DNA of 64,000 nucleotides from Halichondria panicea (Eukaryota; Porifera; Demospongiae; Suberitida; Halichondriidae), in contig NC_087379.1 in assembly GCF_963675165.1 (NCBI RefSeq), positions 1,988,201 through 2,052,200 of the forward strand, written 5' to 3'. Of the stretch, positions 1 to 64,000 are shown one piece after another. A program made the translations under genes and the position numbers. The notes beneath the pieces are model-generated. The model was not told the origin of the DNA. It saw nothing but the letters and a program-made list of their open reading frames with translations, and did not search any database. Each line of letters begins with the position of its first letter. The first letter of the stretch is position 1.

Positions 1-362
1 ACATTCTCTCGTTGGCCATGAGGGGGTGTGGTGTGGGTGTGGTCGCGGTAGGGGTTACACAGTCAACCACCTGTGTGAGACACACGTAGGGTCATTATAA
101 TTATGCACATACTGTACAGTACAGGTACATCAATAACATGTATATAGTTGTACAATTTAAGATCATGATTTAACTTTTTAAACCATTCTGTCAAAGGTAC
201 AAGCAGTGTATATATGTACCACTTGTAATCCTCATTTACAAAGTTGAGGCGCTTATGTTCGAATAAAATTGTTTGGTGTCAGTAGCGTTACAATAATTAC
301 ACGTATATTATGTGATACTGATAAAGGTATAATAATTATTATTAATAACTGTACACACTCAC
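1..362. other. intronic sequence, no exon recognised
   Basis: This lies downstream of the donor at 362-357 of the zinc-finger gene, so it is presumably intron. I see only AT-rich sequence and TACATGTA-type motifs. Confidence 0.5.
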
Positions 363-3300
363 AGTGGCGAGCAGTGCCTCAGTGTCTGCGTTGAGGGGGG
401 CGTGTGAGAACTTGCAGTTTTCCCCGTTCCTACAGTACTGCTTCAGGTGGTAGAACATGCACGGGAACTCACCTAGGATGGGTGGAGGAATAATACATGT
501 TAGCAATGTCGGTGGAGAATAATGAATCAACATGACAAGCATTTGTACGGTGCAGTATATGCACAGCTGTAACTTCAGTGCATTATTATTCAAAACATAA
601 TGTTTTGGGAGAAAAAAAAAGAGAATGCAGTAGGCTTCCGTTCGTGAGGTTTGGAGATAAGAAAACCTTACAGCAGACCCACTATTTTTCTGCGTGCATG
701 GGTGTTTTGTTACGTTATGCACGGGTTGTACTCACCATGATAGTACATACAGTCTTGCCCTTTGTTACAAGTGTCCAGTTTATAGAACTTGCACACTTCC
801 TTCTTCTTGGTTCTGGGCCCCTCGTGACTGAACGTACAGTTGTCTCCCTGAGAATGAACGTTAATCATGATAGTCAATGCACCAACACACGTGTGCTTCT
901 GTGTTTTCTAATCTTATCACACAGTCATGCAGCTTTGACACATAATTTGGTAAGGGTCAGTCAATATATAAAACACATTTATCATTGTGTTTTTGTTGTT
1001 ATTGCTACAATCATGTACACCACTCACATTCTTGCATATTCCATTCATAAAATATTTGCATTGTGGGCGTGGTGGTTTCTGTAGGGGAGGGGCCTCTTTA
1101 GCGGCAAGCTGGCGTTGTCTCTGCCTGGCCTTCCAAGTCAACTCCTTCTCTTTCCTCTTACTGCTCTTAAGACCAGGCTCTGTGGAGAGGGGAGGGAGGG
1201 GCAATATAAACTGAGTGTGCATCACTTTCACACTGAAACTGTAGCATAGTATGGGGCACTGGCAGGTTTCACTGTACAGAACGTAACTGTTCGTTTACTA
1301 AAATACACAAGGCTATAAGCCCCTAGGGTCTATTGTAAAAATGGAGATACATGTACATGTATGGTAGGTGCTTCGTCTCATTACTACAAGCATATCTAGT
1401 GAACACATACGTTTCCTGACAGCTTCCGGTTCTTTGACCGCCTCCGCTCCGACTAAAGCCATTAAGCTCCCTCCACCACTCGAGATCTCGGGGGCACTCG
1501 CTCGGTTAATTACAGGGAAGTCCTCGCTAAACGGGTCAAGTTCTTCACCACCCAGTTTCGGGAGACTGTCCTGGAGCAGACTCGAGAGTGCCAATGAGCT
1601 GGTTATTGTTGCACTAATAGGGACTTCATCGTCGTCAAGCTGATCAAGGTAACTATCATAGTCAATCTCTTCGTCACTAACGTCTATTACTTCCATTACG
1701 TTCCGATGATACTTGCGTTTCTCCACCAAATCCATTGTATCTGGGGCAGGTTTCGATCGAAGGTTGTACATGATTGGCTCGGCCTCTTCTTGTGAGTTAC
1801 AAGGTGACACGAGGCTCGGTGAGGAGGTAACAAAGGTAGAATGAGAAGATGCCGGGTTCTGGTGTGTTTCGTCATCAGTAGAATGTAGGGGAATTTCGGG
1901 AGCCTGTGATGTGGTGTTCGACTCAGGGTGTGGAGCGTCTTCTGTGGGGGTGTGTGATGAGTGAGGCTGTGTGGGGGTGGACGGAAGTGTGGGGGTGATT
2001 GGTTTGGGGGGAGTGAAGATTGGACTGCTAGGAGTTGGTAGACCAGGAGTTCCACCTTTGAAGGAAAAAATGGTGTCAATAAAACGTAACAGTTAGCTGG
2101 TAGCTGTGAGAAGGCTACCCACCTTGTACTTGACTAATCATACTAATTACATGTACAACAATGTTTTGTCTCTGTTAGCGAATAAGTGTAAGTTGATCAA
2201 CTTACATTGGCTGTCAGTTTTCCAGTCTATCTCCATAGCAACTTCAGACGAGACGGATACAGTTCTTCCTAGGAACGAGCTGTCCACATCACTGACCGTA
2301 ACATTACTAACATCCAGTGTCGCACTTTCAGTTTCGATTTGAGGCTCTTTAAGTTCATTACTGAAACCAGGAACAATAAACTCTTTTGCAGAATCGTGAT
2401 TAGTTTGTTCAGGTTGTGAGGTTTGCTCAGAGAGACTATCAATGGTAGTCAACGGTGGTTGGGTTTGAAAAGAAGATATCAGGGGTTGAGCAAACGGTAT
2501 ATTTGAAGATGATGGCATTGGTTGAGCAAAAGGCATACTGGGATCGAGCGGTGGCGGTGTGGTATCAACGTCATAGTTAGTGTGTTCATTTCTGGCATCT
2601 GTATTGACATAAGAGACAATTGGAGGGTGGGTTGGTTTCGAATCAGCTGTATCGATATTCACCAGACTGCTCATTAATGGTACTGGAAGAGGAGCCATCG
2701 GTGCTAGAAGGGAGATCATCGATGTGGGCTGGAACGAACTGCTACTAACGCTTGCAGTAAATGTGGGAACTGGTAGAGACGGATCAGTAGAGGTCTGCTG
2801 CTGAATGGTTGCTGTGAGTTTCTTGGCCTTGTGGAGTGCGTCCCATGCCTTCAGCTCTCTCAGATACCATGTTGCAGGTGGTGGGTACATTGAGAGGTCA
2901 ACACGAGTGCTACGCCCGTATTTAGGGTCGGGGAGAAGAGAAAGTCCCTCCCTTAATCGCTGTGGTACCTGTAGTTGAAACAACAACAAAAACAGTGAAT
3001 ATTCAGGTGTCACAAAAACCCGAACGAAGGTGAGGCTTAACAGCTGGAACTGGAATACACAACGTCCACACACAGCCAGCATTACTACATTCCTCTGCAG
3101 CTACACCCTGAGGTATTTAAAATTTAAGCAGACCAGCCTACGGTAGCTACATTGTATATGCAGCAACTTTATTGCCTTATACACACGGACAAATAAATAA
3201 TTATGATTACAGTGTTTACTAATTAAAAGCAATTCCTTGCCTGTTGTGAGAGAAAGCGATATTCCTTTGCAGGCACATTTTGAAAACGTTTGTTACCGCC

Positions 3301-4379
3301 GCCGCCGCGACCACGACCATAGCGGGAATGCCCTTTTGATTGGTAAGGACTTGATGAGCCATAACCACCTCGATGTGACCATTTCTGACGTTGAGGCCCT
3401 GGACTATTCCGATCCTGATTCCGATCGTGATTATTATAGCTTCGTCTGCTCTCGGGACTCGAGTGACGATCACCAGATCTATTAGGACTGTCACGTCTTC
3501 TGATTGGGCTACTTCGTCGCCTTTTTCTGTCACGAGATGACCTTCTATCATTTGAGTTATCATGCTCTTCAAAACACGTCTCCTGGTCCGGAGAATCAGA
3601 GTGGGTGTTTTTACGACTTTTTTCGGGTGAATGTGACCGGTTGTTATTCTCCTGCCCCTGGGGTCTCGTCGGAGAGCTTGTGTAGGCGTCAGACCATCTC
3701 GACACTCGCTTTCTCTGTGGGAGGTCTTGCGTTCGTCGCTTGGGGGGAGGTCGACTCTTGACTTGCTGTGGGAAATACGCCGATTCCTCGTTGTCGGAAT
3801 ATATTTCACCGTCATCTGAGACTGGTTCGATGCTAGATTGAGTCGCCAGTGACGTTTCGTGCGTCTGTTCGGAGGTGGTGGGTTTCGGGGAACTCTTTGT
3901 AGTTTCAACCTCCTCCACAGGCAATTCCTGCATCGAATAAATTACAATGAAAGGTATTGCATGCAGTGCAGCAGTGGTAAAGCGTATTTTACAGGGACTA
4001 AATTGACGCTATACCAACAGCAATCATAATTGCTTTCCCACGCACTAACGTAGTATAGCACTGCACAAGAATGAAAACATGTTTGTGAGATAAGACCCAA
4101 TAACCAAAACTGTCTGATACTAAAAATAGAACATCTACATCAGCACATTTTTTAAGGCAATAAAAGGCAGCACACATAAATAAGACTAAGTGATCATATC
4201 AATATCACTACAAATCACATGATACTAAAAATAGAACGCAAATTTCCCATATTAGGAGTTTTACTCATAACATACATTGTACATGTACCCATACACACCT
4301 TCTTTACACCGCTATCTCCTTCTTCATCGCTAGACATCAACTCCCCGTCCTCTAAGTCCACATCACTACCCTCGGTCAT
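363..4379 (-). CDS. CCCH zinc-finger protein, ZC3H4/ZC3H6/ZC3H8-like (3' end outside window)
   Basis: Seven in-phase exons on the minus strand: 4299-4379, 3241-3927, 2206-2968, 1411-2055, 1028-1179, 736-847, 363-472 (850 codons so far, ending at a donor). The N-terminus has an acidic LEDGE-type motif (residues 9-13), followed by an RS-rich and RGG-rich stretch in exon 2, then long Ser/Pro/Thr-rich disordered sequence. A basic segment leads into three CCCH fingers at about residues 766-784 (CX7CX5CX3H), 795-813 (CX7CX5CX3H) and 818-837 (CX8CX5CX3H). This layout (LEDGE motif, RG-rich region, three closely spaced fingers) is that of the ZC3H4/6/8 family; vertebrate ZC3H4 works with WDR82 to terminate unproductive nuclear transcription. 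Exon 2 to 3 needs a GC-AG intron; all others are GT-AG. Exon 2 also reads on to a stop at 3223 with AATAAA at 3168-3173, so a short isoform, or two separate genes, remain possible. Family call good; exon 2-3 join less sure. Confidence 0.75.
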
Positions 4380-5007
4380 TTTGCTTAAAATTGACAATTG
4401 CCCTAGAAATGTTGCCAAACAAAGAATAATAATTATTGCGACCTGGGTATCAAGATTTATATTCAAGATGACAAGTGAATGGTTTATCATGCTCCTAGGG
4501 CAGTATAGAATGCATTATATAATACAACCAACCACCGATGATGTGCTATGTGTGCAAATGTGTAGTTTTCACAGAATGTGCTTACGAGTCTTGATATCTA
4601 ATCTCCGTGTGTCTGATGAATTCCCTGTGTGCGCTCTAGATCAAGGTACACACAGTGAATGCAGGGGTGGGGGTCTAACTGGCTTATTATCAAGGGTGCA
4701 GTGCTCATAAAGAAACTACACTGTACGACGCCATTTTTGTGTTGTGGTCCAACTCTTTTATTGATGACTCACTACGCATGCCCAAACGAATAATACCAGA
4801 ATTTACCACAGGTATTAAAATAAAATAAAATAATCATTAATTAATATTGAGAGAATTTCACACAAAGAACATAATTATTATACATGTAAGTATGTAGCAC
4901 AATCGATCACCTATATGACTGTTTTAAGGGTGCTTAAAATAAAAAACAAAATGTGTGAAAACACTATCTGAAATTCAGTCAATTTGGGCGAATGGATGAT
5001 TCTATTT
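4380..5007. other. intergenic: 5' flank of zinc-finger gene and 3' flank of G-gamma gene
   Basis: No exon was recognised. The strip must hold the promoter of the minus-strand zinc-finger gene and the 3' UTR of the G-gamma gene. It is AT-rich with no repeat that I recognise. Confidence 0.5.
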
Positions 5008-5530
5008 CTACAACAGAAGACATTTTGGCTTCTCCTTGAAGGGGTTGTACTCAGTGGGGTTAATTAGAGGGTCATCTCCTTCGTTATCCGCCACATAGTC
5101 CACAAGGCTGCATCGGGGATAAAGGTAAAGCACATGAACCGTGTTATAACTAATTATCACGATTTATACCTGAATGTTACAAGCTCAAGATAATGGCTCT
5201 AACTAGCATGTATGTATACATTCTCTGTATGGATAACTGAGCAATTATTACAAGAGCCCGTACATTTACGTAATTTAATCTAAAATAAGACGTGTAGCCA
5301 AATATATTATACAATACACCCACACATTCACACAAGATCAAGTTCGGAGTACGTTTACCTTAAACTGCTGATACCTACTAATTTCAGCTACCTAGTAAGC
5401 TGAATATTCACGATACACAACGTACATACCTTCGACTTGCATCAGATACTTTCATCCTTTCAATTGCAGCTTGATTTCTAAGTTGGTCAACCGTAAGCTG
5501 TGCCTGAACAGAAGGCGGTGCAGAGGACAT
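5008..5530 (-). CDS. heterotrimeric G-protein gamma subunit
   Basis: Two exons, 5430-5530 and 5008-5107, joined in phase, give a 66-residue protein. The first exon encodes the coiled-coil N-terminus (Val-Asp-Gln-Leu-Arg-Asn-Gln-Ala, then ERMKVSDASR), matching the pattern LVEQLKxEAxIxRIKVSxAA of G-gamma subunits. The second contains NEGDDPL, then NPF-KEK before the C-terminal Cys-Leu-Leu-Leu, a CAAX box predicted to be geranylgeranylated. Gamma subunits pair with G-beta and anchor the dimer at the membrane. Length and ending are typical of the family (about 65-75 residues). A 5' UTR intron with a donor near 5711-5716 is likely. The gene is divergent from the Ras gene, and the two start codons lie 556 bp apart. 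Confidence 0.9.
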
Positions 5531-6086
5531 CTTTAATCTGAGAGGAGTCATGAAATACATGTCAACACACCATGTCCACATTATGACACCTATAATACTA
5601 GCATATAATTCTCCCACTGTATTCTACACTATCTACAAACATCTAAGACGTACGTAAGGATGTTACTACATAATAATAAATGATGGACAGTATAATAAGA
5701 GCTTACTCACCCCTTTCAAAACTCAGTTTCTTATGAAGTTTATTTTCTGAAGATGACAGCGGAATAGAAGCTCACGTGAAGGTCACCTGAGAATAGGGTG
5801 TGACCGTTGATTTGTGTGATTGCGCATGTGCAGAATTAGAAGCAGCAAAGACAAAGACGAAGAAAATAAGAAAAAACAAGGCGTGGTCATATTCTATGAA
5901 TAGGTACGTAAAATTGCCCTTTTATGGACTTTAGTGCAATTGTGTGGGTTGATTGTTACTTAAAATAGAACATACCTTGTGCCTTATAAATAGAATAGTG
6001 TCAGATCCACATCTTTAACTTTTAATATCAGCCATTGTAGTCTTGACAAGAAAGCTGCATTAACAAACAATCCAGGAACAGTAAAT
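5531..6086. promoter_or_regulatory. shared divergent promoter region, G-gamma (-) and Ras (+)
   Basis: Start codons of two signalling genes face away from each other over 556 bp. A GT donor for a 5' UTR intron of the G-gamma gene sits near 5711-5716, so its transcription start is probably between 5720 and 5800. No TATA box or defined binding site was recognised. Confidence 0.45.
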
Positions 6087-8126
<2,040 letters not shown>

Positions 8127-9103
8127 CTCACTACACTCGCTACGATTAAGACTGTTTTACAACATTTCACAATAGCAACATGTATTAGCAAATTTAATTT
8201 TCCGCTTTTGTTTTGTTATATTGTATTGACATGTTGTATGTAGCTTTTTCACACTAATATTATTATTGGGACTTCTTACTTTACAACTGCACCACTGTGT
8301 CATGCATAGCAATTATAATTTTGTGCTCAATTAATGTAGTGTGTGTGAAACAGACAATGTTTAATGTTATGTTTAATTATAATTTAAGTGCATGTGTCCT
8401 CATGCATGTCATGTACAGCATATGTGAAACCAATAATATTATAGGCTAGAGCTAGCTTATATATAATTAATTGCATAAGCCTCGCGCGTGCACTTTTTGA
8501 GAAATTTAAGGGATTGAATATTGAATTATCATTATCATATAAGGCCGCCCCTATATATGACATGATATGCATGCATGCATGCTGAGTTGCAACCATGCAG
8601 GTTTTCATGTCAGGTGGGAATTATAGACTATAATTATATCAAATTACGGGACTCTATTTCTAATTGTTTGTTGTTCCCAGAACGTACCCCGGCCTGATAA
8701 AGTCATAATAATTATAACTACATAATCATATGAAAGCATCGCAGGGTGGCATTGAAACGCGAATATTAGAACCCACGAACATTTTTGCTGAGGGCTTTGG
8801 AACCAAATACGAAAATTTCCCGCTATACTGTTAATAATAATTTTATTGTATGTGTGTGTGTGTGCGTGTTCAGGGTTGACTGCACTTTGTAAGTCTTGAA
8901 ATTCTTATCTGGAACTAGTTTTACTACATGTATGTGCACTATTATTGTGACAAGCGCTAGGGTAGAGAAGTAGCTAGATCTAGCTGGAGATGTTTGTGTA
9001 ATGATCGTTTAAGGGAGTGGGCAGGCATTAGCAGACATACATGTACTGGAAACAAACAGCTGAGAGGACAATGTCATGTTAGTATCTACATGTAGCTACA
9101 ATG
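8127..9103. other. convergent 3' flanks of Ras and kinesin genes
   Basis: No coding exon was seen. The strip contains AT-rich 3' UTR sequence, a short TG run near 8851-8866, and an eroded MITE-like remnant near 8735-8832 that ends in CCCGCTATAC, like the element at 19068-19272. Confidence 0.5.
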
Positions 9104-10732
9104 TTACAAAGCGTTTGTCTTGTCCTTCTGACTTTTCCTCTGGGCAATCTCACCAGTACTGCAGTGGAGGGGGGAGTAGACAGTCAAGCACACAACAGAT
9201 AAGAATTCAGTGAAAACCAATACTGCGTGGGTGTTACGTACAGAATTCTTTTTTCTAGCGGACCAACGTTTTAGTGAAATGCTCTGGTGAAAAACATGTC
9301 GACATGTAGAAAGCACAATTATGGGGACAACAATCAACTTGTATTAAAATACCACTGAACATGTACAATGCTATGACAACACGAACCTGAGTTGCCTCAG
9401 CTGTCTCCTACTCTTCTTGACCACCTTGCTATTAGTCTCGCTACCACTCCGCCCTGAGTCATGGTCGGACCCATCGCTACTGATTCGACTGCCCTCCTCA
9501 GTCTTCAAATCAGTCACGTTCCTACTCAACAGCACACCAGTCTTGTCACTTGAGAGAGAATCTTGCACCATCGATACTTCTGAATATTCCACGATCCTTG
9601 CAATAGAGTCCATGCTCACAGAAGGAGATTGAGCGAAGTCTGTGTTGCCAGATTTTAGTTTCTTTCTCAGGTCTCGACTGGTTTTCTTGTAGTAGTAGAG
9701 GTCTTTCTCGAGTTGTTTGACTTTGTCTCTGAGTGATGTGTCTTGGCTTGTGTGTTGTTGCTGATCAGCTAGCTGCTCCACCAGGAGCTGCACTTGTTGT
9801 TCATGGTCCTACAGAAAAAGTGGAAAAACATTGACAATGTTTACAACACTTTGAATAAAAACAAATGTCCGCTACCACCCAAAGGTTGATAACACTAGGT
9901 CTAATCCAAACTATTAAACTAAAGGCAAGCTTGGGAAATAATTACAAAAGATGCAACAACCATTGACACACCTTTTGCAGAGTGAGCAGTTGTCTCTCAC
10001 TGGCAGCTGTGGTCTGTTTTAGTGTCCGCTGCAACCTCCCTGCCTCTCTGTCCTGCTCACTGCTCCTAACCTCTAGCTCTCTCACAGTCTGGGTCGATGC
10101 TGACTGACTCAACTGCAACCCCACCACCTTATCAACATACCTGTGGAGGAGATTATACAACAATAATAATGTTATGACTATAAAACAACTGTTTACCTAG
10201 AAATGTGGTAAGCATCATCAAGACATTATACACAATATGCATTACCATTTCATAATGCCATCCTTGATCCCCCCTCCCTTGATTTGTTTAACAGACAGAC
10301 ACGCTACATGTACATCCTTCAATGCATAATAGATAATTATAGTACCCACCTCAATAACAAGTCTTGTAGATCATGTGCTGTCAGTTGCTCCAGCTTGCCC
10401 CTGAGGCTCTGCTCGTATGAAGCCTCTGACTCCAGGGCCACTCTCAGTCCTGGCTGCTTGAAGTCTATAGAGCGACTCTTGTAGTCCAGGGCAGCTTCTA
10501 AGATCTCTATGTGCTCATTCAGCTCACACAAGCTGAAGTAGGGGGTTTTATAGAGAATCAGCTTTTACTATTTACCATTATATGTACTTCTAGCTACAAT
10601 ACCGTACACAATTAATTTAGGTTCAACTCTCGGTGAACTAAATTTCTCTGCCAGCTGCATGGTAAGCCTTAGGCCTTAGGATACATGTATCAAAGAGCCT
10701 ACACTTAATGTACACACACACGCACGCACGCG

Positions 10733-10828
<96 letters not shown>

Positions 10829-11383
10829 CATACGTACAGGTGTATACTACGAAAAATGATTTACTTTCGCTGGTCTTTCTCTGGTAGAAAATTGTTGTTC
10901 TCCATTTTTTGTTGAAGCTCGCTACATTTCATGACCAGCTCATCCCTGCAAACGCATAAAAAAGATCGTAACTTAATTATTTGCCGCATACAATGTACAT
11001 TGTACGTAGAGATATTGAATAAATGCTGCAGTGTTCACTCACTTTTCTTTTCTGAGAGCTTCGACTTCCCGTGGTCCAGGTTTGGCTGGGGCCTCACTAG
11101 AAGGTCTGATACTCTCTTTCTTTTTCAAAGAGCTCCCAATCGAGTCAATCTGTGAGAGACATGAAGCAGATGTGTCCAATCATCGTAGAGGTTTTAATGG
11201 CTATCCAACCACCTCTATTCTGTTCACTATAACCGCTTACTTGTAGCGACAGACGTATTATATCTCTGGCGGTGGTTTGGCTAGCCTGTAACTGTTTGAA
11301 GGTCAGAGCATCTCTCTCAGCGATCAATGTCTCCTTCTCCCTCACCACTCTCTCTCGCTCTGACAGCTCCTGGTGTGTGTGGG

Positions 11384-11431
<48 letters not shown>

Positions 11432-13182
11432 TGGGTGTAGGTGTGTGGCGTGGGTGTGTGATGTGCGTGTGCATGCGCATGTCTTTAGTGCAGGATATAC
11501 AGTGTACATATACATGTATGGGTACGGTCATAGATTGAGTTTGGATCTTCAAATGGTATTCATGCATGCATACCAAATATTATTTTTGAGCCCTTTTTTG
11601 ACAAAAAAAACGTGGGCTATAATTAAATTATTATACACATACACGTACATGGAATAAAATGCCAAAATTACCTGTACAGTATTTTCTGTAACTACAACTA
11701 CAACAAACTAAACATGCCCTCATAGTGCACAGCTACAGAACTTGAGTTAGGGCCACTCAAAATTACATTAGAAAACCAGTGTGCTGCACATTCTCTTCCA
11801 GAGGACAAACGTTTATATAGTTGCTTGTAAGGAACACTCACCCTCTCAATAGCGTGAATGGCTTGCTTCTGCTCCAGTATCCTAGCCACCTCCTGGTCCA
11901 ACCACACCCCCTCAGAGCTGTGTGTATTCGTGAGTGTGTAAGGGGAAGGGAAGGCGATGAATGTCTCCCACAATATATGTGTGTACACACAGTAACAAAA
12001 TAACATGTACACACTTGTCTGATGATTTGACTACTTGGATTGACAGTATTGAAAGCCTCTAAGTGTGAGTGTTGAGGCTGCTGTACAAATGCCTCTCACA
12101 CTGAATGTGTGCACATGCACAGTATAGCTAAATGATATGACCAAACTAGACTGCAGATTATTTAGATAAGAAAGACTCAATATTGAGCGTTGAGGCTGCT
12201 ATCCGTGCTCACCTCTCTGTGACTGGCTCACTGTGAGTTGTCTTTGCACTCATTCTACGCAGCTTCCTCCGGGCCACAGCAGCCTGGGAAACAACACACA
12301 CACACTATCATCATCACAATCATCTTAGGGAGTTAGTTCATACGGACCAATTGACAGATAAATACATGTACATGTACGTAGCTACAGTAGTACAATGGAC
12401 ACCATATATACTTAACTTGTGTTGACCTCTCACCTCTTCAGTTTTGACCCTGAGCACCTTTGACTGCTGGTCGCTATGGACTTGTAGCACTCGTATCCTG
12501 TGTTGGTACTTCTGTAGGTCATTCTGCACACGAAAATGGACGGTTTTAAATTTAAAATGCTCTATTTAACGCTACGTGTAGGTCACACATCATTTGAATC
12601 CTTTATTGGACCAACGGAACAAAAGGTATAGTTGTTAAAAGATGCTCTTAGTAAAACTATATAGAACGCTAGGTTGTATACCGTATTACTAGAATGTTTT
12701 GCGAGCATCAAACATTTGCGAACTTTGCGAGGGTTGATCAATTCGCAACAATAAAATCCGCAAAACCTAATACCAGTAAATGCACACGATCCTTGCCAGA
12801 ATGCAATAGTTAGATCGCAAAGGGTCAAATTTTCTGCTGGTTTGGCTCATTCGCAAAGGTTTTTCACCCGCAAAATATTCTAGTAATACGGTACTACATG
12901 TACATGTATCTGCACTGTAGAATAGGGTGGTATAATTATGGTACACGTAAGAAAAGGGTTTAAATGAGAGTCCCCCATTTCCTAATAAGGTGAGGCTTGG
13001 TACACACAATAGGACCGGACCATATCCACGTACCTCTAGTCGTGTCTTCTTGTCGGCCTTGGTTTTGAGTCTCCTCTTGAGCTGCTCCTGCTGGTTCCTC
13101 AGTCGCTCCACCTCACCCTCCAAATCATCCACCCGACGCTCTCGCCGTGTACCAAACTGAACCAGTCGCTGTGTCTCCTGGG

Positions 13183-13225
<43 letters not shown>

Positions 13226-16200
13226 AGTATACGTGTGGTGTGTGTGTGTGTGCATGCATGTGTGCGTGAGAGATGTGGATCAAAGTAATGAGGAATAGAC
13301 TGTGTGGATGATATGGTGGTAATAAATTATTACACCTTTTGTTTCTTTTGCAGCGATGCTAGTTTATTCTCAGTCAAAGCAAGCTTCTTTTTCTGGGCAC
13401 TGCATAGTAATTGCGGTACATTGATGTACATGTACATACAGTGTACAACACAAACCCAGCAATACACAGGTAGAATCATCTAAGAGGACAAAGCACCACA
13501 AATCACCACTTACTCTAGAGCCTTCTTGAGGTCAGGGGTGGCACCCGGCTGACTACCCCGCCCAACAATATCCTGCGTCTTGCCCAGCTCTCTCGTCACC
13601 GATAAAACATCCTGCAGAGATAGAAATGCCAGAATAAAACAATGAGTAACAGTTCTGTCTTCTAGCTATTACGCATCACTACAAGTTTTTATATTTTAGT
13701 AGTTCACAGTATTCCAATGTGATTTGATTATAGGGCACGTTGTTCAAAGATGCTACATGTACATGTACATTGAAACCTTTGTGATGGTGACCTTACTGAC
13801 CTTCTCCAGTGTTTGTATCTTTGTGAGGTACGAGGTATTGAGTTGTTTGGTGGAGCGACCAGTCTTCACTAACTCATGGATCAGCTCCTCCTTCAACCTA
13901 TGAGTGTGTGTGTGTGGGGGGGGGGGGGGAGTGAGCATGCAATCAAATATCAACGACCAAAATTAGGGTTTTCTTACCTTATTTTGAGGTTGAGGTTTCT
14001 CAATTCGTCGTGTGCCAGTGTCAGCCTACAAAAAGAGGGAGAGAACATTTTTGAAATATCTCTAAATACGTCACTGCATGTGACTTACTTTTCTTCAGCA
14101 GTAGTGAGTTGTCTCCTTGACTCTACAGCACTTTCGTTAAGTGCTTCCATCTCAGTCACACCCACACTAGTCACACTCCTCACACTATCACCAGCCTCAC
14201 AGGGAGCACTCACAGTACGGCCCACCCTCGAGAAGCACGGCTCCACATTGCTCACACCCACGGGCGTAGTTGGTCTCACATCCTCGCTATCGAAACTATA
14301 AACCTCACCTCTATGACGTCTCTTTGAAGTAGACGTTCGATCATCAGAAATGGCTCTCATTTTAGTAATATTTTGGTCCAAGGACTTAACATTCTTCTGA
14401 CTACCAGGATTAGCATACGTGCCAGGTTGCTTAGAACGAGCAGTTTTCAGCACCTTTGTACTCATTAATTTGTCCTGCCTTGCAGATGCTCTTGACTGAG
14501 TTAGAACAGTCTCATCTTCAGGTTGTTCAGAATGTGTAGACTTTGTAGCTTTATTACTGTTTCCATTGCCTGGTTTACGGAGACCACTGGAGTGTTGATT
14601 AGCTGGTAGAGAGTTGGGTAGAGAGTTGCTCCTTGCTGCTGAGTGTGATGGACGTGTGAATGTTCTCCCGAGGTCACTAGGAGCTCGAGCATCAGTCAGG
14701 ATTTGAGAGAGGGTGGACAGAGATTTGAGCACATTTTCTTCACTGAAATCCTGTAAAAATATAAAAAGGTGAGATTTTACTTTGACCTCACTGTGACAAT
14801 ACATACTCATTGTGTCAAAGTTCAGATTCACAAGTCTATGGGGTTACTATATTCACTATAAGAAGTGATTGCGACACCTTAGCCAACTCGACATCATACA
14901 CTAAGAGATCAAATTGCAGCCTACAAAAACAAAATGACTACAGTGTACAGTGTACAGTGTACGGTGTATGCACGCACATAGTACCTCCAGTGTTGATGTG
15001 CTGACTTTTCCTACAATAAGTGATCGGTTTGCCGTGAACTCAGAGTCCATCCTCTCGTTACCCCCCACAGTGGGGACTTCCCCTTCATCAAGGGGATGCC
15101 CCTCCTCGTTAACACCCTCTCCTACACCTCCCTCAAGTAAGACCTTCTGGTGCTGTATAATCTGTTCTCGGTCTGCCAATTCCTTCTCCAAAATTCTTAC
15201 TTCTTCTAGAACCTTCTGTAGTTCAACTCTAAGCTCCTCTTCACTTTTCTGGGCCGCTAACCACATGCTCTCGAGTCGAGATTTCTCCGATACTATTTCT
15301 TCGTAGTTTAGTTGTAGCTCTGCTATTTCGTCCGTTTTCTCTGCGAATAGTTCTTCGTCGGTTTGCAAGTCAGTCAGACATCGCTCTAGCTCTGAGCGGA
15401 GGAGGTCAATAGTTTGTAGGGCCTTAGCCGAGAGAGGAGAGTGGGCAGAGTCACTACTACCTGCGGAGAGAAAAGAAATATATGCCATAATTATTACATG
15501 TATATTTATGTAGACTTACTACTTAGACAGACAGATACATGTAGAGACACAAAATTAGTGGGTACATGTGCAGATCGAAAACACTGGAAGTTACACAACC
15601 ACGTGTAGCTACTAAATAAACACTTCTAATAGGAAATAAAAGAAAAATATTCATTTCATACATGCTACACACTACAGGGACACCCACCTCCTGTCGTTGT
15701 TTTGACCTCCTCCAGCCAGTCCAACAGCTCCTGTGCTTTCTCCACTCCATCACTGGACACTAGTCTGGTCACTCGCCCCCAGGCACTGTCCAAGATGGTC
15801 TGATAGTGCTGACACTGCAACCTGGCTGCACTCAACTCTCCCTCTAGGTACGTCACCCTCGACAACACTTCAAGAGGCTGCAAAGAGATTGAAGAGAATG
15901 CATGAGTGCATATCCCTTATAAATTATCCATGCAGGGGCAAGCTTTCTTCGAGAGGGAACTTACAACAAAGTTTGTTATTTAAAATCACCAAGGTTGGAA
16001 CAATGAAAAACTCTTTAAATAACGACGACACTGTTTTGTCCTATCTCTTTTATTTTCCTAGAAATTAAGAGCTCTTTTAGATGATAAGTATGTTGGACCT
16101 CAATTTGCACCCCTATGCTTTTTTATCGAAAACGACTCTAAAAATGCAATATGCCATCTGAAAGAGCTCACTTTGAGCTACATGTACCAGAAAATAATTT

Positions 16201-19200
16201 AAGTGCAAAAATGAACAGTATGCTACTAGCCGGCATGTACAACCCCCCCCCCCCCCCGGTTCATAGTGACGGCTGCTCCACTGTACCCCCCCCCCCCACA
16301 CACACACCTCTGTATTGAGTGAGGAGTCCACAGTGACGACAGCTCCACTGTACTGTGCTCTGATGAGCTCATCTCTCAGTGACTGTATCTCGGCTTGCAT
16401 AGCCTGTAACTGGTTGGTCTGGTCATCCCGGTTCACCACAGGACGATTGTGGATGTTACGTGCCTTGAGGGAGATAATACACGTAATAACAATAGGCATG
16501 CACTGAAAAACATTTTGTGAATACTATGTATTGATAGACAAATTAGTGGTAACAGTGCCATTGTAAAGACAACGGAGCATACAGTACTCACAAAATTATA
16601 ATTTTCTATGCTATTATTAAGCTTGTATTTTATTTATGCTATTATTTAAGTAACAATTAAGCTACATGTACGTACATGTACATGTAATAACAGATACTTC
16701 GACTCACTCTCTTGGCGTATTTGAGTGAGTTGAGACTCTCTGCAAAGTTGGTCGCTGCCGGGCTGAGACATGTGATCATGACAGTGCGTGCATTGCCCCC
16801 CAGGGAGTCTTTCAAGAGACGAGTGATTTTGGAGTCTCGATAGGGAACGTGGGGGGGCTTTTTCTTAGTGCCCCCCAGAGCACTAATGACATTGCCCAGG
16901 GCTAGCAGACCACTGTTGATGTGCACAGACTCTATCAGAGGGGGTCAATATTAGGATCGATATGAAACAATAGCTTCAAAGACAATACAACAACCACACT
17001 GTACTGTTTATATTAGTGCACAACACGTAGAAAGAATATTAACATGATTGTACTTTACAACTTCACTTATTTTGGCCAACTAAATTTTGTAATATTCGAT
17101 AGCATAGCGATGGTACAGTACATGTAGGATACCGACCTTTAAACCTGAGCCCCTGGTTGCCTGTCTTGCTGACCCTCTCTGATCCCGCCAGATCTACGAA
17201 GTGGAACTTTGCAGACAAGCAATGCTCTAGTTCAGCGTCCGGTAGTGTTGACGAGCTCTTGATCACAGGGTCGTCCCCACCTTCAGCCACTTCAGATGAC
17301 CTCCATTTCTGCTCTATAATATAGAAGATTTACCACTGACTACAGATCTTTAGTAGTTTTTAAAAGGCAAGATAGGAACTGTAACAATGTACTTACGGAT
17401 ATGCACTGTGAAGATGGCATGTGATCTGCTTGACTTGGCATTCATGTGAGTGGCTCCAGTTACCCGGGAACTGTTGCCCACCTCCAGCCAACCCAACGCC
17501 TCCTCGGCAGTGGACACGAGTAGTGAGGTGCAGCCAAGCACGACTAGAGGAGGGGGAGAGGGGTAAAGAGCACACAGTGGCATAGTGCTCCCTAGTACAG
17601 TATAGAACCAGTTGTAACCGATTTTTTTGGAGATCAAAGTCTTAGCTGTCATAATTATAAGAGGTGGCTTTACAATGTAGTTATGTTTTGTACACAAACT
17701 AAACTGTTCATTTGGGGCCTAGATAAGGCAGAGATGGCGTTCACTGTATCACTAACTGTAGCTACAGAATGTATAAATTCAGTTCAACACTTACGAATGT
17801 TTCCTTGAGAGTCCTCTCTGATTGTGACTCCCCTCTCCCCTGCCACACCCCCTCCCTCAGTAGCCACACCCACAAATAGGTCCCTCAACTCGTCCCTGTA
17901 GACCTCAATGTACGACACGCACACAGTGGAGGTGGTGTGTGGGGGGAGCAGCTGGAATATCCCGTCCAGAGCTCTAGAGGAGAATAAAAACCATTAACAC
18001 GTACAATGCTCGTATGATCAATGACAGCATGCATCCACACACACATTACAGTATACCTCTGGTGGATGCGCCCACCAGGGTATTAATGGTATGATCGCTA
18101 ATGTGTGAGATACTTTAAGATATGGCTAGTAAGTCGTACAATGTATCTATAAACAAACCTGGCAAGATATGGTAGCTTACCGTGGTATGATCCCCCTCTC
18201 CCCCTCTGATCCCCCGTCCAGCTCACTTCCCATTGTAAAGGACTTCCCAGATCCCGTTTGACCGTAAGCAAACACGGTGGCATTGTAACCCTCAAAGCAG
18301 GCCTTCACCAGAGGCTCCACACAGCACTCGTACACAGAGGTCTGCACACACACAGGGGGTGTGAAGTACATGTGTAAACAAGAGTTGGCTACCAAATTGG
18401 TCTCACATAAAAAAATTGTCAGTGTGTACTGATATAATGAAAGCACCGCGGGTGCTGATGCCTTAGTGAATGTGAAGCTACCTAGCAATTGCTAATAATT
18501 AATATGCATACATGATAATTATTATGATAAACATTTTTGCTATGCACTCTTCTGAAAAGGCTGCAATGGCATTCCAAGTAAGGCATAACTCGATAACAAA
18601 GCATTATTTTGCAAATCCACGAATTAAAATATGACTAGAAGCTAGCCTATAGATACTCTTGCACTTCATTGCTCCTTGAGCAGCTGACACACTATTACAT
18701 ACCTCGCTTGCACATTCGCACACTGAGGCATTCGCATATGGGAGGTGATTGCCACCAAATTAGCAGTAAAAGGTAGAGGTGCGTTTTGAAAAAATACAAT
18801 GTAGGTGGTGCAATTTTTTTAGAGAGATGCATTCTGTACAGAGGTGCGTTTGTAGGGTGCAATTTTCAGAGAGCGCATGCTCGCGTGGTGGAGGCAAAAA
18901 AAGGAACGTTAGTTCTTCTCCATGGCTCTGCACTGCTATTAAGATGGCAGACAAAGACATGCTCAGGCAGCAAGTTGTGGAGAGCACCAAGCAGCTTCTG
19001 CAGCAGACTCGAGTCAACATGCAAGGGGGGTGGTAGCAAATGTGTTATATGTAACCAAATACTACTGTATAGCTGGTAATTTTCGTGGGGCAAAATATTC
19101 GTGGTTTTCGTGGTTGGAGGTCTGACCACGAATATTTTACCCACGAATGAAGCGACCTTGCCTACCTTTACCTACAATCCAAGCAGCAACCACGAAAATA

Positions 19201-20608
19201 TTATCCACGAAATGTCTCAATATTGCTGAACCACGAATATTTTGTCCCCCGAAAATTACCCGCTATACTATAGGGTATCTCATGGGTAGTTAGCCTCCTT
19301 CACAAGGCCTCTGCGGCCTGGAATCAAGGCTAGGGTAGAGTAAGCTGAAAAAAGCTGTGAAAAAACTACTCAAAATTCACCTCTCCACAAAACACACCTC
19401 CTAATCACCTCCCATATTCACACATTGAGTGATGCTCTTAGAGTGAATTTCAATATTTTGTTATTCTTGTAGTAGGCCTCTATTGCATGCAGAGGACCTC
19501 CCAAAAATTGTTGATATAATTATAGGCATCATTATACATTGGATCTTTCAGCCCTTACTTTTATAGGGAAAGTAGTTTTCTCTTGTTTGTGGTTCTCAGA
19601 GAAGTCTATGAATATAATAGGAAAAAAATTCCTACATGTACATTCTCCAATATTTAGCATATTCCAGGCAGATCACATCAATCACTAGCCTCGATCCCAG
19701 ACCGCACTTCCTCGAAGAGTGGGCCTGGTATCGACTGCTTGCACATACGCTAAATCTCCCCCGGTATCCGGGGGGCTTTGGATAACATCTTAGTAAAACA
19801 ATGACATCACAACGAACAGAAGTGGATTGAAGGAAGTAGATAGAAAGTTCGATTGAAGGTTTCTAGCCTATCTGATAGCACATTCTGACAGCTAGTCTTG
19901 TTCTTTTTTACAGTCTGCATCGTGGATTGAATTGTTGCTAGGGGGAGGTCCTTTTATAGTGCTGCGGTCACGTGGTATAAGTCAAATATGCCACACCTAC
20001 TCGGAGGATATGCACCCTATATATCCTCCGCTACCATGGTTACATACCCCTCGGCTCCGCCTCAGAGTAACCACGGTAGCGGAGGATATATAGGTGCATA
20101 TCCTTCTTTTAGGTGTGGTATATCCTATACATATAGCTCTGTGTATGACTATTTTCTCTGGTATTGTACGGGGAAAATATCCAATAATTTTGCACATGCG
20201 CAAGCAGTCGATAGCAGGCCTTCTCTTCAGGGGAGGCTAGTGAAGGAGGCTAATCGATCACGTGCCTCTAGCTCTACAATCAAACCTCATTAGAATATTG
20301 CACCATACTGCCATTTAGTATCATGAATCAGCCGCCCTTCTTTTGGGTTCCTCCCTGAGAGGTGCGGCTAATTCATGAGACTAACTGCCATTAGAGTCAA
20401 CCCCATCAAAATTTCAAACGTAGTTTACCTGAGATGCGGATGATGGGAAGACTCGGTCAAAACGGAATGTTTGGTTGCCCCCCAACATGAGCTGGTCCTC
20501 TCCCACCGTACGCACACACTCCTCACACGAGAGCACCACCTCATGCTCCAGGAGCGGACGAACCTGCACGGTTACCAACAATACAGTAGATGACATTGGA
20601 GCACCCAT
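9104..20608 (-). CDS. Kif27/Kif7-type kinesin (kinesin-4 family, ciliary)
   Basis: Twenty-five phase-compatible exons, 5' to 3': 20429-20608, 18181-18341, 17795-17973, 17397-17543, 17137-17313, 16708-16931, 16308-16463, 15688-15877, 14985-15460, 14089-14750, 13978-14025, 13801-13897, 13514-13611, 13336-13399, 13034-13177, 12434-12523, 12213-12283, 11842-11917, 11241-11369, 11043-11149, 10865-10945, 10350-10532, 9972-10140, 9387-9808, 9104-9158 (about 1,461 aa). The motor domain has P-loop GQTGSGKS at 87-94, switch I NAKSSRSH at 208-215 and switch II DLAGSE at 263-268. Long coiled coils follow. Diagnostic Kif27/Kif7 stretches are [12 protein letters not shown], the [22 protein letters not shown] segment and [16 protein letters not shown] near the C-terminus. 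In vertebrates Kif7 controls ciliary tip structure and Hedgehog signalling, and Kif27 acts in motile cilia. Start could be Met1 (20608) or Met5 (20596). Confidence 0.92.
10719..10826. repeat. (CA)n microsatellite with CG-rich start
   Basis: About 108 bp of alternating purine-pyrimidine sequence, CGCACG then CGCGCG then CACACA, lies in a kinesin intron (10533 upstream exon side to 10864). Such sequence can adopt Z-DNA. Shorter TG/CA runs occur in other kinesin introns at 11374-11427 and 13185-13222. Confidence 0.9.
12679..12893. mobile_element. MITE family A, copy in kinesin intron
   Basis: The element is about 215 bp with inverted ends: TACCGTATTACTAGAA at the left and its mirror TTCTAGTAATACGGTA at the right, followed inward by GTTTTGCG/CGCAAAAT. 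If the flanking TA is the target duplication, the element proper starts CCGTAT. Close relatives lie at 38393-38585 and 47563-47775, with a remnant at about 30530-30675. Confidence 0.8.
18342..20428. repeat. kinesin intron 1, filled with foldback repeats
   Basis: This 2.1 kb intron contains a MITE (19068-19272), a long hairpin (19989-20116) and an outer pair of inverted segments: 19728-19760 against 20189-20220, and 19286-19300 against 20236-20253. No exon-like sequence is visible. A palindromic CCTCGCTTGC-type motif, also present at 43297-43325 and 61675-61703, lies near 18700-18731. Confidence 0.7.
19068..19272. mobile_element. MITE family C, copy in kinesin intron 1
   Basis: About 205 bp with inverted ends, GGTAATTTTCGTGGGGC at the left and CCGAAAATTACCCGCTATA at the right. 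It has internal repeats of ACGAATATTTT and its complement. A diverged copy lies at about 46582-46803 and a fragment at 8735-8832. Confidence 0.7.
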
Positions 20609-20887
20609 ATATATGTGTAGATGACACCCAGCATACTTGAGCCTGCTGCATGTGTCTGTGCACCTCTTACCCTTATGAATACTCTGACAGGAACCTTAGA
20701 CATCCCTGGCGTATCCATGCATGTTCAGCCGGGCACCATTGCTAAAAAAGCCAACACCTCTTCGAACTTCTATAATTATATTTGACCTCTGTACTTGTTA
20801 GGCAGTGGGGGGAGGGGCTGATCTGTTACGTTACAATTTTCTCCTGATTCTAGATCCTAATCCTATAAAAGTTACAAAGAAATCTGA
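20609..20887. promoter_or_regulatory. divergent promoter, kinesin (-) and first dehydrogenase (+)
   Basis: The two start codons are only 279 bp apart and point away from each other. The leader motif GGGGAGGGGCTGATCTG, found before each of the three dehydrogenase genes, is at 20809-20825. Confidence 0.5.
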
Positions 20888-21890
20888 ATGGCATCTTTTG
20901 CAGATGAGAAGCCACTCACAGAAGCAAACCTCCCTGCCACTGCAGCTAGGGGGAGGTTCCATGGGAAGGTTGCCATTATCACTGGAGGAGCCTCAGGTAC
21001 CGTAGAATATAAGCAGAAGGAGTAATAGCAAACTTATAATTATACTCAGACCTTTTAGAAAGAGAAACTACTGTATGCTCTAGAGCATACAGTAGTTTCT
21101 CTAACTACAAACCTGTCATCTTTTTGTTGCAGGCATTGGAAGAGCCACAGTGGAACGATTAGCAATTGAAGGAGCTACGGTGGCCATATTCGATGTGAAT
21201 GATTTGTTAGGTGAAAAAACAAAATCGGAATTGACGGCTCGAGGTCTGAACGTGCATTTCTACAAAGTGGATGTCTCAGACAAAGACAAGTGTGTTGAGA
21301 GTGTGAAATCTTTCGTCGAATCTACTTCAAAAGTCAACTATCTTGCCAACTGTGCTGCTTTCTTTGGCTGCAAAGCACTCGATGCTGAGAAGAAAGATTG
21401 GGATAAGACGTTTAGTGTGAATGTGATCGGCTACTCTAACATGGTCCAGGCCTGCTATCCCTACATGAGCAAGCTGCCAGGAGACAAGTCCATCGTTAAC
21501 ATTGCCAGTGTATCAGGGCATAGAGTGCAGCCATCTCATTGGACGTATTCCTCCTCAAAGGGTGCTATACTTACCATGACCAAATGCATGGCTCTTGATT
21601 TGGCTAAAGACAAGATTCGTGTGAACTCTGTTAGTCCTGCTTGGGTGTGGGGACCAGAAGTTGCCAAAGCTGCTGGTGGAGATCGAGAGAAATGGGAGCC
21701 TATTTGGGGGCCCTTCCACATGATTCGACGGCTAGCTGAGCGTTCTGAAATTGCAAGTGCAATCTGTTTCCTTCTCTCTGAAGATGCCTCGTGTATCACT
21801 GCCACTGACCTTCCTGTGGACGGTGGATATTTAGCGATGGGTCCAGAGGGACTGGGGGAGAACACAGTGTTTGCTGGTAGTGATTATTGA
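20888..21890 (+). CDS. short-chain dehydrogenase/reductase, tandem copy 1
   Basis: Two exons, 20888-20996 and 21133-21890, give 288 residues of a classical SDR. The cofactor motif TGGASGIG is split by the intron between Ser-Gly. An acidic Asp ends strand beta-2 (AIFDVND), which favours NAD(H) over NADP(H). NCAA replaces the usual NNAG, and the catalytic YSSSK follows a Ser-rich strand (NIASVSG). The C-terminus reads FLLSEDASCITATDLPVDGG, typical of 250-residue SDRs. The first 27 residues (DEKPLTEANLPATAARGRF) extend past the usual family start. The substrate cannot be told from sequence. Copies 2 and 3 follow on the same strand. Confidence 0.92.
21061..21102. repeat. perfect 42-bp palindrome in dehydrogenase intron
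   Basis: The 21-base left arm (AGAGAAACTACTGTATGCTC then T) is exactly mirrored by the right arm with no spacer. The corresponding intron of copy 3 has only a single GAGAAACTA arm near 23335, so the second arm arose in this copy. Confidence 0.9.
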
Positions 21891-22018
21891 TTGATTCTTG
21901 TCTTATTTTTGTGAAGACTTTCATGAATCTGAAGCCAGTGAAGGCGACTTCATATTGAAGGTGTAGTGTGGGGGGGGGGGAGGGGCTGATCTGTTGCATG
22001 ATTATTAAAAGGGACACA

Positions 22019-22997
22019 ATGGCATCTTTTGTAGATGAGAAGCCACTCACAGAAGCAGACCTCCCTGCCACTGCAGCTAGAGGGAGGTTCCATGGGAAGG
22101 TTGCCATTGTCACTGGAGGAGCTTCAGGTAAGTGTACACTTCCAGCTAGATGTATTGGCTTGATCAGATTCTAAGATAAATTATATCATGCTTCTATTGA
22201 GGTGATTGGTTTTACTACTTTTATCAGGTATTGGCAAGGCCACTGTAGAGAGGCTGGCATTGGAAGGAGCTTCTGTCGCTATCTTTGATATCAACGATTC
22301 TGCCGGAAAGAAATTAGTGGATGATTTGGTTGCCAGAAGTTTGGTTGTCTCGTTTTACAAAGTGGACGTCTGCAACAAGGATGAGTGTTCTGTAAGTGTT
22401 CGGAAGTTTGTTGAAACTTCTCCTGCAGCTGGACTCCACTATCTTGTCAATTCTGCAGCGTATTTCGGGCAAAAAGGACCTAAAACTGTTGAGAAAGAAG
22501 ATTGGGAGAAGAGCCTAAATGTGAATGTTGTTGGATACTCAAACATGGTCCAATCTTGCTATCCCTACATGACCAAGCTAACAGGAGACAAAGCAATTGT
22601 CAATCTTTCAAGTGGATCTGGTCACAGAGCACAACTGGATTGCATGACCTACTCTACCTCGAAAGCAGCAATAATCGCAATGACGAAGTGTATGGCTCTT
22701 GATTTATCTAAGGATGGTATTCGAGTCAACTCTGTTTGTCCTGCATTCGTATGGACACCAGCCCTGCAAACCTGTAGTCCCATAAAGAGTCGGCAGGGTT
22801 TGGAAGAGAAGCTTGGGCAATGCTTGATGATTAGAAGGCTCACAAGAACCTCGGAGCAAGCAAGTGCAATCTGTTTCCTCCTCTCTGAAGATGCCTCGTG
22901 TATCACTGCCACTGACCTTCCTGTGGACGGTGGATATTTAGCAATGGGCCCAGAGGGACTGGGGGAGAACACAGTGTTTGCTGGTAGTGATTATTAG
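22019..22997 (+). CDS. short-chain dehydrogenase/reductase, tandem copy 2
   Basis: Two exons, 22019-22127 and 22228-22997, give 292 residues. It shares with copy 1 the split TGGASGIG motif, the Asp after beta-2 (AIFDIND), NSAA in place of NNAG, and the catalytic pattern SSGSG with YSTSK. Its middle (about residues 55-245) is clearly diverged from copies 1 and 3, for example TPALQTCSPIKSRQGLEEKL in the substrate loop where the others have WGPEVAKAAGGDREKW. Yet exon 1 and the last 40 codons are nearly identical to theirs. The different loop suggests a different substrate. Confidence 0.92.
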
Positions 22998-23124
22998 CTG
23001 TAACCTGTTTTTTTGTGAAAAAATTTGATTTAGTTGAGGGCGACTTCAAGGAAGAAGGGGAGGGGCTGATCTGATAAAAAGTTTGAGCAAACTGTCAGAA
23101 TCTGAGAATGGCTTGAATTGGAGA

Positions 23125-24130
23125 ATGGCATCCATATCCTTTTCAGATGAGAAGCCACTCACAGAAGCAGACCTCCCTGCCACTGCAGCTAGGAGAAGGT
23201 TCCATGGGAAGGTTGCCATTGTCACTGGAGGAGCCTCAGGTAAGCTAACAGTAAATTTAGACTGACCTACTGTAATTGTGGTATGTCAGAGTAAACTCCT
23301 ACCATAAATTATGCTCAGACTAGACCTAGAGGGAGAAACTAGCTGTACTAACCTGTCATCTTTTTGTTGCAGGCATTGGAAGAGCTACAGTGGAACGATT
23401 AGCAATTGAAGGAGCTACGGTGGCCATATTCGATGTGAACGATTTGTTAGGTGAAAAGGTGAAAGCAGACTTGACGGCTCAAGGTCTAAATGTACATTTC
23501 TATAAAGTGGATGTCTCGGACAAAGACAAGTGTGTCGAGAGTGTGAAATCTTTCGTCGAATCTACTTCAAAAGTCAACTATCTTGCCAACTGTGCTGCTT
23601 TCTTTGGCTGCAAAGCACTCGATGCTGAGAAGAAAGATTGGGATAAGACGTTTAGTGTGAATGTGATCGGCTACTCTAACATGGTCCAGGCCTGCTATCC
23701 CTACATGAGCAAGCTGCCAGGAGACAAGTCCATCGTCAATATTGCCAGTATTGGAGGCCACAGAGCCCATGTATCTCATTGGACGTATTCCTCCTCAAAG
23801 GGTGCTATACTTACCATGACCAAATGCATGGCTCTCGATTTGGCTAAAGACAAGATTCGTGTAAACTCCGTTAGTCCTGCTTGGGTGTGGGGACCAGAAG
23901 TTGCCAAAGCTGCTGGTGGAGATCGAGAGAAATGGGAGCCTATTTGGGGGCCCTTCCACATGATTCGACGGTTAACTGAGCGCTCGGAAATTGCAAGTGC
24001 AATTTGTTTCCTCCTCTCTGAAGACGCCTCTTGTATCACTGCCACTGACCTTCCTGTGGACGGTGGGAATTTGTCAATGGGTCCAGAGGGACTAGGGGAG
24101 AACACAGTGTTTGCTGGTAGTGATTATTGA
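23125..24130 (+). CDS. short-chain dehydrogenase/reductase, tandem copy 3
   Basis: Two exons, 23125-23239 and 23373-24130, give 290 residues. The ATG at 23125 is chosen because it aligns with the starts of the other copies (MASISFSDEKP against MASFADEKP). Cofactor motif, beta-2 Asp, NCAA and YSSSK are as in copy 1, and most of exon 2 is almost identical to copy 1 apart from clustered changes such as SIGGHRAHV for SVSGHRVQP. This points to a recent duplication of copy 1 or gene conversion between them. Confidence 0.92.
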
Positions 24131-24808
24131 TTGATTCAGTAACCTGTTTTTGTTGAACGTTATGTGTTATGAATGTCGTGATAATTATTGTTCTGTTGAA
24201 GTTGACTGTATGTTGAAGTTATATAGGGGGCCGGACGCTAGGAGTAGGGAGGGGCTAATCTGGGGCAGAACCACTAGCTAGAGTTCACTGTGATTATCAT
24301 TAACGCATTCTTGAGTGTGTATATAACGTACCCACTATTTATTGCTTTTCTCATGGTTATGGAAACGTGCTGCATATGATTATAACAATGTTTCCATGAC
24401 TACACATTTACTGAAATGTGTGAATAACGTAAAAGACAAATATGGATATAATAATGATTGTGCAATCATTTCATCCCCCATGCTTCTGCTTTATTCACAT
24501 ACAGCAGTTCACATACCCCATTCCTCATATAAGGACGTTGTTTTGATGATATAACAATTAACACACATAAAAGCTGAGAGATAATTTTTGTACAACAGAG
24601 AACTTTGTGTAAAATGTGTACAGAGAACACAACTATCCTAACAGTACCAATTGTAATCTTGTACTTAGATAACACATAAAGAAACGAAGACACTTGCATG
24701 TGTGCGTATGTACGTACAAAATAAACAAGCACTAAATAGTAATAATAATAATAATTTCGGAGGACACGTCCCCACTGGTGTTTGCAAGTCCTAGCTACAC
24801 ATAATTTG
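24131..24808. other. 3' flanks of dehydrogenase 3 and Arf6; orphan dehydrogenase leader
   Basis: No exon was recognised. At about 24246-24262 the sequence GGGAGGGGCTAATCTG repeats the leader that precedes each of the three dehydrogenase genes, but no fourth gene follows. The remainder is the convergent 3' flank of Arf6. Confidence 0.5.
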
Positions 24809-26659
<1,851 letters not shown>

Positions 26660-28166
26660 TTTGAACCAGTCAAGGAAGGGGTCGAGTGAGAATAAATAAA
26701 CTCCTGTGCTCCTGTAGAAAAACAAGAGTAAGAATGTCATATTTGGCACAAAACCTTTTAAAATTAGACATGTAATTCCCCTAGGCATTTCACAACTTCT
26801 GATGACAACAAAACAACCTATTAGTGTAGACACACTAAACGCTACTGTTCTCGGAGACAAATTAATTTTAGAAACTCTGATGCAATGACTGCATTCCAGA
26901 AGGTGAATTGTGGTGCCTTTACTTAGTTCAGTATCAGGAGATGTAACAATGCGACCTAGAGCATAAGATTATCAAAACAAACTTCCTTATGGTTGTCTAT
27001 TGAGTCTATACTACAAGCCGCTACCCTAATAACAGCACACTAAGCTTTAGTCCCAAAATCAAAGCCAGATACGTACACAAACATCGAATTAAAGTACTGA
27101 CCCGCCCGCTCACACAGTGCAAGCAAGGATGTAACTGTGCACACACATGCAGTGAAATTGTACGCATGCACATTAAGGGAAAAATCAGTAGGCGTGAAAG
27201 GTCAGATATACATAATAAAAAAACATGTTACAGTAAGGGGTGAACACGGAGCATTAAGTACGACCATTGTATGACCTACAGTGACACACCTTTTCAAAGC
27301 TAGCATTGAAACAAAGAGGAATATGTGCGTATATTGGCCTAGCCTTGTTCTCAGACATACCAAATACAACGTATCAATCATTTTTCGTTGTACATCATAG
27401 AAAACGAAATACCATAGTTGGCAACGATATAGAAAGTATACACAATATAGAAAAAGCTTCCAAAAGTGAGGACAGTCACTATAAATAACACACCTATGTT
27501 CACACGACTGTGAGGCTACAATGTTTTGACCAGAGGAAAGTCTTTCACAAAGCCTATATTTACAAACTCTGTGCCACACTATTTGAAAGTTGTGTACCCA
27601 CCATTATTTAACAAAGCTTTGCTATAGTGACGAGTCATTTGATACAGTGTTAAGGTAATGGTATAGCTGAAATATCCCCCGTGTGTGAAGGCAATACATT
27701 ACCAAAAGCATGTTTCTATAAAAGATACAGGCACACAGTACATGCATGCAGTGGTTCATGTGACCTTTCTCTACCGATCTATTACAGACACTTCTAACCA
27801 CACAACCTCACTCACCTTACACTAGTATCCTATACAGGACCTTCAATACAGTCTCTCTTACAATCTACAGCTAGCGTAGTTAGTATCACGAAAAGCCTTG
27901 CAGCAGAGCGTCAAGGGGACAAGCAATGTACGGTGTTGGTTGAACCTTTCTTTGCAGTCACACCCAGGAAACCTAATTACCCAATCACAGATCCCCCACA
28001 TGATAAGCAACTCGGCCAAATATAGCGTTCTAAAAATAGCCGCTTCCGTGACGCTTGAAAAGCACATGTGGCATGTTTTGAGTGTCATTTCAACACCATA
28101 ATCAGGTAACCAATTGTGCATTACACTAACTTTGCAAAAAAAGAGTAAATCACATAATTTGCAACA
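26660..28166. other. 1.5 kb intergenic strip between CNOT9 3' end and Arf6 5' end
   Basis: It holds the 5' leader of Arf6 (splice acceptor near 26712) and the 3' flank of CNOT9. Small open frames here lack codon bias and family motifs. I see no RNA gene or repeat. Confidence 0.5.
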
Positions 28167-31105
28167 TCAAGTGGTAACAGGAGTTCGCAATTGCTGTTCA
28201 TTCGAGGGTAGCATCTGGGAGCCCATGTTGATATTCTGTAGCAACTGTCCCAGCCATTTCTTGGTGGTACTGTCATCCTTTAGGGAAATGGAGAAAGTGG
28301 TATCCTTTAGTTGGTCAGGTAGACAGCTCCTCAGGGCCTCCCTAGCTCTGTGTGTGTGTGTGTGTGCGGTGGAAATAGTAATACAGTCATACAATGCTTA
28401 TGCTGACTAACCAAAAAAGTGAGAAATTTGGGCGTAGCTGAGATTTGACTCATGACCTAACAACCCACCAACCCACAGCCAAATGCTCTTACCAACTGAC
28501 CTACAAGGACTGCAATATGGCAGCGGTGCTGGTCAATAATAAGGTAAAGATCTAGAGACTAAAAACGAAATGTTACCTGAGGTTATCCGAGAGACGGAGA
28601 TAACACCTGACTACATGTTTCAGCAGACGTGCAGACGGCTCCTTAGCTAACTGCTGCACCATCTTACCCTGCATCCAGAGTGTGAAGAGGAAGTAAACAT
28701 AAGGGATTAAAATGCTATCAAAACACTCTACACAGTAATTTCCCTGTGCAGTACTTTCCCACAGTACATGTAGGTTCACATGGAGGTCAAGGATGTTAGA
28801 TCACAAACCACTAATAAAACACCACTTCCACACACACTTCCTCTCAAACTCACGAGGACAGTAGCAACGTGAGAGAATCGCTCAAAGGTCTGACAGATGT
28901 AAGAGAGCCCAGTCTCATCCAGCAGTATCTTCTGCAGTATGAAGGTGGCCACTGTCTTTGAGAGCTCAGAGCCGGACTCCATTATCCTGAGACAGAGGGG
29001 AATGATCTCAGTGGTGAGGAGGAAGTTGATCACATCTTGCTCATCAGTCTGTGTGGCAGTGGTATTGTAAATAGAAGCAGCAAACTAATAACATAATAAT
29101 AATTATGACTGCATTTGAAGTCCCCCTCAGGCTACACGTAGACATGCTCTAGCCAGAGACACTAATATTATGGTTTAGTTAAAGACGCACACAGGGTTAG
29201 GTGTATACTAGAGGACACAACGTTTACATGGGAGTCAAGTATACAGTACATGTATTTCCTCACGCACCTTGACAAGGGCTCCCACCACGCCCAGACTGGT
29301 CAGCCTCAGGTACTCAAATGGACGAGACTTGCTCACAGTATGAAGAAAGGGGTACAAGAAGAGAGGAATATGGGCTGCAGATAATAACATGTAACAGTAC
29401 ATGTACAATGAACACTACTAAGGTATAAGGTAATAGTCTGTAGAGCTCACCATTCAAGAAAGCAGACCTTGTCTCAGGGTGTGAGGCCACACACTGGAGG
29501 AGGGCCAGGGCATTGCACACTCTGTTGGACTGCTGAGCCTACAGGGAGGAACAACAGATGTGCTGCTAACAAAGGAGGTCTCCATATAATACTACCACAC
29601 TCTGTAACAGAGGTAACACTTACTGTAAACAGTTAATTCCTACGCATACCAGTAACTAGTGCTTCGTATCTGTTCAAAAATGGAACACAATCTAAGTGCC
29701 TGGATGTGAAGGTTTCAAAACCAGGTAAGAAGACTACAATATTCAAAAGGGCTGCCACAGAGAGACAGTCCTGAAGCCACTGACACAATAGGACCTGATT
29801 AAGTGTAAAGGACAAAGTTTTAGGAAATTGGTAAAGATCACCAAATATGTAAGTGGTAAACAGATAAGGTACAGAGTACATGTACATGTATAGGAAATTG
29901 TGTGCAGCATTTATGGCCTCACAGTGAGACTGGGAGGGTTGATGACTGGGTAGATCATGACAATCTCCTGGAGGAGTGCTGACAGAGTACCAAAGGAGTA
30001 CCAGAGCATGGGTGCCAGGTCAGGGAGTACCTCTCTCTTCTTGCTCAGCTCTATCAGAGCATGCTCCCTCGTGTCAGGGTTGCTCAACTCTAGGATCCAT
30101 GTGTATACCTGCATGGGGGTGGATGAGTGGACCATGTTAGACTGTATGCAGTGACTTTAGAGCAAGTTTACAGCCTTCACAATCAAAGGATACATTTTGA
30201 GCCAGCAGCAACAGATGTTCCAATTAATTTTTACACATATACACAACTGAAACATCTATTGTCCTGATATGAAAGTAATGGTAGCTACACATTCTCCAGG
30301 ATATTTCAACAAGGGACACTATTTGTAACCATTACCATAACTACTCGGACTAGTACCTGCTCTCGATTGTCCCCTCCACTGTTGCCATTGTTATTACTGG
30401 TTGATGTGGTGGCAGGGGACTTCCCTGTCACGCCCAGTGCCCCCATCACCATGGCACCCCCACTCACACTGCTCGGCAGGGAACTTGCCATTGAGAAAAG
30501 CATTCCTACAGAGGGACACACGTACATGTATTACTACAATGTTTTGCGTGAGTGAAAATGAGCCAAATTAGCAGAAAATTGACACTTAGTGAAGTACCGG
30601 TGTAAGTTTTTGCGATTTTAGCTCGCATATTTTTGATGCTTGCAAAACATTGTAGTACATGTAATTAATACGGTACATGACGGGCTAGTGGAGTACAGAT
30701 ACACAATCATGCAAGACTGTACATGTATTGAACACATCAAACAGATTATGCTACAACTATTACACGGCACTAAAATATAAAGATAACCAATAACTTTGAT
30801 CTACATTCAGTATTCACAGGCTAGTATCAAGTATGTACCACACCCATAAACTTTTCACGCATCATGTTACCTTTATACTTTTAATTTCTTTTTTAATACA
30901 TTACAGTTTTTGTCCCACCTCCAGATGCAGACTTGATCATGGAGTGGCCGGGAGGGGGTGGGGTCTGAGCCATCGTCCCTGGCAACATGGCGGCAGTGAC
31001 GGGGGGAGAAGAGTCATGAGTCATAGCCCCGCCCACTTGATCCCCCGAGTACCCTGACATTGCACTGTGCATGGAGGAACCAGTCGGGGAAGAGATGGAC
31101 CTCAT
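28167..31105 (-). CDS. CNOT9: CCR4-NOT complex subunit 9 (Rcd1/Caf40) with N-terminal extension
   Basis: Eight phase-consistent exons: 30919-31105, 30357-30505, 29923-30108, 29451-29538, 29268-29374, 28854-29048, 28577-28668 and 28167-28347 (394 residues). From residue 113 the protein follows the armadillo-repeat core of CNOT9 almost throughout: [102 protein letters not shown]9 is the scaffold that binds CNOT1 and Trp-containing partners such as GW182 in mRNA deadenylation. Unlike the human protein (299 aa), the first 112 residues are a Ser/Gly/Pro/Met-rich low-complexity segment. An acceptor just before 31118 means a further upstream exon is possible, so Met1 is provisional. Confidence 0.93.
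28436..28512 (-). ncRNA. tRNA-like fossil (possible SINE head) in CNOT9 intron
   Basis: On the minus strand an A-box-like TAGGTCAGTTGG (28493-28504) and a B-box-like GAGTCAAATCTC (about 28440-28451) stand about tRNA distance apart. The acceptor arms do not pair, so it is not a working tRNA. It could be a tRNA-derived SINE or a chance match. Confidence 0.35.
30530..30675. mobile_element. eroded MITE family A copy in CNOT9 intron 1
   Basis: Inverted segments TACAATGTTTTGCG (about 30535) and GCAAAACATTGTAGTAC (about 30643-30659) with a nearby ATACGGTA match the ends of the family A elements, but the interior is largely diverged. Confidence 0.5.
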
Positions 31106-31556
31106 CGGAGGGTAACGCTGGACAAGGGGGGGAGGGGAGAGAAAAGAGAGAACAAATAATTATTGTCATTTTTAAAATTGGCACTTTGTTAAAAATTAAT
31201 GTTATTTTTACCCAAGGTAGTGATGTAAGAAGCAGAATGGAAGTGTATGAAGTTATGTGTAGCTATGTGTATGAAGTTACCACATGTGTATTGTTGAACT
31301 GATTCATAGACATCTTGCAGAAGAGAGAGCCAGGAGTTTGTTCACAAAGGCTAGCCCAGTGCAGCTAGCTCAGCAGTTTGAGAGATGGTATTGAGCTTTG
31401 ACCTTTTTCACTGTCTCTCTTTGTACCCTCCCCTCCATACCACGTACCACGTGTCAAATTTGTCTAATCGACCCTTTTCCAAACAGTTGTGTCACCTAGC
31501 TAGACTTTTTTAGATCTGATTTTCTACTTGATTGCCTTCTTACAGAGACCCTCAGT
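31106..31556. promoter_or_regulatory. divergent promoter region, CNOT9 (-) and SPT5 (+)
   Basis: The two genes start 451 bp apart on opposite strands. Splice acceptors just before each start (about 31119 minus, 31550 plus) suggest that both have a short upstream noncoding exon inside this interval. Confidence 0.45.
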
Positions 31557-44149
<12,593 letters not shown>

Positions 44150-45190
44150 ACTTTGAACCTTGAACTTTAGTTATTGATTTAAATAAGACATTGATAACTT
44201 ATGGTAGTATATTTTGATCAGTTACTGTATGACTGTACACATCACGCGACATGCTGTCATTACAATATTATTATTGACAATTTATTGATAATGCTTCATA
44301 ACACACTTTGAACACAAAGGTAATGATGGAGGGTGTACAGGGTCAATGGGTGTACTTGCAGGTTTGATACACATAACGTGTGATACAATAAGGTAGTATA
44401 ATGAGATTAGTGGCTAACATTTCACAATGAAAGAGTGATTGTTCAAAGTCCCCTCTCTCGATCTAGCGACTGTTGCCCAGATCGATGGGCTTGCTGTACG
44501 ACCTCTGGGCCACCTCATTATAATCATGTCTATAGATTCATCTCATATATCACCTCAACGTATGGGTGTGTGTGCATGGCGGCGATGGGAGGAGTGGAGG
44601 GAGCTTGCAGCACTGCATTCACAAGGTCAAACACTGACAACAGAAGATTGATAGTTTTTAGTAAGTGTACTTTGACCCCAACTTGCAGCTTGAACAACCT
44701 AGCTAGCTAGCTGGGGAGATTCAACAGCATGCAGAGGCTAATCTACAGGCAAAGGAACTATAGTTAAGTAAGCATACTAAAGTGTTGCAATAACTAATTA
44801 TTTTGTTTGCTTGAAATGGTTCTTGTTGGATACAGTGCGTACATGTAGTTTTAATTTATATCCCTCCACACCCCAGGGACCCGGACCTGTCTGGACTCCC
44901 TACTCTATATAAGCTGATAATTAATTCTAGCCCATAAGACTTATATTATTTATTTTTAATATATAAATATAATATTCATATCATTAATTTATACACTGTT
45001 TGCAAACTGTAGACACTTTTCACAGGTGGACTATGTGGACTCGTCTCGTAACCAGGTGGTCCTCAAGATGATCCCTTGTATCGACTACACCCGCAAGAGG
45101 GGGTGCTCCGTAGCTCCGATGAGGAGGGCAGAAAAAGAAGAGGACGACCATCAACCAAGCTCTTCGACCCAGAGGACATTAGGTTTGTAA
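44150..45190 (+). pseudogene. broken SPT5 fragments, copy A (exon 5 end, 6, 7 start, 9)
   Basis: After the true stop, pieces of SPT5 recur: the exon 5 tail (about 44602-44624), exon 6 (44709-44769), the exon 7 start (about 44872-44900, then truncated) and a full-length exon 9 with its acceptor (45026-45182). The exon 9 copy has lost one base in AAGAGGGGAGTGCTC, which shifts the frame, and exon 8 is missing. Intron sequence between the exons is also copied, so this is a DNA-level duplication and not a retrocopy. The same set recurs at 54571-55896. Confidence 0.85.
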
Positions 45191-45818
45191 TACACTGTTG
45201 TCTCTGTAGTGACAATGTAAAGTACATGTACAACCTGTACGTAACTTTCATCTAGACTCATAGCTGCATGTATAAGCTACACTGTACTCGCTATAATAAT
45301 ATAAACGGTGTGTTGAGTGAAAATCCCGGTACGACCGTGCAATGTGTAAAATGCGTTCTTTTTATCATCCCCTATCTATAATATAAACTGGCGTACAACA
45401 CGTACTGATTGTACATAATTATACACTAATAAACTTGCCAAATTGAACAGTGCGTGAGTGTTACATACATGGTCCACTTAAGCTTTTATAAACTTGATTG
45501 AACCCTTGTTGTTTCTCCGACCCCAGCTGCATCAAATCTTTATGCATTACAGTACATGCATGCACGTGTAACCGTACTCGGCCCGACTGTATTCGTAGTC
45601 AGTAACTTATATAAGATCAGACACAGGTTTCTCCTTCTATTATTTAGACTTGTATATATATATATACCATTGATTTTCATTTTAGCAATGTGCATGCATG
45701 CAATGCATGCAGTGTCATGCAGGCTTTGATGTCAATTCCATTCTACCAATTGTTACAAGTCACTCTTTTAAAACGTTATGCACAGAATATAATACTTAAT
45801 TGTGCATGTTATTGTTGT

Positions 45819-47858
45819 TTACTTCGTGCAGACAACACAGTTGACTTCTTTATCGGTATTGTAAGGAGGGCAGGGTAGACCAGTATCACAGTTAGCTTCA
45901 ACATGGTAGAACAGAGCACCATTAGTATTTGCATGACCTCCAGGCACCGACTCTTGTCCTTTGTCAACACATTCGAACATTGAGCGTTTATGGGTGTGAT
46001 GATCAGACATGAGATATCCCTCGTACTCTTTGGTCCAGTATTGAGGGCATGAAGTCTTTGCAGGAATCATGAGAACAATTAATCGACTCACCACAAGGCA
46101 GACCGAACAGGGAACATTGTGGTCATGTGTGCCTCGGACTGGATGTTCATATTCAGTACCATAGATGTACATGTTTCCTTGAATACCACTTTGAAAAGGT
46201 AGAGTGTATTCTGGATCAAGAGGTAAGCATAGATAATTTGCTGCCCCACCACTGTGAGTGTAGTGGCTCCCTCCAACTATCCCGTTGTATATCCGCTCTG
46301 TTCCAGGCACGTTTGGACAAGTGCTGTTTCCCCACCTTGTGTACACAACACCTTCGTTCTTTGGTCTTGGAAGCTGACTTTTGGCATATAAAGTGGTACA
46401 ATTATTATATATATATATATATATATACAGCAAGTATATGTGACAATGTATATGCCTCGATCAGTGCGTATGCCCAGTGAGGTAGGTATATATATATAGT
46501 GTTTATCTGCATTGTAGACATGCAGCTATATATATAGCTGCTTAATAATAAAATGCAAGTATATAAACTTCTATATATAAACCGTATACATTGTAAGCGT
46601 GTAATTTTCGAGGGGTAAAATATTCGTTATTTTCGTGGGCAAGCTGACCTCCACAAACATTTTCCACATGAAAACGTAGGCGTGGCTTATCGGAATGCAT
46701 GTAATGTAGTGCAGGCAATGAAGTCAAATAAAATTTACTTATGAAAATCACCGTCTTCGAGTTGAGCGAATTTTTACCCCACAGAAATTACCCGCTATAC
46801 AGTATATATAGCAGGGTGTCATACAGGGGGAAAAGGGGGATATCCCCCCTATAGTTACAATTTCACCCCCCTTTCAAGTACTAGTTGTATGGCTGAGTGT
46901 CCATAGATGGGTATTAAAATAACAGTCGACCTTTTTTTAGCAACATTTTCTGGTTACTTTTCTCATTTCCCCCTCTACTTCAAAATCCTGTAGGCTTTTC
47001 TATAGTTGGATTGGATGTGCAAAATAAGGCTTCGTTCTTGAGTATAGGTATGGCTATAGTTTTGCGTACTTTGAAGGCCAATGCATGCAGTCTCTTTAGA
47101 CTTGTGCGTATATACCGTATAGCACGAAATGTTCATTTTCGCTGATTTTACATGTGGGTTAGCAATCCTACACGAACTGCTATAATGTGCAAAGATTAAA
47201 GGCGTGGCTTCCGGTAAGCAGTCATTTCCACGAACATTGCGCAACGAAATGCTTTTAGAGGCCATTCCATGGAATAAGTGCCTCGAAAATTTCGCGCTAT
47301 ACGGTATTATATTGTCCTATAATTATAACCGCTAAAACAAAACGGTAGTCAATAAAGGGCGTGACACCTAACTCTGTCCCTAACCTTATATATATAACCT
47401 ATTGACCTGCATGCACTGTTTCATGAGAGCATGCATGCAGCAGCCAGGAACTTTTGGCAATCTTCTTAGCCAACAATCATGCACGGTCAATCATTTTGTT
47501 ATTTATATAGGACTGCATCATACATGTGCAGCTTTCTATACCCGCGCTGCTTTTATTGTCAATACCGTATTATTAGAATATTTTGCTGGTGAAAAACCTT
47601 TGCGTAAAAACCTTTGCGTAAAAACCTTTGCGTATGAGCCAAATTAGTATGCAGAAAAGTTAACCTATATTGCGATGTAAAACTATTGGGTTTTGCGATT
47701 TTATTGTTGCTAATTAATCAACTCTCGCAAAGTTCGCATATTATGTTTGATGCTCGCAAAACATTCTATAGTGTTGTGCTAAAATTATACGAGTCTGAGT
47801 CAATTACCTGTAGTACTTGCACAGCAACTAGAACCACAACAAACACCCACCACTTCAT
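45819..47858 (-). CDS. short-chain collagen family member without a triple helix (secreted spongin-type domain)
   Basis: Two exons, 47808-47858 and 45819-46373, join in phase 0 to give 201 residues. Exon 1 is a signal peptide (MKWWVFVVVLVAVQVLQ). Exon 2 starts [16 protein letters not shown] and runs to a C-terminal ...CVVCTK with ten cysteines, the C-terminal domain found in the intact paralogue at 57811-58613. All Gly-X-Y repeats, about 90 residues in the paralogue, are missing. The join falls between two CCRGGACCA-like sequences of the collagen exon, as a repeat-mediated deletion would leave. The frame is open throughout. Intron 1 (1.4 kb) has been enlarged by three MITEs. Likely an extracellular-matrix protein; whether it is expressed is unknown. 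Confidence 0.75.
46582..46803. mobile_element. MITE family C copy 2
   Basis: Ends GTAATTTTCGAGGGGTAAAA and CCCCACAGAAATTACCCGCT resemble the element at 19068-19272. It lies inside intron 1 of the collagen-less gene. Confidence 0.65.
47113..47306. mobile_element. MITE family B copy 2
   Basis: Starts TACCGTATAGCACGAAATGT and ends AAATTTCGCGCTATACGGTA. The interior matches the reverse complement of 39341-39570, including the GGCGTGGCTTCC stretch. Confidence 0.8.
47563..47775. mobile_element. MITE family A copy 3
   Basis: Left end TACCGTATTATTAGAATATT; the interior is in reverse orientation relative to 12679-12893, and the right end is partly eroded (GCTCGCAAAACATTCTATAG). AAAACCTTTGCGT is tandemly repeated inside. 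Confidence 0.7.
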
Positions 47859-47936
47859 GCCAAGTCTATCTTCCTGCAATGAAATAATTATGTGCAGAGA
47901 AATAATTCTTCAGCTAGAGTGCATGTATATAAATCC

Positions 47937-48875
47937 GACTAGAAAAACATTTGCAATGTGAAAAATTGCTAGGATTGGCCAGGGGAACCACAAAAAAGCG
48001 TGGGAACAAGAAATCAGACGAGAGCATAACTCCAATCCGTTACAACGTCAATCACATGTACTGGTAGTTTTCCCATGTTTTCCCAGCCAATATGCCACGC
48101 AATTTTATTAGTGATGACCAATCCCTATATACCGTATATGCTCGATCAGAGGCCGCTCTTGTATAAAGGCCGCACTCAAACAGTAGCCTCCCTTGCTAGC
48201 AAAATGAAACATTTAGTAGCCGCTCTCAAATAGTAGCCTCAGTGAACTTTGACTTTAGCATTTCTGCACGTGGCAGCCAAAAAAATTATTACTAGCAGCT
48301 AGCTACATGTACGTAGCTATGAGTAGCAGCTTGTTAGTGCTTCACAAAGACTTTCTCATGGCAGAGTTCAAGTTTATGCAGGTGAAAACAACTTTTGATG
48401 ACAAACTAAATTATCTGGAGCTAATAAACGCCGCTCTTGAACTGTGGCCCCTCTTGAATTGTAGCCTCCTCTTCCAGCAAAATGAAACATTTAGTAGCCG
48501 CGGCTCCTGATCAAGCATATACGGTATTTATTATACATCCATTTTGGAATGTGCGGGCACATAATCATGATGATTTGTGATGAATTGATGTTCCTAATAC
48601 ATGCAGTGTTGAGCACAGGTATATACACACAGTCCATCCATGCCTAGTAACATGCACGGATCGTACTGGTGACCTGCATGGAATGATGTGGTGGATGGAA
48701 GCTGATAGATGGATCTGGAACACAGTCTATATACTATGTATTGTACATGTTCATGACGTTGTAACGGATTGGAGTTATGCTCTCGTCGGATTTCTTGTTT
48801 CCACGCTTTTTTGTGGTTCCTCTGGCCAATCCTAGCAATTTTTAACATTGCAAATGTTTTTCTAGTCGCATTAAT
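47937..48875. mobile_element. composite element with about 120-bp inverted ends
   Basis: Sequence 47937-48056 (GACTAGAAAAACATTTGCAA onward) recurs inverted at about 48752-48875. Between the two arms sits a separate MITE (48130-48536). The pair of long arms looks like a foldback transposon that was later hit by a smaller one. Confidence 0.75.
48130..48536. mobile_element. MITE family E
   Basis: About 407 bp with ends TACCGTATATGCTCGATCAG and CTGATCAAGCATATACGGTA, TA at each side. The interior repeats AAAATGAAACATTTAGTAGCC twice. Confidence 0.85.
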
Positions 48876-50088
48876 TCCCTTTCTTTTTCAGTACAGTTTA
48901 CGTATCATGACATGCATAAGTGGAACGTCAAGAGGCAGTACAGAAGTTCAAGAAGAGAAGACAGGACTGATCAGATATCTTCTCGAATATCTCTGAATGA
49001 GTAATATTGCTTGATATGTTGAATTTGCGAATCAGTATTAAATGACAGCCATTTTAAGAGCATGATATCTAGCCAGTGCATATAGCATGCCTGTCAGAGA
49101 AAGGGAGCTAGAGCTGAACAGTGTGAAGAAAAGCAACACCTCAGGCTCTGGAGAAGCAACTGCTGCACTGATTTTAGGCGCACGGTTTATTAGCCATGCC
49201 TATCTATTATTAATTGGCCACAAAGCAATTGCTGAGTCATTAAAGATGGCGGAATTGTCTAGGTATAAGAGACTGAGAGGCCATCTGCCTCGTGGAAGCA
49301 ATCGCAAATCTGAAGAAGCGCTTTGTAATCCAGGTTGTAGTTGTTTGGAAACCCTGTGCAGAATGTCCTGGAGATGGCTGTACTTGGAGCAAATACTGGG
49401 CAAGAAACTTACTCACTTACTTGGAAGCTTTACAAAAAAGTTAAATATCACGTGCCCTCAAATTAAAGGCACTAAAAGAAAAGAAACGGATATCTGTACG
49501 GTTTTTTGGTCATGAATATAATTATGACTAAATCAATAAGTAAAAATTATGCACTTCCGCTTATTGAGGAAGTTAGGGGTGTGTTTTCAATTAAAAATGA
49601 AATGAGAGATACAAAGAGAGAAAAGGCTAGATAAACTATCTGTCTAGCCAGTTCCTTGATGTGGCCTTTCCCTGCAGAGATAGAACAGTTTGAACTAGCC
49701 TCGATTCCAGGCCGCTTGAACAAAGCCAATCCTATGTAAAACCTACTGGTTTTACTAATAGTGTATATATAGCACTATATACGGTATACATGTAACTTAG
49801 TTTGGAGCCTGGAGGTGCGTGAACACATTTTCTCTTTGCACGCAATCGTCACAGTATATATATATAGTGTGTATATATATGCATGCATGGCGTCAAATAC
49901 ACATATATATAGCTGGCATGCATACAGATTTAGGAACAACATGTAAATGAACTCACCAATTTAAGCAGCGTTTTCCTCTCTTTTTAATTATAGAGCTTGA
50001 CCGTTTTAAACACACTGTTTCCTAGCTATTTACAACCATGCATGTTATGCAAGTCAATCTGCACTTTTATAGCACTTTAGATCATGTT
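48876..50088. other. non-coding part of the duplicated collagen flank and insertion
   Basis: An open frame at 49087-49515 (142 codons) has no recognisable domain, and I do not call it a gene. From about 49800 the sequence (TTTGGAGCCTGGAGGT, then GCAATCGTCAC) again matches the upstream flanks of the other collagen copies at 58830 and 62870, so the intervening 1.8-1.9 kb (about 47940-49770) is an insertion into this copy. Confidence 0.6.
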
Positions 50089-50430
50089 TGTCATAAATAC
50101 TGCAATCTGATTGGTTAGAGGAAATGTTCTATCCAATTTAGAAAATCATGTACTTCAATAGAAAATCATGTACTTCAATAGAAAATCATGTACTTCACTT
50201 AGAAAATCATGTAGCAAAGATTAGATAAGAACATTCAAATCTGATTGGCTAAATACTCATGGTTGCTATGATCTAAAATGCTTAGACACTGTTTAAGAAG
50301 TTTCCACATGATTTAGAAGTCCTCAGGGCTAGTAGAACCCTCACTGCGTTCGGGATACTACAACCAGCCCTTTGGGCTTCTAAATCATGTAGAAACTTCC
50401 TAAACAGTGTCTAACTATTATATATACGCC
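50089..50430. mobile_element. repeat family D copy 2
   Basis: Near-identical to 37347-37650, but with about four tandem TAGAAAATCATGTACTTCAA units in place of two. The inverted arms are TAGACACTGTTTAAGAAGTT and AACTTCCTAAACAGTGTCTA. Confidence 0.85.
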
Positions 50431-51054
50431 TATTACTATACTGTGGGTGGCCTGACAGGTGGTCTGCATGTGTCTGACCTTTGAGTGTGGTCGCTGTTAA
50501 TGTCAAGTGTCCACCCCATTTTGTGTTTGGTGTGTATATTTAGAGGAGGAAACCTTACAGGGTAACTCTCCCATGCATGCATTAACTATAGTTGCTGAGC
50601 ATGTGTGTTGTGCTTTTACCTGCATTGAGACCCAAAGGAACAAAGAACACGTCTGCATGTTAGAATTTCTGAAAAGAACTGCTATATTATTATGACACAT
50701 TACAGGTTTTTTACCTTTTTACCTGTTTTTATTCCCTGTACCCCAGAGGAGGTGGGACGTGTGTCATCAGTCACATGGCAATTATGGAATGTGTGACATA
50801 CAACGTTTATGTTAGGCTCTTGACCTTTAACCTTTGCTTACATTTCAGTGTAGCTATGGTGCCTGTGGTAGATCTACTGTTGTGCTCTCTAGCAAGCTTT
50901 GACCTTTTTGGTTGATAGTGCTGTCAACATGTTGATATTATGCACTGTCAGGTTTCCACCCATTTTGTGGCACACCATACAAAAACAAAATGGGGAGAAA
51001 ATCTCACAGTGAAACCCTGTCAGGTTATGTTTGATGACACAGTCCCCCTACAGT
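50431..51054. other. no gene seen; copied flank sequence
   Basis: Sequence resembling 59170-59410 and 63170-63340 (GGCCTG.CAGGTGG, and CCATTTTGTGT motifs in both orientations), that is, upstream flank of the collagen copies. No exon is recognised. Confidence 0.45.
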
Positions 51055-51996
51055 AGTCAGGAACGTACTGGTATGATTTCATCTAGTGGAAGAACCCCTC
51101 GTTTGGAGCCAAGACCCCATGGTTCCGGGGCAGTATGGCCCCCATGCACAGCTCTCAAACACCTGCATGCACGACAGTGAGTTGGGGGGAGGGTATATAT
51201 GTCACACTTTTTAATTTGTTTTTTTGCGATGTACCTCTTGCGTTTAGAGATCACTTACAAAGAGAGAGAGTATCGAACGTAGGCATACTGTGCATCAGAT
51301 GTATGCGGAGAGTAACGTGACTTCCTGTATCTGTCACAAGCTTGGAATTTGCACACTGACCAATCCAAGTGTGGGTGATGTAATGTATCAAGAAAGTAGA
51401 TTACATCACCCACACTTGGATGGGTTAATGTATCAAGAAAGTAGATTACATCACCCACACTTGGATGGGTTGATAGATTACATCACCCACGCTTGGATTG
51501 GTCAGTGTGCAAATTCCAAGCTTGTGACAGATACAGGAAGTCACGTTACTCTCCGCATACATCTGATACACAGTATGCCTACGTTCGATACTCTCTTCTC
51601 TATCATATACTCTTGGTGAAAATCATGTCCTTTTGCTACCTTTGTCTGTAGCAATATTATGAGGCTACTAATAATTTTCCCCCTCTTCTCCACAACAGGT
51701 GGTCGTAGCCCCCCCCCCAGCTATGGGTACATGACCCTTCTCATGATCCCTCTCAGACCCCCCAGCATGGCGGTAGTGCCTGGGACCCCAGTGTGGCTAA
51801 CACTCCAGCAAGGTGTGCGTACACATGCAGCTCCTCTGTAGTGCAGCACAGTGAGCTACGGCAGTATGTGTATACTGACGTACCTTCTGTGTGTACTCTA
51901 GTCCAATGAATACATGTAGCCTGCCATGTTGTATATATACTGAAAGTGTGTTCATAATAAATTATTGTTCCTCTCTTTGTCAGACCTGATGAGCCA
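51055..51996 (+). pseudogene. broken SPT5 fragments, exons 18-20
   Basis: Copies of exon 18 (about 51055-51178, shortened and out of frame), exon 19 (51699-51812, with splice sites kept but frame lost after an insertion in CGTAGCCCCCCCCCC) and only the first bases of exon 20 (51983-51996). A large hairpin (51262-51600) has been inserted in the copied intron 18. Confidence 0.85.
51262..51600. repeat. large hairpin with about 120-bp arms
   Basis: Left arm (from GAGAGAGTATCGAACGTAGG) and right arm (ending TACGTTCGATACTCTC) are close inverted copies. The loop side contains three tandem TTACATCACCCACACTTGGA units. A shorter relative lies at 60940-61110, in both cases near an SPT5 exon copy. Confidence 0.85.
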
Positions 51997-52259
51997 CAAA
52001 TACACTACAATGATATTATCAATAGATGCATGCATGTATACAACTTCATATAGATAGATCCACTTTCTTTGTATGAAATTCATTTCGAAAAAAGCTTATT
52101 CATCACTTAAATTTTTGAGCAAGAGCATAACATAGCAAGAGGCATTAGCACAGCGCAGCTTAATTGCAACACTCGTTATACATGTAAACAAAATTGTCTT
52201 GCTATACCGTGCCAATAAAGTTGCATACCATGTAATAACTACAATGTCATGCAGTTAGT

Positions 52260-53537
52260 TTATTTCTCTTTCACAAACATTTGGAACTTGACGTGGCCAT
52301 TAACGATGTACTTGACTCCACAAGAAGGTTTTTCTATAGTGTCGCAGTTTATTTTAATCTCATCGTTATAGTGCCTCATCCTCACTTTCAAATCTCTGGT
52401 AATCTGATAGTTGTTATGGTCACCGGCCTGGTTGAACATAGTTGCTGTCATAGCGAAGGTTTTTGGCCAATCGAGCTTGTCGTTAGCTTGGGCCGAAACA
52501 GGGGTGAGCTCAATATCAAGTGTACCCTTAAAATTGTTGAAATACAAATTAACCTTCATGATGTATCCTGTTGGAAAAGTCTGAAACTGCTCACTGTTGG
52601 TCCATCTGCTCGTTTCATATGCATACTTGACAGTCATACTAGTGCAGCTAGTCCCTACATAGCGTGTAAGAGTGTCCACTTGGCTGGATAAAACTGACAG
52701 CTCTTTAGATTTGGATTGAATTTCTGTTACCAATTCTATTTGTTGCTCTTTGAATGACTGTTTCAATTCACTGCGTAATTTTTCATTTTCGTTTTGTAGT
52801 TTAGCAATTGCTTCATCTTGCCTTTTCTGATTGTTTATGAAATAGCTAGTCGATAACCTCAAGTGTTTCTGAGCAGCTTGCTCCATGTGTTTGTCCGCGT
52901 CCTTCCGTTGGACCACCTCCTCACAGCCCAGCTCCTTCAGCTCACACTCGACCATTATCAGAGGACACTCTCTCAGGTGCCCCTCCAGTTGACCTCTCTC
53001 TGGGGGAGCCACTCCACACTCGTTGGGGCACGCCACCGGATACTTTGAGCACACTGGGAGGTGGTCGTCTTGGATCTCTTGATATGTTCCCTCCAGCAGA
53101 CAGTAGTCACAGCTGTGTGGTCTCTTGGGACAATCGTTAGTTGTGTGCTTCGTTAGAAATCTTCTTTCAACACTTTCTCCACAGTTGTACTGGCAATCCA
53201 CAGAAACTAATGCGCATTTCTCTCCAAGGTGTTGTTCTAGCTCTCCCAAACCACTCACCCAGTCACAACCAACAGCTTTGTTATCGCAATAGACCTTGAG
53301 ATCGAGAAGTCTTCTTCGGTGCTTTTTGTCTAGAAACACGGTGAAACTATCGATCTTACAAAAGGGGCAAGGTTTGTTGTCGGTGAGTATCTTTTGGATG
53401 CAGGCTTGACAGAAGTGTTGTCCACAGCAGCTGGTGAGGCTGGGCTCTCGGGTCACATGCAGACACAGGGGGCACTCGTAATCCCCCACACTCTGAACGA
53501 ACTCACACTGGTAGCCACTCAATTGAGGGGAGGCCAT
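52260..53537 (-). CDS. TRAF-like protein 2 (RING, TRAF-type zinc fingers, coiled coil, MATH)
   Basis: A single uninterrupted exon of 425 residues, paralogous to the nested gene at 39833-41176. The RING is at about 22-60 (CPLC...CCGQHFCQAC...CPFC), followed by TRAF-type zinc fingers (GLGELEQHLGEKC, QYNCGESVERR, RRPHSCDYC, PNECGV), a coiled coil, and a MATH-like C-terminal domain (PTGYIMKVNLYFN...LDWPKTFAMTATMFNQ). The surrounding SPT5 exon copies are all broken, yet this gene keeps its full frame and all zinc ligands visible in copy 1, which suggests it is functional. It lacks the extra coiled-coil segment of copy 1. Confidence 0.9.
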   Translation of the reverse strand: MASPQLSGYQCEFVQSVGDYECPLCLHVTREPSLTSCCGQHFCQACIQKILTDNKPCPFCKIDSFTVFLDKKHRRRLLDLKVYCDNKAVGCDWVSGLGELEQHLGEKCALVSVDCQYNCGESVERRFLTKHTTNDCPKRPHSCDYCLLEGTYQEIQDDHLPVCSKYPVACPNECGVAPPERGQLEGHLRECPLIMVECELKELGCEEVVQRKDADKHMEQAAQKHLRLSTSYFINNQKRQDEAIAKLQNENEKLRSELKQSFKEQQIELVTEIQSKSKELSVLSSQVDTLTRYVGTSCTSMTVKYAYETSRWTNSEQFQTFPTGYIMKVNLYFNNFKGTLDIELTPVSAQANDKLDWPKTFAMTATMFNQAGDHNNYQITRDLKVRMRHYNDEIKINCDTIEKPSCGVKYIVNGHVKFQMFVKEK

Positions 53538-53769
53538 TTTGGTGTTTAGAATAGTGTCACATGAGCAATTGTATTATTATAATCAGTTGTTTACCGAATT
53601 AGGGCAATGGTATGCTTTGTTTGTGTACATACGCTATACGGTATTTCATGATGCTGTAAAATTCATATTTGTTACAGTACTATAGCTGTATGCTCGTATA
53701 GTTTGTCCCAACCTTGATGCAAAAAATGCATGCACACCACGAACATAGTTCTAATCTCATCATATTCAC

Positions 53770-54165
53770 CCTCCACCTACAGTGGTCAGGAGCGTACTGG
53801 TATGCCTCTCGACTTCTTTGGATACAAGATCCCACTTGGTGCTTTTCCTAGGCCTCTCTCCTCTCCCGAACAGTTTACCAGTACTAAATTAACTCCTTCA
53901 TCTTCGACGTCCAATAAGAGTCTGAGTGACCTTTATGGGTACTAGCCATCTTATAGAACGAATTGAGAACAGAATGAGAACAAGTTCACTGTTTATAGAA
54001 CATATGAGACAGTGCTGCTATTGAACCTCGTGCTACTTAACACGCATGCGCGTTCTTCAATTGTCAATTTTGACATTATCATGCATGGGGTAGGACCACC
54101 CCCTCGTTTGAATCCCAGACCCCCATGGTGAGCAGCATGACCCCCAGCTACTCAATGACCACCAA
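53770..54165 (+). pseudogene. broken SPT5 exon 18 copies
   Basis: A first piece at about 53780-53811 repeats the exon 18 acceptor and start (CAGTGGTCAGGAGCGTACTG) and then loses similarity. A second at about 54080-54165 repeats the middle of exon 18 (GTAGGACC...CCCAGCTACTCAATGACC). Confidence 0.8.
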
Positions 54166-54782
54166 TGCAGTGTCTCTTGCATACATGTACATGTACAGCC
54201 TGACTGCATGTACCCCCTTACATGTACTGGTACTCAGAGAATGTCCTTGGGACACATTATGTTTGTGTTTGTGGATCATTGATTTTGTGTGCCCCGACGT
54301 CATGTGATCATGTGTAGTCCAGTTGCCTTCTCTGCCCCACCCCACAGACACCACCACCCTTTGGTTGGTTAGATACTTTCCTACGAAAGCCTTTTACAAT
54401 AGAGTATGACATTGTTTCAACACACACAGTACACACTTGTGCCTCTACATCCGGTATTATATAGTGTGTTTAGGCTATAATTATATTTATTACATGTAAG
54501 TTTCCCTGTATTATTACCCTCTCTCACACCCTCACATCACACACATACCCCATGCACACATGTCCACCAGGTGAAGGGGATCACTGGTCCGAACAGAGGT
54601 TACGTAGGGACACTCATCAACATTGACGAGGGGGACGGGATCGTTAAACTGGATGCTGACTCAGCACTCAAAATTATCAGTCTCAACCAGCTGGCCAAGT
54701 ATGCCTCGTCACTGAACTTTGAATCTGGAACTTTAGTTATTGATTTGAATAAGACATTGATAACTTACAGTAGTATATTTTG
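54166..54782 (+). pseudogene. copied SPT5 intron 23 and exon 24
   Basis: The intron copy matches 42955-43260. The exon 24 copy (54571 onward) keeps its acceptor and frame until near the end, where GTACGTGCC has become GTATGCC. This removes the original stop and lets the frame run to 54782 with 20-odd unrelated codons. The isolated exon is not part of a complete gene. Confidence 0.85.
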
Positions 54783-54959
54783 ATCAGTTACTGTATGACT
54801 GTACACATCACACGACATGCTGTCATTATTATTATTTACGATTTATTGACAATGCTTCATAACAGACTTTGAACACAAAGGTAATGATGGAGGGTGTACA
54901 GGTTTGATACACATAACGTGTGATACAATAAGGTAGTATAATGAGATTATAGTGGCTAA

Positions 54960-55896
54960 CATTTCACAATTAAGCCTCTCCTCGATCTAGCGACTGTTGC
55001 CTAGATCGATGGGCTTGCTGTACACCCTCTGGGCCACCTCGATCGGCTCATTATAAATCCGTCTCATCCATCACCTCAACCTATGGGTGTGTGTGCATGG
55101 GGGCGATGGGATCGAGGAGTGGAGGGAGCTTGCAGTACTGCATTCACAAGGTCAAACACTGACAACACTGTGGTCAAGGAAGATTGATAGTAATGTAGTA
55201 AGTCTACTTTGACCCCAACTTGCAGCTTGAACAAGCTATTGCTAGCTAGCTAGCTAGGGAGATTCAACAATATGCAAGGCTAACCTACTGGCAGGAGCTA
55301 GTTAAGTAAGCATACTATAGAATTAAGGCTTAATTATAGTGTTTTATTTTGTGTGCTTGAAATGGTTCTTGTGGATACAGTGCATACATGTAGTCTAGAT
55401 CTAGTTTTAATTATCCCTCCACACCCCAGGGACCCCGTCCCGGACCTGTCCGGACTCCCTACTCTATATAAGCTGATAATTAACTCTAGCCCGTAAGACT
55501 TACTGGCGTTATACTTTGTGTATCATGTTTAATTTAGTCCCGGCATCAGTGTATTGGGACACAATGAAGTATAGTACCGCAGTCACCCTTTGGGGACAAA
55601 CCAACAGAAAAAAGTGGCATGCATGCGTATTGCCTGCATGCTTATATACATGTAGTAAGGAGTATACCCACCCAAAGATAAATTTGTTATAATCATTAAT
55701 TTATACGCTGTTTGCAAACTGTAGACACTGCTCACAGGTGGACTATGTGGACTCATCTCGTAACCAGGTGGTCCTCAAGATGATCCCTTGTATCGAATAC
55801 ACCCGCAAGAGGGGGTGCTCCGTAGCTCTGATAAGGAGGACAGAAAAGAAGAAGAGGATGACCATCAGCCAAGCTCTTGAAACCAGAGGACATCAG
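54960..55896 (+). pseudogene. broken SPT5 fragments, copy B (exon 5 end, 6, 7 start, 9)
   Basis: Same order and same missing pieces as at 44602-45182: exon 5 tail (about 55129-55151), exon 6 (about 55258-55310), exon 7 start (about 55425-55455), exon 9 (55738-55896). It shares the one-base loss in exon 9, so both descend from one already broken ancestor. A further deletion has removed the CTTCGACCCAGAGG part. Confidence 0.85.
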
Positions 55897-56170
55897 GTTT
55901 GTAATACACTGTTGTCTCTGTAGTGACAATGTAAAGTACATGTAATACACCCTAACCCTAACTTTCATTTAGACTCTTATAGCTGCATGTATATAAGCTC
56001 TGGCATACACTGTACTCGCTAACAGATTGCTAATATAAACGGTGTGTTGAGTGAAAATCCCGGCACGACCGTACAATAATTATTGCGTTTTTTTATCACT
56101 CCCCATCCATATTTATAATTATTGTAAACTGGCGTGCATACAACACTGATTGTACATAATTATACACTAA

Positions 56171-57438
56171 CATAGTAAAAAAACATTCGTTACAGTAATT
56201 AAAACATTAAATGAAACGCATCTATTAAAATTTCATGTAGAAATTACCAGAGGCGGTTGGACAGTATCACGTGCAACCGCATCTAGATTGTCACATGACC
56301 TCTAATTACTTTTACCTTGTTTTTGATGGTACACTTCATAGCTAAGAAACTGTGTAGTTTGTAGCTGTTTTTAGCTATTGGTCAAAGAGAGGAGGTCAAA
56401 CTACACTGATATCCATCGCCAACCCTGTTCAACCCCACATTATAACGAAGCCAAAAAATTGCGTTGAAGGTAATTAAACTGTCTGTACTAGATCTAGCCA
56501 CAGTGTGACTATATTTGGTGTAGAACATTAAAATAGTGATTAGAACATTGTAAGTAGAAGTGTCTATATGCTACTCTTTAGGTTCAGCGTAGTATGCAAG
56601 CATGAAAGAGCTGACGAAGGCAGAAGGTACTCCCAAGGACGCAACGATGGAGGTTCCTTTACTGACTTTAAAGGAGGTAAATATACCTCTGGTTGTGATA
56701 CATGCACTCTTTTGTAGGTATTTATGGATGGCGAAAAGTGACCCTCATATTTTTTAGGAGGATGGACACGGGCCTATTTATTGCTGTATAATTGTGCATC
56801 AACAAAGAGGTTGATGTATTAAGTGTGAAGGTGATCTTACGGATTTCAGCATTGCTGCAAAAGAGCCCAATGTAGCCGTCCCCTTCAATGAGAAATGGTG
56901 GTTTTACTAGACATGTCACTCTGACCACCTTAAGCAAGATAACACAAGTTAGAGCACAGTTTCACAAACACCCTGTGACTGTGGAGCTACAACCTCCTCC
57001 TGGGGCAGGCTCACTGAACATTCTTATGCATCAGCTAGACGGCTTCACGAACTCTCATAATGTTAACTCACATGCATAATGTATTGTGTACATGTACTTA
57101 TTATTATACTTCATAATTATTCTACTGATAGATCTGCTCACTCTATATAAATTAACTAAGAATGATGTGCTCAAAAGATCTACAACATTAGAATTAAACA
57201 GCCATGCATCTCTCTTGTATCCATGTAGTCAATTCCAAGCCGCATTAAAATATTTTGATCAGCCTTGTATCCATGCATCAATGCACTGCGCTTCGTTGAG
57301 GTCAATTGCATTCCAGCAATACTTTGCTTATAATTTATGTGTACGTGATACTGTCCAACCTCCTCTGAGAAATGACATAAATTTCTGTCATTTTAACACA
57401 ATGATGCATCTCACATAACATAAGTGTTTTTTGCTGTG
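56171..57438. mobile_element. 1.27-kb DNA transposon-like insertion with about 95-bp inverted ends
   Basis: Ends are CATAGTAAAAAAAC at the left and the mirror of CACAGCAAAAAAC at the right, and similarity continues inward to the shared GGTTGGACAGTATCACG. The duplicate locus near 45430 reads straight through (TATACACTAATAAACTTGCC), giving an empty site and an apparent short AA target duplication. Interior frames (for example 56602-56676, MKELTKAEG...) show no transposase motif, so it is probably non-autonomous. Confidence 0.85.
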
Positions 57439-57810
57439 AATAAACTTGCCAAATTGAACAGTGAGTGTTACATGCATGGTCCACTTGAGCTTTTATAAAT
57501 TAAACCCTTGTTATTTCTTCGACCCCAGCTGCATACATTACAGTACATGTATGCACGTGTAAAGTGTATCACTGACGACTGTCGACAGTGATACACCGTA
57601 CTCGGCCCGACTGTATTGGTAGACAGTAACTTTTATAAGATCAGACACAGGTTTCTCCTTCTATTATTTAGACTTGTATATATACCATTGATTTTCATTT
57701 TAGCAATGTACATGCAGGCTTTGATGTCAATTCCATTCTACCAATTCAAATTAATTTTACAATGTCACTCTTTCAAAACGTTATGCACCGGATATTTGTG
57801 TTATTGTTGT

Positions 57811-58740
57811 TTACTTTGTGCAGACAACACAGTTGAGTTCTTTGTAGTCATTGTAAGGAGGGCAGGGTAGTCCAGTACCACAGTTAGCTTCAACATGGTA
57901 GAACAGAGCACCATCAGTATTCACACTACTTCCGCGCACCGACTCTTGTCCTTTATCAACACATTCAAACATCGAGCGTTTATAGCGCTGAAACCCACAC
58001 ATAAGATATCCCTCGTACTCTTTGGTCCAGTATTGAGGGCAGGAAGTCTTTGCAGGAATCATGAGAGCAATCGATCGACTCGCCACAAGGCAGACCGAAC
58101 ATGGAATATTGTGATCCTGTCTGCCTTGGACTGGATATTCATATTCAGCACCAAAGATGTGCGTGCTCCCTTGGATACCACTTCGAAAAGGTAGAGTGTA
58201 TTCTGGATCAAGTGGTAGACATAGATGATTTGCTGCCCCACCAAGAGAGTATAGACTCCCCCCAACTATCCCATTGTATATCTGCTCTGTTCCAGGCATG
58301 TTTGGACAAGTGCTGTTCCCCCACCTTGTGTACACAACACCCCCGCTCTTTGGTCCCGGTGTACCAGTATTCCCTCGAGGGCCGGCCTCCCCCTTCACTC
58401 CAGGCAGTCCTCTAGGTCCTTGCGGCCCATTGGCTGGACCTGGCTCTCCTCTGAATCCAGGTGGTCCTATTATTCCATCTCTCCCATCTCTTCCTGAGCT
58501 GCCTGGTTGACCATCACCTCCCGCAGATCCAGGCTGACCGTCACGGCCATCTCTGCCTGGAATCCCTCGTTGTCCTTTAGGTCCCATTAGCCCTGGTGGT
58601 CCTGGCAGCTCACCTGTAATATCACAATAATAATTATAAGTATGAGATCAAAATTAAGTATGAGCCTAGTTAAATTTCCTGATGCCACTAGCACTTGTAC
58701 AGCAACTATAACCGCAACAAACATGCTCCACTTTGTGTTT
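57811..58740 (-). CDS. short-chain collagen with spongin-type C-terminal domain (upstream exon damaged)
   Basis: Main exon 57811-58613 is open: about 90 residues of Gly-X-Y ([19 protein letters not shown]...), one interruption (GPANGPQ), then a C-terminal domain with ten cysteines that begins [15 protein letters not shown] and ends CVVCTK. This matches the short-chain, spongin-like collagens of sponges. The upstream exon homologous to the signal exon of its paralogues lies at about 58687-58740. There the initiator ATG is changed to GTA, although an in-frame ATG six codons on would still give [15 protein letters not shown]. The GT donor has become GA, so normal splicing is lost. The gene may use another first exon or be freshly dead. 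Confidence 0.75.
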
Positions 58741-59559
58741 ACCCACCCTGCAATGAAACTACGAAGTATAATAATTCTTCCATGGAGAGTATATAAATAC
58801 CGGGTATATATGCAACTGTATAATAAGTAATAGTTTGGAGCCTGGAGGTATGAAACTCATCACAATAATAATAATTTATAATAATATTATTATAGTGCAT
58901 GCATGATTATGGTATAGAATTTGCGTGCATGGCCTCAGATACATGTTATGTACAGCTTGCAGATTAGGAACAACGTGTATTAAAATGAATTAACTCACTG
59001 GCTATATTGTAGATAAATCACTTATATATATAGCAAGCGTTTTTCTGTCCTTTTAAATCAGAGCTTAGTTCTTGTTGACTCTTTATCGCCAGTATATATT
59101 ATGCGTACTAAACAGCTAGGCCATCTCCTTTTTATAACAATGTATGCAAATCTGTATTGCTGACCTGTGTATGATTGGCCTGGCAGGTGGCAGGGTCATG
59201 TGAATGGTGGTGTGTCCCTTGTACCCTAAGTGTCGATCTGATCCTGTGTATGGTTTAGCTGTCAACATGTTGCTATCATGCAATGTCATGCAGGTCAGTT
59301 TCCTCCCTATTTTGTGTTTTGTGCAACACACAATGAGGAGGAAACTTGCACACAAAATGGGGAGGAAACCTGAAAACAGTGTATCCCAACACAAAATGGG
59401 GAGGAAACCTAACAGTGCCCGATATCAACATGTTGACAGCGACCACACTCCAGACTTCATACGCAGGGTCAAACACTTGGGGTACCTAGATCGAATAGAT
59501 ACTTTCTTCTTTCCAAATTATGTACCATAATAATTATCATACAGGGAGCTAGCAGGATT

Positions 59560-59890
59560 CCCGACAACCTGTTATCCACAGAGATGCACTAATGTTCTCC
59601 TTCTCTCTCTATACCCATGCAACGACAAATGGCTTGCCAAACTTTCTGAGTTTGGATCAGCCAACTTAGCTCGGGATTCCAGCACCCCCGGTCCATGCAG
59701 GTGCCATCCTGTACACTGCCCCCGAGGCCTATCGATGTCCCACTTCAACCACAACAAATCGATGTGTACAGTTTTGGAGTGCCGGCTTACTTGTGAGGTG
59801 ATGAATGCCAGACTTCCAGAAGCAGAGTTTGCTGATGCACGTGGAAGGTGTATGGCCAGAGCTTCACCCACTCATCACCTCTTGCGTCTG
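59560..59890 (+). pseudogene. decayed protein kinase C-lobe fragment
   Basis: Reading across frame shifts gives kinase landmarks in order: VIHRD (about 59569-59586), then NDKWLAKLSEFGSANLA (59618-59670; DFG changed to EFG), an APE-like TAPEAY (about 59715-59735), YSFGV-like remains, and WPELHPLITSCV (about 59842-59885), typical of the end of the C-lobe in tyrosine-kinase-like kinases. No open frame links them. A telomere-repeat-bearing MITE follows at once. Confidence 0.65.
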
Positions 59891-59896
59891 TATATA

Positions 59897-60029
59897 GTCC
59901 CACTAAAACGAAACAACCCGAAACGAAGGTTAATAATGAGCTATAGGTTAGGGTTATAGGGTTAGGGTTAGGGATACAGAGTTAGGTGCATGCCACGAAT
60001 TTGACTATACTGTTTCGTTTTAGTGGGAC
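59897..60029. mobile_element. small MITE carrying telomere-like repeats
   Basis: Perfect 19-bp inverted ends (GTCCCACTAAAACGAAACA and its mirror) frame 133 bp. The interior includes GGTTAGGGTTATAGGGTTAG and further TTAGGG units at about 59946-59972. Confidence 0.8.
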
Positions 60030-61253
60030 AACATGCGTGTGCGTTTCTCATTCCCCTCAGAACTAACCCCTCCCTGGACACCCTGCTTCTACAGCGTATC
60101 AATCTGCATTGGAGCCTTAGTATTAATTGGTACGTATAAATGTTAATTTTTTTATTGTAGTGTGAAGAATTACTCTGCAAATAAAGTGGGGGTGGCAAGA
60201 TGCATGAAGGTGCTGTGGGTCAGAGATCAGAAAGCGCATGCATGTGGACTTATATACTAACTCTTTGTTGATGTGTACAAAAGTCAATGTGTTAATTGCT
60301 TAAATGGTTAATATGCAATGTTTTTACTACTTCATAGTTTAATGAGTTTTTGTGGTGTTGCTTTGTTCAACTCCTTTGTTGTGTGCAGGGCCCCTTGCTC
60401 CGGCCCTGCCCTTTTGCTATTTGTTATTGCCATTACCCACTTTTCTCTTTGTTGTTGTTGTTGCTAAACTCAGTAACAAAATGTCAAGTAAACTTGTACC
60501 ATATAGCTATCTGCGGATAAGTATAGGAACCTGTTAGTTGGGCGTGGCCCGCGTCCAGGGTGGGGCCACCCCCAACTATAAGGAACCTGTCTCTATCTCC
60601 CAGACAATAGCTAACTTAAACTATATTAATTATAGCCTGTCTAGTTAGTAGTAATCATTTGACAAGAAAGAGCTCATCACTCCCTATTTAGATACTGCCG
60701 GTGGACCTATATACCGTCTCTTTCCACAAGAAGATTGTACCTGAAACTATAATTATCATACCTTTATCAGGTAATATACAAATTTCCAGATCCACCATTG
60801 GAAAGAGGAGTATGCATGTCCTCTCAATTTAAGGAGTACAAATAATATACAGTTTGAAAGACCAATTTTCAGGACAAATCAATGCATTTGCGAACTCTTT
60901 TTCCGACATGCAATATCTAAATGGAATGAACCACCAGAGAGAGTATCGTATGTAGGCATACTGTGTATGATAACGTGACTTCCTGTATCTCTCACAAGCC
61001 TTGGAATTTGCACACTTGGATTGGTCGGTGTGCAAATTCCAAGCCCACAGGAAGTCACGTTACTCTCCGCATACATCTGATACACAGTATGCCTATATTT
61101 GAATCTCTCTCTGTTATACTCTTGGCCTTCCCCACTCTCTCCTCTTCCTCCCCATCTCCCTATTTCTTCCCCACGTTGAATAAGCTTTTAATGAAGCTTT
61201 CAGACAGAATTTAAGTTTTGATCAAATCGAAATTTTATATTTCATTACACACA
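60030..61253. other. no gene seen; repeats and flank
   Basis: AT-rich sequence without a supported exon. A hairpin at about 60943-61105 is a shorter relative of 51262-51600. Confidence 0.5.
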
Positions 61254-61455
61254 GGTGGTGGTGGTGGTAGAGGGGGTGGGGATCCCAAAGGTGGGCGTGA
61301 CTCTACGATCATTGGCAAGACGGTGCGTGTGATTCATGGTCCATGTACAAAGGTTATGTGGGTATCATCAAGGATGCCACTGAGAGTACTGCTAGAGTGG
61401 AGCTGCACACCAGCTTGTAAGACCACCTCAGTAGATTGCCAGAGACTCCAGTAGC
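61254..61455 (+). pseudogene. broken SPT5 exon 17 copy
   Basis: It matches exon 17 (38674-38896) from the glycine-rich start through the KOW domain, with the acceptor kept. It carries a shorter glycine tract and at least two small insertions (in GGTCCATGTACAAAGG and ACCAGCTTGTAAGACC) that destroy the frame. Confidence 0.88.
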
Positions 61456-61816
61456 GTAGGAGGATAGGGTGGCTCCAGGAGCTGGAGCCCCCCATCTTTC
61501 TAGACTATTAAGTAGAGCTGCTGTGATATGAAGAGGATGAAGCTATAGTGGTCTTGTATATAAACCCAGCTAGGGCCGGTAAACTCAGTTTCACATGTAA
61601 AACATAAGCCCACGTGGTGTTTTAATTAGTGACCTTTTGACATTGGCGTACCTCCTCTGCAAACACACTATCGTATACCTCGCTTGTGCATGCGCACCGA
61701 GTATGGCCCCGGAGCCATGCTTTAATATCATTATTTTCTTGGCCATAAAATTACAAGTCACTCCGCTAAACTATACGAAACGTTTATGCACCTTATACTT
61801 GACGTGTTGTTGTTGT

Positions 61817-62772
61817 TTACTTTGTGCAGACAACACAGTTGAGTTCTTTATAGTCATTGTAAGGAGGGCAGGGTAGTCCAGCTGTACCACAGTGAGCTTC
61901 AGCATGGTAGAACAGAGCACCATTATTACTCGCATTACTTCCGGGCACCGACTCCTGTCCTTTATCAACACACTCGAACATTGAGCGTTTATGGCTTTCA
62001 TGCTCAGACATAAGATATCCCTCGTACTCCTTGGTCCAGTATTGAGGGCATGAAGTCTTTGCTGGAATCATGAGAACAATTGATCGACTCGCCACAAGGC
62101 AGACCGAACATGGAATATTGTGGTCCTGTGTGCCTCGGACTGGTTGTTCATATTCAGCTCCATAGACGTATATGTACCCTTGGGTACCACTTCGAAAAGG
62201 TAGAGTGTATTTTCTGGATCAAGAGGTAAGCATAGATGATTTGCTGCCCCACCACTGTGAGTGTAGTGACTTCCCCCAACTATCCCGTTGTATATCTGCT
62301 CTGTTCCAGGCACGTTTGGACAAGTGCTGTTCCCCCACCTTGTGTACACAACACGCGCGCTCTTTGGTCCCGGTGTACCAGTATTTCCTTGAGGGCCGGC
62401 CTCCCCCTTCACTCCAGGCAATCCTCTAGGTCCTTGCGGCCCATTGGCTGGGCCTGGATCTCCTCTGAATCCAGGTGGTCCTGTTATTCCATCCCTCCCA
62501 TCTCTTCCTGAGCTCCCTGGTTGACCATCACTTCCCGCAGATCCAGGCTGACCATCACGACCATCTCTGCCTGGAATCCCTCGTTGTCCTTTAGGTCCCA
62601 TTAGCCCTGGTGGTCCTGGAAGCTCACCTTTGGCACATATTAGTATGGTGTAGTAGCAAGTATGTGCATGTTATAAGTGTTGTGGTCAAATTACGAATCT
62701 GACTCAATTACCTGATGCCATGTGTACAGCAACTATAATCACAACAAACACGCTCAACTTCATGTTCATCAT
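61817..62772 (-). pseudogene. short-chain collagen copy with a frameshift
   Basis: Exon 1 (62712-62772) encodes the signal peptide MMNMKLSVFVVIIVAVHMAS with a good donor. Exon 2 (61817-62627) carries the Gly-X-Y region and the spongin-type C-terminal domain, in correct phase with exon 1. Near 62208-62214 two extra T bases (GTGTATTTTCTGG against GTGTATTCTGG in the paralogue) shift the frame after LPLDPE, in the middle of the C-terminal domain. Everything downstream is otherwise intact to CVVCTK. It is either a very recent pseudogene or a sequencing error in a live gene. This copy best shows the ancestral gene structure. Confidence 0.8.
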
Positions 62773-63932
62773 GTACCAAGCTCTGTCTTCTTAGCTGCAA
62801 TGAAAGAATTATGTGCAAAGGAACACGGAGTGTATATGCATGTATATATATAGGAAAACATTGCAATCGTCACTGTGTATAGTGTGCATGCATGGTTATG
62901 ATAATTATGGTAATAGATTTTGCACCTTGGCCTCAAATACACTAGCTTGTATATAGCTTGCAAATTTACGAACAACATTTAAATGAACTCACCAGCTATA
63001 ATTGTAGATGAAGCACTTATACTGTACATGTAGCAAGTGTTTTTTTCTTAACCAGAGCTTAGATTTTGTTTCGCCAATATATGTACTAAACGTGCCATCT
63101 CCTTTTTATAACCATGCATGTGTGCATGCAAGTCTGCACTTTTAGCACTATAATTATTGCTGCATGTGTATGCATGGCTGGCCTGGCAGGTGGTAGGGTC
63201 TGTACATGTGTGACCTTCATTGTATGTAGCACTCTAAACCACAATGTAGCACTCTAAACTATACAATGAAATATCGCTGTCAACATGTTGATATCATACA
63301 TGCACAGTCAGGTGTCCTCCCCATGTGTTTGGTGCATTTTGAGTGGGCAGATCAAAGGAAACACTGTGCCAATATCTGCCATATGGCATAGGTCAAGCCT
63401 TGAACTGTGCCACTATCTAGATACTGGCATAGTATGGCTGAAGTTACCTAAAGCCCACGCTCCACCCAGTAACCTGAAACGATCCGTATAACACTGTTAA
63501 ACAGATTCAGTGGTTAGGCAGAAAACGTTTTTCATGCGTCTGGAGCATTCCACAGCCACCACAAGTAGTTGAAACTAGTTGTCCTATAAAAGAAGTGATG
63601 TGTACACGGAAAGGAATGCACAAGGAATGCAACAAATCAGTTGTTACACAGCTCACTCGTGTGTGCGCACATGGGATAATATTGGCTCAGTAGTGCCTTT
63701 GCCCTCGAGGCCTGCGGCCCTCGGGCCTAAGTCACTACTGAGCCAATGTATCCCATGTGGCACTTGTGCATGTGTCACAACTATAATAAATGCAGTGTCA
63801 GAACCTTATATGGCCCAGGAGCCATGTTTTATTCTACCAACTTCTTAGCCATAAAATTAACTACTTGATCTCTATACTAAACTGCATGTTCAGAACGTTT
63901 ATGCACCATACACTGGACAATGTTATTGTTGT
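62773..63932. other. collagen upstream flank and hairpin, no gene seen
   Basis: 62850-63010 matches the flanks of the other collagen copies. A hairpin with arms CACATGGGATAATATTGGCT (about 63668) and AGCCAATGTATCCCATGTG (about 63741-63759) has a GC-rich loop. Confidence 0.6.
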
Positions 63933-64000
63933 TTACTTTGTGCAGACAACACAGTGGACTTCTTTGTAGTCATTGTAAGGAGGGCAGGGTAGTCCAGCTG
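63933..64000 (-). CDS. fourth short-chain collagen copy, C-terminal end only (cut by window)
   Basis: The last 21 codons and stop read [21 protein letters not shown], the C-terminus of the collagen family in this window. The rest lies beyond the right edge, so neither integrity nor a triple helix can be judged. Confidence 0.8.
   Translation of the reverse strand, partial: AGLPCPPYNDYKEVHCVVCTK

Follow-up and report, generated by a model that had tools for sequence, protein, structure and literature searches.

The 64,000-nt stretch of DNA analysed here (the window, to whose positions all bare coordinates refer) carries at 45819-47858, on the minus strand, a two-exon locus, hereafter the target, in which a signal-like exon precedes a spongin-type C-terminal domain (Table 1). 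The assignment to the spongin short-chain collagens (SSCC) is a putative one, based on the cysteine count. Joined by the predicted splicing, the exons read as 201 residues and a stop codon with no internal stop, in agreement with the open protein of that length that an earlier note on this DNA had proposed, spliced at the acceptor GTCAG. All ten cysteines of the domain are present when it is aligned with 22 other members from the same genome, and exon 1 keeps a hydrophobic segment of 17 uncharged residues. An additional AG lies 4 nt before the in-frame acceptor, and its use would shift the frame and yield a product of 70 residues. Collagen-like frames of at least 90 residues are absent from the intron, as are Gly-X-Y runs of at least five triplets from the coding strand over the 1.5 kb that precede the domain; a hidden helix exon inside the intron, which we considered, was thus not found, and the deletion scar itself holds no Gly-X-Y. 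Sequence and paralogue comparison thus bear out the claim that the triple helix is wholly lost while the C-terminal domain is open and complete. Provided that the exons are spliced as we infer, the target has the make-up of an NC1-only gene, a domain with a signal and without a helix.

Table 1. Features of the target locus and of its neighbouring paralogues (positions in the window).
Feature	Position	Strand	Remarks
Target exon 1	47858-47808	minus	Contains the start codon and encodes a signal-like hydrophobic segment, MKWWVFVVVLVAVQVLQ; donor CAG/GTAATTG, phase 0; aligned with five paralogues
7-nt deletion site	47810..47811	minus	GTGGCAT present in C3:2084729, C9 and 57811; phase 1 to 0, VASG removed
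Target intron	47807-46374	minus	1,434 nt; predicted splicing
Repeat-like element 1	47109..47307	minus	Terminal inverted repeats of 23 nt (91%); among 40 candidates scored, one other copy
Dispersed repeat 2	46812..46992	minus	37 of the 44 returned matches (40 of 4,550 candidates scored)
Dispersed repeat 3	46596..46806	minus	25-nt terminal inverted repeats (84%); four other matches among those scored
Tandem acceptor	46374..46379	minus	AG at 46379-46378 shifts the frame if used; AG at 46375-46374 in frame
Target exon 2	46373-45819	minus	Encodes LPRPKNE, then the ten-cysteine domain
Deletion scar CTTCCAAGACCAAAG	46359..46373	minus	82 extra Gly-X-Y codons here in paralogues
Spongin-type C-terminal domain	45822..46352	minus	Ten cysteines, 177 aa; stop at 45821-45819
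Paralogue with helix	57811..58724	minus	Domain 80% identical to target; start ACA, donor GA; probably broken
Paralogue with helix (L014)	61817..62763	minus	Broken: frame of the C-terminal domain shifted by 2 inserted nt near 62212

The five closest paralogues of the target (57811, 61817, C3:2052136, C3:2084729 and, as outgroup copy, C9:2390104) all have a Gly-X-Y helix of ~90 residues between the signal-like exon and the domain. In each of them, 246 nt or 82 codons separate CCAGGACCA, near the start of exon 2, from CCRGGACCA, just before the domain (positions compared by hand), and where they have two repeat stretches the target has a single one, now CCAAGACCA. What is missing in the target is therefore 246 nt, exactly 82 codons, in frame and bounded by CCAGGACCA-like repeats. 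A deletion between these two short direct repeats removed the triple helix; that it kept the frame was likely, because the repeats sit in the Gly-X-Y frame. A deletion at matching CCRGGACCA-like repeats had already been suggested, and all five paralogues agree with it. Since the outgroup copy has a helix, its absence from the target is derived; both intact copies of the array (C3:2052136 and C3:2084729) are also helix-bearing. In the family tree the target groups with L010, L011 and L012 (97/91), and these stand beside L013 (100/99); each of the four has a helix. The target thus descends from a helix-bearing copy.

The frame survived through changes at both splice sites. Exon 1 of the paralogues (n = 5) ends with AS-G and is followed by an intron of phase 1, and GTGAGC (in C9 GTCAGC) comes after the acceptor that precedes their helix. 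The target lacks GTGGCAT three bases before its donor, a loss that is not seen in the alignment of C3:2084729, C9 and 57811 and that takes the intron from phase 1 to phase 0. At the other end of the intron, the AG of the ancestral acceptor is altered (AAAGG to AAAAG), and GTCAG stands in place of GTGAG, whereby a splice five bases further on brings the exons back into frame; the two splice changes (7 nt and 5 nt) total 12 nt. The earlier note overlooked both of them. Its statement that the phase 0 signal exon still fits describes the target correctly, but phase 0 is not ancestral, since the paralogue introns are in phase 1. Two joined exons fit by chance one time in three, hence the fit alone is weak evidence. 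Changes at both splice sites leave the signal-like exon joinable in frame to a complete ten-cysteine domain, and we regard this structural account, a helix deletion and splice-site changes, as almost certain.

The 7-nt loss also removed VASG, likely the residues of signal cleavage. By a von Heijne-type score (cut-off 3.5) the target has 2.8, and this at Gln/Leu, an implausible site; C3:2052136, C3:2084729 and C9 reach 3.8-5.9. By the same matrix, four helix-free members elsewhere in the genome score 2.42 (L031), 1.26 (L032), 8.11 (L062) and 8.72 (L050); as helix-free members thus score both low and high, the cleavage test is soft. The domain had been called secretable: the hydrophobic segment is indeed kept, but the loss of VASG and the low score, soft as the test is, weaken the claim.

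The target intron is far longer than those of the five paralogues (58-86 nt), and its growth is partly explained by repeats, as three repeat-like elements cover ~590 of its 1,434 nt. Searching the genome with the intron gave 4,550 candidates, of which 40 were scored and 44 matches returned; among those scored, its only full-length match was the intron itself. We also considered a transposon carrying the whole gene and rejected it, as the repeats found by this search, which covered the intron, lie inside the intron only.

The target belongs to a tandem array in which two of the four other copies are broken (57811 and 61817). These two had been taken as intact comparison genes, and the helix is present in both; however, 57811 has ACA in place of the ATG with which the other five sequences begin, though an ATG further on might serve, and its donor GT is changed to GA, and 61817 is frameshifted. 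Intact frames are seen in C3:2052136, which lies across the end of the window, and in C3:2084729, beyond it. The states of the target are common now to one, now to another sister copy, which fits a star tree or gene conversion alike, and the sister-copy tree has one inner branch with 43% support. The same interval holds other duplicated DNA. Closely similar RING/TRAF-zinc-finger/MATH-like genes flank the target on the minus strand at 39833-41170 (by Pfam) and 52260-53573 (by eye), and matching exons on the plus strand at 54481-54783 and 43754-44149 mark a duplicated gene segment.

The target is not the only helix-free member of its family in this genome. In the genome (131 Mb, 39 contigs) the domain gave 117 matches from 121 candidates scored, some genes giving more than one; upstream DNA was read for part of these matches, and architectures and splicing were sorted by eye. 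The family tree includes 33 rows from this genome, 18 with Gly-X-Y and 15 without (the target, eight of a signal type, five of a membrane type and one with no signal found); L014, the 61817 copy, L026 and L033 were left out because their domain frames are broken. An array at C3:7.18 Mb contains genes in which a signal-like segment is joined directly to the domain (within a single exon in L031, across a short intron in L032 and L038) and genes with a non-collagen segment of ~60 residues between the two (L030, L035 and L037). Damage among the eight loci read there consists of stops in the domain of L026 and L033, both of the direct form, and the changed start codon of L037. Further signal-plus-domain genes are predicted, with splicing read by eye, at C8:6197296 (L017/L050) and C14:4517977 (L062). 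In L019, L036, L039, L040 and L043, again by eye, an N-terminal membrane segment (type II-like) and a coiled-coil-like or short stalk precede the same domain.

In codon models, run with our own script, six members of the array at C3:7.18 Mb, L037 among them, had an omega of 0.55 (p 4.6e-5 against 1), which is high for a conserved gene. On the C8:6197296 branch, among five sequences, omega was 0.008 (p 6e-7 against 1), a soft value because synonymous change is probably near saturation. From these estimates, the helix-free signal-plus-domain architecture looks to be under selection elsewhere in the genome. A second, independent loss of the helix is seen in another tandem array, at L063 (C9:425238; C9:425201-426700), where the domain frame is open and a signal exon was not found in the 938 nt upstream; the neighbouring L064 has both signal exon and helix. 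An open domain frame by itself is thus weak evidence of function. On the family tree the helix/no-helix label requires four changes, three of them forced by well-supported branches, with the caveat that long branches meet where L063/L064 join L039/L040.

The target may be a working gene or a decaying copy. A branch model (own script, one topology, six sequences) gave its branch, a short one, an omega of 0.49 and the remaining branches 0.31; neither a single omega for all (p 0.39) nor an omega of 1 (p 0.19) fits significantly worse. The damaged copies had 0.60 and 0.93, the intact ones 0.21 (C3:2052136), 0.38 (C3:2084729) and 0.21 (C9). The intact C3:2084729 is also indistinct from 1 (p 0.08), hence such short branches have little power, and a neutral dN/dS, which had been proposed as grounds for rejecting the gene, is inapplicable to a branch as short as that of the target. 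In neutral simulations with 10, 14, 20 and 25 substitutions, of which 20 is about the length of the target branch, the frame stayed open in 66, 56, 44 and 37% of the runs, and stayed open with all cysteines in 42, 30, 18 and 12%. Seven residues are private to the target among the five close paralogues. An alignment of 23 members, to which the target contributes one row, has 43 columns that are either invariant or conserved to at least 90%, and by eye none of the seven lies in them; by chance this is expected with a frequency of ~0.14, calculated by hand as (134/177)^7. Simulation and private residues lean towards constraint but fall short of demonstrating it, and much of the target branch may predate the deletion.

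That the target is a decaying copy has, in our estimate, slightly less than an even chance. As a pseudogene it would belong, with two other altered copies, to a tandem array in decay. The helix deletion, the exon 1 deletion, the lost ancestral acceptor and the repeat-filled intron would then be successive damage, and the domain frame would be open only through youth or through conversion from intact neighbours. The two broken copies nearby, an omega not different from 1, the open domain that persists at C9:425238, the variably shared sister states with their poorly supported inner branch, the loss of the likely cleavage residues, the tandem acceptor with its risk of frameshift, the partial damage to the helix-free C3 array and the survival of frame and cysteines in part of the neutral runs are all consistent with this. 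It fits less well that the frame was preserved across three separate frame-relevant changes, and that 555 nt are free of stops with all ten cysteines in place and the conserved columns free of private residues. An expressed and translated target kept by selection likewise falls a little short of even odds on the sequence evidence; we thus consider a young helix-deleted short-chain collagen copy that is a gene and one that is a pseudogene about equally likely.

Two other explanations are much less probable. The hydrophobic segment, kept while VASG was lost, might stay uncleaved and tether the domain to the membrane (N-in, C-out), like the type II-like forms of the family with their coiled-coil-like or short stalks. 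We consider this improbable: the segment is short and does not exceed that of a paralogue in hydrophobicity, its best 19-residue mean hydropathy being 1.74 where the three intact paralogues have 1.65-2.32 and the membrane forms L019 and L043 have 2.99, and the cleavage test is soft. Similar tandem copies can also be misassembled, and an error in which helix or intron were collapsed or misjoined might account for the locus. However, the target domain has private sites, exon 1 differs from all five paralogues, the intron matched only itself in full length among the candidates scored, and the assembly is contiguous (39 contigs, the 11 listed spanning 5.7-18.1 Mb), which makes this explanation very improbable. 

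As our best explanation, we give an even chance to a young member of the array that lost its helix by deletion and encodes a putative free C-terminal domain. Its product, if expressed, would enter the ER as a free domain folding by itself, as other helix-free members of the genome must do, and would act extracellularly or at the cell surface and build no fibres, either as a trimeric head binding matrix or surface partners, or by pairing with short-chain collagen chains and limiting their assembly. The roles proposed in the earlier note, to cap, compete in or regulate short-chain collagen assembly, may also apply.

Relatives of the domain also occur in bacteria. A scan of GTDB contigs gave 32 pattern matches, and five contigs, titled Eisenbacteria (L065), Deltaproteobacteria (L066), Myxococcales (L067 and L068) and Bacteroidetes (L069), have 36-46% identity over nearly the whole domain. 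Gly-X-Y precedes the domain in L066 and L068, not in L065, L067 and L069. For the L065 contig, contamination with animal DNA is made less likely by genes with aldehyde dehydrogenase, SSB and pyruvate kinase domains. In the phylum of the L067 genome, 9 of 377 sampled genomes match, four with the full domain and those of L067 and L068 among the four (at most nine candidates per genome scored). The five bacterial rows are set apart in the tree (98/96); their branches are long, so that the joins between these rows are less secure. Of more distant copies, L081 and L082 have Gly-X-Y and L080 has none; the L080 domain matches the profile with an hhalign probability of 97.5. Among nine further bacterial loci put to the Gly-X-Y script, L075, L078 and L079 gave no row. 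L077 is another bacterial contig with a relative of the spongin-type domain.

Searches of Pfam, NCBIfam and PDB with the domain returned no family or structure, the lone PDB row (E 0.12) being noise, and none of 23 spongin-type members matched Pfam C4 (PF01413). In the genome, C4 was found only at C9:6766511-6766849; this is within L003 (C9:6766143-6769316, minus), a collagen IV-like NC1 with C4 over the cut-off and an HSQ motif. A profile comparison of this NC1 with the spongin domain gave a weak match (hhalign probability 48, E 1.9e-4, 47 columns), with the register Cys-X-Val-Cys ... CP-x(2)-W ... GY. Collagen IV NC1 domains form trimers without a helix, and this, together with the weak match, favours a spongin-type domain that is a self-folding, probably trimeric putative head with an exchangeable stalk. 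The match agrees with the view, expressed in passages of PMC5395295, that spongin domains are relatives of collagen IV; ten cysteines are implied there, seven in common with collagen IV and three of their own. The same passages report the loss of collagen IV in demosponges, so that, given L003, either the host, judging by the gene family probably a sponge, is not a typical demosponge or collagen IV was kept in it.

There is, we estimate, about an even chance that the spongin-type domain is an autonomous head module and not merely a collagen trimeriser. In this proposal, one genome would use it in three settings, attached to a collagen helix, at the end of a membrane-anchored stalk and behind a signal peptide alone; the helix would have been lost repeatedly, with at least two helix-free lineages that look constrained and the target as the youngest free form seen. 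The scattered bacterial relatives, too, come both with Gly-X-Y and without it. The family context is more interesting than the target locus. The domain often stands apart from collagen, and in such a genome its own function becomes testable in the absence of collagen. The target stands near the start of an easy secondary route to NC1-only genes, taken by one 246-nt deletion and changes at two splice sites.

In the portions of the open-access literature consulted (including PMC5395295, PMC12549020 and PMC6626399), we found neither helix-free spongin-type genes nor bacterial relatives described. The target resembles the SSCC (Aouacheria 2006, as cited in PMC5395295 and PMC12549020) in its ~177-residue ten-cysteine C-terminal domain, its signal-like exon and its direct paralogues with short Gly-X-Y; in contrast to them, it lacks the defining short collagenous segment. 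The bacterial copies recall the mosaic adhesive trimer (MAT) fibres of Bdellovibrio, which, as described in part of PMC10769870, carry diverse C-terminal tips on trimeric stalks. The N-terminal region of L066 is weakly MAT-like (MAT N domain, E 5.6e-6, 26 bits, below the cut-off of 60); however, these fibres are bacterial, L065 gave an E of 0.078, the MAT N-domain model did not match L067, L068 or L069, and the likeness of the tips is one of description. A precedent is found in ctenophores, where NC1-only genes, some with a signal peptide, likewise have a domain of the collagen IV/spongin kind without a helix. According to passages of PMC5395295, those genes, which encode collagen IV NC1, are absent from other phyla and are a remnant of the collagen IV ancestor, whereas the target is spongin-type and, by its position in the tree, secondarily helix-free. 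If the reading above is true, helix-free NC1-type genes, which here stand in several lineages, some of them apparently constrained, are a recurrent derived state and more than a relic of the earliest collagen IV.
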